A DNA stretch of 64,000 bases, from NCBI GenBank assembly GCA_900230115.1, contig LT907983.1, positions 558,001 through 622,000 on the forward strand, given 5' to 3'. The stretch comes from Spirosomataceae bacterium TFI 002. Lineage in GTDB: Bacteria > Bacteroidota > Bacteroidia > Cytophagales > Spirosomataceae. Shown here in pieces: positions 1 to 64,000 of this stretch. The first letter of the stretch is position 1, and each line of letters opens with the position of its first letter. A program made the translations under genes and the position numbers. Under the pieces are notes generated by a model. It searched no databases. It was given only the letters and a program-made list of their open reading frames with translations, and was not told the origin of the DNA.

Positions 1-45
1 TGGTTCGATGACAAAATATTTTACAAATACAAAGACGAAGAATAA
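1..45 (+). CDS. C-terminal tail of an unidentified gene (partial)
   Basis: An open frame enters from the left edge and ends at TAA 43-45, giving 14 residues that start WFDDK and end KDEE. The hydrophilic, aromatic composition is protein-like, and the spacing to the next gene (about 90 bases) is normal. Nothing identifies the product. The call rests only on the open frame and could be chance. Confidence 0.4.
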   Translation, partial: WFDDKIFYKYKDEE

Positions 46-135
46 TTTCGATAAGAGATAAATTTTAGAAGGTCAGTGCCAATGGTATTGACCTTTTTCT
101 TTTAAATTGCCCTAGAAAACAATTCTCTTTTACAA

Positions 136-3100
136 TTGCTTTTCAAACGATTTACCAACCTAAACTTTAAACAATTGAGAAAAATAGCATTCTTACTTTT
201 TATAACTCTACTATGCACAGATGCATGGTCCCAAACTAGTAAAGTACTTGTTTTTTCTAAAACTGCTGGATTCCGCCATTCGTCGATAGAAGCTGGACAA
301 AAGTATTTTGGAGAACTAGGAAAAGCTGAGAACATCAACATAACTTTTTCTGAAGATGCTTCTCTATTTACTGACGAAAACTTAAAAACTTTCAACGCAG
401 TCGTATTTTTAAACACTACGGGTGACATTCTTAATAATGACCAGCAAGTCAGCTTTGAAAGATACATTCAAGCTGGTGGTGGATTTATGGGAATTCATGC
501 TGCTGCAGATTGTGAATACGAGTGGCCTTGGTACAATGGACTAGTAGGGGCATATTTTGCAAGTCATCCCGGCGGTGATGTTGGCAATGTTCAGATGGGG
601 AAGATGAATGTTTTGGACAAAAATCATCCAAGTACAGCTCACTTGCCTAGCTCCTTCTCTAGAAAAGATGAATTTTATGACTTCAAGTCTCTCAAAAAGG
701 AACAGCTTAATTTCCTCATTGAGGTTGATGAAAAAAGTTACAAGCAAGGGAAAATGGGTGATTTCCACCCAATGGCTTGGAACCAAAACTATGATGGTGG
801 AAAAGTGTTTTACACCAACTTTGGTCATGTGGATGAAACTTTTCAGGAGAAAAGCATGATGGAACATTTAAAACAAGGCTTAATGTCTGTTATGTCTGAG
901 AAGCGAGACTACAGCTTGGCTACCTCAGTACAAGCACCAGAAGAAAATAGGTATGTCAAAACAGTTTTGATAGATAACTTAGATGAGCCTACCGAACTAG
1001 CTGCAATGCCAAATGGCAAAGTAATATTTGTAGAGCGAAAAGGTGCTGTAAAAGTATGGGACCCAAAAACAAATGAGGTAAATCTTGCAGCTCAAATGCC
1101 GGTATATACCAAATTTGAATATGGACTTATGGGCGTAGGAGTTGATCCAGATTTTGAAAATAACAATTGGGTTTATTTATTCTATTCTCCAGAAACAGAA
1201 GAACACAAAGACCAGTTTCTTTCAAGATTTGAGTTTGACCAATCAAACAATACTATAAAAATGGAGTCCGAGAAGGTCGTACTTCGTTTTCCTGCGAAGC
1301 GTGTAGAATGTTGCCATACTGGAGGTTCTATAGACTGGGATAACAAAGGAAACCTTTTCTTATCTACAGGAGATGATACAAACCCTTTTGCTTCTGATGG
1401 ATATGCACCTATTGACTTCTCTCCAAATAGAGCGGGCTGGGATGCCTTGCGTACCTCTGGAAACACAAATGACCTAAGAGGTAAGATATTGAGAATTACA
1501 CCAACTAAAGATGGGTCTTATACCATTCCTAGTGGTAACCTTTTCCCGGTTGGAATGGAGAAAACTAAGCCTGAGATATTCGTTATGGGTTGCAGAAACC
1601 CATACAGAATAGCAGTAGATAAAAAAACGAATTATTTGTATTGGGGAGATGTAGGGCCAGATGCTGGAAAAGCAAAGGCAGATCGAGGGCCAGATGGTCA
1701 GGTGGAGTTCAATCAAGCACGAGTTGCCGGTAACTATGGCTGGCCGCTTTTTACAGGCGATAATGATGCTTACAATGCCTATAACTTTGAGACAAAAGAA
1801 TCAGGACCAAAATTTGACCCTGCAAAACCAATAAATAATTCGCCAAATAACACTGGATTAAGAGAGTTACCTCCAGCTAACATACCTTTGGTTTGGTATG
1901 GTTATGGAGTTTCTGATCAATTCCCTTTGCTAGAGAAAGGCGGTGCAAACCCAATGGGTGGTCCCGTGTATTACAGCGATATGGTAAGTAACAATCCTAG
2001 AAAGTTACCAAGCTATGTTGATGGTAAGTTTTTCGCTTACGAATGGATGAGAGACTGGATTATCCTTATTGACATGGACGAAAATGGCAATTATAAAAGC
2101 ATGGAACGTTTCATGCCCAATACTAAGTTTTACCACCCAATGGATATGACCATTAGTAAAGATGGAGAGTTATTCCTTCTTGAATATGGAATGAATTGGT
2201 TCTCGAGAAATAAAGAAGCAATGCTTTCTAAAATTGATTTTAACCCTGGTAACAGAGAGCCTGTAGTAAATATTACAAGTTCAAAAAGTATTGGTGCGGC
2301 CCCCTTGAAAGTAGCATTCAATTCTGAAGGAACAATTGATTACGACGGAGATAAACTAACTTATGAATGGAATTTTGGTCCTAAAACAAGTAACGAAGTT
2401 AATCCTGTTTACACCTTTAAAAAACCAGGCTTATACGATGTCTCTCTTACTGTAAAGGATAATAGTGGAAATAGTAGCAAAAAGACTATTCAGATTCAAG
2501 TTGGTAATGAGGAACCTAAAATCGATATCACATTGAAAGGTAACCAATCCTTTTATTTCGGTCAAGATTCTTTTGATTACAGTGTTACCGTCAATGACAA
2601 AGAGGACGGTACTATTGGTAAAGGAATTAAATCAGAAGATGTAATTGTAAATGTCAACTACCTTGAGGGTTATGACAAAACTATGATTGCACAAGGTCAT
2701 CAACAAAATCTGAATTTTTCTAACGGAAAAAGAATGATAGAAAAAAATGACTGCTCAGCTTGTCACTCTGTTTCGTCAAAAAGTATTGGCCCCTCTTATA
2801 CAGATATAAGTGGTAAATACAAAAACAATAACAGTAATAAAAGTCTCTTAGCCACTAAGATAATCAACGGTGGTGGTGGAGTTTGGGGCGAGCAAGCTAT
2901 GGCTGCACACCCTGACCTTGCTGAAGACGATGCTAAAGCTATGGTAGAATATATTCTTTCTATCAATGATGAAAAAATAAAATCGCTCCCTACCTCTGCT
3001 ACATATGTAGCAGAAGCACATAAAGGCAAAAAAGAAGGTGCATACCTTATTCAAGCGACTTATACAGATAAAGGTGGTAAGATTGTAGGACCGCTATCAG

Positions 3101-3507
3101 GTACAAAAGTAGTGGCATTAAGAAACCCTATGCTAAAGTCAACATCATATGATGCAACAGAAAATACTATGAAGTTTGACATACCAGGCAAGGGTGAAGT
3201 TACGGTTGCTAATGACCTTTCGATTTTAAAATATACCAATATTGACTTCAAAGGAATTAAGAAAATTAAAATAGAAGCCTTAGGTCAAAAAGGTCAAACG
3301 GTTGGAGGGAATATTGAATTCAGAATTGGCTCAAAAGACGGCCCTTTGATAGGTGAAGCTAAAGTAGAAGAAGATAACTCCAGCCCCATTTTAGTAGAAC
3401 TGAGCAACCTTCCGGATGGTCAAAAAGACCTAGTTTTAGTATTTAAAAATGCTAAAGCTGAAGGAAAGCCATTATTTGCAGTGTCGTACCTGCAGTTTAT
3501 GCAATAA
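136..3507 (+). CDS. ThuA / glucose-sorbosone dehydrogenase / PKD / cytochrome c mosaic protein
   Basis: A secreted 1123-residue multidomain protein. After a signal peptide (about residues 15-32) come a ThuA-like trehalose-utilisation domain (about 35-250, with GIHAAAD and GDFHPMAW), a six-bladed PQQ-type glucose/sorbosone dehydrogenase propeller (about 275-700, with GLMGVGVDP and GCRNPYR), a PKD domain (about 708-800), and a class I cytochrome c domain. In that last domain C873-S-A-C-H877 binds haem and the Met in GEQAM is the likely axial ligand. A beta-rich C-terminal carbohydrate-binding module follows. This architecture and length are common in Bacteroidota. The likely role is periplasmic or surface sugar oxidation, with electrons passing to the fused haem. 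The substrate cannot be read from sequence. A strong terminator follows. Domain calls are by eye. Confidence 0.93.
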   Translation: MLFKRFTNLNFKQLRKIAFLLFITLLCTDAWSQTSKVLVFSKTAGFRHSSIEAGQKYFGELGKAENINITFSEDASLFTDENLKTFNAVVFLNTTGDILNNDQQVSFERYIQAGGGFMGIHAAADCEYEWPWYNGLVGAYFASHPGGDVGNVQMGKMNVLDKNHPSTAHLPSSFSRKDEFYDFKSLKKEQLNFLIEVDEKSYKQGKMGDFHPMAWNQNYDGGKVFYTNFGHVDETFQEKSMMEHLKQGLMSVMSEKRDYSLATSVQAPEENRYVKTVLIDNLDEPTELAAMPNGKVIFVERKGAVKVWDPKTNEVNLAAQMPVYTKFEYGLMGVGVDPDFENNNWVYLFYSPETEEHKDQFLSRFEFDQSNNTIKMESEKVVLRFPAKRVECCHTGGSIDWDNKGNLFLSTGDDTNPFASDGYAPIDFSPNRAGWDALRTSGNTNDLRGKILRITPTKDGSYTIPSGNLFPVGMEKTKPEIFVMGCRNPYRIAVDKKTNYLYWGDVGPDAGKAKADRGPDGQVEFNQARVAGNYGWPLFTGDNDAYNAYNFETKESGPKFDPAKPINNSPNNTGLRELPPANIPLVWYGYGVSDQFPLLEKGGANPMGGPVYYSDMVSNNPRKLPSYVDGKFFAYEWMRDWIILIDMDENGNYKSMERFMPNTKFYHPMDMTISKDGELFLLEYGMNWFSRNKEAMLSKIDFNPGNREPVVNITSSKSIGAAPLKVAFNSEGTIDYDGDKLTYEWNFGPKTSNEVNPVYTFKKPGLYDVSLTVKDNSGNSSKKTIQIQVGNEEPKIDITLKGNQSFYFGQDSFDYSVTVNDKEDGTIGKGIKSEDVIVNVNYLEGYDKTMIAQGHQQNLNFSNGKRMIEKNDCSACHSVSSKSIGPSYTDISGKYKNNNSNKSLLATKIINGGGGVWGEQAMAAHPDLAEDDAKAMVEYILSINDEKIKSLPTSATYVAEAHKGKKEGAYLIQATYTDKGGKIVGPLSGTKVVALRNPMLKSTSYDATENTMKFDIPGKGEVTVANDLSILKYTNIDFKGIKKIKIEALGQKGQTVGGNIEFRIGSKDGPLIGEAKVEEDNSSPILVELSNLPDGQKDLVLVFKNAKAEGKPLFAVSYLQFMQ

Positions 3508-3526
3508 AATTTAAAACTCTATAATG

Positions 3527-3562
3527 AGCCCAATCGAGCAATCGGTTGGGCTTTTTGTTTTT
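3527..3562 (+). terminator. Rho-independent terminator
   Basis: An 11-bp stem (AGCCCAATCGA paired with TCGGTTGGGCT, one G-U) closes a GCAA loop and is followed by a T-rich run. It lies 20 bases after the stop of the mosaic dehydrogenase gene and separates it from the helix-hairpin-helix gene. Confidence 0.9.
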
Positions 3563-3603
3563 AAAAAAATTTGAAATAACTTCATCTAATTTTTAGTCCC
3601 ACA

Positions 3604-4518
3604 ATGAAACGCTTTATTCATTTTCTCAAGGAAGAATTTGAGCTTACCTATCATGAAAGTAGGCTAAGTGCTATTTTCATTGTTCTCATGCTAATTGCAG
3701 CAATTATCCTTTTCGGCTTGAAATCCTTTCTATTTCAAAATGTCTCTAAAATTGAATTAAAAGAGTACGAACTCACAGCAGCAGCAAGAATAGAAAAGAA
3801 AAAGACATTTGAGAAATCTACTAGAAAGTACAACGAAGTTTCTTTAGAAAACTTCGATCCTAATACTGTTAAGGCCAGCGAGTTGATAAAGATGGGAGTA
3901 CCTAAATTCTTAGCAAACAACCTGGTAAACTTTCGGAATAAAGGGATGGTATACAAAACTAAAGAAGACCTAAAAAAGATATACGGCTGGGATGAAGAGT
4001 GGTATGCTAAACTAGAACCTTATATAATCGCCCCTGCCTATGAAGAAAGAAACGATTATAGTAATTTTGAAAGGATATATGAGCCTAAAGAATACAAGCC
4101 GAAGTACACTTATAAAAGGCCTACATCTTTTGACATTAATATGGCTAGTTCTGAAGAACTACAATCTATAAGTGGAATTGGCGAAGTTTTTGCAAATAGG
4201 ATTATTAAGTACAGAGATGCCTTAGGTGGATTTCATAGTATAAGTCAAGTAAAAGAGACTTATGGACTCAACCCAGTGGCATTTGACAGTTTAGCTGTAG
4301 TGGCAAAAGTTGCCCAGAGTCACAAAAAAATTAAAATAAATGAAATTGAAATAGGTGAGTTTAGACACCCATACCTTAAGACTTTTCAAATCAAAGGAAT
4401 TGTAAGTTATCGTAACCAACATGGAAACTATAAATCAATTAAAGACCTTGAAAAACTTAGAGTGCTAAACCCAGAGGTAATTTCTAAAATTGCTCCCTAT
4501 CTCAGCTTCGAAAACTAG
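3604..4518 (+). CDS. Membrane-anchored helix-hairpin-helix (ComEA-like) protein
   Basis: A 304-residue protein with one N-terminal membrane segment (about residues 22-43) followed by repeated helix-hairpin-helix modules. The clearest is at about 175-225 (DINMASSEELQSISGIGEV, then IIKYRD and GGF), the classic ComEA/T2SK-like DNA-binding repeat. Weaker copies lie at about 85-130 and 255-300. ComEA proteins bind incoming DNA in the periplasm during competence, but multi-HhH proteins of this size are common in Bacteroidota without proven competence. The stop is 4 bases from the next start, so the PAP2-type gene is probably co-transcribed. The family call is firm and the function is inferred. Confidence 0.85.
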   Translation: MKRFIHFLKEEFELTYHESRLSAIFIVLMLIAAIILFGLKSFLFQNVSKIELKEYELTAAARIEKKKTFEKSTRKYNEVSLENFDPNTVKASELIKMGVPKFLANNLVNFRNKGMVYKTKEDLKKIYGWDEEWYAKLEPYIIAPAYEERNDYSNFERIYEPKEYKPKYTYKRPTSFDINMASSEELQSISGIGEVFANRIIKYRDALGGFHSISQVKETYGLNPVAFDSLAVVAKVAQSHKKIKINEIEIGEFRHPYLKTFQIKGIVSYRNQHGNYKSIKDLEKLRVLNPEVISKIAPYLSFEN

Positions 4519-4522
4519 TAAA

Positions 4523-5897
4523 ATGAAAGTATTAACAAAGTTCACAGTAGTTTTCATGGCTACTTTCCTCACTTGGTCCTGCTCCGATACAGTGGAAGAA
4601 ATTGTTCCAGTTGAAATAGAGATTGATTCCGAAGTAGCTATAAAGTGGGCGAATCTAACTTTAGATGTTGTAAAGAACTCCCCGTACAACTCTCCTACCT
4701 ATGCCTCAAGGTCCTTAGCGTATATGGGTTTAAGCATGTATGAGTCAACGGTTCAAGGCAGTATTGTATACCAATCTGTGAGTACATCACTTAATGGATT
4801 AGGAGCCATGCCGATTGCAATTGATACGCTAGAAATAGACTGGGAATTGAGCTTAAATGCTGCTCAAGCTACCATGCTTCGAAGCTTATATCCACATGCA
4901 CCTGCAGCTTATTCAATGAAAATTGACTCTTTGAATCAAGCAATTGTTGAAGCTAAGAGAGTGAAAATGGTCAGTGATAAAACACTTAAGAACTCTGCGG
5001 AATTTGGAATAGCAATCGCAAAAAAAAATATACCAATGGTCTACAAGTGATGGTGGACATAAAGGGTATGAAAATACTTTTGACAGTCAGTATAAATTAA
5101 AGACGGGTATGCAATATTGGTATCCACCACGTGTAGGTCAATCTGCAGTTCCGCTTCCTATGCATCCACACTGGGGAGAAAACAGGAACTTCCTAATGAG
5201 CAATTCTCAATTGGAAATCCCAGAAATACTACCCTACTCTCACGAAAAAAGTAGTGCATATTATAAAGAAATGGAAACTGTATATTTGGTTCAAAAGAAC
5301 TTGGATCAAAAAAGCAAAGAAAACGCACTATGGTGGGGAGATGATCCGGCTGTTTCTGTAAGCCCTCCAGGTCATTCCTATTATTTGGCAAAAAAACTCC
5401 TTCAAGAGCATAAAGAGATTAAGCTTTTTGAAGCAACATCAACTTTTGCAAAAGTTGGTATTTCAGTTGCTGAATCATTCATTAATTGCTGGAAATGCAA
5501 ATTCCACTTTAGTGCAGAGCGACCAACTCCATACATCAAGAGAGTAATTGATGGTAGTTTTAATCAGTTTTGGCCGGAACCCCCATTTCCCGCGTTCACT
5601 TCTGGACATAGCACGCAAGCAGCATCGGCAGCAATTGCCATGATTAGTGTATTTGGAGACGACACACCATTCGTTGACGACTTGCATGAAGGAAGACATA
5701 GAGATGAATTTCGCAATGTTGATTTCAAATCAAGGAGCTATAATACCATTTGGGAAATGGCGGAGGATTGCGGTTATTCTAGAATCGAAGGTGGGATACA
5801 TACGCCACAAGATAATAAGGTAGGATTAAGCGAGGGCAAGAAGATCGGCCAAAACGTAGTAGATCTTCCTTGGAAAGTAACCGAAATAACACAATAG
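4523..5897 (+). pseudogene. PAP2 / vanadium-haloperoxidase family lipoprotein, frameshifted at an A9 run
   Basis: Two open frames belong to one gene. The first (4523-5050) starts MKVLTKF, has a lipobox ending at C20, and stops just after a run of nine A at 5020-5028. Reading that run as eight A joins it in frame (AKKIYQWSTSDGG) to the downstream frame ending at 5897, for a 457-residue product. The joined protein has the family signature: the AERP segment, TSGH (S360-G361-H362) and R420-x5-H426-x3-D430. Known relatives are periplasmic acid phosphatases or vanadium haloperoxidases. Every catalytic motif lies after the shift, so the first frame alone would be inactive. The shift could be a real mutation, a sequencing error or transcriptional slippage. 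The start at 4523 is chosen for the signal peptide. Confidence 0.85.
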
Positions 5898-5912
5898 AAA
5901 AATCTGATATTG

Positions 5913-5945
5913 TTGGACATTTGTAGTAATACCAACTTATCTTTG
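5913..5945 (+). promoter_or_regulatory. Candidate Bacteroidota-type promoter before rpiB
   Basis: TATCTTTG (5938-5945) matches the TAnnTTTG -7 consensus, with a TTG at 5913-5915 and a 22-base spacer. The rpiB ATG is only 4 bases downstream, so a transcript from here would be leaderless or nearly so. Read-through from the upstream gene is the alternative. Confidence 0.35.
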
Positions 5946-5949
5946 TCAT

Positions 5950-6393
5950 ATGGACTCAAAAGAACTCAAAATTGCCATTGGTGGTGATCACGCTGGATTT
6001 GGCTATAAGCAAATTGTACTGAATTGGTTACAAGAACAAAATTACGAAACAGCGGATTTTGGACCTTATAGTGAAGATTCATTTGATTATCCTGACTCTG
6101 CACATCCATTAAGTGATGCTGTAGAAAAAGGCAGATTCGACTTTGGGATACTTATATGCGGCAGTGGAAATGGCGTGTGCATGACAGCCAATAAGCACCA
6201 AAACATAAGAGCTGGATTAGTATGGGATAATGAAGTAGCCAAACTTATACGACTTCATAACAACGCAAATGTGATTTGCCTACCTGCTAGGTTTATCTCC
6301 AAAGAGCAAGCTCTTGAATTTGTCCAAACTTTCTTAAGTACGGAATTTGAGGGAGGAAGACACGGAAGAAGAGTTGATAAGATCTCTTGTTAA
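5950..6393 (+). CDS. rpiB: RpiB/LacA/LacB-family sugar-phosphate isomerase
   Basis: A 147-residue protein of the usual RpiB length. It shows the substrate-binding GGDHAGF (D13, H14), the catalytic cysteine loop C70-GSGNG, the H103-NNAN segment and a C-terminal GGRHGRR phosphate-binding stretch. Ribose-5-phosphate isomerase B interconverts ribose 5-phosphate and ribulose 5-phosphate in the cytoplasm. Close relatives act on allose or galactose 6-phosphate, and the sequence does not exclude these. The stop abuts the stop of the convergent membrane-protein gene with no gap. Confidence 0.92.
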   Translation: MDSKELKIAIGGDHAGFGYKQIVLNWLQEQNYETADFGPYSEDSFDYPDSAHPLSDAVEKGRFDFGILICGSGNGVCMTANKHQNIRAGLVWDNEVAKLIRLHNNANVICLPARFISKEQALEFVQTFLSTEFEGGRHGRRVDKISC

Positions 6394-7797
6394 TTACTTT
6401 TTCAAGTAATATACATTTGGTTCAACAGCCTTGTATTGGTCTTTAATTTGAGGTAAAATTTTAAATACCTCTCCAAAAACCTTTGCATTATCCAGAATCA
6501 CCTCTGGTTTTTCTTTTCTAAACGTATCGTTTATAGAAATTATACTTTGGTAGTTATCAGGGTTTTGTAATTCAAACCTTGACAAGCTCCAGTTTAAATA
6601 CTTCGTGGCTGAAGTTGCGTCTTTGTATGCAGAATTATCCGAACCAGTAATTAATATCTTCTTACCTCTATACTTTTCAGCTACACTTTCATCTACTCTT
6701 ATACTACCTAAGTGGTTATATTCCATTCCTAACAAACTACTATACCCAACCCTTTGAACAACCAAGTTGACTGTTAGAAAAACAATAAAGATAACTTCTG
6801 GTAGGTAAGTACCTTTGAGATGCAGTATAAAAGCAGTAGCAAAAAAAGCAATAACGGGCACCAAAATCGCAAACTGATAAGTAGCGGTATTATCCGCAAG
6901 AATCACTGCAACCAAGCTTACCATTGCCAATATCAAAACAATTTGATGTGCTCGGTTTTGATAACTGTTATATCTCGATATTGAAAATATTCTTAAAATA
7001 CCTAGGACCATCAATACAAACGAGAACATAAACACGAAAAGCGAATTGTAGAAATTACTAAAGCTAAATGCCTTGATCCTAAAAATACTCTCAAGCCACT
7101 GGTCTCTAAATTCACCTAAGGAATCAAAGAAGCTATAGTACAAACCAAAAAATAAGAAAGGTAAAGCGAAACCAAGGAACAGTAACAAAAACTGCCTTAG
7201 GTTAAGTTTAGAATAAAGTAACAAAGAAATAATAGCCCATACTACAAGTATAGAAACTGGAAAGTGGGTCAATGACCCTAATCCGATGAAGAATCCTATT
7301 TCAAAACTATGATTTGTATTAATTTGTGAAGTTTCTGTTTGTTTAAGGACACTATTAAGAGCAAACAAAATAAACGTGGTAGAGATCAATGGAGGGCTTA
7401 GCTTTTGTAAATCAAATGAAACGCTCATGATCAATATATATATCAAGGCCGGTACGTAGGTTTTTTCTATATATAGTTTACGATTGGCACAAGTATTATT
7501 AAAAAACCAGGCTTGCAAAAAGACCAAAATCAAAGCAGTAAGCTCAAAAAAAAGTGAGTCTTTACCTATCAAGGTATTTACGAGGTAATAAATCAATGCA
7601 ACGATTGGCGAAGTCGAAGTCCAAATATCCTTATAAATCTGGTTTCCTTCGGCCATTTTTTGACCCGTAAGCTGCCATTCTACCTCTGGAATGAGTGTAG
7701 GTAACTCCCCTATTCCAAAAGGTAACTTAACCAACAGCAATATCACCAAAATTGACAATACTTGGAAAGTAGAGAAAATGCGAAAAAATGTAATCAA
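6394..7797 (-). CDS. Polytopic membrane protein, possibly DUF6427-like
   Basis: A 467-residue protein with about ten or more hydrophobic segments across residues 10-350 and a soluble C-terminal part (about 360-467). The early loop carries a charged, aromatic stretch (EVEWQLTGQKMAEG, then IYKDIW) that resembles the first extracellular loop of GT-C-type membrane proteins and of DUF6427 proteins in Bacteroidota. I cannot identify a catalytic residue with confidence. It converges with rpiB and diverges from rbfA. The membrane topology is clear; the family is a guess. Confidence 0.8.
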   Translation of the reverse strand: MITFFRIFSTFQVLSILVILLLVKLPFGIGELPTLIPEVEWQLTGQKMAEGNQIYKDIWTSTSPIVALIYYLVNTLIGKDSLFFELTALILVFLQAWFFNNTCANRKLYIEKTYVPALIYILIMSVSFDLQKLSPPLISTTFILFALNSVLKQTETSQINTNHSFEIGFFIGLGSLTHFPVSILVVWAIISLLLYSKLNLRQFLLLFLGFALPFLFFGLYYSFFDSLGEFRDQWLESIFRIKAFSFSNFYNSLFVFMFSFVLMVLGILRIFSISRYNSYQNRAHQIVLILAMVSLVAVILADNTATYQFAILVPVIAFFATAFILHLKGTYLPEVIFIVFLTVNLVVQRVGYSSLLGMEYNHLGSIRVDESVAEKYRGKKILITGSDNSAYKDATSATKYLNWSLSRFELQNPDNYQSIISINDTFRKEKPEVILDNAKVFGEVFKILPQIKDQYKAVEPNVYYLKK

Positions 7798-7837
7798 AAA
7801 GGTTGCAAAGGTTTAATTGAATGGCAAAATTATACTA

Positions 7838-7874
7838 TTGGCAAGGGTAAAACCAAAATAAAGCAGGATATTTG
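7838..7874 (+). promoter_or_regulatory. Candidate promoter before rbfA
   Basis: GATATTTG (7867-7874) matches seven of eight positions of the TAnnTTTG -7 element, with a TTG at 7838-7840 as a possible -33 element (26-base spacer, rather long). A TTG that could start rbfA at 7872 falls inside this element, which favours the downstream GTG at 7902 as the real start. Confidence 0.3.
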
Positions 7875-7901
7875 CATCTTAAAAGGAAACAAATTTTTAT
7901 T

Positions 7902-8306
7902 GTGAAGGAGAACAAGCGACAGAGGCAAATTTCAAAACAAATTCAGAAGGACATGGGAGATATTTTCCAGCGTGACCTGAAAGACGTCTTGGGCAATGCA
8001 TTTGTAACGATTACAGACGTAAAAGTTACACCAGACTTAGGAATTGCAAGGGTTTACTTGAGCTTTATGCTCGTAAACGATAAGGAAGAATTGCTTGAAA
8101 AAATCCGTGAAAGTGTTAAGAAAATTAGAAGCATTTTTGGAAACAGAGTTCGCCACCAGTTCCGTGTAATTCCAGATTTTCAATTTTATATTGATGATAC
8201 TGCTGAATATGCCGCTCATATGAACGAAGTATTTAGCAAACTTGACATACCACCAGCTCCCGAAGAAGACGAGGAGGATGAAGACGACGATACTTACGTA
8301 AATTAA
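7902..8306 (+). CDS. rbfA: Ribosome-binding factor A
   Basis: A 134-residue KH-fold protein needed for late 30S maturation and 16S rRNA processing. The family pattern is clear: QRQISKQIQKDMGDIFQRD, then VTITDVKVTPDL and the C-terminal RHQFRVIPDFQFYID with an acidic tail (EEDEEDEDDD). GTG at 7902 is chosen because family members begin a few residues before RQRQ. The frame opens earlier (TTG 7872), but that would overlap the likely promoter. The next gene starts one base after the stop, so rbfA and the LolC/E-like permease form an operon. Confidence 0.93.
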   Translation: MKENKRQRQISKQIQKDMGDIFQRDLKDVLGNAFVTITDVKVTPDLGIARVYLSFMLVNDKEELLEKIRESVKKIRSIFGNRVRHQFRVIPDFQFYIDDTAEYAAHMNEVFSKLDIPPAPEEDEEDEDDDTYVN

Positions 8307-8307
8307 A

Positions 8308-9522
8308 GTGAACCTATCGTTTAAAATAGCAAAGAAGTATTTTTTCTCAAAAAAGAAAAGGAGTTTCATACACTTCATTTCTTTAATTTCAATGCTAGGT
8401 GTTTGTGTAGGATCTGCTGCATTAGTTATTGTCCTATCTGTATTCAATGGTTTAGAACAACTAAATCGCCAAATATTCGAAGTTTCAAATCCCGACTTAA
8501 GCATACTTCCTGTAGAAGGTAAAACCTTCGAAAACGATTCAATTTTACTTGCTAAAATTAACACATTCAAAGAGGTTGACTTCTCTATCGAAACAATAGA
8601 AGACAATGCACTCGGCCGCCAAGAAGAGGACCAACTCATTATTGTCGTTAAAGGTGTTGACCAAAACTTCAAAAAACTAAGCAAATTAAACGAAGCCGTT
8701 GTAGATGGACAATTGTTCGTTGCAAACGAAAACGGGAATTTTGCATTTGTAGGTGCTGGCGTTTACAATTTTCTTAACCTAACGGTGATGAATGTACTTA
8801 GTCAGTTGGAGATTTGGTATCCCAAGAATCAAAAACTGTCTGTTTTGAACCCAGAAGACAATATCAATAGAATAAAACTACCCATTTCTGGTGTATTTGC
8901 ATTGGAGCAGCAATATGATAATTATGTGTATGTTTCGTTAGATTTAGCAGAAACACTCACAGGTAAATACGGACAAAGAAGTGCCTACGAGCTTTACCTT
9001 AAAGATGGCATTGACATTTCTAATTTTAAAAATGAGCTGAAGAAAATACTACCTAGTAACCTGATAGTCAAAGATAGGGACGAGCTAAACGAGGCTTTAT
9101 TCAAAGCAATTAGGATTGAGAAGTTGTTTATTTTTATAGCTCTACTTTTCATAATTGGTATTGCTAGCTTTAATATCTTCTTTTCGCTTAGTATGCTGGT
9201 TTTGGACAAAAAAGATGACATCCAAACCTTGAGTGCGATGGGTGCAAGCTCCGCACTTGTACGCAATATATTCCTAAAAGAAGGGTTTATAATTGCAGGA
9301 ATTGGAAGTATTATAGGGATTCTAATTGGATGCTTGATTTGCCTAAGTCAAATGCATTTTGGGTGGTTATCAATGGGGATGGAAAACGCCATCGTAGATG
9401 CCTATCCAGTAGAATTAAAATTAGGCGATGTAATGATCTCATTCTTAGGAATTATTGTTATTACTCTGTTTGCTGCATTTTTCCCAGCGAAGAAGGCGAC
9501 CACTTTTATGAAACAAATCTAA
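8308..9522 (+). CDS. FtsX-like permease of the LolC/LolE lipoprotein-release family
   Basis: A 404-residue inner-membrane protein with the LolC/E layout: one N-terminal membrane helix (about 20-45) after the cytoplasmic amphipathic start, a large periplasmic domain (about 45-265), then three C-terminal helices of the FtsX fold (about 268-400, with FLKEGFIIAGIGSIIG). The family works with a LolD ATPase to release lipoproteins to the outer membrane. No ATPase gene is next to it, as is usual in Bacteroidota. It starts at GTG 8308, one base after rbfA. Family assignment is good; lipoprotein release is inferred. Confidence 0.88.
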   Translation: MNLSFKIAKKYFFSKKKRSFIHFISLISMLGVCVGSAALVIVLSVFNGLEQLNRQIFEVSNPDLSILPVEGKTFENDSILLAKINTFKEVDFSIETIEDNALGRQEEDQLIIVVKGVDQNFKKLSKLNEAVVDGQLFVANENGNFAFVGAGVYNFLNLTVMNVLSQLEIWYPKNQKLSVLNPEDNINRIKLPISGVFALEQQYDNYVYVSLDLAETLTGKYGQRSAYELYLKDGIDISNFKNELKKILPSNLIVKDRDELNEALFKAIRIEKLFIFIALLFIIGIASFNIFFSLSMLVLDKKDDIQTLSAMGASSALVRNIFLKEGFIIAGIGSIIGILIGCLICLSQMHFGWLSMGMENAIVDAYPVELKLGDVMISFLGIIVITLFAAFFPAKKATTFMKQI

Positions 9523-9524
9523 CA

Positions 9525-9992
9525 ATGTATAAATATCTTACTCTACTCCTTTTCATCAGCGGAAGCTCTATCGCACAAATCCCCGATTTATTCAACTCGG
9601 AAAAGCAATGGATACTTACCACCAACAAGATTGAAAAAAACAAACTAGAGTTTACCGAATTTAGTCCTGACAAAGTCGACCTTAATACGATGATATGGAT
9701 TTTTATGCCCGGTGGAACAATCGATTACGACTATCAAAGTAGCGATGATGTTTTCGCATGTGCAGGTGTAGATTTCCTGGATATGGACGTAGCAGAGTGT
9801 CGTTGGGAATATGATCCCACTACAGCTACTGTTATCCTCACAATTAAGGGAGGATATGCCAGTCTAGATGATTTTGTTTTTAAAAGGCGATACAACCTGA
9901 CAGTTAATGTCGATGACGAAGATTACGGTTATATTTTGGAAAAAGACTTAGAATATTATTTTAACGACCTGAGAAAGAAAAGTAAAAAGTAA
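9525..9992 (+). CDS. Small secreted protein of unknown function
   Basis: A 155-residue protein with an N-terminal signal peptide (MYKYLTLLLF, predicted cleavage after SIAQ at about residue 18). The body is a beta-rich, lipocalin-like stretch with the pattern W-I-L-T-T-N-K, an acidic middle and a lysine-rich C-terminus. No catalytic motif is visible. The start is chosen at the signal-peptide Met; the frame is open further upstream inside the permease gene. It sits between the permease and the aminopeptidase with 1-2 base gaps, so it belongs to the same operon. Confidence 0.8.
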   Translation: MYKYLTLLLFISGSSIAQIPDLFNSEKQWILTTNKIEKNKLEFTEFSPDKVDLNTMIWIFMPGGTIDYDYQSSDDVFACAGVDFLDMDVAECRWEYDPTTATVILTIKGGYASLDDFVFKRRYNLTVNVDDEDYGYILEKDLEYYFNDLRKKSKK

Positions 9993-9993
9993 A

Positions 9994-12471
9994 ATGCGTC
10001 AATTCAATATTTTAAAGTACTCCATTCTGCTATTTTTGACCTATACTCAGGTCAATGCTCAGAAGTACAATCCTTCTGAAACAAGGACATTTGACCTCAT
10101 TCACACTCAACTAGATGTTACTCCTAATTGGGAAACTTCTTCACTAGCTGGAGAAGCAATATTGAAGCTTAAACCTTTTTTTTATCCCCAAAATCAAGTT
10201 ATCCTTGACGCTAAAGGTTTCGAAATAAAGAGTATTGACCTAAATGGTCAACAAACTCAAGACTTTAATTACGATGGTATCAAACTTCAAATTGAACTAG
10301 GAAAGAGCTATACAAATAAGGACACGTTACAAATTGCCATCTCTTATATAGCCCGACCTAACGAGCTTGCAAGTATTGAAGGCTTAAAACACCCGGAGCT
10401 GAAAGGTTTATATTTTGTAAATGACCAAAACCCAATGGGTAGACAAATATGGACTGAGGGAGAAACTCAATATAACAGCTGCTGGTTTCCAACCATTGAT
10501 GCCCCAAATGAAAAACATACACAGCAAATAAGCATAACCGTAGATACCGCTTTTACAACTTTATCAAATGGGCTTTTGATTAAGAGTGAAACAAATGGCA
10601 CGACCAGAAAAGACACATGGTTACAAAAAATACCCCATTCTGTTTACCTCACTATGATCGCAGCGGGGAATTTTACCAAAGTTGTGGATCCCAGTTTCAA
10701 AGATTTTGAGGTTAGTTATTATGTAGAACCACAGTTTGAAAAGAACGCAATTGATATTTTTGGCAATACTCCAGAAATGATTCGCTTTTTCGAGCAGAAG
10801 CTTGGCGTAAAATATCCGTGGGAAAAATATGCTCAAATTGCCGTTAAGGATTACATCAGCGGTGCAATGGAAAACACATCCGCTACCGTGCATGGATCTG
10901 GTATTCAGCAAACAAAACCGCAACTGATTGACAATAAGCCCGATGGAATTATTGCACATGAGCTTTTTCACCATTGGTTTGGAGATTTAGTTACTTGTGA
11001 ATCATGGGCAAACCTCTCTCTCAACGAAGGTTTTGCAGACTATTCGGAGCAATTGTGGGCAGAGCATAAGTACGGAAAAACTGAAGGAGACTATACAGCA
11101 ATCAATGCAAGAATACAATACTTTATTGAAGCCGAAGATGAACAAAAGCAAGTTATAAGATTTGGATATGAGGACATGGAAGACATGTTTGACAGTCATA
11201 CTTATGCCAAAGGTGGAAGAATTTTACATATGCTTCGCAGGCTTATTGGTGATGAAGCTTTTTGGAAAGGATTGAACTACTATTTGACTGAGCACGCCTA
11301 CGAAACTGTCGAAATTCATGATTTAAGACAGGCAATGGAAAGAGTAAGCGGCATGGATCTCAATTGGTTTTTTAATCAATGGTATTTAAGCAAAGGTCAC
11401 CCCGATCTGTTTGTAGAGCATAGCATCAAGGACAACATTTTGACATTGTATGTAGAACAAACTCAAATTGATTCAGCCAACAACAACCTTTTTCAGTTTC
11501 CATTAGAAGTACTAGTAGGAACTAAAGCTGGACAGGAGCTTAAAACATTTTGGATAGACGAGAGCGAAGAGTACTTAGAAATTCCTTTAGCTGATTCTCT
11601 TACGTTTATTTCTGTTGACCCAGATGCAAGCTTGTTAGCAATGGTTGATCACGTAAAAAGTGATGAACTACTAATCGCTCAAATGCAAATCAAAGACTAC
11701 CTAGCTCCTAGACTAGAAGCATTTGACTTACTTACCTATACACCCGACGACGGTGATGGCATTATTCTAAATCCAGTGCACAAAAAACCTATTCGTGATT
11801 TGGTTTTGGCCGCTACAGAAGATCCCTTCTGGGGACTTAGAGATAAGGCCGTCCAAAAATTCTTTGATTACGACGGTGAAGATTTCTTGAAAGTAGAGAG
11901 ACAACTACAAAGCGTTATTAGAACAGATAAAAGATCTCAAGTAAGAGCATCAGCCATTTTGGCAATGAAGAATTTTTTAAATGCTCAAAACGACCTTATT
12001 TTTAGAAACTCGTTAAACGATTCAACGTATATTGTGCAAGCCGCTGCATTAGAAGGTATTTTAATGAATAACCCTCCGGATGCCGAAAGCCTTGTTGCCA
12101 AATATAGAAATATCAACGACGTTCATATTTTTGGCAGCGTTGCTAATTACATTGCATCCAATGGCACGCCACAAGACTTGGACTGGTTCATGGAAAAAAT
12201 CAAGAACTTTGATGGTGGAGCAAAATACCAAGTGATTGGATTGCTAGGAACATTTTTAATCCAAACAGATGAAGAAACGAAGGTAAAAGCAATTCCTTTT
12301 TTGAAGGACATTGCAATGAACGAATCCATGTGGTTTGTTCGTTTTCAAGCCGGTCAAACACTAATGCTTTTTGGTGATATACCTGAAGCACTTTCTACGC
12401 TCAAAGAAGTAGTTAGCCACGAAAAAGAAGAAAAAGTACTTAACCTTTACAAGCAATTCCCACTAGACTAA
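9994..12471 (+). CDS. M1-family (aminopeptidase N-like) zinc metalloprotease
   Basis: An 825-residue secreted peptidase with a signal peptide (about residues 1-22). It has the M1 exopeptidase motif GAMEN (290-294) and the zinc site H322-E-L-F-H326 with third ligand E345 in LNEGFADY. The tyrosine-bearing KGG segment follows (about 405). The C-terminal third (about 560-825) looks like helical HEAT-type repeats, as in many M1 enzymes. It removes N-terminal residues from peptides, most likely in the periplasm. The radical SAM gene starts on the base after its stop. Confidence 0.94.
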   Translation: MRQFNILKYSILLFLTYTQVNAQKYNPSETRTFDLIHTQLDVTPNWETSSLAGEAILKLKPFFYPQNQVILDAKGFEIKSIDLNGQQTQDFNYDGIKLQIELGKSYTNKDTLQIAISYIARPNELASIEGLKHPELKGLYFVNDQNPMGRQIWTEGETQYNSCWFPTIDAPNEKHTQQISITVDTAFTTLSNGLLIKSETNGTTRKDTWLQKIPHSVYLTMIAAGNFTKVVDPSFKDFEVSYYVEPQFEKNAIDIFGNTPEMIRFFEQKLGVKYPWEKYAQIAVKDYISGAMENTSATVHGSGIQQTKPQLIDNKPDGIIAHELFHHWFGDLVTCESWANLSLNEGFADYSEQLWAEHKYGKTEGDYTAINARIQYFIEAEDEQKQVIRFGYEDMEDMFDSHTYAKGGRILHMLRRLIGDEAFWKGLNYYLTEHAYETVEIHDLRQAMERVSGMDLNWFFNQWYLSKGHPDLFVEHSIKDNILTLYVEQTQIDSANNNLFQFPLEVLVGTKAGQELKTFWIDESEEYLEIPLADSLTFISVDPDASLLAMVDHVKSDELLIAQMQIKDYLAPRLEAFDLLTYTPDDGDGIILNPVHKKPIRDLVLAATEDPFWGLRDKAVQKFFDYDGEDFLKVERQLQSVIRTDKRSQVRASAILAMKNFLNAQNDLIFRNSLNDSTYIVQAAALEGILMNNPPDAESLVAKYRNINDVHIFGSVANYIASNGTPQDLDWFMEKIKNFDGGAKYQVIGLLGTFLIQTDEETKVKAIPFLKDIAMNESMWFVRFQAGQTLMLFGDIPEALSTLKEVVSHEKEEKVLNLYKQFPLD

Positions 12472-13485
12472 ATGATCAAAGACCAGCTAAATTTTGCCTC
12501 TAAATTGACAATGGGTCGTGTTATAAACGGTCTAAAAATCATAGGCTCTTATGCTGTTTCTAAGGTCACTAAAAAAGCTCGTATTGCAGGTTTTCCTATT
12601 GCTCTAGCTTTTGAACCTACTACTTCATGTAACCTTCGTTGTCCTGAATGCCCGAGCGGTTTGCGGTCATTCACAAGAGATACTGGTATGTTGGAAAAAA
12701 CGCTATTTGAGCAAACCATCGAAGAGTTGAAAGGCTCGCTATTGTACCTCACATTCTATTTTCAGGGAGAACCATACCTTCACAAGGATTTCCTGGAAAT
12801 GGTTTCTTTTGCCTCTAAACACAAAGTTTATACCGCCACTTCTACCAATGCCCATTATTTGGACAAAAAAAGTGCCCGCAAAACTGTGGAATCCGGATTA
12901 GATAGACTTATCGTTTCCATTGACGGAACAAGTCAAGAGACCTACGAGCAATACCGTGTGGGAGGTAAATTAGAAAAAGTAATAGAAGGGACAAAAAATA
13001 TCATTCAGGCAAAGAAAGATGCAAAATCAAGCACACCACATGTGATTTTTCAGTTTTTGGTAGTCAAACCAAATGAACATGAGATCGAAGATGTAAAAAA
13101 ACTAGCTAGTGAACTAGGCGTAGACGAGGTAAGGTTAAAAACTGCACAAATCTACGATTACGAGCAAGGCTCTCCACTCATTCCAACCATAGATAAGTAC
13201 AGCAGATATACGCCAAAAGGAGATGGTACTTATTACATTAAAAACAAATTTATAGATCATTGTTGGAAAATGTGGCATTCCTGTGTTATCACTTGGGATG
13301 GCAAAGTAATTCCTTGTTGCTTTGACAAAGATGCTCATTATCAACTCGGTAGCTTAGGTGAAAATAGTTTCTCACAAGTATGGAAGTCACCGGCATACAC
13401 TAATTTTCGCCAAAGCCTCATCAAGTCACGTAGTGAAATAGAAATGTGCAAAAACTGCACAGAAGGTACTCCAGTGTGGGGCTGA
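12472..13485 (+). CDS. Radical SAM / SPASM domain protein
   Basis: A 337-residue protein. The SAM-binding 4Fe-4S motif is C53-N-L-R-C57-P-E-C60. A C-terminal SPASM domain (about 262-330) supplies further cysteines for auxiliary clusters (WHSCVITWDG, IPCCFD, CKNC). SPASM enzymes often modify peptides or act as anaerobic maturases, and Bacteroidota also use this type in lipid or cofactor pathways. No small peptide substrate is visible next to it. Translation is probably coupled to the aminopeptidase gene (zero-base gap). The family is certain, the reaction unknown. Confidence 0.9.
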   Translation: MIKDQLNFASKLTMGRVINGLKIIGSYAVSKVTKKARIAGFPIALAFEPTTSCNLRCPECPSGLRSFTRDTGMLEKTLFEQTIEELKGSLLYLTFYFQGEPYLHKDFLEMVSFASKHKVYTATSTNAHYLDKKSARKTVESGLDRLIVSIDGTSQETYEQYRVGGKLEKVIEGTKNIIQAKKDAKSSTPHVIFQFLVVKPNEHEIEDVKKLASELGVDEVRLKTAQIYDYEQGSPLIPTIDKYSRYTPKGDGTYYIKNKFIDHCWKMWHSCVITWDGKVIPCCFDKDAHYQLGSLGENSFSQVWKSPAYTNFRQSLIKSRSEIEMCKNCTEGTPVWG

Positions 13486-13807
13486 TATTTTGTGACCATA
13501 TAGCCACTAGGGCACTATGATTATGTTCCTGTACTTGCTTAACCGTTACGATCTCTTTTTGATCCTCATAGAGTCAAAGACATCTAACTGAGCTTCCAAC
13601 CTTATCCATTACTAGAGTCCGTTAGGTAAAATGTTGCCGAAGTTCAAGACGTGAATTAAAAACCGAAATACTGTAACTTCCTACTTCAACCTTCCCACTT
13701 CAAACCAAAACCTCCTTTCTATCAAAACATAACAACAAACCAAACCACAACAGCTACCAAAAACCAAACAGAATTCTTAGCTTTGCACCGCAAAAAATGA
13801 TTTATAA
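13486..13807 (+). other. Intergenic region with a G-free tract before glyS
   Basis: No gene is visible in these 322 bases. From 13674 to 13752 the + strand contains no G at all (79 nt of A, C and T). Such a transcript or promoter-proximal strand would be poorly structured. The promoter-like element TAGCTTTG follows at 13778. Confidence 0.7.
13778..13785 (+). promoter_or_regulatory. Candidate -7 element for glyS
   Basis: TAGCTTTG matches the TAnnTTTG consensus exactly and lies 22 bases before the glyS ATG, giving a short leader of roughly 15-20 bases. No TTG can serve as -33 because the upstream tract has no G. Confidence 0.45.
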
Positions 13808-15268
13808 ATGAGCGTTACCCTTCAAGATATTATTGGACATGCCAAAGAGTATGGATTTGTTTTTCCTTCATCGGAGATTTATGATGGCCTACAGGCTGTT
13901 TATGATTACGGTCAAAACGGTGTTGAATTAAAAAACAACCTTAAAAATGCATGGTGGAAATCCATGACACAGCTGCATGACAATATTGTAGGTATAGACG
14001 CCGCTATATTTATGCATCCACTTACTTGGAAAGCTTCTGGACACGTGGATGGATTTAATGATCCTATGATCGATAACAAAGACAGCAAAAAACGCTATCG
14101 TGCCGATCAGTTATTGGAAGGAAAAGCAGAAGAAATGACACTGGCTGGAAATAAAGCCGCTGGAGATGCTTTACTTGCCAAAATGGGTCAATTGCTAAGT
14201 GCTGAAGACCTTGAGGGTGTTCGAAACTTGATCATAGAAGAAAACATCGTATGTCCTGTTTCTAAAACTGCAAATTGGACTGAGGTTCGTCAATTCAACT
14301 TAATGTTTTCTACGCAGGTAGGAAGTGTTGCCGAAGACTCCAGCCAGATATATCTAAGACCAGAAACTGCACAAGGAATTTTTGTAAACTTCCTGAATGT
14401 TCAAAAAAGTGGTCGAATGAAAGTGCCTTTTGGTATCGCACAGATAGGAAAAGCATTTAGAAATGAAATCGTTGCCCGTCAGTTCATTTTCCGTATGCGT
14501 GAATTTGAGCAAATGGAAATGCAATTTTTTGTACGACCTGGCAGCGAAATGGAATGGTACGAAAAATGGAAAGAAACAAGATTGAAGTTCCACAAAGCGA
14601 TTGGACTTCCAGCTGAGAAATTACAGTTTCATGATCACGATAAGCTAGCTCACTATGCCAATGCCGCTGTGGATATCGAATTCCAATTCCCATTTGGATT
14701 CCGTGAGATTGAAGGAATTCACTCTCGTACTGATTTCGATTTAAAAAGCCATCAAGAACTATCCAAAAAGAAGCAACAATACTTTGACCCAGAAGTGAAT
14801 CCAGAAACCAACAAACCATACGGAAACTATATTCCTTACGTAGTGGAAACATCTGTAGGAGCTGATAGACTTTTCTTGGCAGCATTTAGTAATTCATTCG
14901 TAAAAGAATCAGGCGAAAAGGAAAGAATTTACCTTGACCTCCACCCTGCCCTCGCTCCTTTCAAAGCTGCGATTTTGCCATTGGTTAAAAAAGATGGATT
15001 AAAAGAAATTGCTGAAGACCTTGCAAATTCTCTCAAGTCCAGCTTTAGAACCACTTATGATGATGGTGGAGCAATAGGAAAGCGTTACACACGTCAGGAC
15101 CTCATAGGAACTCCATATTGCATTGCAGTGGATTACGAAACAAAAGACGACAACTGTGTCACTATTCGTCACCGTAACACCATGGAACAAGAGCGTGTGC
15201 CTATCGCTTCTTTAAAAGAAAGAATTGCTCACGAAACAAGTGTAGAGCGTATCTTGGAAAAGATTTGA
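13808..15268 (+). CDS. glyS: Glycyl-tRNA synthetase (dimeric, single-chain type)
   Basis: A 486-residue class II synthetase that charges tRNA-Gly with glycine. It starts DIIGHAKEYGFVFPSSEIYDG. It carries the motif 2 region GIAQIGKAFRNEI, then FRMREFEQMEMQFF, the glycine-pocket E in REIEGIHSRTDFDL, the motif 3 region VVETSVGADRLFL, and an anticodon-binding domain (about 390-486). This is the eukaryote/archaea-like alpha2 form that Bacteroidota use instead of the alpha2-beta2 GlyQ/GlyS pair. Length and motifs are complete. A bidirectional terminator follows. Confidence 0.96.
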   Translation: MSVTLQDIIGHAKEYGFVFPSSEIYDGLQAVYDYGQNGVELKNNLKNAWWKSMTQLHDNIVGIDAAIFMHPLTWKASGHVDGFNDPMIDNKDSKKRYRADQLLEGKAEEMTLAGNKAAGDALLAKMGQLLSAEDLEGVRNLIIEENIVCPVSKTANWTEVRQFNLMFSTQVGSVAEDSSQIYLRPETAQGIFVNFLNVQKSGRMKVPFGIAQIGKAFRNEIVARQFIFRMREFEQMEMQFFVRPGSEMEWYEKWKETRLKFHKAIGLPAEKLQFHDHDKLAHYANAAVDIEFQFPFGFREIEGIHSRTDFDLKSHQELSKKKQQYFDPEVNPETNKPYGNYIPYVVETSVGADRLFLAAFSNSFVKESGEKERIYLDLHPALAPFKAAILPLVKKDGLKEIAEDLANSLKSSFRTTYDDGGAIGKRYTRQDLIGTPYCIAVDYETKDDNCVTIRHRNTMEQERVPIASLKERIAHETSVERILEKI

Positions 15269-15320
15269 TAACATAAAGACCAGAACAAGATTTGATCTTA
15301 AAACCAATCCTTTGAATACA

Positions 15321-15357
15321 AAAAAGCCCTGCAGATTTTCTGCAGGGCTTTTGTTTT
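15321..15357. terminator. Bidirectional terminator between convergent genes
   Basis: An 11-bp perfect stem, AGCCCTGCAGA with TCTGCAGGGCT around a TTT loop, has an A-run on the left and a T-run on the right. It can end both glyS (+) and the convergent membrane-protein gene (-). Confidence 0.92.
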
Positions 15358-15850
15358 ACCATACTTTAAGTTGGATTTGCTCGTTGATTAGCCTGCTCCA
15401 CTTTTCGGCAAACTTTAGCTCTCCATAAAGCTGACTATTAGTATCTCGGTTAAAAATCTCAAGTTTAACCACTTTTTCGCTTTTGCTCAATGGCACAAAA
15501 CAGATTTCTAATCGATCGATGACCACATCATTTTCATTATTTTTCATTTCTGATACCCTTGTATCTATCAGCTTACATTCCTCTATCTCAATGAGGTCTA
15601 TAAATACCCCTTTGGTTTCACCATTTATCTCTTTTTGAAAAAACACAAAACCTTTTTTATCATCAATGGCGATACCAGAATTGCCACTAAACTCATGATT
15701 TGTGATGCGGCCGCCATGCGATTCCGCAAGATCAACAAGTGATTGAAATTGCTGTTGTTCTTTTTTCTTTCGGTTTCTTACCAAAAGAATGAAAGGTACT
15801 ATACAAATTACAGTACAAATAATGCCTACTATTATATTATCAAAGTCCAT
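15356..15850 (-). CDS. Small single-helix membrane protein of unknown function
   Basis: A 164-residue protein with one N-terminal membrane helix (about residues 6-26), a basic RNRKKKEQQQF junction, and a soluble domain (about 35-164) rich in beta strands (GIAIDDKKGFVFFQ). The positive-inside rule puts the soluble domain in the cytoplasm. I do not recognise the family. The 3' end overlaps the edge of the shared terminator with glyS. Confidence 0.75.
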   Translation of the reverse strand: MDFDNIIVGIICTVICIVPFILLVRNRKKKEQQQFQSLVDLAESHGGRITNHEFSGNSGIAIDDKKGFVFFQKEINGETKGVFIDLIEIEECKLIDTRVSEMKNNENDVVIDRLEICFVPLSKSEKVVKLEIFNRDTNSQLYGELKFAEKWSRLINEQIQLKVW

Positions 15851-15955
15851 TTTTTTAAGTCTTTATATAGATTTTTAAGGCAACGCTATATGCGAAGCCC
15901 ATAAATTAAATTTTCAAATTACCCTACGGCAACTTAGTGCTTAATAAAAAATGGA

Positions 15956-16318
15956 TTACCAGAAATAATGGAAGGGGAATATAAAGTCTGCTTTTCTGTG
16001 CCGAATGAGCAGTTTTTTAGCAAAACTCAAGTACTGAGTATTTAAACTAACAAAAACCACCTCATGGGCTTTTCTTAAAATCCCTGACCCGTGAAAGTAG
16101 TTCTTTAAACTTGGGTTAGGATAATTTTGTGAAGGAGATACATTTCTAGAAATACTGACAAAACCAGAGAAAAGGTCTGTAGTAACAGACGAAATATGCT
16201 TGCCTTTTTCAGAATGCTCGGGAACTGAGGTAACATGAGAAGTACTGACACGACCTATTGCAAAACAATAAATAGTGACAAAAATTAAAACACCAAAATA
16301 CCTTGCTGCCTTTTTCAC
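15956..16318 (-). CDS. Small secreted or membrane-anchored protein, unknown
   Basis: A 120-residue frame starting MKKAARYFGVLIFV with a hydrophobic leader (about 8-24). It is followed by a Ser/Thr/His-rich region and a basic C-terminus ending in aromatic residues. No domain is recognised. The leader and codon pattern support a real gene, but it stands alone and could be a lineage-specific protein. Confidence 0.6.
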   Translation of the reverse strand: MKKAARYFGVLIFVTIYCFAIGRVSTSHVTSVPEHSEKGKHISSVTTDLFSGFVSISRNVSPSQNYPNPSLKNYFHGSGILRKAHEVVFVSLNTQYLSFAKKLLIRHRKADFIFPFHYFW

Positions 16319-16456
16319 GATGCAAAATTAGGTATAAGAAACAGCTTTGTATGCTAAAAAACTTGTTTTTTTATGTCGTACCAAAGTAATTTTCCAAATC
16401 TAAGCCCTTAGTGGTTTTGAAACTTGAAAAGCGAATCGAAATCTGATTTATTTAAG

Positions 16457-16464
16457 TATATTTG
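16457..16464 (+). promoter_or_regulatory. Candidate -7 element for the DUF1080 gene
   Basis: TATATTTG fits the Bacteroidota TAnnTTTG consensus, 35 bases before the start codon. No well-spaced -33 TTG was found. Confidence 0.4.
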
Positions 16465-16499
16465 ATTACGTTTATTATATAAAATCAACCCTCGAAAAC

Positions 16500-17129
16500 A
16501 TGAAAAACTTATCATTCCTTTTGTGCTTTTTACTTACTATTAATTATGCCTTCTCCCAAAAAAAAGAAAAAGGTTGGGTTTCTCTTTTTGACGGAAAGTC
16601 ATTTGACGGTTGGCAACTGAATGAGGATCATCCAGAAGCATTTTCGATTGAAGATGGTACCATCAAAGTCAATGGCCCAAGATCTCATATGTTTTATGAA
16701 GGACCAGTAGGGAATCATGATTTTAAAAACTTTGAATTCAAAATTAAAGCCAAAACATTACCAGGTTCCAACTCCGGAATATTTATCCATACTGCTTATC
16801 AGGCGACTGGATGGCCATCAAAAGGTTATGAGATACAGGTAAACCAAACTCATACTGATTGGAGAAAAACAGGCAGCCTATACAGTATAGATGATGTAAG
16901 AGAAAATTTTGCAAACGATAATGAATGGTACGAATACCACGTCATCGTACAAGAGAAAAGGATCATCATCAAAATAAACGACAAGGTAGCCGTAGATTAT
17001 ACAGAACCTGATGTATTACCCGAAAACCGTGGCACAAAAAGACTTAGCTCAGGAACATTCGCTTTACAAGGTCATGACCCCAAAAGCACAGCCTACTTTA
17101 AGGATATTAGAGTAAAGCTTTTGAAGTAG
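16500..17129 (+). CDS. DUF1080 / 3-keto-disaccharide hydrolase-family protein
   Basis: A 209-residue secreted protein with a signal peptide (cleaved near AFSQ, about residue 20) and one DUF1080 concanavalin-like jelly-roll domain. The family pattern is complete: GWVSLFDGKSFDGW, then the F-E-F-K strand, NSGIFIH, KGYEIQV and GTFALQGHDP. Members of this family hydrolyse 3-keto-glycosides or act as lectin-like modules in sugar-degradation clusters. It forms a single-gene unit with its own promoter-like element. Family call high; substrate unknown. Confidence 0.9.
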   Translation: MKNLSFLLCFLLTINYAFSQKKEKGWVSLFDGKSFDGWQLNEDHPEAFSIEDGTIKVNGPRSHMFYEGPVGNHDFKNFEFKIKAKTLPGSNSGIFIHTAYQATGWPSKGYEIQVNQTHTDWRKTGSLYSIDDVRENFANDNEWYEYHVIVQEKRIIIKINDKVAVDYTEPDVLPENRGTKRLSSGTFALQGHDPKSTAYFKDIRVKLLK

Positions 17130-17247
17130 TTTAATTTGGTGAATCTATAAGAAGATTAGATGAATTGATTCCAATCACACTCAAGATGCTTATTTTAAAT
17201 AATTTGCGATTAATTACATTAATTTAACATTAGTAAAAAAACATGCT

Positions 17248-18018
17248 ATGAAACGAATTATAGGCTTAGTAGTTGTCATTTCTTTTGTGCTTAACGGTTG
17301 CAAAGAAAAGGAAATTGTAGAGGCTAAAAAATCTTGGTTTGTTAGTGAAATCACAAAACAAGATAACGAATCTTGGAAACTAACTTACGATTCCAACAAA
17401 AAGGTAAGTTCTTATATGAGGTTTTTACCAGATCAAAACACTACTGTTAAGTACAATTTAAAGTATAACCTTCTTGGACTCGTAGAATCCATTACCTTTC
17501 ATCGTTTAGGAAATCCTGAAAGTTCAGCTTCGTTTATATTCTCTTATAATTCTGATGGTAAACTAATTTCGTTTATAGATGACAGTAATAGCGAAGCAGA
17601 ACTTGCTGTTGTATACGAGAAGGACTATACCTTATTCGATTATTTGAATAGATACGATATGGCATTTTTCCTTAAGGAAGGTAATATTGCCAGAACGAGT
17701 TGCTTTGATTGCCCGCCATTAATAGATGAGTATAAGTATTCAGCTCTAGAGTTTGCCATTCCCAATGAATTGAAAACAGTTTGGCCTTTAGCGGATAGTC
17801 AGCCCTATTTTCTGGGTACTAGCGATTTGCTTTCCAAAAACATACCTACAAAATTCTCACTTGCAACTGGTTTTTGGGGAGGTGAAATGATAAATGAAAT
17901 AGAAACAAACGCTGAAAACTTGCCGATAAATATTAAAACTACTCAAGGCAAAGCTGTTTATGGCACCAACAACCCTGATAAAAACGATACTTGGACTATT
18001 AAGTATGTAGAGCTATAG
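17248..18018 (+). CDS. Lipoprotein of unknown function
   Basis: A 256-residue protein with a lipoprotein leader ending in VLNGC (C18). The body alternates short beta strands with polar turns (WKLTYDSNKKVSSY, SSASFIFSYNSDGKL), resembling the RHS/YD-like or DUF4595-type beta-repeat lipoproteins of Bacteroidota. No catalytic residues are evident. Expected location is the periplasm or outer-membrane face. Confidence 0.8.
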   Translation: MKRIIGLVVVISFVLNGCKEKEIVEAKKSWFVSEITKQDNESWKLTYDSNKKVSSYMRFLPDQNTTVKYNLKYNLLGLVESITFHRLGNPESSASFIFSYNSDGKLISFIDDSNSEAELAVVYEKDYTLFDYLNRYDMAFFLKEGNIARTSCFDCPPLIDEYKYSALEFAIPNELKTVWPLADSQPYFLGTSDLLSKNIPTKFSLATGFWGGEMINEIETNAENLPINIKTTQGKAVYGTNNPDKNDTWTIKYVEL

Positions 18019-18210
18019 GTCTCTATATTTCCCCTGAGTGATTTCTCGCCTTATTTTACTATCTACAATTTTATTATTAAAATATTCATACAAAAGTGAC
18101 CTGAATCCCAAATCAAAGGTAATCAAACTTTTTAGCTGCTCTCAGCTTATGTGTATTTGCAGATTCAACCACTATAACCTCCTCGAAGCATTAGCTTTGC
18201 AGCGTTTAAT

Positions 18211-19179
18211 TTAGAACATAGTTACAACAAGAAAATATAGTGGCATCCCTATAGTAATGTTAATAGGAAAAGTTACCGCGAGTGCCATGGGCAAATAAAG
18301 TCCAGGATTGGCTTGTGGAACAGTTACCTTCATAGCTGCTGGCACAGCAATGTATGAAGCACTTGCAGCCAAAATTGCAAATATAAATCTATTGCTTACA
18401 TCATCTGTTACATAGGAGCTTATCACCGCAAAAAGGCATCCATTTATTAAGGGAATAATGACCGCAAACAAAAGGGGAAAGAGCCCAAAAGAGAAGAATG
18501 ATTTAAGCTTTTTACCACTAGTGATACCCATGTCTAAAAGAAAAATTGCGAGGAAACCTTTGAATAAATCATTTGTAAATGGCTTGATACCTTCGGCTTG
18601 TTTGTCGTTTGCCATAATTCCAATCACTAAACTACCCAGTATCAATAGTACACTTCCATTGGTCAAAGAATGCTTGATAACAGCTGGTATTTTAATACTT
18701 GTAACACCGTCTTCACCCTTCTTAAACACAGAAATCAAAACCAAGCCAATTATAATAGCCGGCGACTCCATTAAGGCCATAACTGCTACCATGTGCCCAT
18801 GCAAGGTGAGCTGCTGAGCTTCTAAATAAGAGGCTGCAGTTACAAACGTAACGGCACTTACTGAGCCATAAGCTGCCGCAATAGCTCCTGCATCATAAAC
18901 ATTCAACTTGCGTTTCAATATAAAAAAAGTACCAAGAGGTATTAAAGCAGAAATGCCTATACCAAGCAGCATTGACATCCCAATTTCTATGTTAAAAGTC
19001 TCATGAGATAGCTCCTGCCCTCCTCTAAAACCAATGGCGAACAAGAGATAAAGCGAGATAAATTTGGAGGAATTGGGAGGAATAGCCAAATCACTTTTTA
19101 AACAAACGGCAATAATACCAAGTACAAAAAACAGAAGAGCAGGGTTGGTTAAATTGTCTATTAGCAAGTTATAATTCAT
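18211..19179 (-). CDS. SbtA-type sodium-dependent bicarbonate transporter
   Basis: A 322-residue polytopic protein with about ten membrane helices, in the two-fold repeat layout of the DUF897/SbtA family. Signature stretches include the early GFRGGQEL, YGSVSAVTF and ILAASASYIAVPAAM segments. Cyanobacterial SbtA imports bicarbonate with sodium, and many heterotrophs carry it for anaplerotic carbon supply. A LysR regulator lies divergently about 540 bases upstream, with one small gene between. No PII-like SbtB was recognised. Confidence 0.88.
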   Translation of the reverse strand: MNYNLLIDNLTNPALLFFVLGIIAVCLKSDLAIPPNSSKFISLYLLFAIGFRGGQELSHETFNIEIGMSMLLGIGISALIPLGTFFILKRKLNVYDAGAIAAAYGSVSAVTFVTAASYLEAQQLTLHGHMVAVMALMESPAIIIGLVLISVFKKGEDGVTSIKIPAVIKHSLTNGSVLLILGSLVIGIMANDKQAEGIKPFTNDLFKGFLAIFLLDMGITSGKKLKSFFSFGLFPLLFAVIIPLINGCLFAVISSYVTDDVSNRFIFAILAASASYIAVPAAMKVTVPQANPGLYLPMALAVTFPINITIGMPLYFLVVTMF

Positions 19180-19295
19180 TAATTAAGCTGGTATTTACTA
19201 TGTGTACATTTAAGTGGAATGAAAACCATTCTCATATCGAATGGTGGAAAACATTGGACGACTTTAATAATATTACTCTGGGTTTACTCTTAATT

Positions 19296-19571
19296 TTAAG
19301 AAAATGAAATTTCTATTACTGAACTGATTTTAAGCTTTGTCCCTTTACTCTTGGCTTCAGCTAAAATCTTGTTTAAACGCTCTACTTCATTTTGTAATTC
19401 GGGAATTCTTTTAACTGCAATAGCATCGTCTTTTCCCAAGCGTTCTTGCGAACTGAAGTTTTTCATCTGATGGAATTTGATTTTTGAAGAAAAGGCATTC
19501 ATTAAAATGTCCTTTACATCCTCTTGTTCGAATGCCCCTTCTATGAAAGATAATTTTTCAATTTTGCTCAT
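19296..19571 (-). CDS. Small conserved-type protein of unknown function
   Basis: A 91-residue cytoplasmic protein, taken from the internal Met at 19571 (MSKIEKLSFIEG); the frame is open 10 codons further upstream. It has an acidic-helical first half (EDVKDILMNAFSSKIKFH), a QERLGKDD turn, a charged helix likely to coil (RIPELQNEVERLN), and an alternating C-terminal strand. Small proteins with this pattern recur in Bacteroidota, but I know no function. It reads toward the SbtA-type gene 116 bases away and could be co-transcribed. Confidence 0.7.
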   Translation of the reverse strand: MSKIEKLSFIEGAFEQEDVKDILMNAFSSKIKFHQMKNFSSQERLGKDDAIAVKRIPELQNEVERLNKILAEAKSKGTKLKISSVIEISFS

Positions 19572-19690
19572 GTTACTTTTCAGTTTAAGTTCGTAATCCA
19601 TTTAAAAAGGCTGATAAAAACCAACCGCTAAAACCTGTTTTTGTCATAAGACGGCACAAAACTGACAATTCTAATTCATAAGTTTTTATT

Positions 19691-19698
19691 TATATTTG
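19691..19698 (+). promoter_or_regulatory. Candidate -7 element for the LysR gene
   Basis: TATATTTG matches TAnnTTTG and lies 24 bases before the LysR ATG. It is embedded in an AT-rich stretch that could hold regulator half-sites, but no clear -33 element is present. Confidence 0.4.
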
Positions 19699-19722
19699 AT
19701 ATAATATGTATAAAATATATTT

Positions 19723-20649
19723 ATGAACTACACATTAAACCAGCTACAGATTTTCCTCAAAATAGTTGAAACACAAAGTGTTACAAAGGCCTCCGAAGCA
19801 CTGCATTTAACCCAACCTGCGGTCTCTATTCAACTTAAAAACTTCCAAGATCAATTCGATATTCCCTTGACCGAATTAATAGGTCGAAAGATTTACATCA
19901 CAGATTTTGGAAAAGAAATTGCTGTCGCGGCAGAAAATATCATCAATCAGGTTAATGCCATCAACTATAAAACACTCGCCTATAAGGGACAGCTTACAGG
20001 AAGATTGAAAATCTCGGTAGTCTCTACCGGAAAATATGTGATGCCCTTTTTTCTTGCAGAATTTATGCGACAGCATAGGGGCATTCAGCTACTGATGGAT
20101 GTCACCAATAAAAATAAAGTAGTAAAGAGTTTAGAAAACAATGAGGTCGATTTTGCCCTTGTTTCCATATTGCCCACTACGCTAAACGTAGAGAAATTAG
20201 ACTTGCTTCAGAACAAATTATACTTAGTCGGCAGCACAAAATCGAAATTCAAAAAAGGTAGCAAAACAAAAGTGATATTTGAAGATCTGCCTCTAATTTT
20301 TAGAGAAAAAGGCTCAGGAACTCGCCAAACTATGGAAAGCTTTATCAACCAAAACAACATACCAGTTTTGAAAAAGATGGAATTAACATCAAATGAAGCC
20401 GTGAAACAAGCATTATTAGCTGGTTTGGGCTATTCTATCATGCCCCTAATAGGTATTAAAAACGAAATTCATAACAAAGAGCTGCAAATCATACCCATAG
20501 ACGGACTACCCATAAAAACCACTTGGTGCCTCATATGGCTCAAAGGCAAAAAGCACTCACCTGTTTCTGCTTCATTTCTGGAATATCTGAAAAACGAAAA
20601 ATCGGAGATAGTACATGATAAATTTAGCTGGTATGAACAGTATATGTAG
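19723..20649 (+). CDS. LysR-family transcriptional regulator, CbbR/CmpR-like
   Basis: A 308-residue regulator. The winged HTH spans residues 1-60 (LNQLQIFLKIVETQSVTKAS, then LHLTQPAVSIQLK), and a type 2 periplasmic-binding fold spans about 90-300 (GTRQTMESF, AGLGYSIMPL). Its order and length fit the CbbR/CmpR subgroup, which controls carbon fixation or bicarbonate uptake in other bacteria. Here it faces away from an SbtA-type transporter gene, which supports the same role. The effector is unknown. Confidence 0.92.
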   Translation: MNYTLNQLQIFLKIVETQSVTKASEALHLTQPAVSIQLKNFQDQFDIPLTELIGRKIYITDFGKEIAVAAENIINQVNAINYKTLAYKGQLTGRLKISVVSTGKYVMPFFLAEFMRQHRGIQLLMDVTNKNKVVKSLENNEVDFALVSILPTTLNVEKLDLLQNKLYLVGSTKSKFKKGSKTKVIFEDLPLIFREKGSGTRQTMESFINQNNIPVLKKMELTSNEAVKQALLAGLGYSIMPLIGIKNEIHNKELQIIPIDGLPIKTTWCLIWLKGKKHSPVSASFLEYLKNEKSEIVHDKFSWYEQYM

Positions 20650-20785
20650 ATTAACCTTTTTCCTTCCGTATAGTCATGCCATATTTTATTTAAAACAAAC
20701 AATCTTTCTCATGAATTTCGCTGCATCCGCAAGAAAGACGCCATTAAGAAAAATAATCTGAAGCCTAAACTCGCCGCAAATAAGC

Positions 20786-21799
20786 CTAATTATTAGCTCT
20801 TCTTATTTTCACTCTAAAAGCTTCTTTCGGATTTCTTACCAAAATTTTATTGATATCTTCTTCGGTAAATCCATTTTTAAGCATTTCTGGAATTAGGTTT
20901 TCAAAAATTGCCTCAAACTTTTTCATACCGCCACCATTGCGAAAAGAATTACCGTCGTGAGATAATAATATCTTATTGAGCAAATTGTTTTGTTTAAAAA
21001 GCTGAATTCTCTTTATGTATTCGGCGGTATTAATTTCATTGACCCCATCCAGTGATATCCATGCTCCTTTAGATGCAGAATCAATTAATATTTCATCATT
21101 TTCAAGTTTGCTTGCATGTGTCCAAATCCATGCACTAGGATGAATATTATATTCGCTAAGAAGGGCGGTCTGTAGTTTTACGGCTTCCATATTAGCCCCA
21201 GTATGCACGGCCATAGTCAAACCTGTACTAAGATGAGTAAGTAATCCAGCTTCAAACAATTTTTTATCAATATGGGAAGGTGGCACACCATCATCAAAAG
21301 CTAATTTTATAAAGCCTGGTTTAATAACTCCTCCTTTAATTCCATTTTCAAATTAATCAATCCAAATCTCAGAAATGGATTCAGCACTAGCATCATAGGC
21401 AAAAGCTGGGATGTATCGGTCATTTGCAGCCCCGTAAAACCCTGTATTGGTGATAATTTGAACTCCTGAGGAGTCTGATATCGTCTTTAATAAGTCAGCT
21501 CTTCTTCCAAAATATTCTGTTGTACAGTCAAAAATAGAATGAACACCTAAAGATTTTAAATGCTTTAAATAAGGGATAACTTGATCGAACAATTTAAGGC
21601 TATCATAATTTGAAGCCTCGTCCATTTCTTTGCCAAAATTTGACATTATGTGCTCATGAGTTAAGGATATCCCTAATTCTGACACATCAATTGGTCCTTG
21701 AACAGTGTCTACTTGTTTTAGCTTTTTATCGTTGTGACAGGCTGATAATAGTACTAACAAATTGATTATCAGTAAAAACTTAACTGTTACCCTTTTCAT
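20786..21799 (-). pseudogene. Phosphotriesterase-family lipoprotein gene interrupted by an in-frame TAA
   Basis: One continuous frame from 21799 to 20786 encodes a phosphotriesterase-like (amidohydrolase) lipoprotein, broken only by TAA at 21353-21355 (codon 149). The leader ends at the lipobox cysteine C21. All metal ligands of the family are present: H48-E-H50, the carboxylated lysine K160 in GGVIKPG, H199 in AVHTG, H228 in THASK and D282 in LSHDG. Codons after the stop read FENGIKGG without a shift. Translation stops before most of the active site, so the gene is probably recently inactivated, unless the stop is read through or is a sequencing error. Family members hydrolyse lactones or phosphotriesters. 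Confidence 0.85.
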
Positions 21800-21945
21800 A
21801 ATATAAGAGCCCTTATTTTCTTGATTTGAGTACTAAAACTTCCTTAAGGTATAACACATAGTTTGAAAAGCAAAATACTCAATCCCTTCTCAGCTTATTT
21901 CCAAATCAACTCTATAATGTTTCTTTATCCAAACATTACATTTGC

Positions 21946-22674
21946 CTAATTTACTTCTTGTTCAAAAACAATACTTCTTTGAGGGTTTTTCTTGTACTTG
22001 ACCTTAGGAAGAATCTCAATGTTAGCAATAGAATTCTTATTATTTGAGTTTAGCAAAAACTCCACTTGATACTCAATCATTTTTTCAAAAGGAAGAAGAA
22101 AACCTTTAGTCTCGCAATTTTCCAAGCCACCTTCCTTAAGTAAATTTAAAACAGTAAAAACTGACTCAATGGTACTAAGACAAAGAGCGTCTGGCTGCTG
22201 CTTGAAAATAAATTTTGATGTAATCTTATTATCAAAACTCACTCTTTTTAGTTTTTGCAAGTTCTTGCTCAGTTTAAGCATTTTGCGAGCACAGGGCCAT
22301 GTACCATCCAGAAGGAAGATGTATGGCTTATCACCCATAAATGAAATCATTTCTGAACTTTTCCTTACTGATAAGTTGAAACTATCTTTCCCCGGATAAA
22401 GTAAAAAAGAATCACTTTGTTGCTCATCCAGTATTTCATTTACACGTTTATTATTGGTAAAATCAACACCAACTATAATTTCTGAATTTTCCAGTTGAAG
22501 CTTAGTCATATGCCCCGTTCCGCTTTTTTCTTTTTTGTATTCCTTAGGGTGCGTAAGTATGACAAAACGAGTCTTAGTTTGGAAAGGCTTGAGGTATTTA
22601 CAAATACACGAACTTGAAGTTCGCATGCATTTATAACAATTGGTTCTTGATTCTACTTGCAAATTGAGTCCCAC
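21946..22674 (-). CDS. tapT: DTW-domain tRNA-uridine aminocarboxypropyltransferase
   Basis: A 242-residue protein of the DTW/TapT family. It has an N-terminal zinc-type cysteine set (C13, C16, C23, C25), the SAM-binding THPKEYKK region, and the motif D123-GTW126 followed by PCARKM. E. coli TapT (YfiP) makes acp3U at position 47 of tRNAs using SAM. The first Met at 22674 gives a normal N-terminus. It is monocistronic or at the end of a weak cluster. The family call is good; target tRNAs are unknown here. Confidence 0.88.
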   Translation of the reverse strand: MGLNLQVESRTNCYKCMRTSSSCICKYLKPFQTKTRFVILTHPKEYKKEKSGTGHMTKLQLENSEIIVGVDFTNNKRVNEILDEQQSDSFLLYPGKDSFNLSVRKSSEMISFMGDKPYIFLLDGTWPCARKMLKLSKNLQKLKRVSFDNKITSKFIFKQQPDALCLSTIESVFTVLNLLKEGGLENCETKGFLLPFEKMIEYQVEFLLNSNNKNSIANIEILPKVKYKKNPQRSIVFEQEVN

Positions 22675-22813
22675 TTCTTTTGTCTAATTCTGAACTAGGG
22701 CTCAAAGTTAACTGATTTCCCCCTCACGCAGCATATCACCTGAGTGGACGCAGCATTATACGATATCACCCTCCCTCATTAACACCGCAAGCGAGACTCT
22801 GCTAAAGGGAATA

Positions 22814-23692
22814 TTAATTAATCCGATGTATCTCGTCTGAAATAAACTTATTCTTTTTTTCTTTTGCCAATTTCTCAATTTGTTCATCCAGAATTATCTC
22901 GATTGCTGTTCTTAGGATAGGAAAATATTCCTTACATAAATCTTCTTCAAGTTCATGGATTCCTTTGCTTAAAATCGAATATATTTTACCATTATTTACT
23001 AAGAAATCAGGTAAACTATCCTTCGCAAGTTTTATTTTACCTTTAAAATCCTCTCCTCTAACTTGCTCTATCGTTAATTTCTTATCCGTTACAAGGCTAT
23101 TTATTATAGGAACAACAATGTGCTTCTCAATTATTCTTCTTAAGTACACAAACGAACCAATTCCCACACCATGTGCAGAAAGTCCAACAGCCTTATTTAA
23201 TTCCAAATAAATTTCTTCACTTATTTTTCTGTATTTCTTTAAATCTTCATTTACCAAATCGCCTAAAGTTGGATGTTGCCCAACTTTAATGAGAGCTGAA
23301 CCTATAACTCGAAATAAAAAAATTTGACTATGTGTCGAGTCTTCCGGATTTCTTGAGCAATTAAATTTCCTAATAAACACACAAATATTCCCTAATTCTT
23401 TCATTAATGGCTCGCTCACTCCTTTACTAGAAGAATCTTGGAACAAAATACCTTTATTTTCCATTTCGTTCAATTTCCACCGCTCAGTATCCTCGCTATT
23501 AAAAGTTGTATCCTTTTTACATAATGGGCAATAGCTATCAATAAATTTCAATTTGTTATAAGATTCAACATCTTCTAAAAAATACAACAGGTTTAATAAT
23601 TCTATCTCACTTATTTCTTGTAAATCATATTTTGTAAAAAGCGGGTCTTTCAAAAGGACTTTTTCAAAATCTAACTTAGAGGTCTTATTCAT
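22814..23692 (-). CDS. Unknown protein with a CPLC motif and a DUF4145-like C-terminal half
   Basis: A 292-residue soluble protein. The N-terminal part holds C55-P-L-C58, a possible half zinc ribbon with more Cys in ICVF and FNCS. The C-terminal half (about 140-290) is helical, with VGIGSFVYLRRIIEKHIVVP, a pattern resembling DUF4145 domains of defence- and restriction-linked genes. It stands alone between tapT and a signal-peptide protein, so context gives no role. The DUF4145 resemblance is an impression and needs a profile search. Confidence 0.7.
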   Translation of the reverse strand: MNKTSKLDFEKVLLKDPLFTKYDLQEISEIELLNLLYFLEDVESYNKLKFIDSYCPLCKKDTTFNSEDTERWKLNEMENKGILFQDSSSKGVSEPLMKELGNICVFIRKFNCSRNPEDSTHSQIFLFRVIGSALIKVGQHPTLGDLVNEDLKKYRKISEEIYLELNKAVGLSAHGVGIGSFVYLRRIIEKHIVVPIINSLVTDKKLTIEQVRGEDFKGKIKLAKDSLPDFLVNNGKIYSILSKGIHELEEDLCKEYFPILRTAIEIILDEQIEKLAKEKKNKFISDEIHRIN

Positions 23693-23825
23693 ATTTTTTC
23701 CTTCAATACCCCCGCAAAATACCCATTCCCACTCAATAAAAACACCTCAAAATCATAAATTGATTATTCGGTCATAGGGGTAAAAGCTTTCTTGTTTGTC
23801 TTCTTTCTGAACACAATAAATAAGA

Positions 23826-24590
23826 ATGAAGATTTTAAAGATAATATCACTTTTAGTACTCGCTAGTTCCACCGCTTTTGCACAGCAAGAAAGCAGCCTA
23901 AGTTTAGACTTAGGGGTAAACAAAGGCTATTTTAAAGACAATGTATTCTCCCCGGTAAACTACCGCAGCAGCGGTACCGCCTTTGGAGTGGAATACAGAA
24001 AAGTCAAACAAAACAATGACATTTTCTTAGCCAAATTTAGCGGAGCTGTTTCAAAACTAAACTCCGATTTTTCGAAATATTTTACCACAAGTGATTTTCA
24101 AGTCAATTTAGAATTGGGCTATTTGAAAAATGTTCGAAATAAGGCTCTAAGTTTAAACGTAGGTGGCCAGCTTCACTCTTACGTTAACGCCGATTTGTTT
24201 GACGGCACGGAGGCCATCACTTTCTTTAGCAATCATAGTTTGGAAGCCGCTGCCATTCTGAATTATAAACTTAAAACTAAGCACCGTTTTGAGAGTAAAT
24301 TAAGTATTCCGTTGGTGGCTTATATGGTACGCCCACAATACTCTGGCTGGGATAAATACATTTCTGACAATGCCGATAAAGCAGCCAAAATCATTTTATA
24401 CGACCGAGGCAAGTTCACCTCTCTCAATGATTTTAAAGCCATAAACTGGCAAGCCAAATACAGCTATCAGCTTGGGACGAAAATGGCGGTAGGTCTCTCC
24501 TATCAATTTAGGTATTACAGCACTGAAATCCCTGACAAAACAACGATAGCAAACAATCATTTAAGCCTTACCACCAACTTTAAACTCTAG
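23826..24590 (+). CDS. Secreted beta-barrel-like protein, unknown
   Basis: A 254-residue protein with a signal peptide (cleaved near AFAQ, about residue 20). The rest is alternating amphipathic beta strands with aromatic girdles (SLSLDLGVNKGYF, FQVNLELGYLKNV), ending in a strand with terminal L, as expected for a small outer-membrane beta-barrel. It lies 6 bases before the S41 protease gene, so the two are likely co-transcribed. No specific family recognised. Confidence 0.8.
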   Translation: MKILKIISLLVLASSTAFAQQESSLSLDLGVNKGYFKDNVFSPVNYRSSGTAFGVEYRKVKQNNDIFLAKFSGAVSKLNSDFSKYFTTSDFQVNLELGYLKNVRNKALSLNVGGQLHSYVNADLFDGTEAITFFSNHSLEAAAILNYKLKTKHRFESKLSIPLVAYMVRPQYSGWDKYISDNADKAAKIILYDRGKFTSLNDFKAINWQAKYSYQLGTKMAVGLSYQFRYYSTEIPDKTTIANNHLSLTTNFKL

Positions 24591-24596
24591 TCTGCC

Positions 24597-25649
24597 ATGA
24601 AAAAAGGAATAATATTTATAGCAATAATCAGTACGTTTTTCTCTTGCGAAAAAATGCTCATTGGCGAGGATGCAGTCAATAATCCAGAAGCCAATTTCGA
24701 ACTATTTTGGAATGATTTTGACCAACATTATAGTCTATTTCAAATACGAGGCTGGGACTGGGACAGCGTTTATGCCACCCACAGACCTATGATTAACATG
24801 CAAACCACGGAGCAAGAGCTTTTTGATACTTTCAAAAGCATGGTGGCTTACCTAGACGACTCCCACACTTTTGTGGCGAGGGTTCATAACAACTTCAATC
24901 GTGACCTAGATTTTTATGCTTCTGGCTCAGAAGATGACAAGCAGGTAGAAGTGGAATTCAGTGTGGATTTGGTCAAAGAAAAATACCTTGAAAACCTGAA
25001 AGACATTCCGCATGAAGATGAGGACGGCCAGTATTTCTACGGAAACATAAAAGACCAAGACATAGGTTATTTATACCTGTCAAATATTGGCTTGGAAGAC
25101 CACGATTTCATGGATGATGTTCTAAAAGATATTGGCAGTAACAAGGCCATAATCTTAGACATAAGAGGCAATGGCGGTGGTGAAGATGTGCTGGCTCAAG
25201 CCATAGCAGGTAGGTTTGCCGATAAAAGGAAATTGGTCTACACGGTTCAAGACCGAAATGGACCAAAACACTCCGATTTCTCCAAAAAAAGAGAGTATTA
25301 CACCGAAGTAAAGGGCAAAGAACATTACGACAAACCGCTCATAGTGCTCACCGATAAAATTACCGTGAGTGCCGCAGAAATACTCCTTTTACACCTGAGA
25401 GCTTTTGATAAAGTAACTTTTATGGGTACAGAAACGTCTGGCGATTTTTCAGATACGAGTATGCGAAGGTTTCTCCCTAACGGCTTTCAATACCAATACT
25501 CTATCATGCAATTTTTACTTCCAGATGGTAGTAGTCTAGATGGGATAGGCCATATTCCAGATGTTTACATCAGAAATAGCGAAGCCGATATTTTAGCTGG
25601 AAATGATAAGGTGATGGAAAGGGCGATTGAATATATCACAGATCTTTAA
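24597..25649 (+). CDS. S41-family (tail-specific protease-like) lipoprotein
   Basis: A 350-residue lipoprotein with lipobox FFSC (C17). The S41 fold is recognised from SHTFVARV, the DQDIGYLYLSNI strand, LDIRGNGGGEDVL, and the nucleophile S258 in TVSAAEILLL, followed by GTETSGDFSD. There is no PDZ domain, and the length is short, as in C-terminal-processing-peptidase-like proteins of Bacteroidota. It probably cleaves periplasmic or surface peptides. It is paired with the upstream beta-barrel gene. Confidence 0.88.
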   Translation: MKKGIIFIAIISTFFSCEKMLIGEDAVNNPEANFELFWNDFDQHYSLFQIRGWDWDSVYATHRPMINMQTTEQELFDTFKSMVAYLDDSHTFVARVHNNFNRDLDFYASGSEDDKQVEVEFSVDLVKEKYLENLKDIPHEDEDGQYFYGNIKDQDIGYLYLSNIGLEDHDFMDDVLKDIGSNKAIILDIRGNGGGEDVLAQAIAGRFADKRKLVYTVQDRNGPKHSDFSKKREYYTEVKGKEHYDKPLIVLTDKITVSAAEILLLHLRAFDKVTFMGTETSGDFSDTSMRRFLPNGFQYQYSIMQFLLPDGSSLDGIGHIPDVYIRNSEADILAGNDKVMERAIEYITDL

Positions 25650-26121
25650 AAGTAGAATTGGAATCCCGAGAGAATTTTTCATTATCGTGTCAGCATATTG
25701 ATTTGTTTGTATTCTACAAATACCCAGTCAGAGACGTATAAATCACAGCTCGAAGTCTAGAATTATTCGTAGAGCAGGCAATATCTATTCTTCGTAAATG
25801 TCAAATTTGGCAGAAACTGATTTCGTTAAGTACTTTTCAAATATAGACAATTCTAGCAAATGAGTGCTTTGTGTTTTAACCATGCTTATACAATCAAAAT
25901 TATACATGAGGGCTTTAAAAGATTGAGCCAAAAATACAAAGTCTTGAATACTTCAAAAGTAACATAAAGCATACTTAGGTGTCCAGTTCGGATTGACCCC
26001 GATTGTAAGAAAATAATTTAAAAAAGTCCAAGTCAAAGACCTAAAGTACACAGCGAAACTGATTGGATGAAGCGTATTAGTTAGATTTTAGGGGTGATAG
26101 TTTCAGTTAGAGATGGTATAC
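25650..26121 (-). other. Intergenic region with a possible gene fragment
   Basis: No convincing gene in these 472 bases. On the minus strand a short frame from ATG 25907 to TAG at 25785-25787 encodes 40 residues with a protein-like mix, and it is open for about 15 more codons upstream (DFVFLAQSFKALMYNF), so it may be a remnant. A stretch near 25980 (GTTCGGATTGACCCC) resembles the ends of IS21-type elements, but no transposase is present. Confidence 0.35.
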
Positions 26122-26667
26122 CTAAAATTTGATCATTGAATATCCCTTGGACTGATAAATAGTTAATACCGTCATAGCTGATAGTGACAATTTTATCTCG
26201 GGTGATAGTTCTGACTTAGCAAAACCACGGAAAGAAGCTGATTGACCACAAATATACATATCTACTCCATGAGCAGCCAGTGTTTTAATTAGGTTGGTAT
26301 TAGGGTTTTTGACACCAAATCTCTGCATGTAAGCATCATCAGAAAGAGCATCTTGAGTAGAAGCCCCATGTAAAACAAAAGCAAGCGAGATATTTTCTTC
26401 TTTTACACCACTTTTGACATGCATATTCAGGTAACGATGTAAGCTCGAAATTAGACGATTGGTAGACAATGAATCTTTGGATTTGTAGTCAATGTCAAAA
26501 ATAGTCTTTAAAGTGGTCGTAGAGTCTAGTAAAATATCAACATTGCCAACTTCGAAAGTTGGACCGATATTATCAAAAACAGGCCCGTATTCTGCCTTTG
26601 GCATTTGACCTAAGCAAGTGGCAAAAGAGAGACTTATAAAGGTGATAGCTAATATATATATCTTCAT
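26122..26667 (-). CDS. Secreted DsrE-family-like protein
   Basis: A 181-residue protein with a signal peptide (cleaved near CLGQ, about residue 21). The core fits the DsrE/DsrF fold: an ISLAFVLHG strand, the Y-M-QRFGVKNPNTNLIKTL helix, and HGVDMYICGQSASFRG with a single conserved Cys in CGQS. Cytoplasmic DsrE proteins relay sulfur, while exported versions are common in Bacteroidota with no known role. It stands alone between two gene-poor regions. Confidence 0.85.
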   Translation of the reverse strand: MKIYILAITFISLSFATCLGQMPKAEYGPVFDNIGPTFEVGNVDILLDSTTTLKTIFDIDYKSKDSLSTNRLISSLHRYLNMHVKSGVKEENISLAFVLHGASTQDALSDDAYMQRFGVKNPNTNLIKTLAAHGVDMYICGQSASFRGFAKSELSPEIKLSLSAMTVLTIYQSKGYSMIKF

Positions 26668-27183
26668 GATTCTTTATTTAATTCCATATAATTCCTAAAA
26701 TGTTTAACATATTCAATGTTTTTTTTGGAATTCATATTTGACGTCCATTAATTAAAATAAAACTAACATTCTACAGTGAACAATATCGTATTTGAAAAGA
26801 CTTTAATTAGAAAATAACAATTTGATAACAGCACGATCTAAAATCTAGCTAAAACACATACAGTGCTGGAATACTGTGTAAGGAATGGACAGTCTTTCAT
26901 GGGTTGGATTATTCCGAAAGGGTTTTCCATCACGCTAAAAAACACCTAAACCTATAGAGCCGAACTATAAATTAATTTTTTATCCTCTAAAACAGAAAAT
27001 AATCTGTTACTTACTCGATTGGATATATAAGGAAATGAATTTCAATCGTGTTTAAAAACACCTTTAAATGTGGCTAACCAAATATTCCCTACTTAATTTT
27101 TATATGATCGGGCTAATTATACAACTTGGAGCATTGCCAACGAAAAGCTCTACTCTTTTTCAACTTTCGGGACATAGTGATAT
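26668..27183. other. Gene-free region downstream of SusD
   Basis: About 500 bases, very AT-rich, with no open frame that looks coding on either strand. It separates the DsrE-like gene from the SusCD operon, and only the SusD terminator borders it. I see no repeat, RNA gene or recognisable promoter in it. Confidence 0.5.
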
Positions 27184-27220
27184 AAAAAAAGAGGCGAACC
27201 ATAATATGGATGCCTCTTTT
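27184..27220 (-). terminator. Terminator of the SusC-SusD operon
   Basis: AAAAGAGGC pairs with GCCTCTTTT, with an inner CCAT/ATGG stem. Read on the minus strand it ends in a run of T. It lies about 25 bases after the SusD stop codon. Confidence 0.85.
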
Positions 27221-27245
27221 CTTTAAGTTAAAAAAATCAATTTTC

Positions 27246-28910
27246 TCAAGGATTTTGATCATCAGGAGAAATGAAAGTATTTGTATCGATTTCTCTTTGT
27301 GGAATAAGGAATACCCACTTAGGGTTCACTGATGGTTTATCTTGAAAAAAGCCATCCTGATAAATTGTTTCAGATGCACCAGAACCGCCTTCCGCTGCGT
27401 GATCAATACCTTCATCCCAACGAATTTTATCCGTGTAAGTAAAACCTTCTCCCCATAGTTCAAGTCTTCTCTGAAACTTGATATGCTCCATTAAGCTCTC
27501 TTGCGTATTGAACTTGGTAACGTCATAAGCTGAATCACGTTCATTACCTAGGGGACTCAACGCTGCTTGAGCACCAGGGATGTCATTTAACATCGCCTTT
27601 GCTTCAGCTTCAATCAGATACATTTCGGAAGAACGCATGTAGATAATATCATCGGGCTCAATTGTTCCGGGTTGCTGCTGCTTTAATTTGAAATGCATAT
27701 AAGGGTGTGTGCGGTGCCCAGAGGTTAATCCGTAAGTTTGTTTTATTTCGGCAATTGCGGCATTAAACTCCGCAAGAGTTGTATAGAGCGGGTTCTTATT
27801 GTTTGCCCAACCACCTGTACCATTAGCAGCCGAGCTACTTGAGTTTGGAGCGTTTGGTAAAAATGCATCACCACGGTAATCTGTTTCTGGAATGGCATCA
27901 ACCAGCCTTCTGTCGGCTAATTTAGGATTATTTCTAATTTGACTACCATTAAAATCATTCGAAGCTAAGTAAAAATAAGACCTAAAGAAGGTGGTTTCAG
28001 TACCCAGAACGTTACTTCCCCAGATCACTTCAGGTAGAAGCGTTGAATTAAAACCTGCCTTCCAATTTGCTTCTCCCATGATTGGATAATCCTTTCTGGC
28101 TTCCTGTGAGGCACTTACTGCAGTTGCCCAATCTCCCGAATTTAACGCCGCTCGGGCTTTAAGTCCCCAAGCAACATCAATGTTAAGGTTTGATTTATGA
28201 AAAGCCGAGCCGCTTTGCCTTGGAGTAGATTGCTGAAAATTAATTATGGCCTCATCTAAATCCTTAATTATTTGGTCATAAACAGCCTGAACAGAGGCTC
28301 TTGGACCACTTTCAAATGGTGCTTCTGTTGCTGTTAATATTGGTACCCCAGGATCGCTACTTGGATTTCCAATTAAATATCCTTTTGCGTAATGTTGCAC
28401 CAAAGAAAGGTAAGCAAAAGCTCTATACGTATAAGCTTGTCCGACAATCTCTCTTAACTTTGGTGTGACTGGCAAGTCTCCGCTAGCAACTTTGTTTATC
28501 AATGTATTTGCATTGGCAATAAGATTATAGCGATGATACCATAAGATATTTGTTACAAGGGAAGTTTGGTCTCTATGTTCAATCCATTGGGCAACATCTC
28601 TCCAGCCTAAGTTATTGGCATTCGCACTGTGAATGAGTGAACCACCAATATTATCACCCATCGGCACATAAAAGTGATCATTTGCTATGTTTGTACTTGC
28701 TATTGCCGTACCACCTGGCAGTATAGTTTGTGATTGTGAGTACAAACTCCTGTGCATTCCATTCAGAATGAGAGCCATATTTGCCTCTGTAGCAAGAGCA
28801 TCACCCGCTGCGATGGCATCAGTTGGTTTGGTGTCAAGGAATTCTTCTGAACAAGACGAACTTGCCAAGACAGCAACTGTTAGTATTAAATATTTTATAT
28901 TTTTAAGCAT
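27246..28910 (-). CDS. SusD/RagB-family nutrient-binding lipoprotein
   Basis: A 554-residue outer-membrane lipoprotein with lipobox ASSSC (C20) and the usual SusD start (SEEFLDTKPTDA). TPR-type helices hold the fold, and the C-terminal family signature RRLELWGEGFTYTDKIRW is intact. SusD caps the SusC barrel and binds the glycan or peptide before import. It is downstream of the SusC gene in one operon (13-base gap) and ends at a terminator. No glycanase gene is attached, so the ligand cannot be inferred. Confidence 0.95.
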   Translation of the reverse strand: MLKNIKYLILTVAVLASSSCSEEFLDTKPTDAIAAGDALATEANMALILNGMHRSLYSQSQTILPGGTAIASTNIANDHFYVPMGDNIGGSLIHSANANNLGWRDVAQWIEHRDQTSLVTNILWYHRYNLIANANTLINKVASGDLPVTPKLREIVGQAYTYRAFAYLSLVQHYAKGYLIGNPSSDPGVPILTATEAPFESGPRASVQAVYDQIIKDLDEAIINFQQSTPRQSGSAFHKSNLNIDVAWGLKARAALNSGDWATAVSASQEARKDYPIMGEANWKAGFNSTLLPEVIWGSNVLGTETTFFRSYFYLASNDFNGSQIRNNPKLADRRLVDAIPETDYRGDAFLPNAPNSSSSAANGTGGWANNKNPLYTTLAEFNAAIAEIKQTYGLTSGHRTHPYMHFKLKQQQPGTIEPDDIIYMRSSEMYLIEAEAKAMLNDIPGAQAALSPLGNERDSAYDVTKFNTQESLMEHIKFQRRLELWGEGFTYTDKIRWDEGIDHAAEGGSGASETIYQDGFFQDKPSVNPKWVFLIPQREIDTNTFISPDDQNP

Positions 28911-28923
28911 GATTGTATTTCAA

Positions 28924-31900
28924 TTAAAAATTAGCATTTATACCAAGAGTAAAGAAGCGAGCTGGGTTGAAATCATTTCCACTCGGTGTACCGTTTAGTT
29001 CGTATTGAGGGTTTAGCCCAACTCTTTTACTCCATAACTTTAGATTTTCTCCAGTTACTGAAATTCGCAGACCAGACATCCCTAGTTTTTTGGCCACGTC
29101 ACTGCCGAAATTATACCCAAAGTTCAAGTTTCTGAAAGACATAAAAGATGCATCTGTAAGGAATCTCGAAGATTCAGTCCTAATGTTATTGTTACCGTTT
29201 TCCATTCTTGGAACATCAGTAATGTCGCCTGGTTGTCTCCAAGCATTTAAGATATCTGGATGCAGCGAGCTTCCATAGTTTCCGGAGTGCATCATGGCTG
29301 CATAACCAAAGTCTAAAATATCACCACCAATACCGTAATTAAACAAGAAGTCTAAAGAGAATCCTTTATAGTTTAAGCTGTTAGAAAACGAACCTAAAAT
29401 GTCAGGAACCGAACTTGCGTTCACGTAAGCTCGCTCAGTATCTTGCCAATCGTTTGTAGTTGCATGAACTCCATTGTCAAGAACAGGAACAGTTTCTCCA
29501 GAAGCACCATCGAATTCATATTTATAGTACAATTGATCGCCCGTCTCTGCATCTACACCAGCTGTATGCAAAACCCAGAAATCATACCTTGAACGGCCTT
29601 CAATCCATCTTTGAGAACCTACTACAACAGGATCAGGTAAACTAGTAATCTTGTTGTTTTGAGTGGAGGCCATTGCGGTCAAAGACCATGAGAAATCTTT
29701 CTTTCTCATAAGGTTTGCGGTCAGCATAAACTCAAATCCATCATTGTACATATCACCGATATTCGCTGGGTAAGCGTTTTGCCCATTACTCAAAGCAATT
29801 GGAAGGTTGTATAACAAGTCAGACGAGTTCCTTCTATAGTATTCTACTGAACCGTCAAGAAGGTTATTGAACAAAGAGTACTCAACGGCAACATCGTAGT
29901 TTTCGATAGTTTCCCATTGTAATTGATTGTTTCCAATGTCTGACCAGTATATGCCTGGATTTTGAGCATTAGAGGTAAGACTATAACGTGGTTGAGACAA
30001 GAAGAAGTCCCCTAAAAGGTCATTTCCTACTTCACCATAAGATGCTCTTAATTTCAAGCGATTGATCCAAGAAATATCTTTAATAAAGTCTTCCTGATCC
30101 AATCTCCAAGATCCACCAACAGCATAAAAATTACCCCATCGTGCATCTCGTGAAAAAATAGAAGATCCGTCTCTACGGGCGGATACGTTTAGATAGTATT
30201 TATTATTGAAGTTATAATTTAAGCGTGTAAAATATCCTTCAAGGGTTCTTCTCGTAGTTGAACCACCAACGCTTACAGGTGTAGCGAAGTTAGCAAATTC
30301 ATAAATTCCTTCCGCAGTTTGATCAATTACGAGGGCGTTGTTACTTGAGAACGTTCTGTTTAGACTTTCGTGCCCAGCAGTTAACTCAAAATTATGTGTA
30401 TTGTTAAACGACTTGAAGTAAGTTAATACCTGATTGATGTTTTCAATTTGTCTTCTGAACCTAGTTTCGCTGTAACGTCCTGTTGGCTGAGCATCACCAA
30501 TGATGTTATTCTCGTATTCTTTTTCTAATCCTTCGTCAATATTTCTTCCGTATTGTACTCTTAGATTTAGACCTTCAAAAAACTTAATATCGGAGAAAAA
30601 ATTAAAACCATAGAGGTTGTCTCGATCACGCTCATCATTTAAAAGAAGTTCTTGAAGAGCATGTCTTCCTTGATTAACTGGTCGCGAGTTTATACCATAC
30701 TCAGAGAATCCTTCACCATTATCGAAGACAGGGTTGCCAGCTACATCAGTAACTATATTTCCTTGTTGATCATTTACGTAAACTGGATAAATAGAACCAA
30801 TACCTTTGGCAAAACCAAAAGGGTTTACAATACTTCCAGTACCTGCTGAGCTGGGACCTCTAGCATTTGTTAGTGCCAAATTTACACTTCCTCCTAGTGT
30901 TAACCATTTGTTGGCATTAAACTCTGCATTCAAGCGGGTAGTTAAACGGTCAAACTCAGAAGTTTTGACAAAACCTTCTTCATCCAAATAAGAAGCAGAG
31001 AAAAAGACTGAATGGTCTTTACCTCCCCCAGAAACATTAACTCCGTATGTACTCCTTGTTGCATTTTGTTGCAACACATCATACCAATCAAGCCCTTGGT
31101 AAAGCAAACGGGCGTTTGGGTTAAGCCTTCCGTCAACACCAACGATTTGGTCTCCTGCAACGTTAAAAGGATTGTATGCAAGATTATTAAAAATATTATT
31201 TGATGCGAACTGAGGGTCACCGCCACCAGCACTTGAATTTTTTAAGGCTTCCCACATCACCTCGTAATATTCACCAGGGGAAACTTCTGGATAAAACGGA
31301 ACAGCCGGAGCTACAAAACCATATTGTGCGTTTGCAGAAACCCTGATACCTCCGCTTCTGTTACCGGACTTTGTGGTGATTAAAATAACACCATTGGCAG
31401 CTCGAGATCCGTATAAAGAAGTAGAAGAGGCATCTTTAAGTACTGTAAGCGACTCTATATCATCCTGGCTAAGTGTTGCCAATGCTCCATCAAACTGGAT
31501 TCCATCCACAATGATCAAAGGATCCGTAGATCCATTTAAAGTACCAACTCCACGTATGACAATACCCGGTGAAGAACCTGGCTGGCCTGATGGTGAGGTA
31601 AACTGCACACCAGTTGCTTTTCCTTCAATTGCAGAGATAGGTGAAGTTACATTTCGGATGGCCAACTCTTTGGCTCCGATAACATCAGCAGAGCCTGAGA
31701 AAGCATCACGCGTAGATTTACCAAAAGCCGTCACGATGACTTCATCCAAAACCAAGCTTGTCGACATCTCGACATTGACGATGCTTTGACCATTAATAAC
31801 TACTTCCGTTGTTTCCATTCCGATGTAAGAAAACACCAATGTCTCGCCAGCAGATACGGCAATCAAGTAATTTCCATCGAGATCTGTAAGTGTACCCCTT

Positions 31901-32061
31901 GTAGAACTATCATTTATACGAATACTTACACCGACAAGGGGTTCACCAAGTTCTTTGTCAGTTACTTTACCAGTAATTGTCTTTTGGGCAAAAACTTGGG
32001 TTGTGATTAATAGTAGCAAGAATAGAATGCTACGCTTTGAATAGTAGAGTTTTCTAATCAT
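28924..32061 (-). CDS. SusC/RagA-family TonB-linked outer-membrane transporter
   Basis: A 1045-residue TonB-dependent transporter of SusC type. After the signal peptide (about 1-25) come a carboxypeptidase-D-regulatory-like domain (about 27-108, GKVTDKELGEPLVGVSI), a plug (about 115-235, with LKDASSTSLYGSRAANGV) and a 22-strand barrel ending in F at the C-terminus (FTLGINANF). It imports oligosaccharides or peptides together with the adjacent SusD lipoprotein. No sigma/anti-sigma or hybrid sensor gene lies beside it, so regulation is not local. Confidence 0.96.
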   Translation of the reverse strand: MIRKLYYSKRSILFLLLLITTQVFAQKTITGKVTDKELGEPLVGVSIRINDSSTRGTLTDLDGNYLIAVSAGETLVFSYIGMETTEVVINGQSIVNVEMSTSLVLDEVIVTAFGKSTRDAFSGSADVIGAKELAIRNVTSPISAIEGKATGVQFTSPSGQPGSSPGIVIRGVGTLNGSTDPLIIVDGIQFDGALATLSQDDIESLTVLKDASSTSLYGSRAANGVILITTKSGNRSGGIRVSANAQYGFVAPAVPFYPEVSPGEYYEVMWEALKNSSAGGGDPQFASNNIFNNLAYNPFNVAGDQIVGVDGRLNPNARLLYQGLDWYDVLQQNATRSTYGVNVSGGGKDHSVFFSASYLDEEGFVKTSEFDRLTTRLNAEFNANKWLTLGGSVNLALTNARGPSSAGTGSIVNPFGFAKGIGSIYPVYVNDQQGNIVTDVAGNPVFDNGEGFSEYGINSRPVNQGRHALQELLLNDERDRDNLYGFNFFSDIKFFEGLNLRVQYGRNIDEGLEKEYENNIIGDAQPTGRYSETRFRRQIENINQVLTYFKSFNNTHNFELTAGHESLNRTFSSNNALVIDQTAEGIYEFANFATPVSVGGSTTRRTLEGYFTRLNYNFNNKYYLNVSARRDGSSIFSRDARWGNFYAVGGSWRLDQEDFIKDISWINRLKLRASYGEVGNDLLGDFFLSQPRYSLTSNAQNPGIYWSDIGNNQLQWETIENYDVAVEYSLFNNLLDGSVEYYRRNSSDLLYNLPIALSNGQNAYPANIGDMYNDGFEFMLTANLMRKKDFSWSLTAMASTQNNKITSLPDPVVVGSQRWIEGRSRYDFWVLHTAGVDAETGDQLYYKYEFDGASGETVPVLDNGVHATTNDWQDTERAYVNASSVPDILGSFSNSLNYKGFSLDFLFNYGIGGDILDFGYAAMMHSGNYGSSLHPDILNAWRQPGDITDVPRMENGNNNIRTESSRFLTDASFMSFRNLNFGYNFGSDVAKKLGMSGLRISVTGENLKLWSKRVGLNPQYELNGTPSGNDFNPARFFTLGINANF

Positions 32062-32768
32062 AGTAATCAGATTTTTTGTTTAAGAATTAAAAAAAAAGCG
32101 AGTAGTTAAATAAACAGCCAGAAAGAATCCTGACGATTAGAAATTTCTATTAACTTAAAAGGTTACTACTTCACTTGTATTGGATACTTTAATGCCTAAG
32201 CTAATCCCAAAAAAAAAAATATGTTTAGAAAATCAATGAGAAATAAATCACTTAGACTGATATCTTAATTTATATTAAGATCTATTAAAATTTAAAACAA
32301 TTTGTTTTGGTCAATCCTAAAGTATAGAAACCTGTAGTACGTGATACTCATTAGACCTTAGCTTACTGATATCCACCCTCCTCCCGATAATGCACAAAAT
32401 AAGCCGAAACAATTACATTATTGCGGATAGTGACTGTCCCTTCTCATACCTATTGCAATGAATTTATTTCACATTTAACTTTAAATAGCATACCAAACCC
32501 TAAGAATTTCGTAGGCGATATAAAAAGCCCAAAGCGGTTGAGGCGAAAGGGGATCAGGCAACGATTACGCCCAAACTAAATTTAGATTTTCTTGAAATAT
32601 TCCATGAGCAGTTTCGAATACATTAAAGGACTCATTTCAACCAGACTTACTTCGCGTTATAGGACCAGTAAAAAAAATTGGAAGGAAATGTTACCAATGT
32701 CACTTTTGTTCATCTATAGTTCGATACTTTCGATTCTTAAAGTGAGACTTTGGGGACCAAAGTCAACC
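32062..32768. other. Gene-poor region upstream of SusC
   Basis: About 700 bases with no gene I can support. An open frame on the plus strand (from ATG 32604, 70 codons) runs into the convergent lipoprotein gene and has a basic composition without a recognisable domain. It may be chance or a transposase remnant. The SusC promoter should lie in the left end, but no consensus element is clear. Confidence 0.4.
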
Positions 32769-33200
32769 TTACTTGCCATAATACCCCATACAACCATTTG
32801 TTTTAACAACTTCTGACTTGCCTGGAGGAGCCTTTTCCAACAATTCATCATACTGTTCAAATAGCAATCCTGAATTACTTAATTTTTCTAGCATCATTTC
32901 TGAAATTCCTACATAGTAAATAGGAATCCAACCACTACAAATATCCATTGAAATATGTAAGGTTTCCTTTAGGGGTTTGTAATTAATGAGGTACCTATTT
33001 TTCCAATAAATCTCATAAAACTCAAAACTCTTGTCTGAGGTATTATAGAAATGATATAATTCCTTACTCATCATAACTTGAGCATGCTCATTACTAATTA
33101 CAATGGATTTTAATTCTTTAGATTCAGGTTGAATATAATCACCCAAACTACATGAAGTATAAATGGTAATAAAGAAGACGAAAAGAAGGAGGTGTTTCAT
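32769..33200 (-). CDS. Lipoprotein of unknown function
   Basis: A 143-residue lipoprotein taken from the Met at 33200 (MKHLLLFVFFITIYTSC, lipobox C17); the frame is open 13 codons further upstream without a signal sequence. The mature part is hydrophilic with several aromatic residues and two Cys (DICSGW, NGCMGYYGK) that could form a disulfide. No family recognised. Confidence 0.75.
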   Translation of the reverse strand: MKHLLLFVFFITIYTSCSLGDYIQPESKELKSIVISNEHAQVMMSKELYHFYNTSDKSFEFYEIYWKNRYLINYKPLKETLHISMDICSGWIPIYYVGISEMMLEKLSNSGLLFEQYDELLEKAPPGKSEVVKTNGCMGYYGK

Positions 33201-33408
33201 CAATTTAGTTTGAAGCCTTTTTAGCCAAAGAATGACCATTCAAAATTAACTTAAGCTTTTTTTTACTTCCTAAAACCTACTTTTCCAACAAACCGCTCTT
33301 TCACTGATAAGAATTAAAATAAGTTTTGATTTGAGTACGAAATTGTAGAATTGCTCGCCAAAGATATCATTAGATTACAATTCATTTTGCGTTGTTGATA
33401 TTGTTTTT

Positions 33409-34473
33409 TTAGGCATTACAACTTTTCTGTGATATAGAACAGACGCAGCGACTTCTATAGTCTATAAAGTTTTCTTTCCAATCGCTTTTTAAATATTTTA
33501 AAGCACCTTCCAAAGCACTTTTTGAAGGTTGAGGATTAAAATCTAACTCTTCTCTAGATTTACTAATGTCATAATCTTGCTTTAAATCATAAAACATATC
33601 TAAGTAATGCTTCTGTAATTGAGGTTCTTTTCCAGAAAGCTTACTACTAAATTCCATTATACTTGCAATAGTGTAAAGCAAACATTTTGGTACTTTTTTA
33701 GGCATTTTCAATTTTAACTCTGGAAATAATTCAGATGCTATTTTTACCGATTCTTGTAAGGAAGTATGCTTATCGTTGGACAAAATGTACCTTTCGCCAT
33801 CTCTTCCAGTTTTCATAGCATTATATGTACCCAGAGCTACGTCCTTTACATCAACCCAATTTAAAGTCACATTGGTGTCTACTGGTATTTTCCCGTTTAA
33901 AATTTGCAATACAAGGTTGTTAGAATAACTTAAATGGTGAGCTTCTGCACCAATCATTGCAGACGGCAAAACAAGAACGGTTCTAATTCCATATTCCCCA
34001 CCTAATTCTAAGGCTAGTTTATCAGAATCATTCTTAGAATTATAATACCAATTTCTTCGGTCTTTATTGTATCCATTGTCTACATTGGCTGGTAATTTCG
34101 TAAAATCTAAGCTGGCCACTGAACTAACATAAACGATATTCTTTACACCACATTCTTTAGCAATATCAAACACATTTTGAGTTCCTTGCATGTTATTATC
34201 ATAAATTTCAGTTTTGGGATTTTTTGCCCACATACTAAAATTTGCAGCCACCGCATATAAGTCAGTAACTCCTTGAAATGCCCTTCTTAAAGATTCTTTA
34301 TCTGTAATATCAGCTTGTACCACTTCACAAGCTAATCCTTTAAAAGGCTCATTGTTATTGATGTTTCTAACAGTCGTTCTTACTTTTTTATTTTTTGAAA
34401 GTAGTAGTCTAACTAAGTTGTTACCTAAATGTCCGTTTCCTCCTGTTACTAATGAAATTTCGGTACTCATCAT
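33409..34473 (-). CDS. NAD(P)-dependent epimerase/dehydratase (extended SDR, dihydroflavonol-reductase-like)
   Basis: A Rossmann-fold protein of about 354 residues starting MMSTEISLVTGGNGHLG, with the TGGNGHLG dinucleotide motif at the very N-terminus. The catalytic region holds YVSSVASLD followed by the YYNSK (YxxxK-type) motif and a VLPSAMIGAEAHH substrate loop. Dihydroflavonol-4-reductase-like members reduce ketones on varied small molecules. The frame is open 23 codons upstream, but that part looks non-native. The Crp-family gene lies 58 bases upstream in the same direction and may control it. Confidence 0.85.
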   Translation of the reverse strand: MMSTEISLVTGGNGHLGNNLVRLLLSKNKKVRTTVRNINNNEPFKGLACEVVQADITDKESLRRAFQGVTDLYAVAANFSMWAKNPKTEIYDNNMQGTQNVFDIAKECGVKNIVYVSSVASLDFTKLPANVDNGYNKDRRNWYYNSKNDSDKLALELGGEYGIRTVLVLPSAMIGAEAHHLSYSNNLVLQILNGKIPVDTNVTLNWVDVKDVALGTYNAMKTGRDGERYILSNDKHTSLQESVKIASELFPELKLKMPKKVPKCLLYTIASIMEFSSKLSGKEPQLQKHYLDMFYDLKQDYDISKSREELDFNPQPSKSALEGALKYLKSDWKENFIDYRSRCVCSISQKSCNA

Positions 34474-34531
34474 TCTTAAGTTTTGATTGACCAAATCTCG
34501 AGACCTTTTATGAGCTTTGAAATAACATTTG

Positions 34532-35101
34532 TTAGAAAGCAATTTGTTTTCGAATACGACTTAGGGATTGGGGTTCCATTCCCAAAAAAGAAGCAATGTT
34601 GTCGACAGATACATTTAAAGCTAAATTTGGGTACTGGTTTACAAACTTTAGATACCGTTCTTTTGCAGTTAAAATTTGAAAATCTTTAACACGTTCCAAT
34701 TTGCAACTTAGATGTTCGTTTGTTACTCCTTTAGCAAATATTGCCCAGAATTTTGTTTCCCTTTGTAACACGTCAAAGTCTGCTTTTGATATTTTTACAA
34801 GCCTACAATCTGTAATAGTTTCATAATAATCCAATGACGGAGTTTCATTTATAAAACTGTCCAAAGAAGTGAAAATATCGTGTTCTGCTACAAGATGTTG
34901 CACCACAATTTTTCCATCAATATTTTGATATCCTTTCACTATTCCAGCATCTAAAAAATAAATATTACGCTCCACTTTCCCTGCTTTTAAAACACTAGTT
35001 TGAGCTGGTATATTTTCAGAAACAAAATATTTTTTGACCAAATCAATATCGCTTTGAGATAAAGTAATTCTTGATTGTATGTATTTAATTAGATTTTCCA
35101 T
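34532..35101 (-). CDS. Crp/Fnr-family transcriptional regulator
   Basis: A 189-residue regulator (start MENLIKYIQ). The N-terminal cyclic-nucleotide-binding jelly roll (about 10-120) includes GKVERNIYFLDAGIVKGY. The C-terminal HTH part is short (about 145-189), with NIASFLGMEPQSLSRIRKQ as recognition helix. No Fnr-type cysteine cluster is present. This is the common Bacteroidota Crp-like type that often controls a neighbouring oxidoreductase. It lies just upstream of the SDR gene in the same direction. Confidence 0.9.
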   Translation of the reverse strand: MENLIKYIQSRITLSQSDIDLVKKYFVSENIPAQTSVLKAGKVERNIYFLDAGIVKGYQNIDGKIVVQHLVAEHDIFTSLDSFINETPSLDYYETITDCRLVKISKADFDVLQRETKFWAIFAKGVTNEHLSCKLERVKDFQILTAKERYLKFVNQYPNLALNVSVDNIASFLGMEPQSLSRIRKQIAF

Positions 35102-35244
35102 TGTTGAGTTTTGACGTCTCACGAAGTTTCCTATGAATGCAAACAAAATTCTCTATTCTGAAATCAAACTTTCTTCATGAAAACAAATTGTTCTACTACC
35201 AAAAAATCCGCAACCCCATGATAAGACGATCGTGTATTAGTACT

Positions 35245-36213
35245 TTAATTATCGTTTTTAACCCTTTCACCTTTTATAGGCGAATAGGTATTTTTCCGCT
35301 CTCCGTTGACAATAATATTATCAAAAAAGCATTTGGCACCTGTAGCTTTTGTCATATCCTCTACGTTTTGGATATGGAAATGTAAATGAGCTTCCGATGA
35401 ATTTCCAGAGTTGCCGCATAATCCCAGTAAGTCACCCTGCTTTACTTTTTGTCCTTGCTTTACGGCGATGGAGTTTTGCTTGAAATGAGCAAAAAACAAA
35501 TATTCATTTAACCCAGTTTTGAGAATTACCGTATTACCAGGAATGTAAATGGGGTTCATTTCACCTGGTTTGTTGTCTTTAATCCCATCTACTGCCAAAA
35601 CCACCTCCGCATCACAAGGAGCTATTAATTCTTTACCAAATGCATAATAGTCTTCGTTTGTTTGTCCATCAGTTTTAAAGGACTTTCCTTGTTTGTCGGT
35701 TATCATGAGGTCAAAAGCATTTTTCTGAGCCTCGTTTTCGACGTGATAATTCAATTCTTTGGTATCTCCGCCCCAAAAAACAGTCCATTCGTCGTGGAAT
35801 GGTAAAATGAGTTTTGTCTCATTCTTTTCTAGCTTTGGAAGATTCCTAGCCTTATATGGTTTGACTAAAAGACCGTTTATTTTTGCTTCATTATTGAGCG
35901 AAATATTTACAGAGAAAGTTGCCCTCTCAAAATTCGTCTTGTAAGATGCATAGCTTCCGTTTTCGTAATATTCAAACGCTCTATTTTCAATTTTCCCAGC
36001 CTGACTTTTTATGCCAGTAAGGAAAGCCGTGGTTTGCTCAATAGGTAAAGCTGCTTTCATTTCGGGAGAAAACATTTCGAATATTTTTTGATACTCACCT
36101 AGGTTATATTGCTGTTCAAAATCTGCAGATACTTTTTTGTAAGTCTCTTTCTCTGCTTGTCCAAAACTATAAAAAGTGATAAGCAGAAAGTACAGTGGAA
36201 TTATTTTTTTCAT
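35245..36213 (-). CDS. M23-type (LytM) peptidase-like protein with an N-terminal DUF3887-like domain
   Basis: A 322-residue secreted protein with a signal peptide (cleaved near FGQA, about residue 19). An N-terminal DUF3887-like helical domain (about 25-120) precedes a LytM fold (about 180-310). The second zinc motif is intact (H276-L-H278 in EAHLHFHIQ), but where family members have H-x3-D this protein has AFGKEL (about 191-196), so the first two ligands look missing. It may be a degenerate, peptidoglycan-binding or regulatory LytM protein rather than an active endopeptidase. Confidence 0.83.
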   Translation of the reverse strand: MKKIIPLYFLLITFYSFGQAEKETYKKVSADFEQQYNLGEYQKIFEMFSPEMKAALPIEQTTAFLTGIKSQAGKIENRAFEYYENGSYASYKTNFERATFSVNISLNNEAKINGLLVKPYKARNLPKLEKNETKLILPFHDEWTVFWGGDTKELNYHVENEAQKNAFDLMITDKQGKSFKTDGQTNEDYYAFGKELIAPCDAEVVLAVDGIKDNKPGEMNPIYIPGNTVILKTGLNEYLFFAHFKQNSIAVKQGQKVKQGDLLGLCGNSGNSSEAHLHFHIQNVEDMTKATGAKCFFDNIIVNGERKNTYSPIKGERVKNDN

Positions 36214-36343
36214 TTATAATAGCTTTTGAATATTGTTGAAAGAGAGAGCATTATTTTTAAAACTCCCTTCTTGAATAAATCTACTACGAAAACTCGGCTT
36301 TTCAAACTCACTAAGTATTGTTCAGCGGTGAATTCAATGAACG

Positions 36344-36376
36344 AAAAAAGCCCTCACACTTTCGAATGAGGGCTTT
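36344..36376 (-). terminator. Terminator of the giant surface-protein gene
   Basis: AAAGCCCTCA and TGAGGGCTTT form a perfect 10-bp stem around a 10-base loop, with the T-run on the minus strand. A nearly identical hairpin is at 60168-60196, near dnaK. Confidence 0.85.
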
Positions 36377-36402
36377 GGGCTAATTTATCCTTAAATTTTG
36401 GA

Positions 36403-39400
36403 TTACTTTATGATTGTATCTGGAATTCCGTTTTGGCTATTCGTGATCGGAGTAGTTTGGCAAGGGTTTCTTATTCTCGCCGTAAACACAGCACCTGCTT
36501 CCACTTCAAAACCAGGGTTAAGCAAAATAGAGTTTCCTGCACGGTACTCCGCTTTACCATTTGGCTGTAGAATATCGTTGATTGCCAATATATAGCCTAC
36601 TGCTTGGCTTACACCATCATCAGTGCTAATTGGTGAATTCCACAAGATTGTGTTCGCCTCAGCCGCCATTCCAACAGTTATTGTAGCAATAGCTGAAGTA
36701 TCTGCTATTACATCACACGAAGAGCTACCAGAAACCACACATCTATATTGATAGTTATTGATGCTCGCACTAGGGAAATTAAGCTTTAAACTTGGGGAAG
36801 TTGCCCCTTGGTAAATTCCTCCATCAAATAAATTTACGAAACCTGAACCTTGGTTTACTTGCCATCTGTAAGTAAGACCGTTACCCGCTGCTGTAATATT
36901 GAAGATCGCATTGTTTCCTTGGCAAATCTCTACATTTTTTGGATTCGAAGTTACAGTTGCAATAGGTGTTACACTTAGTAAAACACCTTCCGACTGACAA
37001 TAGCCATTCATTACACATCTAAACCTATAATTATTTAAACCTGCAGGGATATTACTTAATGACAAAACATTAGTTTGAGCTCCAGCGTAATTTGCATTAT
37101 TAGTAATGTTTGTATAGGTCAAGCCATTTCCACTTCGTTGCCATTGATATGTTACAGAGCTACCTCCTAAGTGTACAGCACTTACTGCAAAATCAATAGT
37201 TGAACCTTGGCAAACCGATCTATCACCTGGTTGGCCAAGAATTGTAATTGTAGGATCCACAACTATAGTTGCAGAAGCGGATGTTACAGACTGACAAGAG
37301 TTATAAATAATACATTGATATACATCTCCACTTGAACTGTTTTGAATGTTACTAATCTTTAAATTTGGCGAATAAATATTGGAGTAATTCCCTCCGTTTG
37401 TAACATTTACAAAACCTGAACCCGTATTTACTTGCCATTGATAACTAAGGCCTGAGCCATCAGCAACTACAGACAAGGTTGTTTCATTACCAACACAAAC
37501 CGTTTGACCGATTGGTTCGGTGAAGATAGATGGTAATCTATTAATTTTTAAAATGCTTGTGTCCGACTGAACACTAGAACATAAATTCGAAATAGTCGCC
37601 CTGTATCTAAAATTCTCCATTGCTACAGTAGTATTGTTGATAGTTAAGGTATCATTTGTCAATCCGCTGTAGGTGGCAGATGGAACAATATCTACAAAAC
37701 CAGCTCCTGTTTCGTCTACTTGCCATTGAATATTGTAAGGTGACCCGGTTATTCTACTGTCTAGAACAAACGCTTGAATACTACCATTGTCACAAGCATA
37801 GAGATTATTGAAATATTCAAAACCATAATTTAAAAAACTCAAAGGAGTTTCTACATTCAATATTACTGGAACTATTGGGCCTTGACAAGATGCAGGATTG
37901 GTACCTTCACAGGCTGCGAAATATGTAGCTGTAGCAGTTACATTGGTAAGTGCTGGACTGATAAGATTCGAACCTAAATTATCTGTGAACCATACAATGC
38001 TTGAACCAGCAGCACATGTACCTGCTAAAGTTATACCCCCTCCACTACATACTGATTGATCAACTACTGTAGGAGCTACTGGAATTGCATATGTACTCAC
38101 GGCATTAGAAGTCTGTGTTCTTGTACTTTGACTACACGCACTTATTTCGCATGCCGCATAGTACGAAACACTTCCTCCTACTATAGGTAAAAAGCTATGA
38201 CCATCACCAGTAGCAAAAGGCGTATTGGAACCTGAAGCCGAATTGTACCAAATTACCGTTGAACCAGATGGACAAGTTGCATTTAACGTAATTGATTCTC
38301 CAACACAAATGTCTGTTTTACTTATAGAAACTGCAGTTGGCTTGTTATTTGTGAAGTCAAATGGAACAATCCTAGTGACTGAGTTTTTGGTTATTTTAGC
38401 ATAGATTGTATTTACGCCCGTTGGCATGGTACTTACAGGAATAAACGTATTTACTGGATTTGTAAGAGAATAAGTCCCAGCACTTACGGTTGCTATAGCA
38501 TCTGAAAAATAGCCATCAATCACAAAATCGTTAGTAGCTCCTATGCTAATAAGAGGACAATTATTCTCAAGAGCAATCTTGTTATTTGTAATTCCCGAGA
38601 TAGAGTTTGCTTTTAATATTCCATCATTTGTAAATGTTCCTGCGTTTACAAAATCAAAGGCATTTGGCATTTGAATTAAACCTTGGTTTAATGTTGTACC
38701 TCCATTAACGTATGAACCCGTTGTCATGATAATGTCTCCACTATTGGTAATATCAGAACCTGAAGGGTTACTAATTCCTGTTCCCGAATTGATTTTAATA
38801 GACCCCGAATTGTTGGTAGTTACCGTCCCTTGATAATCCAAAACTCTTGCACTGCCATTATAGACGAAATTTCCTTCGTTGGTAAAGGTTAATATATCTG
38901 TCGGCTGATCCATGCGTATGCCTATACCATTTTCAATTACTATGGTTGCATTAGGCCCATTAGTGATAATTGCACTAATGCTAGCAACAGTCCCAATTTC
39001 AAAAGCTTCGTCCAAAGCATTTATTCTAACTAGTCCTGAACCCAAATTATCGAACCTTGAACCGTTTCCTGCTAAATAAATACAAACTTCAGCTGCAGTG
39101 TTGGTTGCAGATTCTAAAGATAATGCTCCACGGTTTTCTAACAGTCCAGATACTTTGATCCCCATATCAGTGCCTCCATTTCCTCTAACATCTAAATCTC
39201 CAGTGTTTGCAATCTCTAATTTTGCATCTGCAGCAATATCCATAACTTTTATTTCGGCAGAAGTGGCCAATACTGGCTTGTTTGTAGTATTCGGTATAAT
39301 TACTTTGGCATTAGTTACATCTGGCACCCAAGCTGGACTCCAATTACATGAGAGGTTCCAATCTGTACTTATAGCACCAGTCCATGTAATATTTACATCT

Positions 39401-42303
39401 CCTGGACTAACTGCTTCTGGGATTATAACTGTAACTGTATTAGAGTTTGCACTAAAATCACTTTCGCATCCATCTATAGTACAAGTCGCTTTAAAGCTAT
39501 TAGTAGCCATGGGTGCAACAGGAGAACTTACTGCAGTCCCTCCGTTAACTTCATACCATTGAATAATTCCTGTACAGCCTGTTGCACTTAAAGTAACTTG
39601 ATCTCCTCCACATATAATAGACGAACTTGCAGTTGCGTCGGTAGGTGCAGCAGTAAATTTCCCTGTACCTGCAATATTGATTACAAATGAAGGATTTACG
39701 GGATCATCACTAGTTAATGTAATGGTCGCTGCATGGGCACCTGTATTAGTAGGTGTATAGGTAATCTCTAGGGTAGTTGAAGATCCGCCAGTTACAGCAG
39801 CAATTGGTTGCGATGTTATTGCAAACTGGTCAGCATTCGTTCCGCCTAATACGGCATATATTGGATCAGAACCGGTAAAGTTTAAATCTGCACCTCCAAT
39901 ATTTGTTATTGTATACGTTTTTGAGACTGGTGACGAGCCACAAACAGTTTCAAAGTCTGTGCTATTCGCTGTACTTGCAGGCCCATTATTTGTGATTGCA
40001 GCTAAAGTCGCGTCTTTAATGTCTATAACTGGAGGAAGAATTTCAGTAGCATAACAAAAGTTATCAATGTCAATATATTCCAGAGGACTGGCGAGTGAGA
40101 CATTTAAACTTGAAAGCAAAACTCCATCTAAAGCGGTGCTTGTAAAATCAATTGTTTGGTAACCGTCTCCTCTATTAGTAGTAGGTGTAACTGTGATATT
40201 AAAAGTATATGTACTACCAGTACCTGCTTCAGTACCTGTAAATAAAACATCTCCAGCCATTAGATTTGGCAGGGAAGTGGCTGTCCAAGCATCGAGTTTA
40301 GAAAGCTTAAAGGCTGTAGTCGTACTATTAAGCGTTATATTACCAACTTCACCTGTTCCTGCTGAACTTCCTGAACTCAAAAAGAAGTCAGAACTACTTG
40401 CACCAAAACCAGTCCCGTTTTTCACTTTCCAGTCACCTGTAGTACTAAATGTCATTCCACTTTCGGAAAAAGAACTTGCTCCGTTAGCATCGTCCTCAAA
40501 AGTCTCACATACAAGGTCGTCTTCTAAAATTGTTGCAATTCCCACTTCATCCAAAAGTAATGCTCCATTGGTAGCATTAGAAAGAGTAAGTAGAATTGTT
40601 TCATTTTCTTCCAAGAGGTCATCCTTTACTCCTGTAAAAATGACACTTTCCGAAAGATTACCCCCAGCCGTGAAGTTAACTGAAGTAGTTAACGGTAAGT
40701 AATCGTCATTGACAGTTGCAGATCCATCACTAGAGGCTACATCCACAGAAAATGCCGTTGAATTGTTTGTTCTACTCACAACAACGGAAGTAGTTGTATT
40801 ACCTGTTCCTGACCCTTCTATAAAACTTACATCTGCAATAGAAACTTGCGTTGCTGTTGAATAGCTGATATTGTAATCTAAATTATCAATTTGCAAGTAA
40901 TTGATCTCAGGTGTGCCTCCTGACAAACTAAATTCGAGTTTTGAAAGTAAAATGCCTTCCAAACTTGTACCTGTAAAGTCTAAATTGTCAAAATCGTTTA
41001 AATTGGGGGCAGGTAGTAATTGAGAAACTGTAATTGTTCCTGTTCCGTCAGCTTTTGTGCCTATGAAGTCAACTGTTCCAAAATATGGGGTTAAACTAAA
41101 AGAAGATTCAATTCCATTTGCAATCCAATAATCCAAAGATTTAATTTCAAAAAACGCACCAGGAGAGGCTATTTTAAATCCACCCACATTGCCATTTACA
41201 AATGGACCAACTGGCGGAGTAGCTAAGAAATAATTACTTCCGTTAGCACCTAATCCATTTCGGTTCAAAACTTTCATACTACCCGTGGATTCAAAATGAA
41301 CACCATTTTGGGCAAAAACAGAACTATTGTTTAACTCATCTTCAAAAGTCTCTATTACGCCATCATCATTTAAAATAGTACCAATACCCTGACCATCTAA
41401 AATGGAATAACCTACTGAAGGATTACTTAAGTCAACTGAAAAAGTTTTGTCAGCCTCCTTCACAACATTTCCTTCTACCAACACCGCTACGGTTTTGGTA
41501 GCCTCACCATCAGCAAAGTTGATGGTTGTACTTGATATTGCCGTATAATCTGATCCGGTAATAGCAGATATGTCATTTGTCATGACATCTACACTGGCTG
41601 CACCAACACTTGAACTTCTAGTAATTGTAAAGTTAAAGGTCTTAGTTCCAGAATTCCCTTCAGATGCAGTAACATTATCTATAGAAAACTGCTCTTCGAT
41701 TATAGCTGCCGTTGAGAATTCTAAATCATCTATATCTAAATAAGTGAGACCCGCTGCCAATGTGAATTTCAGACTTACGATCTGGGCATTGAGCAAATCA
41801 CCGACAAATTCAATTCCTGTATGATGCCCCGAAGTCTCTGACCCTATTCCTATGGCAACCGTCTCTGTAAGCACTGTACCATCAGATTGCGTACCAATAA
41901 AGGTTACATTTCCACTGCTCTGTGGTTTACCTCCACTCGCTCCCGACACATAGGCCGAAAACGAATTGATCGTAAATGAAGTCTTTGGTGTAGTAATTCT
42001 TAATGGTCCAATATTAGTCTCACCGTCAGAAGCATTTACTGTTTCCAAAAATGCACAAGCATTACCAGCTGCCATGATTCCATTTTTATTCACTTGGAGT
42101 TTTTGATCCAAAGCAAAAGAAACCCCACCTTGCGAAAAGGTTTTGAAAGTAATAAAGTTTTCTGGGTCAGTACATCCTAATGGATATTCGTTGTCAAAGT
42201 TTTCAATTACATTGGAAACTACAACTTGAGAATAGGTTTGATTTTGAAATAAAAACAAACCTACCAGCAATAGACCAAACTTGGTACTAATTATTTTTTT
42301 CAT
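36403..42303 (-). CDS. Giant multidomain surface protein (Calx-beta, Ig-like, beta-repeat, coathanger C-terminus)
   Basis: A 1966-residue secreted protein with a signal peptide (about 1-25). Three related jelly-roll-type units (about 26-205, 316-480, 596-745, each with a LDIDDLEF/LQIDNLDY-like end) alternate with two Calx-beta domains (about 205-315 and 485-595, ending ILNDD/ILEDD). A choice-of-anchor/ASPM-SPD2-hydin-like domain (about 750-880), a beta-helix-like stretch (about 975-1290) and several Ig-like modules (about 1300-1880) follow. The C-terminus (about 1890-1948) has the NPGFEVEAGAVFTARI motif seen again in the gene at 62363. It is probably an adhesin or matrix protein. It follows three tail-collar genes in the same direction. 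Confidence 0.9.
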   Translation of the reverse strand: MKKIISTKFGLLLVGLFLFQNQTYSQVVVSNVIENFDNEYPLGCTDPENFITFKTFSQGGVSFALDQKLQVNKNGIMAAGNACAFLETVNASDGETNIGPLRITTPKTSFTINSFSAYVSGASGGKPQSSGNVTFIGTQSDGTVLTETVAIGIGSETSGHHTGIEFVGDLLNAQIVSLKFTLAAGLTYLDIDDLEFSTAAIIEEQFSIDNVTASEGNSGTKTFNFTITRSSSVGAASVDVMTNDISAITGSDYTAISSTTINFADGEATKTVAVLVEGNVVKEADKTFSVDLSNPSVGYSILDGQGIGTILNDDGVIETFEDELNNSSVFAQNGVHFESTGSMKVLNRNGLGANGSNYFLATPPVGPFVNGNVGGFKIASPGAFFEIKSLDYWIANGIESSFSLTPYFGTVDFIGTKADGTGTITVSQLLPAPNLNDFDNLDFTGTSLEGILLSKLEFSLSGGTPEINYLQIDNLDYNISYSTATQVSIADVSFIEGSGTGNTTTSVVVSRTNNSTAFSVDVASSDGSATVNDDYLPLTTSVNFTAGGNLSESVIFTGVKDDLLEENETILLTLSNATNGALLLDEVGIATILEDDLVCETFEDDANGASSFSESGMTFSTTGDWKVKNGTGFGASSSDFFLSSGSSAGTGEVGNITLNSTTTAFKLSKLDAWTATSLPNLMAGDVLFTGTEAGTGSTYTFNITVTPTTNRGDGYQTIDFTSTALDGVLLSSLNVSLASPLEYIDIDNFCYATEILPPVIDIKDATLAAITNNGPASTANSTDFETVCGSSPVSKTYTITNIGGADLNFTGSDPIYAVLGGTNADQFAITSQPIAAVTGGSSTTLEITYTPTNTGAHAATITLTSDDPVNPSFVINIAGTGKFTAAPTDATASSSIICGGDQVTLSATGCTGIIQWYEVNGGTAVSSPVAPMATNSFKATCTIDGCESDFSANSNTVTVIIPEAVSPGDVNITWTGAISTDWNLSCNWSPAWVPDVTNAKVIIPNTTNKPVLATSAEIKVMDIAADAKLEIANTGDLDVRGNGGTDMGIKVSGLLENRGALSLESATNTAAEVCIYLAGNGSRFDNLGSGLVRINALDEAFEIGTVASISAIITNGPNATIVIENGIGIRMDQPTDILTFTNEGNFVYNGSARVLDYQGTVTTNNSGSIKINSGTGISNPSGSDITNSGDIIMTTGSYVNGGTTLNQGLIQMPNAFDFVNAGTFTNDGILKANSISGITNNKIALENNCPLISIGATNDFVIDGYFSDAIATVSAGTYSLTNPVNTFIPVSTMPTGVNTIYAKITKNSVTRIVPFDFTNNKPTAVSISKTDICVGESITLNATCPSGSTVIWYNSASGSNTPFATGDGHSFLPIVGGSVSYYAACEISACSQSTRTQTSNAVSTYAIPVAPTVVDQSVCSGGGITLAGTCAAGSSIVWFTDNLGSNLISPALTNVTATATYFAACEGTNPASCQGPIVPVILNVETPLSFLNYGFEYFNNLYACDNGSIQAFVLDSRITGSPYNIQWQVDETGAGFVDIVPSATYSGLTNDTLTINNTTVAMENFRYRATISNLCSSVQSDTSILKINRLPSIFTEPIGQTVCVGNETTLSVVADGSGLSYQWQVNTGSGFVNVTNGGNYSNIYSPNLKISNIQNSSSGDVYQCIIYNSCQSVTSASATIVVDPTITILGQPGDRSVCQGSTIDFAVSAVHLGGSSVTYQWQRSGNGLTYTNITNNANYAGAQTNVLSLSNIPAGLNNYRFRCVMNGYCQSEGVLLSVTPIATVTSNPKNVEICQGNNAIFNITAAGNGLTYRWQVNQGSGFVNLFDGGIYQGATSPSLKLNFPSASINNYQYRCVVSGSSSCDVIADTSAIATITVGMAAEANTILWNSPISTDDGVSQAVGYILAINDILQPNGKAEYRAGNSILLNPGFEVEAGAVFTARIRNPCQTTPITNSQNGIPDTIIK

Positions 42304-42318
42304 GGCTATTAAAATTTA

Positions 42319-42338
42319 GTACAAACACATGCTTGTAC
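42319..42338 (-). promoter_or_regulatory. Inverted repeat upstream of the giant surface-protein gene
   Basis: GTACAA and TTGTAC are separated by 8 bases, 16-35 bases before the start codon at 42303. It could be an operator or an mRNA hairpin near the ribosome-binding region. Confidence 0.3.
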
Positions 42339-42417
42339 ATACTTTTTACTCTGACTTATTTAGCGTGATAAAAGGCAAACCTCTCTACTAAATTTAATTC
42401 AATAAAGAATATAGACG

Positions 42418-42945
42418 CTAGTTTCTTGAAGGGAAAATACCCGTTATGGCTATGATGTACCTCGATGTTAAGTATGGCTGCATATTGTTATGTGCAAAAC
42501 TTTCTCCTTGTGAACTTGTTTCTCCCATTGATACGTCTGCACTTTCTGTGGTATAAATCTTATCCATGGGAACATTTCTATCTCCACTAGCTGCACTTGT
42601 GCTTCCGACTATAGTATTCTTAGTTGGGGGATAACTGGAAGCTGTTTGCACATGATTGTGAGATGGCAATGTATTCACAGTTAACTGGACAGTTTCACTT
42701 CCACCTCTTTCACCTAAATTTCGGTCTGTTAGTCCTGGTCCTTGACCTTCGCCTATTGCAACCCTACCCCTTAAATCAGGCAAGCCAAAGGTTGTTCGCC
42801 CATCACCACCATAAGTGGTCCCCAATATTGAAAACAAGGCCTGATTTTGATTGATTGATAACAATTGCCCATCACAAAATGTCCAGCCTCGTGGGGCAAA
42901 ATTACCTGCAAATAATATTACTGTTCCTAAAAATGGATCACTCAT
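42418..42945 (-). CDS. Tail-collar (microcystin-dependent protein, MdpB-like) paralogue 1
   Basis: A 175-residue tail-collar protein of the MdpB type. It has the early LFAGNFAPRGWTFCDGQLL segment, the TTYGGDGRTTFGLPDLRGRV collar core, LPSHNH, and the family end GIFPSRN. Phage tail-collar folds form trimeric fibre tips. Stand-alone bacterial versions are of unclear role and usually have no signal peptide, as here. It lies 114 bases upstream of the giant surface-protein gene in the same direction. Confidence 0.93.
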   Translation of the reverse strand: MSDPFLGTVILFAGNFAPRGWTFCDGQLLSINQNQALFSILGTTYGGDGRTTFGLPDLRGRVAIGEGQGPGLTDRNLGERGGSETVQLTVNTLPSHNHVQTASSYPPTKNTIVGSTSAASGDRNVPMDKIYTTESADVSMGETSSQGESFAHNNMQPYLTSRYIIAITGIFPSRN

Positions 42946-43022
42946 GATATTTTTTTTTAAAACTCTAACTTTTCGCTTAATAATTCTTTCTAACTTTCAC
43001 TATATAACTTAAGACACACGTA

Positions 43023-43547
43023 TTAATTCCTTGATGGAAATATCCCTTGAAGGCATATAATAAAATTTACAGCAAGAATAGGCTGCAAATTTGTATGGCT
43101 TTGACTTCCTCCCGCAAGCCCTGTAGCTGATAATGGAACATCACCATTGCTCGCCGCATATATATTTTCCATAGGTGTGGTTATATCACCACTTGCCAAA
43201 GACGCTCCTGAAGCAGTGTTTTGCGTGGGTGGTTTACTGGAACCTCGCTGTGTATGGGTATGAGCTGGAATTTCATTAATGTTTAATGTGTGAGTCTCAG
43301 ATCCTGATCTACTGCCTTGTTGGCGAGTTGATAAACCAGGCCCTGTACCTACCCCTGTTGCAACCCTACCACGCATATCTGGTAATGCGAAAGTTGAACG
43401 CCCATCACCACCGTATGTAGTACCTAATAATGAAAACAACGCACTGTATTGACTGATTGCTAATAATTGTCCATCACAACGTGCCCAGGATCTTGGATTA
43501 AAATTTCCGGCAAAAAGTATAATTTCTCCTATATATGCATTTGTCAT
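43023..43547 (-). CDS. Tail-collar (MdpB-like) paralogue 2
   Basis: A 174-residue tail-collar protein that diverges from paralogue 1 mainly in the variable middle (NTASGASLASGD region) and near residues 120-150. It keeps LFAGNFNPRSWARCDGQLL, TTYGGDGRSTFALPDMRGRV, the IPAHTHTQ histidine motif and the GIFPSRN end. No signal peptide. It is 77 bases from paralogue 1 and 92 bases from paralogue 3, so the three form a tandem array. Confidence 0.93.
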   Translation of the reverse strand: MTNAYIGEIILFAGNFNPRSWARCDGQLLAISQYSALFSLLGTTYGGDGRSTFALPDMRGRVATGVGTGPGLSTRQQGSRSGSETHTLNINEIPAHTHTQRGSSKPPTQNTASGASLASGDITTPMENIYAASNGDVPLSATGLAGGSQSHTNLQPILAVNFIICLQGIFPSRN

Positions 43548-43639
43548 GATTTCCTACTTTAATGTTACTACTAAGTTTTTTTTTTAAAAAAAATATTTAA
43601 TCGAGACTAACCTTCATCTCAACTATTCTAAAAAATCTA

Positions 43640-44164
43640 TTAATTGCGAGATGGGTAAGTTCCTTGTAAAGCAATGATATAATTTAGTGCAATAAATGGT
43701 TGCATATTGTTGTGAGCTTGACCATTACCAGTATCTCCAGTATTTGAGCCCATAGAAACGTTTCCTCCACCAGTTGCATAAATATTATTCAAAGGCGTAA
43801 TTCTATCTCCACTTGCCAAGCTTGCTCCCTCTGCCGTATTTTTCGAAGGAGGATTACTAGATGCTTGCATATTGTGTGTGTGAGATGGTATATGTGTACT
43901 GTTAAGTGTAACACTCTCTACACCTGTACGCTGACCAATATTATAATTAGATAAACCAGGCCCATTACCAGGACTAACCGGGGCTCTACCGCGAAGGTCA
44001 GGAAGTGCGAAAGTTGTTCTTCCATCACCACCATATATTGTTCCTAGTAATGAAAATAGTGCAGTATTTTGAGAAATAGGCAATAATTGACCGTGACAAA
44101 GTGCCCAACCTCTAGGTGCAAAATTTCCTGCAAATAATACGATTTCTGCTAATGACGGTTCCAT
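43640..44164 (-). CDS. Tail-collar (MdpB-like) paralogue 3
   Basis: A 174-residue copy starting MEPSLAEIVLFAGNF, with TIYGGDGRTTFALPDLRGRA and IPSHTHNMQ and the end GTYPSRN. It shares the NTAEGASLASGDRITPL stretch with paralogue 4 (NTPQGASLASGDRVTPM), so these two may be closest. It lies 75 bases downstream of the small Tat-like-leader gene and heads the three-gene array. Confidence 0.93.
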   Translation of the reverse strand: MEPSLAEIVLFAGNFAPRGWALCHGQLLPISQNTALFSLLGTIYGGDGRTTFALPDLRGRAPVSPGNGPGLSNYNIGQRTGVESVTLNSTHIPSHTHNMQASSNPPSKNTAEGASLASGDRITPLNNIYATGGGNVSMGSNTGDTGNGQAHNNMQPFIALNYIIALQGTYPSRN

Positions 44165-44239
44165 TTGAATATCGAGTTTTGGTAAAAATGGTTTTCAATT
44201 CTGTTAAAACCATAAATATTATTTAGTGTTGTAATTTGG

Positions 44240-44869
44240 CTAGCTCATTAGCTTCGCTTCCTGTCTTCTGATCCCTGACTTTGACCAAACAAGAGAGTCG
44301 CCTTGATAAATTTTAATTTCACAGATAGATTTATTATTCTGCCTTACATCCTTGAAAAATATACTACCCGCAGGTGTACTAAAATAGCCATGTTTCGCAT
44401 GCTCGTTTTGGTAAGGAATAAGAATATTTATCAATTCGTTTTTACCAATAGAAGAAGACAGTTGTTTTGCGGCAACACCCAAGGTATTTGCGAACTCACC
44501 ACTAATAGGAGGAAGCGAAACGACAGTGCCATTCCTCTCTTTTTTAAATGGTAATATTGTACTTTCTAAAACACCTAAAAATTGATGTTTTAGTACCACC
44601 CGATAAAAAAACAGGTTTTCTCCATTTTCTAATGAAATTTGCTTCGGATTTGACTCAATTGTATAGGCCATTTCAACAAATTTGCTTGATTTATCGAGTA
44701 CAGCCTTTTCCAACAAAGCGTCACTTTTGTGAGCTAGGGATTGGTCCTTACCTCCTAATAAAGCAACAAAATCATTCGAAACATCTACCCCTTTTAGGGT
44801 ATTAGCTATCAGGCTGTTAGTAGAGAACAATCCTAAGATTGTTGTAAGCACAAATTGTCTTCTTTCCAT
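44240..44869 (-). CDS. Small protein with a Tat-like leader, cassette component
   Basis: A 209-residue protein, with the start taken at the internal Met (44869) that gives MERRQFVLTTILGLFSTNS: a twin-arginine followed by a hydrophobic core, resembling a Tat signal. The frame is open 9 codons upstream. The body has two beta-rich parts (FVEMAYTIESNPKQ, FYRVVLKHQFLGVL) and a C-terminal SICEIKIYQGDSLVWSKS. Proteins of this kind occur beside tail-collar genes (possibly DUF6916-like), but I cannot assign a function. It is in the same orientation and spacing as the collar array. Confidence 0.72.
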   Translation of the reverse strand: MERRQFVLTTILGLFSTNSLIANTLKGVDVSNDFVALLGGKDQSLAHKSDALLEKAVLDKSSKFVEMAYTIESNPKQISLENGENLFFYRVVLKHQFLGVLESTILPFKKERNGTVVSLPPISGEFANTLGVAAKQLSSSIGKNELINILIPYQNEHAKHGYFSTPAGSIFFKDVRQNNKSICEIKIYQGDSLVWSKSGIRRQEAKLMS

Positions 44870-45335
44870 GACCTCAGTAGTTAGTTTTAATGGCATACAC
44901 TTGATGTTGTCATCAAGTATTTAAAAGCAAGTAAATCAAAAACAGCCTTTCAGCCAAATCCGCCTACAAAACCCTAAAATAGTCAAATTTGAAAAAGTAC
45001 CTTAAATCAACCTATGGGGCATTTTTCTCTTTTCAAGCTGATAGAGAAAAATTCTATTTCACTTAATTTTAAAAATAGGATTATTCTAAGAAATAGGCAT
45101 CGATAGGTAGGTTCATTTTTATAGCTCATTCACAGCCACCGCAATCTTAGAATCAGTAGTGCCGTAATACAAGAGCCGCTTGTTCATTTTGAGACAAGAA
45201 AATTGAAAATTATTAAAGAATTGTCCACGCTATTTACTAGAAATAAGAATTTCTCATTTTAATATGCAAATAGACGAAGACCTACTAATCTCTAATCCAA
45301 GTAGCTAGATCTCGTATGCGAAATCAATTATTTTA
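44870..45335 (-). other. Intergenic region holding a GH130 gene remnant
   Basis: No intact gene in these 466 bases. A 54-bp stretch (45127-45180) closely repeats the 3' end of the GH130 gene at 47821-47874. The rest is AT-rich with no recognised element. Confidence 0.5.
45119..45195 (-). pseudogene. 3' remnant of a GH130-type glycosidase gene
   Basis: Read on the minus strand, this piece encodes NKRLLYYGTTDSKIAVAVNEL then a TAA, matching FLYYGTADSKIAVAVNDSK at the end of the intact gene at 47807. The DNA identity over 54 bases is 50/54. Nothing upstream continues the reading frame as a gene, so only the last codons of a paralogue remain. This marks a recombination or deletion event inside the collar cassette. 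Confidence 0.65.
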
Positions 45336-46559
45336 TTACTCCGTTAATTCAATACGATGCGAAACAGCATCAACTTGAAGTAAGTCACTGACGAATCCAT
45401 ATATTTCAGTTATATCCCATTCAGGTTCAAGTAGTTCTTTTATAGTTATTAAACTTACTCCTTCCCCATTATTTAACTTCTCTAGTAGAAAAGAAAAGTT
45501 TTTATGATTTTGCTTAACAATACGATGACCTCTTGCAAATAGCATTACTCTATTGTTGGATAGTTCCTGTTGAAAAAGCGGGAAGATGCTTTTTCCTTGA
45601 ATAATAAAAATGCCATTTGGAAACTGAAATCCCCTGCTAAAATTAGATTTCCTTAAAATTCCACCATTACTTTTTAAATCAAGAATTCGACGCTGAAAAG
45701 AAACTTCCATTTTTCTTTTAATGGATTCAAAGTTCAACAACTCACTCCAATCAGCAATGTTACTTTCCATCTTAAGAGGTACCTGATATGAATTTTTGTT
45801 TATCAACACTTCATTTTCACCTGCTGATTTGAAAAGTTGATTTTCAAATCGATCTGAAGGCGGATTGATATAGTCCATTACAAAACTTATCGAAAACTCT
45901 GATGTATTTGCGACATGATAAACATTGTGTGGAACAAACATTGCATCTCCTGGCTCTAATTCATAACATTGAGCATTTGGCAGCATTTCCTCCACATTAT
46001 GAAACACTTGAGAATTATGCTCCATTGAGTTCAATTCTGGATCGTCCCATGCATAAAACTGCTTATTGCCTGGCCCCAAATGAAATAGTATACCCTCTTC
46101 TCCAATTGATTCTTTATGAATTCCAAAAGGGGTAAACCCATAATTTCCCATAAAAAAGAGAAAAGAGAGGCCTTCCAAAGGCATTCCAGCAATCGATAAG
46201 AGAGGGCTTACGATATTTGCAGCTTTTTCTGCAAAGCTGTTACTGAACCCTTCAAGGTAGTTTAACACCATTCCAAATTTTTGATCCCCAAAAATGCGTT
46301 GAGACCAGCTTTCCAAAGTATCATGTTGCTGAGGTGGCAGGGCAGTCATCCTATCCGCCATATCATTTCTTAGCTCTTGATCGATATAGGTTTTTAAACC
46401 AATATGCATCTCTCCTTTCTCTATAAAACTTCTTAAAATTTCCAACATCATGCCTTGAATCTCCTCGATTTCATTATTTGATATCAAGCCTTTTACACTG
46501 GCAGGTTTTTCTAAATGCTGAGAATTCAAATATAAACTCTCCCAAGCTTTATTGTTCAT
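45336..46559 (-). CDS. JmjC/cupin-like Fe(II)/2-oxoglutarate oxygenase candidate
   Basis: A 407-residue protein with a helical N-terminal domain (about 1-130) and a JmjC/cupin-type barrel (about 130-240). Likely metal ligands are H148 and E150 in GIHKES (an HxE variant of HxD) and H215 in FVPHNVYHVAN. A winged-helix-like C-terminal part (about 290-400) resembles that of ribosomal or peptide hydroxylases. Cupin-8/JmjC enzymes hydroxylate protein side chains. It lies just after tail-collar paralogue 4 in the same direction, so the collar proteins are candidate substrates. The oxygenase call is moderate. Confidence 0.78.
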   Translation of the reverse strand: MNNKAWESLYLNSQHLEKPASVKGLISNNEIEEIQGMMLEILRSFIEKGEMHIGLKTYIDQELRNDMADRMTALPPQQHDTLESWSQRIFGDQKFGMVLNYLEGFSNSFAEKAANIVSPLLSIAGMPLEGLSFLFFMGNYGFTPFGIHKESIGEEGILFHLGPGNKQFYAWDDPELNSMEHNSQVFHNVEEMLPNAQCYELEPGDAMFVPHNVYHVANTSEFSISFVMDYINPPSDRFENQLFKSAGENEVLINKNSYQVPLKMESNIADWSELLNFESIKRKMEVSFQRRILDLKSNGGILRKSNFSRGFQFPNGIFIIQGKSIFPLFQQELSNNRVMLFARGHRIVKQNHKNFSFLLEKLNNGEGVSLITIKELLEPEWDITEIYGFVSDLLQVDAVSHRIELTE

Positions 46560-46627
46560 GTACTGAATTAATGGTTTTTTCTATAAAAATATTTTTTTCG
46601 GAACACCACATTTTGATCAAGTTATAC

Positions 46628-47152
46628 TCAATTGGGAGAAGGAAAAATACCCTGAAGAGCAATGATATAATTCATTCCCAATGAAGGCTGTGAGATATTA
46701 AAAGCCTGCCCACTTCCTGTGTTTCCAGTTGGAGCCATGGGAATATTATTTGCACCTGCAGGAGCATAAATATTATCCATAGGAGTAACTCTATCTCCAC
46801 TGGCTAAACTTGCTCCTTGGGGCGTATTTTGAGAAGGTGGTTTACTTGTTGCATTAATCGCATGCGAATGTGGCGGCAATTGACTCTCAGTTATAGTGTG
46901 ATTTTCGTTTCCAAATTTTTGACCAATACTTTTCGGCGATAAACCTGGGCCACTCCCAACCCCCACGGGTACTCTTCCGCGTAAATCCGGCAAACCGAAT
47001 GTGGTTTCGCCATCTCCACCGTATAAAGTTCCTAAAATAGAAAACAGAGCAGTATTTTGAGAAATTGGCAATAATTGGCCCTGACAAAATGCCCAACCCC
47101 TTGGAGCAAAATTACCAGCGAATAATAAAAGTTGTCCTATAAATGGTTCCAT
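46628..47152 (-). CDS. Tail-collar (MdpB-like) paralogue 4
   Basis: A 174-residue tail-collar protein starting MEPFIGQLLLFAGNFAPRG, with TLYGGDGETTFGLPDLRGRV, LPPHSHAI and the end GIFPSPN. It is separated from the other three copies by the oxygenase gene and the Tat-like-leader gene. It runs directly into the oxygenase gene (68-base gap) and is divergent from the HExxH gene. It lacks a signal peptide. Confidence 0.93.
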   Translation of the reverse strand: MEPFIGQLLLFAGNFAPRGWAFCQGQLLPISQNTALFSILGTLYGGDGETTFGLPDLRGRVPVGVGSGPGLSPKSIGQKFGNENHTITESQLPPHSHAINATSKPPSQNTPQGASLASGDRVTPMDNIYAPAGANNIPMAPTGNTGSGQAFNISQPSLGMNYIIALQGIFPSPN

Positions 47153-47259
47153 AACTATTAGTTTTAATTAAAATTTACTTCTTGCAATATAGCCTTGATT
47201 TAATTTTTAAATTAGTTTGGCAGCTTCTAACTTTGATGTTGCTGCCTAATATTCATTCT

Positions 47260-47781
47260 ATGATCGATTATAAAGACCACAAATACCTTGACCTAATTTT
47301 AATCTTTCTTAAGCAAATTGGAATTCCTTTTCGATTAGAAAAAATAAAGAGCGAACAATTTTTGCCTGGGATTTTAATAAGCAATGGCTCATTGATTATA
47401 GATGTGGATCAACTTCTATTCCCTGGTGATATCATGCACGAAGCGGGTCACATTGCCCTTGCTCCACCTGAAATCCGAAACTCTTTGAACAATCAGATAG
47501 ACAAGCAATTGGACTTTGACATGGCCACGCATGAACTAATGGCCGTATTGTGGTCTTATGCTGCTGCAGTGGAAGCAAAAATTCCACCAATAGTAGTTTT
47601 TCACCCAGAGGCGTACAAAGGTGAGAGTGAATTCTTGATTCAGTCTTTTGAGCAAGGAAACTATAATGGTTTACCTATGTTACAATGGCTTGGGATGACC
47701 TATGACGAGCAAAAAGCAATAGCAAATAATACCAAACCTTTTCCACACATGATAAGTTGGCTCAGGCCATTGAAAAAGTAA
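47260..47781 (+). CDS. HExxH metalloprotease-like protein, divergent from tail-collar 4
   Basis: A 173-residue protein from ATG 47260 (MIDYKDHKYLDLIL); the frame is open 26 codons upstream. The motif H60-E-A-G-H64 in IMHEAGHIALAP is a typical zincin site, and a later helix (MATHELMAVLWSYAAA) could supply a third ligand. No signal peptide is seen. It shares a 107-base intergenic region with tail-collar paralogue 4. Its possible role is maturation or turnover of a cassette protein. The zincin motif is clear; protease activity is inferred. Confidence 0.78.
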   Translation: MIDYKDHKYLDLILIFLKQIGIPFRLEKIKSEQFLPGILISNGSLIIDVDQLLFPGDIMHEAGHIALAPPEIRNSLNNQIDKQLDFDMATHELMAVLWSYAAAVEAKIPPIVVFHPEAYKGESEFLIQSFEQGNYNGLPMLQWLGMTYDEQKAIANNTKPFPHMISWLRPLKK

Positions 47782-47806
47782 AGTAGTTTCCATTAGGTCG
47801 TGGATT

Positions 47807-48955
47807 TTATTGCTTCGAATCATTCACAGCCACCGCAATCTTAGAATCGGCAGTGCCGTAATACAAGAACCACTTCCCCTTAAAATTGACGAGTCCTTCC
47901 ACAAAACAAACCTCGTTTACCTCGCCTATTTTTTCGTAGTCTTTATCAGGATAAATGAAATATCCCAGGGTGCGATCAAGTAATTTATGTGGTGCATCTT
48001 TGTCAAATAATGCTTGGCCTGCTGCATAGGTGAATTTTGGCAATTGGGGGTCGTTAAAATTGGCAGCATTGCTTCCGTTGTATATAAGCAAGATGCCTTC
48101 TTCCTTGTATAGGGCGAAAGGGCCTGGCTCCACTAACCTACTATCAAAATAGCCCATGCGTGGATGCAAAACCGTAATAATTTGCTTGTTTTCTTCGTTG
48201 ATGCACACATCCCAATTGATTAAATCTGAAGAACTGGCCAAAAATAAATTAGTATCACCAAAATACATCCAATATTTGCCATCAATCATTTTAGCGATGA
48301 TCTTTTCTCCTGTTTGCTCTACTACAATGGCTCCTGACTTGGACCACATGTCTTTATATTTATCGTCTTTGAGCACTAGCCCGTGCTTTTTCCAAGTTGT
48401 AAGGTCTTTTGAGCTAGCCAAACTTAGCCTTGCTGTTTTACCATCGTATGCTGTATAAGTCATAATGTAAGTACCATCAGCACTTTCTATAATTCTAGGA
48501 TCTTCTGCCCCATCAAAGTAACAACTTACACAATCTTCCGTAGTGGCTTCGCCAGCCATTTTTTTGTAATTCCACTCGTACACCTTCATGTCATCGTTAC
48601 TAGGATAAAAGACAGGAACAGGCGATTTCTTAAAATGAAGTCCGTCAGTACTTTTTGCCAATCCTATTCTTGATGTCCCATTGAGGTCCTGAGCTCTATA
48701 AAATAAGAAAACTGTATCTCCCTTAACTACAGCAGATGGATTAAGCACATTTCGCTCTTCCCAACTTATAGCCTTTTGAGAGATGGGGCAATCAAAGCTT
48801 AGATTTGCGGTAGGGCTTAAAATGGGGTTCAAGCTATCCACTTTTTCGAAAGTATTAAATGCCCAGCTTTCGTCTACTTGTTCAATATTTTGAGTTGGGT
48901 TTTCTCTGCACCCTAAGGCAAAAAGTACAAAGGATAAGGCGATTAGCTTTTTCAT
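47807..48955 (-). CDS. GH130-family glycosidase/phosphorylase lipoprotein
   Basis: A 382-residue lipoprotein with lipobox ALGC (C16). The five-bladed propeller of GH130 is recognised from VKGDTVFLFYRAQD, RIGLAKSTDGLHF, then DGAEDPRIIE with the proposed catalytic Asp, MTYTAYDGKTARLSLA, and the end FLYYGTADSKIAVAV. The family degrades beta-mannosides by phosphorolysis or hydrolysis; surface lipoproteins are more often hydrolases. A remnant of a related gene lies at 45119. Confidence 0.88.
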   Translation of the reverse strand: MKKLIALSFVLFALGCRENPTQNIEQVDESWAFNTFEKVDSLNPILSPTANLSFDCPISQKAISWEERNVLNPSAVVKGDTVFLFYRAQDLNGTSRIGLAKSTDGLHFKKSPVPVFYPSNDDMKVYEWNYKKMAGEATTEDCVSCYFDGAEDPRIIESADGTYIMTYTAYDGKTARLSLASSKDLTTWKKHGLVLKDDKYKDMWSKSGAIVVEQTGEKIIAKMIDGKYWMYFGDTNLFLASSSDLINWDVCINEENKQIITVLHPRMGYFDSRLVEPGPFALYKEEGILLIYNGSNAANFNDPQLPKFTYAAGQALFDKDAPHKLLDRTLGYFIYPDKDYEKIGEVNEVCFVEGLVNFKGKWFLYYGTADSKIAVAVNDSKQ

Positions 48956-48977
48956 AGGGTCGGTTCATAGGTGAGAT

Positions 48978-48985
48978 CAAATGTA
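48978..48985 (-). promoter_or_regulatory. Candidate -7 element of the GH130 gene
   Basis: Read on the minus strand this is TACATTTG, matching TAnnTTTG exactly, 22 bases before the start codon. A CAAA at 48999-49002 is too close to serve as the -33 element. Confidence 0.4.
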
Positions 48986-49062
48986 TTCATTTAATACCCA
49001 AACTTCACTTCTATTCCTTTTACTTCAATATTGCTCACTCCAATTTCCTATTGCTAAAAAGC

Positions 49063-49092
49063 AAAAGGCCGCCCTTCACAAGGCAGCCTCTT
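49063..49092 (-). terminator. Terminator of the NTF2-like gene
   Basis: A hairpin of AGGC/GCCT and GCC/GGC stems with one mismatch and one bulge. Read on the minus strand it ends in TTTTGCTTTTT, 25 bases after the stop at 49117. Confidence 0.7.
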
Positions 49093-49116
49093 AATGTTTA
49101 TTAATTACTTACGATC

Positions 49117-49983
49117 TTAGAATTTCCCGTTTCCGTTTTTGTGTTCGGTTGCTGGAGCTATTGTTTCCATCACATCCCAGTGTTCTGCAATTTTTCCATT
49201 TTCCACTCTGAAAAGGTCATAATATGAAGTTGGCTGTCCAGCGAAAGTCCCCTCACTCACTGTTAAGACAAAGTTTCCTTGTCCCAATACCATGTGATTT
49301 TTCTCTAAAATCATGGAAACACCATTTTTAGCCATTTCTTCTAGGGCTTTTCCTAGTCCAGACAAGCCATCTGCAATCATTGAGTTGTGTTGGATATAGT
49401 TATCGCCATCAAAGAAATTCGCCATTTTATCGAATTCTCCTTTTATCAAAACAGTATTTACAAAGTCTTTTACAATTGCCTTGTTAGCTTCCGTTTTATC
49501 TAAATCTACCAAGTTAGTGGCTCCATCTATTTGAGAACGGTTACTTGGATTCACAGGAGCAATTGCAGTTAAATTATCCCAATGCTCAACGATAAGTCCA
49601 TCTTCAAAACGGAAAATATCAAACCCTATTTTTGGCCCAAAGAAATCATATTCTGTTTGTGTAAATACGAAATCTCCATCTTCAAAAGCTCTTATTACTT
49701 TTGCCTTAAATCCACCTTCTGGTGCGTGGCTCATCACATCGCCAAAACCTGCCAAACCATCTCCTACAGCCAAGTTATGTTGAATGTATTTATTCGGATT
49801 AATGTACGATACAGGTGTCTGATCACCTGTGTTGAAACTGTTAAGTAGGGCAACTACTTTTTCTTTGTTGGTTAACTTCATTTCTTCAGTTTTTTGGGGA
49901 TCTATACTTGTACCTGTACTCTCTTGACAACCGCCTATTAAGAAGGCTGATAACATTAAATAAAAAATTGATTTTGTCTTCAT
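49117..49983 (-). CDS. Lipoprotein with two tandem SnoaL/NTF2-like domains
   Basis: A 288-residue lipoprotein (lipobox GGC, C19) made of two similar domains, about 40-150 and 165-280. Each has the YIQHN motif followed by GLAGFG/GLSGLG and ends with a FRFEDGLIVEHWD- or FRVENGKIAEHWD-type strand. NTF2-like SnoaL proteins bind or convert small polyketide-like molecules, and exported forms in Bacteroidota have no known substrate. It is an internal duplication by sequence. An AraC-family gene lies 105 bases upstream in the same direction and may control it. Confidence 0.88.
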   Translation of the reverse strand: MKTKSIFYLMLSAFLIGGCQESTGTSIDPQKTEEMKLTNKEKVVALLNSFNTGDQTPVSYINPNKYIQHNLAVGDGLAGFGDVMSHAPEGGFKAKVIRAFEDGDFVFTQTEYDFFGPKIGFDIFRFEDGLIVEHWDNLTAIAPVNPSNRSQIDGATNLVDLDKTEANKAIVKDFVNTVLIKGEFDKMANFFDGDNYIQHNSMIADGLSGLGKALEEMAKNGVSMILEKNHMVLGQGNFVLTVSEGTFAGQPTSYYDLFRVENGKIAEHWDVMETIAPATEHKNGNGKF

Positions 49984-50088
49984 CTCTTTGTTTGTTTATG
50001 TGTTTAAATTAACAATACAAAGGTGAGGGTATGAGAGCTGGTCATTGCTATAAAAAAACGACCAATGACTGTACAAATGGGAAAATTC

Positions 50089-50964
50089 CTAAAAAGAAGC
50101 TCTAAATTGCTCGGGTGTCATTCCTACATGTCTTTTGAAGTATTTAAAAAAGTTAGTAGTTTCTTCAAAACCTGAATTATATGCTATTTCCTTAATGGAG
50201 AGGGAGGTATTAATCAATAATCGTTTGATTTGCTTGATACTAACTTCGTCAATAAACTCTTTGGCTGACTTGCCTACAATACTTTGAGTAATGGTATTTA
50301 ATGTTTTAGAACCAATCCCTAAAGTGTCTGAATAGTCTGCTACACGAAGATTTTTGCTCACATTCTCTTCCACTCGCTCCTGAAAAGAAATAAACTGAGA
50401 TAAGTATTTTTTGTCCCAAAGCGTTTGATTGGACTTGGATTTAATTCTAAAAAGCTTGGTAATTAAGATTTGAAGCTCACTTCGTATAATTCCTAGGGAG
50501 TAATCATCCATTTCTTGAAAGTACTCTGCTCCCATTCTTTCTATTAACTCCCTAACTACCTCATAGTCGTCGTGCTGCAACTGTATTTTTGGCACACCCA
50601 AACTGTCATTAAATAACTGAAAGGATTTCTCCACCTCCAATTTCTCGAGATAGCTTATCAAAAAGTCATCTGTAAAAAGCAGCAAGTACCCTTGGGTATG
50701 AGGAGCATTATAAAACTGATGAATTTGATCTTTTTTTATGGTAAGAAGCGTACCTTTTTCGTACGCATGATCAGTGAAGTCTATCTTGTGTTTTCCGCTC
50801 CCTTCGGTGATTAGCATAAGGATAAAAAACTCAACTTTATGTAAGTTTTCGGGATGGTGATCATCATACTTTCTAAGGAAAAGATCTTCAAGTTTTATTA
50901 AATCAAAAGCCGACTTGGGGTTTTGAGCGTTTTTGAATTTTATTTTGACAGGTTTATCTTCCAT
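50089..50964 (-). CDS. AraC-family transcriptional regulator
   Basis: A 291-residue regulator with an N-terminal cupin-type sensor domain (about 40-130, GSGKHKIDFTDHAYEKG) and a C-terminal pair of HTH motifs (about 195-290; LRVADYSDTLGIGSKTL and LSIKEIAYNSGFEETTNFFK, then KRHVGMTPEQFR). The arrangement is typical for sugar- or stress-responsive activators. It sits between a small membrane-protein gene and the NTF2-like lipoprotein gene, all in one direction. Confidence 0.93.
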   Translation of the reverse strand: MEDKPVKIKFKNAQNPKSAFDLIKLEDLFLRKYDDHHPENLHKVEFFILMLITEGSGKHKIDFTDHAYEKGTLLTIKKDQIHQFYNAPHTQGYLLLFTDDFLISYLEKLEVEKSFQLFNDSLGVPKIQLQHDDYEVVRELIERMGAEYFQEMDDYSLGIIRSELQILITKLFRIKSKSNQTLWDKKYLSQFISFQERVEENVSKNLRVADYSDTLGIGSKTLNTITQSIVGKSAKEFIDEVSIKQIKRLLINTSLSIKEIAYNSGFEETTNFFKYFKRHVGMTPEQFRASF

Positions 50965-50994
50965 TTTTTACTTTTCAGACGTCATACTTTTCCC

Positions 50995-51369
50995 CTATTT
51001 AAGAATAACAGGAAGAGCAAACAATATTGCACCAATCAAGAACACAATTGTCAAAATATGAACCCATAATTCGTTTGCTCTTAAAAACACAAATTGCTGA
51101 ATTACTCTCACAAACCAAAATAAGGAAGTACCAATCAGAAACCACTTTCCCAGTTCGGTGCTTAAAAGCTCAACTGGAAAAGCAAAACATATACCTGCAG
51201 TAAATATGAAATAATAGATGAGCTGGATATTAAAGATTTGCATCACTGCCTTATTGGTAATACTCAACTTGAGCAATTGCTGATCCCAATGCAAAAGCTT
51301 CCAAAATGCAAGGTGAAAAATCACAAGCCCGACATTGAACAGCCCACAAAGTAGTATAATTGTTTCCAT
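50995..51369 (-). CDS. Small four-helix membrane protein
   Basis: A 124-residue protein with four hydrophobic helices (about 3-23, 48-70, 78-100, 105-122) and short loops; the C-terminal helix ends in LPVILK. No family recognised with certainty. It reads into the AraC gene (30-base gap), with the aspartyl-hydroxylase-like gene 43 bases upstream, and may share an operon. Confidence 0.8.
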   Translation of the reverse strand: METIILLCGLFNVGLVIFHLAFWKLLHWDQQLLKLSITNKAVMQIFNIQLIYYFIFTAGICFAFPVELLSTELGKWFLIGTSLFWFVRVIQQFVFLRANELWVHILTIVFLIGAILFALPVILK

Positions 51370-51412
51370 TTTAATACCTCACTTCATTTTGTTCATCAAG
51401 GCATCTTGCAAT

Positions 51413-52012
51413 TTACTTTATACTTTCTTTAATCAAACTTTTAAGCCATTCATTGGGAATCATATCGATCGTAAGATTCACTCGCTCTGTATCACCATCA
51501 TTGACCACTCTGTGCGGATCATTCAGTTTGAGATACCAACATTCGCCTGCTTTCATAGGCACTTCTTCTCCATTTAAGAAAAACTGCACTTTTTCATTAT
51601 TAAAAATCGGGACGGTTAGTCGAATTACAGACCTTTCAATTTCCAATGCCAAGGTTGGGTCTGTATGCTCCTTCACAATGGACATGGGTGCAAGACGAAG
51701 CAAACGCACAAGAGTAACTTTGGTATGCTTCTTAAAAGTATCTATTATTTCTGTAAAATATGGAGACTGCTTTAGTTGTGGAGTATCTAACCAGTCTGTC
51801 CAGGAACCATTGGCGTAGTCATCTGCTGGAGGCGGAAATGGCAAGGTTGTGTCAACCATATGTGCTGGGGCACGCAACTGAATCACATTGTAATATTCAA
51901 ATTGTCCGGCTTTTAAGGCTTCAAACTCCGCCCACATTTTCTCCGAATCAAAATTGAAAGGTAACTTGAGTCGATCTATAGAATTAATCTCTGAGGCTAT
52001 ATCCTGTGTCAT
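51413..52012 (-). CDS. Aspartyl/asparaginyl beta-hydroxylase-like oxygenase
   Basis: A 199-residue protein of the AspH-type double-stranded beta-helix family. The likely Fe(II) ligands are H116 and D118 in KEHTDP and H167 in LNDPHRVVN. R177 (in ERVNL) may bind 2-oxoglutarate. Bacterial members hydroxylate peptides or small molecules such as antibiotics or lipids. It is a second putative 2-oxoglutarate oxygenase in the window, about 5 kb from the JmjC-type gene. No substrate can be read. Confidence 0.85.
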   Translation of the reverse strand: MTQDIASEINSIDRLKLPFNFDSEKMWAEFEALKAGQFEYYNVIQLRAPAHMVDTTLPFPPPADDYANGSWTDWLDTPQLKQSPYFTEIIDTFKKHTKVTLVRLLRLAPMSIVKEHTDPTLALEIERSVIRLTVPIFNNEKVQFFLNGEEVPMKAGECWYLKLNDPHRVVNDGDTERVNLTIDMIPNEWLKSLIKESIK

Positions 52013-52089
52013 ATGTTAGTTTTATGCTATATCTAAAGTAAAGAAACGCCTTTTTTTTCGCATGTAAAAAAATGCTCCTAATAGAGCAC

Positions 52090-52123
52090 AAAAAAAAGTA
52101 GCCTGAGAATTCCCCAGGCTGCT
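52090..52123 (-). terminator. Terminator of the DUF4382 gene
   Basis: A 9-bp stem (AGTAGCCTG with CAGGCTGCT, one G-U) is followed on the minus strand by a run of at least seven T. It lies 23 bases after the DUF4382 stop. Confidence 0.88.
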
Positions 52124-52145
52124 CAATCCTATTTTTAACTATTTC

Positions 52146-53114
52146 TTAAAGACCTAATAAGCCGCCTACTTTGATATTCAAACTAAGGCTTGTCTCTGAA
52201 CCAGCTGTTACTGGAACACTTTCAATATTCGAAGAACTTTCTAGCTGTAACAATAAATCTAAGCCAGTAAGCACACCGCCTTGGTTAGACGCTTTTTCAC
52301 ATTGGATTTCATATTCTCCTTTTGGTAAAAACGCCAAAGTAAATGAGCCATCTGCTTGTACCATTGCACTTGTAACAGCATTTGGGAATTTAACTCCATC
52401 GGAACCCTTGGTCTCGCTTTCGGCATTGAATGTACCTTTTTTGTATACATATACCACTAAGTCACCGTTTGCTGCTGCCTTGTTTTCGATTTTACCTTTG
52501 ATGTTTCCTGTTTCTGACCTTACTTCGGAACGAACTGCCGTAGAAAGCTTATTATCAGATACAAAGGAATATTTTCCACCTTCGTTTTTAACAGCTTTTC
52601 TAAGGTCAAAATCAACTACTAAATCAATTTTACCTGATTCAGCCACTTTAAAGTTATCCTTCTTAAAGCTTACCTCCGCTGTTTGCTTACCGTCAAATGT
52701 CAAGGCTTCTTTTGAACCATCTGCATTTTGGATATAACAACCTGGAGCATTTCCGTTTTCATCTTTTGCAGCGTCAAAAACCAGCTCAATCTTGCTGTAA
52801 GTTCCTGCTGCCACTTCTTGCGAAAACAACGTTGCCGAATTACCATTCTGTAAAGCCAGTACGTTCACTGTCTTAGCTTGACTAAATCCCTCAAGCACCT
52901 TACCGTCGACTTTAATTTGTGTAACTGTAACAAATGCAGCACTCACATTGGCATCGTCAATGGGTGCATCGGTAATACTGATACTCATCTCCCCTTTTGC
53001 CGAATCAGGATCGTTGATATCTTGTTTGGGAGCAAAAATACCTTTTTCGCATGAGCTAAAAAGGAACAGACTGATAACCGTAATGGATGCTAAAATTTTG
53101 CTTTGGATGTTCAT
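52146..53114 (-). CDS. DUF4382 lipoprotein
   Basis: A 322-residue lipoprotein (lipobox FSSC, C22; start MNIQSKILAS at 53114, the frame being open 10 codons upstream). The DUF4382 domain (about 40-190) shows GEMSISITDAPIDDANVSA and AAGTYSKIELVFD. A second beta-sandwich module follows (about 205-320, DGSFTLAFLPKGEYEI). The family is common as a secreted lipoprotein in Bacteroidota, with no known activity. It stands alone between an oxygenase gene and a gene-poor region. Confidence 0.88.
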   Translation of the reverse strand: MNIQSKILASITVISLFLFSSCEKGIFAPKQDINDPDSAKGEMSISITDAPIDDANVSAAFVTVTQIKVDGKVLEGFSQAKTVNVLALQNGNSATLFSQEVAAGTYSKIELVFDAAKDENGNAPGCYIQNADGSKEALTFDGKQTAEVSFKKDNFKVAESGKIDLVVDFDLRKAVKNEGGKYSFVSDNKLSTAVRSEVRSETGNIKGKIENKAAANGDLVVYVYKKGTFNAESETKGSDGVKFPNAVTSAMVQADGSFTLAFLPKGEYEIQCEKASNQGGVLTGLDLLLQLESSSNIESVPVTAGSETSLSLNIKVGGLLGL

Positions 53115-53464
53115 ATTTATTTGTGTTTTGGTTTGTAAAGACATTTCTTAAAACATTGTTCCCTTTAATTAGTTAAACAAGGGTTAGCCCCATAGCTAAA
53201 TCCATCACTACAAGGTACATAGCTCGAGCACATCAAAGAAAAATCAACATATAATAGTCTCACTAACAGCCACTTAAACACAAAACACCAACAATTCAGA
53301 AACCTAACCTCGAAAATTCTACCTGTGGAATCTTTGCCACATTTTTGATTGAGCGGTATGAGGAATAGTTGATACATGTTGAGGTATATACGTAGCAAAT
53401 ATGAATTTCAATTCGCTATTGGCAAGAAATATCAACAGCCCCAAAGCCAATATTTGCGTGATTC

Positions 53465-53482
53465 CTCCCTAATATTAGGGAG
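53465..53482 (+). promoter_or_regulatory. Perfect 18-bp palindrome, candidate operator
   Basis: CTCCCTAATATTAGGGAG is its own reverse complement. It lies 22 bases before TAACTTTG, roughly where -33 contacts would be, and GAAAGCTTTC, a 10-bp palindrome, follows at 53494-53503. It is a strong candidate binding site for a dimeric regulator. No regulator gene is adjacent. Confidence 0.6.
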
Positions 53483-53504
53483 ATTATCGCATTGAAAGCT
53501 TTCG

Positions 53505-53512
53505 TAACTTTG
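53505..53512 (+). promoter_or_regulatory. Candidate -7 element for the secreted-protein gene
   Basis: TAACTTTG matches TAnnTTTG exactly. It is 67 bases before the start at 53580, leaving a leader of about 60 bases. Confidence 0.45.
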
Positions 53513-53579
53513 GATAAAGAAAAACAAGGTTGAATAGGCACATATACTGTACCTCTACATCTTCAAAACAATTTTTACC

Positions 53580-54500
53580 ATGAAAAAAAGCATACTATTC
53601 TCATTTCTATTTCTCTTATCTTCTATATCATACGCTCAAGTAACAGTAAGCGGAGCAACTACTTACCCTGATGCGAACCAGGCTTATCTTTTGAACCAAT
53701 CTTATTTTAATATTAATGCTCAGATTCAGGGTTTTGTACCAAAAGATGCAAACACAAACTCTTATTACTTCGATTTCTCAGCAATGGACAAATTTTGGAT
53801 AGTGAGAAAAAACAATAAATGGGTGATAGAAAGGGCAAATAGTGGCATGGCACTGTATCCGCTATATGTTTCCAATACAACGAGTACAGAACAAAATCCG
53901 CCTTGTGATATTGTATGGCAGGTATGGTCCGGAATACAATTTGAATATGGCAACACAATTGCCTATACTGGAAACAATGAAAGCGGGATTACGCTTGCTG
54001 GTTCATGTGTATGCCCTAGCATGATAAGCACAACCATAAACCCAACAAATATCCAGTTACCAATATTGAATAATACAGATTTCAATACTATTCCTAATCC
54101 GCATAAAGGAATGCTATCTTACAATACTAGTCTTAACAATGTTCCTGTTGTGTACGACGGAGCGTCGTGGAATGAGGTAATCTTAAACAAAAGTGGTACT
54201 GTCGCAATTACAGGATCTATTAAATATCCAATAGACGTAAATATGAATAGTAACTCTGCCACTGCTATGTTAGGAGTAAATTCTTATGCTTACGTGAGTA
54301 ACATGGGGACAGTAGCACTTACCATTCCTGATGCCAATACAAGCATCGGTCGACAATACTTAATTGTAAATCATGGTACTGGAGCTATTACACTCAATAT
54401 TCCTATCAAGTTAAGCTATAGTTCAACAGTACAAACCATTGCAGCTGGCAGTACTTTTAACATCATTTCTGATGGGTATAATTGGCATAAAGTGAATTGA
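53580..54500 (+). CDS. Secreted protein of unknown function
   Basis: A 306-residue protein with a signal peptide (MKKSILFSFL, cleaved near SYAQ, residue 20). A first domain (about 25-150) includes NKWVIERANSGMALYPLYV and a C-V-C cluster. A short repeat typical of Bacteroidota surface proteins follows (HKGMLSYNTSLNNVPVVYD, about 176-200). The C-terminal part (about 205-306) is rich in Ser, Thr and Gly, with alternating strands. No enzyme motif recognised. It follows a palindrome and promoter-like sequence. Confidence 0.8.
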   Translation: MKKSILFSFLFLLSSISYAQVTVSGATTYPDANQAYLLNQSYFNINAQIQGFVPKDANTNSYYFDFSAMDKFWIVRKNNKWVIERANSGMALYPLYVSNTTSTEQNPPCDIVWQVWSGIQFEYGNTIAYTGNNESGITLAGSCVCPSMISTTINPTNIQLPILNNTDFNTIPNPHKGMLSYNTSLNNVPVVYDGASWNEVILNKSGTVAITGSIKYPIDVNMNSNSATAMLGVNSYAYVSNMGTVALTIPDANTSIGRQYLIVNHGTGAITLNIPIKLSYSSTVQTIAAGSTFNIISDGYNWHKVN

Positions 54501-55062
54501 GTTACTTTTCTTTACAATTTTTAACACGAAGTCTACTCAAATTTTGAATAGGGTCTAAATGTGTTACTTCCTCTACATTTTGTTAAATGTTTATGATACC
54601 AGAGATATGATTCTTGCCACGCCCATTGACACCCAATACGGCGATTCTCAGCCGATCATTGGCACCAAAGGCACTTTGTGGAATGAAAGTAGGAATGGTA
54701 TACGCAGCCACAGTTGCTGGCACCACAGTTTTGAGCATAGCTCGACGATTCATCTTTTTCATGTTTTATTGGGTTGAATAGATGAACAATTTAGTAGTTT
54801 TTTGTGAGATTTATAAACTTATCTATTATTTGAATTTCAGTGTGTTATGACAAAATACTAACGTTTTTACCGAACATACCTTACTTGATATCATTACAAA
54901 AGTAATTATAATCAAAACCCCAATTTCTCAAAACTATTTAATCTTCGGTACACACAATGCTCAACCCTAAAAACCGTAAAATCCAAGTATCAAAACATGA
55001 CTGCCCATGACAGTTCAAATAAAATCTTTCAATAGGTTTATGGCGAAATAAACCCTGACCCC
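54501..55062 (-). other. Gene-poor region holding a decayed oxidoreductase start
   Basis: Apart from the Gfo/Idh/MocA fragment at 54583-54762, these 562 bases contain no supported gene. The 3' part leads into the GH78 gene, and I see no clear promoter consensus. Confidence 0.45.
54583..54762 (-). pseudogene. N-terminal fragment of a Gfo/Idh/MocA-family oxidoreductase
   Basis: A 59-codon frame from ATG 54762 to TAA 54583-54585 encodes a Tat-like leader (MNRRAML, then KTVVPATVAA) and the start of a Rossmann fold (RLRIAVLGVNGRGKNH). This is the exact beginning of Tat-exported Gfo/Idh/MocA oxidoreductases, which are normally about 400-450 residues. Everything after the first turn is gone, so it is a truncated relic left by a deletion, close to the GH78 gene. 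Confidence 0.75.
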
Positions 55063-58000
55063 ATGCATCGTATCTTAACCCTAGTAGGCTGTTTCTTACT
55101 TTCTATTTCTTCTATTTTTGCTCAATTTTCTTTGAATAAACTGCAAGTCAACTATGAAAATACACCATTAGGTACAGACATAGCCGTGCCTCAGTTTTCG
55201 TGGCAAATGAAAGGAGAACAAAAAGGTCTTGCTCAATCCGCATATCAAATCGTCGTAAGCGATGAGGCCAATAAGGTTGTATGGGATTCTAAAAAAGTAA
55301 ATTCAGCTATTTCACACGCCATTCAATACAATGGAGGAGCATTACAAGCAAGAACGAAATATACCTGGAAGCTAAAAGTCTATGGCAATGATGGCAAATC
55401 CAGTGTAGCGTCTTCATGGTTTGAGACTGGCTTGATGAATCCATCTATCAATGCTTGGTCCGGTGCTCAATGGATAGGTGGTGGTGACGAGGACATCAAT
55501 TTACACTCGCAATACTTATCCATGTATAAATTGAGTTTTGATGTTCAATTAGACAAAGCAACTGGAGCCACCAAAGCTGCTTTTTTGTTCGGTGCGAATG
55601 ACGAACGCTTGGCAAATGAAAACCTCAACATCATGCATGTTAGCAAGGGCAAAAACGAAAGCTACATTGCCCTAGAATATGATATTTCTGGCTTAGCCAA
55701 AGACGGAACTGCTAAATTGAATGTGTACCGCGTAGGTTATGACCACAATGACCAAGCAAACGTACCTTTTAAGGTCATAGATATACCCAATCAACTTGTA
55801 AACAAAGCCAACCAATACGATAAACACCAAATCTTAGCAGAGTGTAATTTTGGAGTTTTTGAATTTTATATTGACGGCACATCCTATGCTCATCATTTGA
55901 AGGATCGCGAATTTGAAGCTCAAGGCAGAGGCCCTTCTGGACAGCTAGGCTTAAACCTCAACCCAGCAGGAAAAGGAAATAACGCTATCAGTTTTCCAAT
56001 GCTTGCAGATATAGGATTGAAAACGGAGCAAGGTCAAAAAGCTTATTTCTCCGATATCGTGATCAGTAATTACCGCAATCCATCCAATCCTATATTTGAA
56101 GATAAAGACGCTCATTTTTTCACTTCATTACCATCAAAAAACAATGTTTATGAAGTACCAGCAAATACATTGGTGACTGCAAACCCAAGTAAAAATGCGG
56201 TACCAATGTTGAGAACAGTTTTTGAAACCAAGAAAAAAGAGATCAAAAAAGCTCGAATTTACGCAACGGCACGAGGGATTTATGAACTTCATCTCAATGG
56301 ACAAAAAGTAAGTGCCGACTTCTTTAACCCCGGGCTTACCCAATACAATAAGCACCACATGTATCAAACATATGACGTAACGAGCTTATTGAAGTCTAAT
56401 GGCAGCAATGCACTTGGTGCTTGGCTTGCAGAAGGCTGGTGGAGCGGCAATGCCACCTACCTAGGCGAAAACTGGAATTTCTTTGGCGACCGCTCTTCTT
56501 TACTTACCAAAATGGTCGTAACCTATATTGACGGTACAGAACAAGTGATCACCTCCAATACCAAAGACTGGAAACTCTACACGGATGGACCCATACGTGT
56601 AGGTTCGTTTTTTCAGGGAGAGATATATGATGCAACAAAGGAGGCAAAAATAAATGGCTGGGGAACTGCCAATTACAATGACACCAACTGGAAAGCTGTG
56701 CAAGAAGTGCCGCTAAAGGGTAATGTATTTGTACAAAAAACCAACGAAACAGACCCTAACAAACCTCCACACAACTATGATGACTTCAAATTAATAGGTC
56801 AATATGGCGGAGGAACTGGTGTTGTGAAAACCCTAACAGCTCAAACCATGACAGAGCCAAGACCGGGCTTCTTTGTCTATGACATGGCTCAAAACATGGT
56901 TGGTGTACCAAGAATTAAGATCAAAGGCGGTAAAAAGGGGCAATTGATAAATATCCGTTTTGCAGAGGTTCTTTATCCAGATTTGGCAGAGTACAAAGGA
57001 AACGAAGGTATGCTCATGACCGAAAACCTCCGTACTGCATTGGTGCAAGATCAATACATTCTCAAAGGTGGTGATGAGATCATAGAACCTCGCTTCACAT
57101 TTCATGGTTATCGCTTTTTAGAAATCACGGGAATTGAAAAAGCATTGCCATTAAGTGATGTGGAAGGCTTGGTGATTAGCTCGGTGCAAGACATTGTTTC
57201 CTCTTACGAAACCAATAATCCACTGGTAAATAAACTTTGGGAAAACGTAACATGGTCTTTGCGAAGCAACTTCCTTTCTATCCCTACTGACTGTCCACAA
57301 CGAAACGAGCGAATGGGCTGGAGTGGTGATATTTCAGTCTTTTCTAGGGTATCTACCTACATGGCAGATGCCGGTAGCTTCTTGAGAAAACACATGATGG
57401 CCATGAGAGATATCCAAGCAGAAAGCGGCAGATTTACAGACGTAGCTCCTGTGGGCGGAGGTTTTGGTGGCACACTTTGGGGCAGTGCAGGAATCGTAGT
57501 TGCCTGGGAAGCTTACAGTCAGTATGGTGATATTCAACTTCTTCAAGAGCATTATGACGCTATGAAGAGTTACATCGCATTTCTTGAAACGAGAATAAAT
57601 GAAGACGGAATTTTGGACGAAGGTCCACTCGGTGACTGGCTTAGTCCTGAGGTAAATAAGAATGACAATACTTTGTTTTGGATGTCATACTTTTCCTATG
57701 ACCTAGAAATCATGGCGAAAATGGCACAAGCACTTGGCAAGAATGCTGATGCTGAAGCTTTTTTGAAAAGAAGTGAAGAAATAAAAGTTGCTTTCAATAG
57801 AATCTATGTGGACAAAACCACGAAAAAAACTATCAAATCTGGTGTAAAAACTGGCTTTATGCGTCCTCCAGGAGATGACTATGGCAACGAAAGCACTGAC
57901 AAAGGACAACTTATGGATACACAGGCTTCTTATGCGATTCCTCTAGCATTTGGTACTTTTAATGAAGAAAATACTCCCTATGCAATCAAAAACCTAAGTG

Positions 58001-58644
58001 AGAGCATCACGAGGGTAAACTTAGACGATAAAAAAATCGAGAGGCCTCCTTTTTCACTAATGACAGGCTTTATAGGTACGGCGGCTATTTGCGAAGCTTT
58101 ATCGATCAGTGACAAGGATGACATCGCTTATGAGTTACTTACAAATGAGCAATACCCATCTTGGCTTTACCCTGTTGTAAATGGAGCGACATCAGTATGG
58201 GAAAGGCTGAACAGCTATACTGTAGAAAATGGTTTTGGAGGAAATAACAGTATGAACTCCTTTAATCATTACTCATTTGGAGCAGTGGCATCTTGGATGT
58301 ATAATTACTCCCTAGGAATTCAAAGACACTCAGATGAGCCAGCTTTTAAGCATTTTGTGCTAAAACCTACTCCTGACCCAACTGGTAAAATTAAGTTTGC
58401 AAAAGGATATTATGACAGCATGTATGGCCGTATCATTAGTGAATGGGCTAACACAACTACTGGAACTACTTATAAATTTAAAGTACCTGCCAATAGCTCT
58501 GCAATGCTTTATCTTAAAGCCAACAGCATTTCCAAAGTTTCAGAAAGCGGCAAAACGATTTCAAATTGGGAAGGAGTAAAGGCAGATAATGGTGAAGTAA
58601 GCATTCCTTTAACAGCAGGAACCTATGAGTTCATAGTGAAGTAA
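55063..58644 (+). CDS. Alpha-L-rhamnosidase (GH78) family protein
   Basis: A 1193-residue secreted enzyme with a signal peptide (about 1-21). A Fn3-like N-terminal domain (FSLNKLQVNYENTPLGTDI) is followed by a beta-sandwich insert (about 160-340), unusual in length and lectin-like. Then come the rhamnosidase N-domains and the (alpha/alpha)6 catalytic domain with D743-C-P-Q-R-NER, then WSGD and VAPVGGGFGGTLWG, and the later WERLNSYTVENGFGG and LKPTPDP stretches. It releases terminal alpha-linked L-rhamnose from glycans. It stands alone, near a decayed oxidoreductase fragment. Confidence 0.94.
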   Translation: MHRILTLVGCFLLSISSIFAQFSLNKLQVNYENTPLGTDIAVPQFSWQMKGEQKGLAQSAYQIVVSDEANKVVWDSKKVNSAISHAIQYNGGALQARTKYTWKLKVYGNDGKSSVASSWFETGLMNPSINAWSGAQWIGGGDEDINLHSQYLSMYKLSFDVQLDKATGATKAAFLFGANDERLANENLNIMHVSKGKNESYIALEYDISGLAKDGTAKLNVYRVGYDHNDQANVPFKVIDIPNQLVNKANQYDKHQILAECNFGVFEFYIDGTSYAHHLKDREFEAQGRGPSGQLGLNLNPAGKGNNAISFPMLADIGLKTEQGQKAYFSDIVISNYRNPSNPIFEDKDAHFFTSLPSKNNVYEVPANTLVTANPSKNAVPMLRTVFETKKKEIKKARIYATARGIYELHLNGQKVSADFFNPGLTQYNKHHMYQTYDVTSLLKSNGSNALGAWLAEGWWSGNATYLGENWNFFGDRSSLLTKMVVTYIDGTEQVITSNTKDWKLYTDGPIRVGSFFQGEIYDATKEAKINGWGTANYNDTNWKAVQEVPLKGNVFVQKTNETDPNKPPHNYDDFKLIGQYGGGTGVVKTLTAQTMTEPRPGFFVYDMAQNMVGVPRIKIKGGKKGQLINIRFAEVLYPDLAEYKGNEGMLMTENLRTALVQDQYILKGGDEIIEPRFTFHGYRFLEITGIEKALPLSDVEGLVISSVQDIVSSYETNNPLVNKLWENVTWSLRSNFLSIPTDCPQRNERMGWSGDISVFSRVSTYMADAGSFLRKHMMAMRDIQAESGRFTDVAPVGGGFGGTLWGSAGIVVAWEAYSQYGDIQLLQEHYDAMKSYIAFLETRINEDGILDEGPLGDWLSPEVNKNDNTLFWMSYFSYDLEIMAKMAQALGKNADAEAFLKRSEEIKVAFNRIYVDKTTKKTIKSGVKTGFMRPPGDDYGNESTDKGQLMDTQASYAIPLAFGTFNEENTPYAIKNLSESITRVNLDDKKIERPPFSLMTGFIGTAAICEALSISDKDDIAYELLTNEQYPSWLYPVVNGATSVWERLNSYTVENGFGGNNSMNSFNHYSFGAVASWMYNYSLGIQRHSDEPAFKHFVLKPTPDPTGKIKFAKGYYDSMYGRIISEWANTTTGTTYKFKVPANSSAMLYLKANSISKVSESGKTISNWEGVKADNGEVSIPLTAGTYEFIVK

Positions 58645-58686
58645 GGCTAGCCATTCTGTAAAATGAATTAGTTATTGTCGAAGGAT

Positions 58687-59973
58687 TCACTTCTTGATTA
58701 TTGCAAAATAAATAATTGTCAATAGTAGAATTACACTAGAAATAACAATCATTTCTTTTAGTGCAAGATTAGAAAGTAGGTATAGAATCGTTACGGATGA
58801 AAGCACGGGTACAGTAATACCTCCTGGTATCTTGAAGTCACCCTTTTCACCTTTTTTCTCTCTTTTAAATTTGATTACGGCTAACGAAACCCCTAAGTAA
58901 ATGAGCAACAGCGTAGCACTAGCGATTATCGCCAATTGCTCAAAACCTCCAATGGACGCAAATAGAAAACCCGCAAATGCATACGCGATAATTGAAATAT
59001 GGGGCGTTCTAAATCTATCGTGAACTCGAGTCAAGTGCTTGAGTGGAATGATATTATCAACAGAGGCCTGAAACAAAATTCGAGGCATACTTAAAATGGA
59101 ACTGCTGAGGTATGCAACCATAGAAAAAGCAGCACAAAAGGTCATTATCGTAAAACCTATGGGACCAAATACATGATTTGCTACTGCTCCCAAAGGGTTT
59201 TCCTTAAATGTGGCCAAGCTATCTCCAAGCACACCTTGAGCAACAGTTTGTATTGACATGTAAAGAACCAAAATCACTACAATGCTCAATAAAATGCTCT
59301 TTGGAATATTCTTTTGCGGGTCTTTAACTTCTCCACTGATAGATAATCCTGACTCAGCCCCCTGAAAAGCAAAGAACAGAATTAAAGAAATATGAGCAAG
59401 GTTGGAAAAAGATGGTGACGATGTAATCGTCAAATTATCCATTGACACGCGACCCCAAGACAGAAGCACAATGGCAATAAGAGGAATTAACTTAAACACG
59501 GTAACGACCTTGACTAATGCCAACCCATTTTTCATGCCTTTAACGTTGATGTATCCAAAAGCACTAAAGAAAAATACAAACGTAAGTATACGGGGTGCTT
59601 GTGATTTAAAAGTAGGAAAAACAGAAGCTATAATATCAACAAAAGCATTGGCAACTGCGGCATCTGCCGAAATAGTCGCAATGATAAAGAGTACGGAAGT
59701 TAAGAATCCAAAGTATGGTCCAAAAGCCGTTTTGATATACAAATAAGCACCTCCCGATCCCGTGAGTCTACTTCCTGCTTCGGCAAAACAAAGCATTACC
59801 AAAGTAATCAAAAAGCCACAAAACAAATAAGCAAAGATACTGGCAGCTCCTAGTCCAGCAGCAATGATGGCTGGTAGTGCAAAAATCCCCGCCCCTACCG
59901 TAATATTAATGATGTTTGTACTTAGTCCAAAAACACTAACTACCCGATCTAAATGCTCATTTTTTTCTCCCAC
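58687..59973 (-). CDS. APC-family amino acid permease
   Basis: A 428-residue membrane protein with about 12 helices. The first shows the APC substrate motif (INITVGAGIFALPAIIAAGLG), followed by GSGGAYLYIKTAFGP and later FQGAESGLSISGEVKDPQKN. The start is set at GTG 59973 (VGEKNEHLDRV); a TTG two codons upstream (59979) is the alternative. Likely substrate is an amino acid or polyamine, by family. It is transcribed toward GH78, convergent, with only about 40 bases between the stops. Confidence 0.9.
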   Translation of the reverse strand: MGEKNEHLDRVVSVFGLSTNIINITVGAGIFALPAIIAAGLGAASIFAYLFCGFLITLVMLCFAEAGSRLTGSGGAYLYIKTAFGPYFGFLTSVLFIIATISADAAVANAFVDIIASVFPTFKSQAPRILTFVFFFSAFGYINVKGMKNGLALVKVVTVFKLIPLIAIVLLSWGRVSMDNLTITSSPSFSNLAHISLILFFAFQGAESGLSISGEVKDPQKNIPKSILLSIVVILVLYMSIQTVAQGVLGDSLATFKENPLGAVANHVFGPIGFTIMTFCAAFSMVAYLSSSILSMPRILFQASVDNIIPLKHLTRVHDRFRTPHISIIAYAFAGFLFASIGGFEQLAIIASATLLLIYLGVSLAVIKFKREKKGEKGDFKIPGGITVPVLSSVTILYLLSNLALKEMIVISSVILLLTIIYFAIIKK

Positions 59974-60167
59974 AATCAAAATAATTAGTTTAAAGGCTAC
60001 GCTAAGACTAGTGCAATGTAATGCATTTTTTCCGAATCATTTACGACTCCATTTATTACAATTCAAGCAGGCTTAACACGCTGACTATCATTCAGATTTG
60101 TATCACTCCTTCTTGAGAAGCCATAACACTATAATACTTCAAATAAACAGACAGTATCTAAGAAAAA

Positions 60168-60196
60168 AAAGCCCTCACACTTTCGTATGAGGACTT
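60168..60196 (-). terminator. Terminator-like hairpin, second copy
   Basis: AAAGCCCTCA with TGAGGACTTT (one mismatch) around a 9-10 base loop, with a T-run on the minus strand. It is nearly the same sequence as the terminator at 36344-36376. It lies about 130 bases after the dnaK stop. Confidence 0.65.
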
Positions 60197-60281
60197 TCGA
60201 TTTATGTGAACAGTAGCTAGACTACCGATTGAATTCACAAGATTTATTTTACTGACCCACTTCGCCCGATCAATGATCGAA

Positions 60282-60308
60282 GGGTTAAAGAGCCGAAGCT
60301 CGTAACCC
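60282..60308 (-). repeat. Compound hairpin downstream of dnaK, REP-like
   Basis: GGGTTA and TAACCC enclose a GAGC/GCTC stem with a CGAA loop (TTCG on the other strand). Neighbouring AACCC/GGGTT and CGATCA/TGATCG pairs flank it. The adjacent AGCGTAGTCGAGGG resembles a short palindrome-type repeat widespread in bacterial genomes. It could be a REP element or a dnaK 3' stabiliser or terminator. Confidence 0.5.
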
Positions 60309-60323
60309 AAGCGTAGTCGAGGG

Positions 60324-62234
60324 TTATTTCACTTCATCAAACTCAACATCAGTTACACCTTCATCTTCAGTAGGTGCACCTGCATTTGCTTGTGGATCTC
60401 CACCAGGAGCAGCACCAGCACCACCTTCGGCAGCTTGTGCAGCATATATGTCCTGAGAAGCCGCTTGCCATGCAGCATTGATTTTCTCCATTGCTCCGTC
60501 AATCGCAGCAAGGTCTTGAGTTCCGTGAGCAGCTTTAAGTTCAGTAAGAGCAGCTTCTATAGCCGTTTTGTTTGGCTCAGTTAGTTTCTCTCCGTATTCT
60601 GTCAATTGCTTTTCAGTACTAAAGATCATAGAGTCAGCAGCATTTACTTTCTCAATCTTCTCTTTCTCTAGCTTATCAGACTCTTCGTTTGCCTTAGCTT
60701 CATCACGCATTTTTTGAATCTCCTCATCAGATAGACCTGAAGATGCTTCAATACGGATTTTTTGCTCTTTTCCGCTTCCTTTATCTTTCGCAGTTACATT
60801 CAAAATACCGTTGGCATCTACATCAAATGTTACTTCGATTTGTGGAACTCCTCTTTGTGCTGGTGGAATACCATCCAAATGGAATCTTCCAAGTGTACGG
60901 TTTTGATTTGCCAATGGACGCTCTCCTTGCAATACGTGCAACTCAACAGATGGCTGGTTGTCCGCCGCAGTAGAGAATACCTCCACTTTATTAGTTGGAA
61001 TGGTTGTATTTGCCTCAATCATTTTCGTAAATACAGAACCCATAGTTTCTATACCCAATGAAAGAGGAATAACGTCAAGTAAAAGAATGTCTTTCACTTC
61101 TCCTGTCAATACTCCTCCTTGAATCGCTGCACCAAGTGCTACGGCCTCGTCAGGATTAACTCCTTTCGATGGCTTCTTTCCAAAGAATTTCTCAACTTCT
61201 TCCTGTACTCTTGGAATACGAGTAGATCCACCTACCAATATAATTTCGTCGATTTGACTATTGCTGATTCCAGCATTTTTCATTGCACGCTTACATGGCT
61301 CAATCATTCTAGTCAAAAGGCTATCTGCCAATTGCTCAAACTTTGATCTTGTAAGAGAACGAACCAAGTGCTTAGGCACACCATCCACAGGGAAGATGTA
61401 CGGCAAGTTGATCTCTGCTTGAGTGGAGCTAGACAATTCTACCTTCGCTTTTTCAGCAGCTTCTTTAAGTCTTTGTAAAGCCATTGGATCTTTTCTCAAG
61501 TCCACGCCTTCATCTTTCTTAAACTCATCTGCAAGCCACTCAATGATCACTTGGTCAAAGTCATCACCACCAAGGTGTGTATCACCGTCTGTTGATTTCA
61601 CTTCGAATACGCCATCTCCTAAGTCAAGGATTGATACGTCGAAAGTTCCACCACCAAGGTCAAACACAGCGATTGTGCTATCTTTTCCCTGCTTGTCCAT
61701 TCCATAAGCCAATGCCGCAGCAGTAGGCTCGTTGATAATTCTTTTTACATCAAGACCAGCGATTGTTCCCGCTTCTTTAGTTGCTTGACGCTCTGCATCG
61801 TTAAAGTATGCAGGTACAGTAATTACCGCCTCTGTTACTTCTGTTCCTAAATAATCTTCAGCTGTTTGCTTCATTTTTTGCAAAATAAAAGCTGATATTT
61901 CTTGAGGAGTATATTGGCGATCACCAATCTTAACTCTTGCAGTATCGTTTGTTCCTTTTTCTACTTGGTAAGAAATTGTCTTTAACTCAGATCCTACTTC
62001 AGAATATTTTTTTCCCATGAATCGCTTCACAGAAGCAACCGTATTCATAGGGTTAGTAATTGCTTGTCGTTTGGCGGGAGCACCAACTTTCTTGTCTCCA
62101 TTCTCTAAAAATGCCACAATGGATGGTGTGGTGCGGGCTCCTTCACTATTCGCGATAACCACAGGCTCATTACCCTCCATCACTGCTACGCATGAGTTGG
62201 TAGTTCCTAGGTCTATTCCTATAATTTTTCCCAT
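60324..62234 (-). CDS. dnaK: Chaperone protein DnaK (Hsp70)
   Basis: A 636-residue chaperone with the complete Hsp70 layout: the ATPase start [18 protein letters not shown], then [13 protein letters not shown] and the [14 protein letters not shown] motif, a linker ([17 protein letters not shown]), a substrate-binding domain, and a helical lid with a Gly/Ala-rich tail ending DVEFDEVK. It folds proteins with GrpE and DnaJ, which are not next to it. No CIRCE element is visible. A -7-like TAGATTTT at 62258 could be the promoter. Confidence 0.97.
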
Positions 62235-62257
62235 TTCCTGTTTTGTAATTTAATTTT

Positions 62258-62286
62258 AAAATCTAATGATATCTGTCAATGATCAA
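62258..62286 (-). promoter_or_regulatory. Candidate dnaK promoter
   Basis: On the minus strand, TTG (62284-62286) is followed after 18 bases by TAGATTTT (62258-62265), seven of eight to TAnnTTTG, 24 bases before the start codon. No CIRCE-type inverted repeat is near, so heat control would not be through HrcA at this site. Confidence 0.35.
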
Positions 62287-62362
62287 TAGATATGCCATGC
62301 CCAAAAAAGAGAATTATTTATGACAGAATGTCAGAATACAGCTTTGGATGGCAGAAAAAAGG

Positions 62363-64000
62363 CTAAGGACACCCCTCAATAGTAGCCGAAAAGACAGTCC
62401 CACTGTCAGCATTGAAGCCAGGCTTTAGGAAAATAGATTTACCTGCTTTGTAGTAAGTAGTCGAGCTTCCTGATAGTTTGTTTTCGGCATCTATTTTAGT
62501 TGATGCCTTAAAATATAAACTAGGAGGTGTTCCATTCAGATCGTCTTTGGTTGATACCAAATTAAAGGCATTTGGACAATCTGGAATCACTTTTACTAAA
62601 ATCTGATTTGAGGTATCACTTAAGCACCCATTGTTTCGACAAAAAACAAAAACCTTTGTAGTGTCACTTGGGCTAAAACTTAGGGTGGACTGATTTGAAT
62701 TGTCTTGCCATGTATGACCACCAACACAACCAGCAGAAGTAAAATCAGCAGAAGTACCAATGTTAATAAGAGTTGGTCCACCCGTAATGCTTGTTGGACT
62801 TGGTTTTGTATTTGTTCTTACATTGACATTGAGTACATCTTCACATACTCCACCTTTATCAATTGTGTATTTGATACCAAAAAAGCCTAATACTGAAGAA
62901 CTAAACCCACCAGTACTTGCATTTAATGTATAAGGACTAGGACCAGAAACAAATTCAAAAAGTCCACCATTGGGTATTTTATCAGGAATCTCAACGGTAT
63001 TTACACAAATATCTCCAAAAAGTGGATTGGAGCTTCCGGGGTAATCAGCTATTAAATCTAATGTGGTTGTAGGGAGGCTGATAATACTGCTTAAGTTACC
63101 ATACACATCAAAAGCCTGAACAGCGACTGTGTAAGCTGTATTTTTAGTCAAATTGGTAAAACTATAGCTTAATTGATTTGCTGCAAGAGTAGCAACATTG
63201 TTTCCATTCAAAAAGACATAGTAACCACCAACACCTATATTATCAGTAGAGGCTGTCCATGTAAGACCAAAACACTTGGTTAACTGATTTACCACAGTGA
63301 GGTTACTTGGATTGCTAGGCGGAACCAAATCTGGCGGGGTACATGTAAGTCGAGCATTTGCCCAGTCGCCATGGTCATAACCAAATCCATTTATATCAAC
63401 AACTTTTAATCTAAGCTTTGTAACTCCTATTATGCTCTGATTTACCGTGATTGTACTACTAGACCCTGTCATTTCTGGGCTTTCGTAAATCATGGTATTG
63501 TCGTTAAATATTTGAAATTTAACTTTTCCAAGACTACCCACTTCGTCATCAATACCTATGTCAGCAATAAAATTGAAGAATTTATTACTTGGCAATAAAT
63601 AAACCAGTTCTGAATTGGCATGAACTCCTACACCTTTTGCATAGGTTACTCCATTGAGGGTTAAGGTAGTTCCATCTCCATCTAGTTCCTCTCCATTACT
63701 TTTATCCAAGCCAATGGGCCCGTACCCATTTGCAATACTGAATGGCTTAAGATCAGACAAATAAGCAAATGTAGTACAATTAATATTGTTATCACTTTGA
63801 GTTTTCACCTTTGTAACATCTACAGCCTGACTGATCGTTATATTTCCGTTTACATCAGTTAAGTAACATCTATATGTTCCAGAACTTGCCGTGTAAGAAG
63901 CATTGGTACCCAAGGATGTCCCATTATAATTATTTCCGCTTACCCACCTGTAGCTGCTCGCACTAGGTGCTGTGAGCGTGACATTATTTCCACTTATGGC
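62363..64000 (-). CDS. Large surface protein with NPCBM, Fn3 and coathanger C-terminus (partial, 5' end off window)
   Basis: The frame is open to the right edge, so the N-terminus is missing; 545 residues are visible. An Ig-like end leads into an NPCBM/NEW2 carbohydrate-binding domain (about 60-220; GVTYAKGVGVHANSEL, then FIADIGIDDEV), then an Fn3-like domain (about 225-310, VQAFDVYGNLSS) and another beta domain. The C-terminal 60 residues (SIFLKPGFNADSGTVFSATI, ending EGCP) have the same pattern as the giant protein at 36403. It probably binds or degrades glycans at the surface. Confidence 0.9.
   Translation of the reverse strand, partial: AISGNNVTLTAPSASSYRWVSGNNYNGTSLGTNASYTASSGTYRCYLTDVNGNITISQAVDVTKVKTQSDNNINCTTFAYLSDLKPFSIANGYGPIGLDKSNGEELDGDGTTLTLNGVTYAKGVGVHANSELVYLLPSNKFFNFIADIGIDDEVGSLGKVKFQIFNDNTMIYESPEMTGSSSTITVNQSIIGVTKLRLKVVDINGFGYDHGDWANARLTCTPPDLVPPSNPSNLTVVNQLTKCFGLTWTASTDNIGVGGYYVFLNGNNVATLAANQLSYSFTNLTKNTAYTVAVQAFDVYGNLSSIISLPTTTLDLIADYPGSSNPLFGDICVNTVEIPDKIPNGGLFEFVSGPSPYTLNASTGGFSSSVLGFFGIKYTIDKGGVCEDVLNVNVRTNTKPSPTSITGGPTLINIGTSADFTSAGCVGGHTWQDNSNQSTLSFSPSDTTKVFVFCRNNGCLSDTSNQILVKVIPDCPNAFNLVSTKDDLNGTPPSLYFKASTKIDAENKLSGSSTTYYKAGKSIFLKPGFNADSGTVFSATIEGCP

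Follow-up and report, generated by a model that had tools for sequence, protein, structure and literature searches.

The vanadate site of vanadium-dependent haloperoxidases is marked by the motifs RP, SGH and R-G-H-D, as given in the available text of PMC4859513. Poly-A frameshifts with rescue by slippage are known or have been proposed in Blochmannia and Buchnera (PMC3017870), and the dnaX gene of Thermus uses nine A (PMC1088944), some of these cases resting on tracts that several species share or on demonstrated products. Neither is present at the locus described here. Like the frameshifted genes of Blochmannia, the gene here carries one indel within a run of A and is intact apart from it, but some of the Blochmannia frameshifts are common to several species, whereas the tract of our gene occurs in the source genome alone, and Blochmannia has a reduced endosymbiont genome, which the source genome is not (PMC3017870, part of the text). 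Our own literature searches, one for a haloperoxidase with a frameshift and a poly-A tract and one for complete bacterial genomes with indel errors at homopolymers, found one unrelated paper and none, respectively.

In the window, by which we mean the whole 64,000-nucleotide stretch that was analysed, one PAP2/vanadium-haloperoxidase-like lipoprotein gene (4523-5897) is split by a run of nine A into two parts. The features of the locus are as follows.

3604..4518, plus strand: upstream neighbour, a helix-hairpin-helix (ComEA-like) protein, TIGR00426 over cut-off; 4 bases separate its end from the start of the broken gene
4523..5050, plus strand: front part (175 aa) of the split gene; holds a lipoprotein-like signal and the haloperoxidase-like protein's N-terminal region, but no active-site motif
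5013..5897, plus strand: downstream open frame with the PAP2 domain; first ATG 5109, stop 5895-5897
5020..5028, plus strand: run of nine A, the point of frame change; judged by the spacing in homologs, eight would be expected
5048..5050, plus strand: premature TGA of the upstream frame
5499..5525, plus strand: K-x6-R-P motif (KFHFSAERP), in the downstream frame
5598..5609, plus strand: TSGH motif, in the downstream frame
5778..5813, plus strand: SR-x5-H-x3-D motif (SRIEGGIHTPQD), in the downstream frame
5950..6393, plus strand: downstream neighbour, ribose-5-phosphate isomerase B (rpiB), TIGR01120 over cut-off

Opening at ATG 4523, the upstream frame closes after 175 codons with the TGA at 5048-5050, and the downstream frame lies at +1 relative to it. 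Codon scores are coding-like on either side of the run (28.7 and 25.2), the strand being the same but the frame different, and the nine A themselves are the product of codons for Ala-Lys-Lys-Ile. Apart from the frame change no lesion was found in the gene; the lipoprotein signal of the front part (MKVLTKFTVVFMATFLTWSC) was assigned by eye only, with similar N-termini in the orthologs. The split proposed by an earlier note on this DNA is thus borne out, the run being placed exactly, the coding signal lying on both sides of it and the two halves matching the same homologs in order. The note's arithmetic, by which eight A would yield a single protein of 457 residues, is likewise correct and agrees with the offset seen in homologs, and the active-site motifs which it ascribed to the gene were all found, every one of them in the downstream frame.

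As regards the identity of the enzyme, the back part exceeds the gathering cut-off of PF01569 (PAP2 superfamily) barely, with 27.3 bits against 27.2 in a profile search. The match to the solved vanadium-dependent haloperoxidase PDB 4cit is far clearer (E 2.6e-28, 235 residues aligned); it sets in at residue 18 of the C part, which is 262 residues long, and takes in the SGH and SR...GGIH regions. The structures 4cit and 4usz, the Zobellia iodoperoxidase, thereby align with the back part of the broken gene, which differs from them in being frame-broken and in having a putative halide activity. All three vanadate-site motifs as well as a match to a solved member are present, and by sequence the protein would belong to the vanadium-dependent haloperoxidases; the RP motif is part of the fuller K-x6-R-P pattern at 5499-5525.

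The C part was matched in 212 of the 222 genomes of the family, the named relatives, which include Jiulongibacter, Lacihabitans and Emticicia, putting the source genome in or near the Spirosomataceae, and in viral contigs nothing related to the broken gene was detected at the search sensitivity used. The helix-hairpin-helix neighbour is also found at L006-L009 and L016, and rpiB at L006-L009; the four orthologs flanked by both genes (L006-L009) are all intact, with open frames of 455-472 codons. These orthologs of Jiulongibacter and near genera (L006/L180, L007/L182, L008/L181, L009) share the neighbours of our gene, its approximate length and 61-65% identity over the C part, but unlike it they are unbroken and carry no A-run at the site. 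Of the genomes examined, only this one has the gene broken, the orthologs in the same gene setting being intact; in this environmental bacterium it is otherwise the ordinary ortholog of an exported PAP2/vanadium-haloperoxidase-like protein that is conserved in the Spirosomataceae. At L006:764-1492 and L009:2281-3099 an antisense gene lies between the haloperoxidase-like gene and rpiB; this antisense gene is absent from the window. Further upstream in the window, a frame of 1123 codons (136-3507) was seen by eye to consist of ThuA-like, sugar-dehydrogenase-like, PKD-like and cytochrome-c-like parts.

At the run itself, 113 loci gave 92 distinct proteins readable at the site (L257 is cut, and the remainder are repeats of proteins already counted). 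Both halves lie in one open frame in 91 of them, and the 92nd, the paralog L004 of the same genome, is a single frame of 482 codons whose front half was unmatched by BLAST. The offset between the halves is that of a tract of eight A in 70 of the 92. The earlier note had suggested looking for an A-run at this site in relatives, and none turned up: no run longer than six A occurs at this position in any of the 92 homologs, the longest being the A6 of L016, and although homopolymers of six or seven were found within 36 bases around the site at five loci, only that of L016 sits at the exact position. A tract kept in related genes would be expected of slipped-strand phase variation, and a conserved slippery tract with a conserved frame transition of programmed transcriptional slippage; the 92 homologs hold neither, and a conserved slippage site was rejected.

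A phase switch, in which the tract gains or loses an A at replication and so turns an exported enzyme on or off within the population, has in its favour that the protein is exported and the tract slippery, a pairing familiar from phase-variable genes (PMC3711429). Against it stand not only the homologs but also the composition of the window, where A/T runs of nine and of eight are, if anything, rarer than a first-order Markov model of its sequence predicts (3 observed against 5.4 expected, and 10 against 15.2), and the fact that the codons for Lys-Lys-Ile explain the tract without further assumption. Among the genomes searched the source genome is the only one of its genus. We regard such a switch as improbable. 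The run of nine A is in itself unremarkable for the source genome, long A/T runs not being enriched; what exceeds chance is not the run but that a conserved gene changes frame there. Two further tracts of the window may be recorded here, an A11 run at 32209-32219 and, at 43576-43593, a T10 directly followed by A8, which form a pure T/A inverted repeat.

Slippage of the RNA polymerase on the nine A could instead place a share of the mRNA in the right frame and provide some full-length enzyme. The precedents from Blochmannia, Buchnera and Thermus cited above speak for such a mechanism, as does the lack of any other decay in the gene, but rescue of the frame requires an mRNA that has lost one A or gained two, and E. 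coli RNA polymerase was reported to give no deletion and hardly any insertion product on the A-runs tested in the available part of PMC6260861, for which reason we disfavour this explanation. In line with this, fewer than 1% of the transcription deletions of E. coli begin in homopolymers, deletions tied to homopolymers being rare there and more frequent in Buchnera (PMC5574713, as far as the accessible text goes). The tract is, moreover, without conservation in the homologs, and the 23 other genes of this genome that carry nine A in frame (among 100 such runs examined) suggest that strong slippage on such runs would be costly; altogether we would give transcriptional slippage very little credence. 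A programmed shift of the ribosome is the least credible of the accounts and close to negligible. A-runs are slippery for ribosomes also (PMC3711429, in part), but on A-AAA-AAA a -1 shift, the usual kind, would bring the ribosome into the third frame and not into that of the enzyme, which lies at +1 and would need a +1 step, and here again the site is without conservation in the 92 homologs.

A more serious rival is an error of base calling or assembly: the cells would have eight A, the gene would be intact and an ordinary protein of 457 residues would be made. A single lesion in a conserved gene with intact relatives is what a recent unprogrammed indel or a young pseudogene looks like, and a sequencing error would look identical. 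The conserved gene, its conserved place, the intact state of each of the four orthologs flanked by the same two genes and the absence of any other lesion agree with an error, and PMC3711429, which dates from 2013, would put most BLAST-validated singleton frameshifts down to sequencing errors, not to genuine indels. How the assembly treats other runs of the same kind argues the other way. The genome holds 129 runs of nine A, of which 100 were examined: 23 sit in frame within genes, 75 fell outside genes or gave no score, and two were flagged as shifts, namely the broken gene and L117, the latter an antisense artefact when read by eye. Hence 23 of the 24 clearly scored in-gene runs among those examined keep their frame, the broken gene being the single clear exception, and a general failure of the assembly at homopolymers is unsupported because of these 23. 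In 864 kb, the in-gene A/T runs that keep the frame number 911 of six, 211 of seven, 32 of eight and 3 of nine bases, and the source assembly is a single contig with completeness 100; it would seem to be mostly right at such runs.

Other split genes were sought with two detectors. The first, run over 464 kb (with 2,500 bases masked in L106), gave nine rows including the broken gene; of the other eight, seven looked by eye like ordinary junctions between genes or noise from the antisense strand, and the eighth was L112 17732. Here a second gene is clearly broken at an A-run, near 17697 (L112 16658-18000; G000:C1 about 4736658-4738000): a GldB_lipo/DUF2268 protease-like front and an AMPK1_CBM-like (glycogen-binding) back lie in different frames, and in the relative L153 the two are fused in one frame of 440 codons. 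The second detector covered 864 kb and gave 17 rows, the last of them the window's own gene. Thirteen of these rows, together with L112 17697 and L095, were read individually; L166 9846 and 9836 are a single place, and L112 14044 was left out of this reading. At most of the places the junction contains a start codon. As the second detector missed L112 17697, the survey of split genes is incomplete. L177 10125 was rejected as a split gene, being two different genes (TonB_C and M23), and a possible split tyrosine integrase was seen near an A6 at L114:5908-7246 (near 6649, minus strand), the back half of which matches Phage_integrase, the front half having no match.

With these two cases, breaks at tracts of about eight amount to a few per cent of such tracts, a rate that is as compatible with slippage in the cell as with slippage during sequencing. 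The two clear splits each differ by a single base from a tract of eight, one being longer and the other shorter, which lends some support to the error, and the split of L112 fits reading errors as well as mutation; in the choice between a real base and a miscalled one, the sequence data fit both. We consider an error a substantial prospect, somewhat short of an even chance. One might also see in the A8/A9 tract a young contingency locus of a free-living member of the Spirosomataceae, at which slipped-strand switching would turn the exported enzyme on and off, with the gene near L112 17697, which also has a signal-like start, as another of the same class, an idea we judge to be about as improbable as the phase switch in its general form.

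The reading we tentatively prefer, at close to an even chance, is a recent mutation by slippage at replication. Codons for Lys-Lys-Ile would by chance have formed a tract of eight A, to which strand slippage would have added one A in the sequenced lineage, recently enough for the rest of the gene to be undecayed; the outcome would be a truncated exported product of 175 residues without active site. What the sequences show is the frame change at the tract, the absence of any other lesion and the intact state of orthologs and paralogs; that the extra base is truly in the cells, that it is recent and that function was lost we infer. Translation is unlikely to restore the enzyme: an internal start at ATG 5109 might yield no more than a signal-less C-terminal fragment, a restart in the right frame being rejected with the first ATG 58 bases beyond the stop, and the ATG at 5050 that overlaps the TGA opens a frame of only 16 residues. 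Loss of the enzyme would probably be tolerable because four further relatives of the protein exist in the genome, all with long open frames; two haloperoxidase-like paralogs of the same genome, L005 and L002, lie side by side at G000:C1:1004234-1006300. In the trees, the end branch of the N half (0.75) falls within the range of its four nearest relatives (0.48-0.85), and that of the C half (0.48, against 0.22-0.37) is the longest of its five-member clade. With branch lengths near those of the orthologs there is no sign of long decay and an old pseudogene was rejected; a short or slightly older relaxation may nevertheless have taken place. Recent mutation is favoured because the halves match in order, the orthologs are intact, the 23 other in-gene runs of nine A are in frame, the branches are unexceptional and the paralogs are open.

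Among the four explanations offered by the earlier note, mutation and sequencing error therefore stand and jointly hold most of the probability, while the phase switch found no support in homologs or run counts and transcriptional slippage is disfavoured. The split is a feature of the sequence as deposited that would seem to have an ordinary cause, and nothing in it supports a programmed device. A single base at an A-run can cost a genome a conserved, syntenic haloperoxidase-like gene, or cause such a gene to be mistaken for a pseudogene, and a check of the reads is advisable before genes of this kind are labelled phase-variable. If the reads had mixed run lengths, the tract would be a contingency locus in a group of bacteria where such loci are, to our knowledge, little studied.
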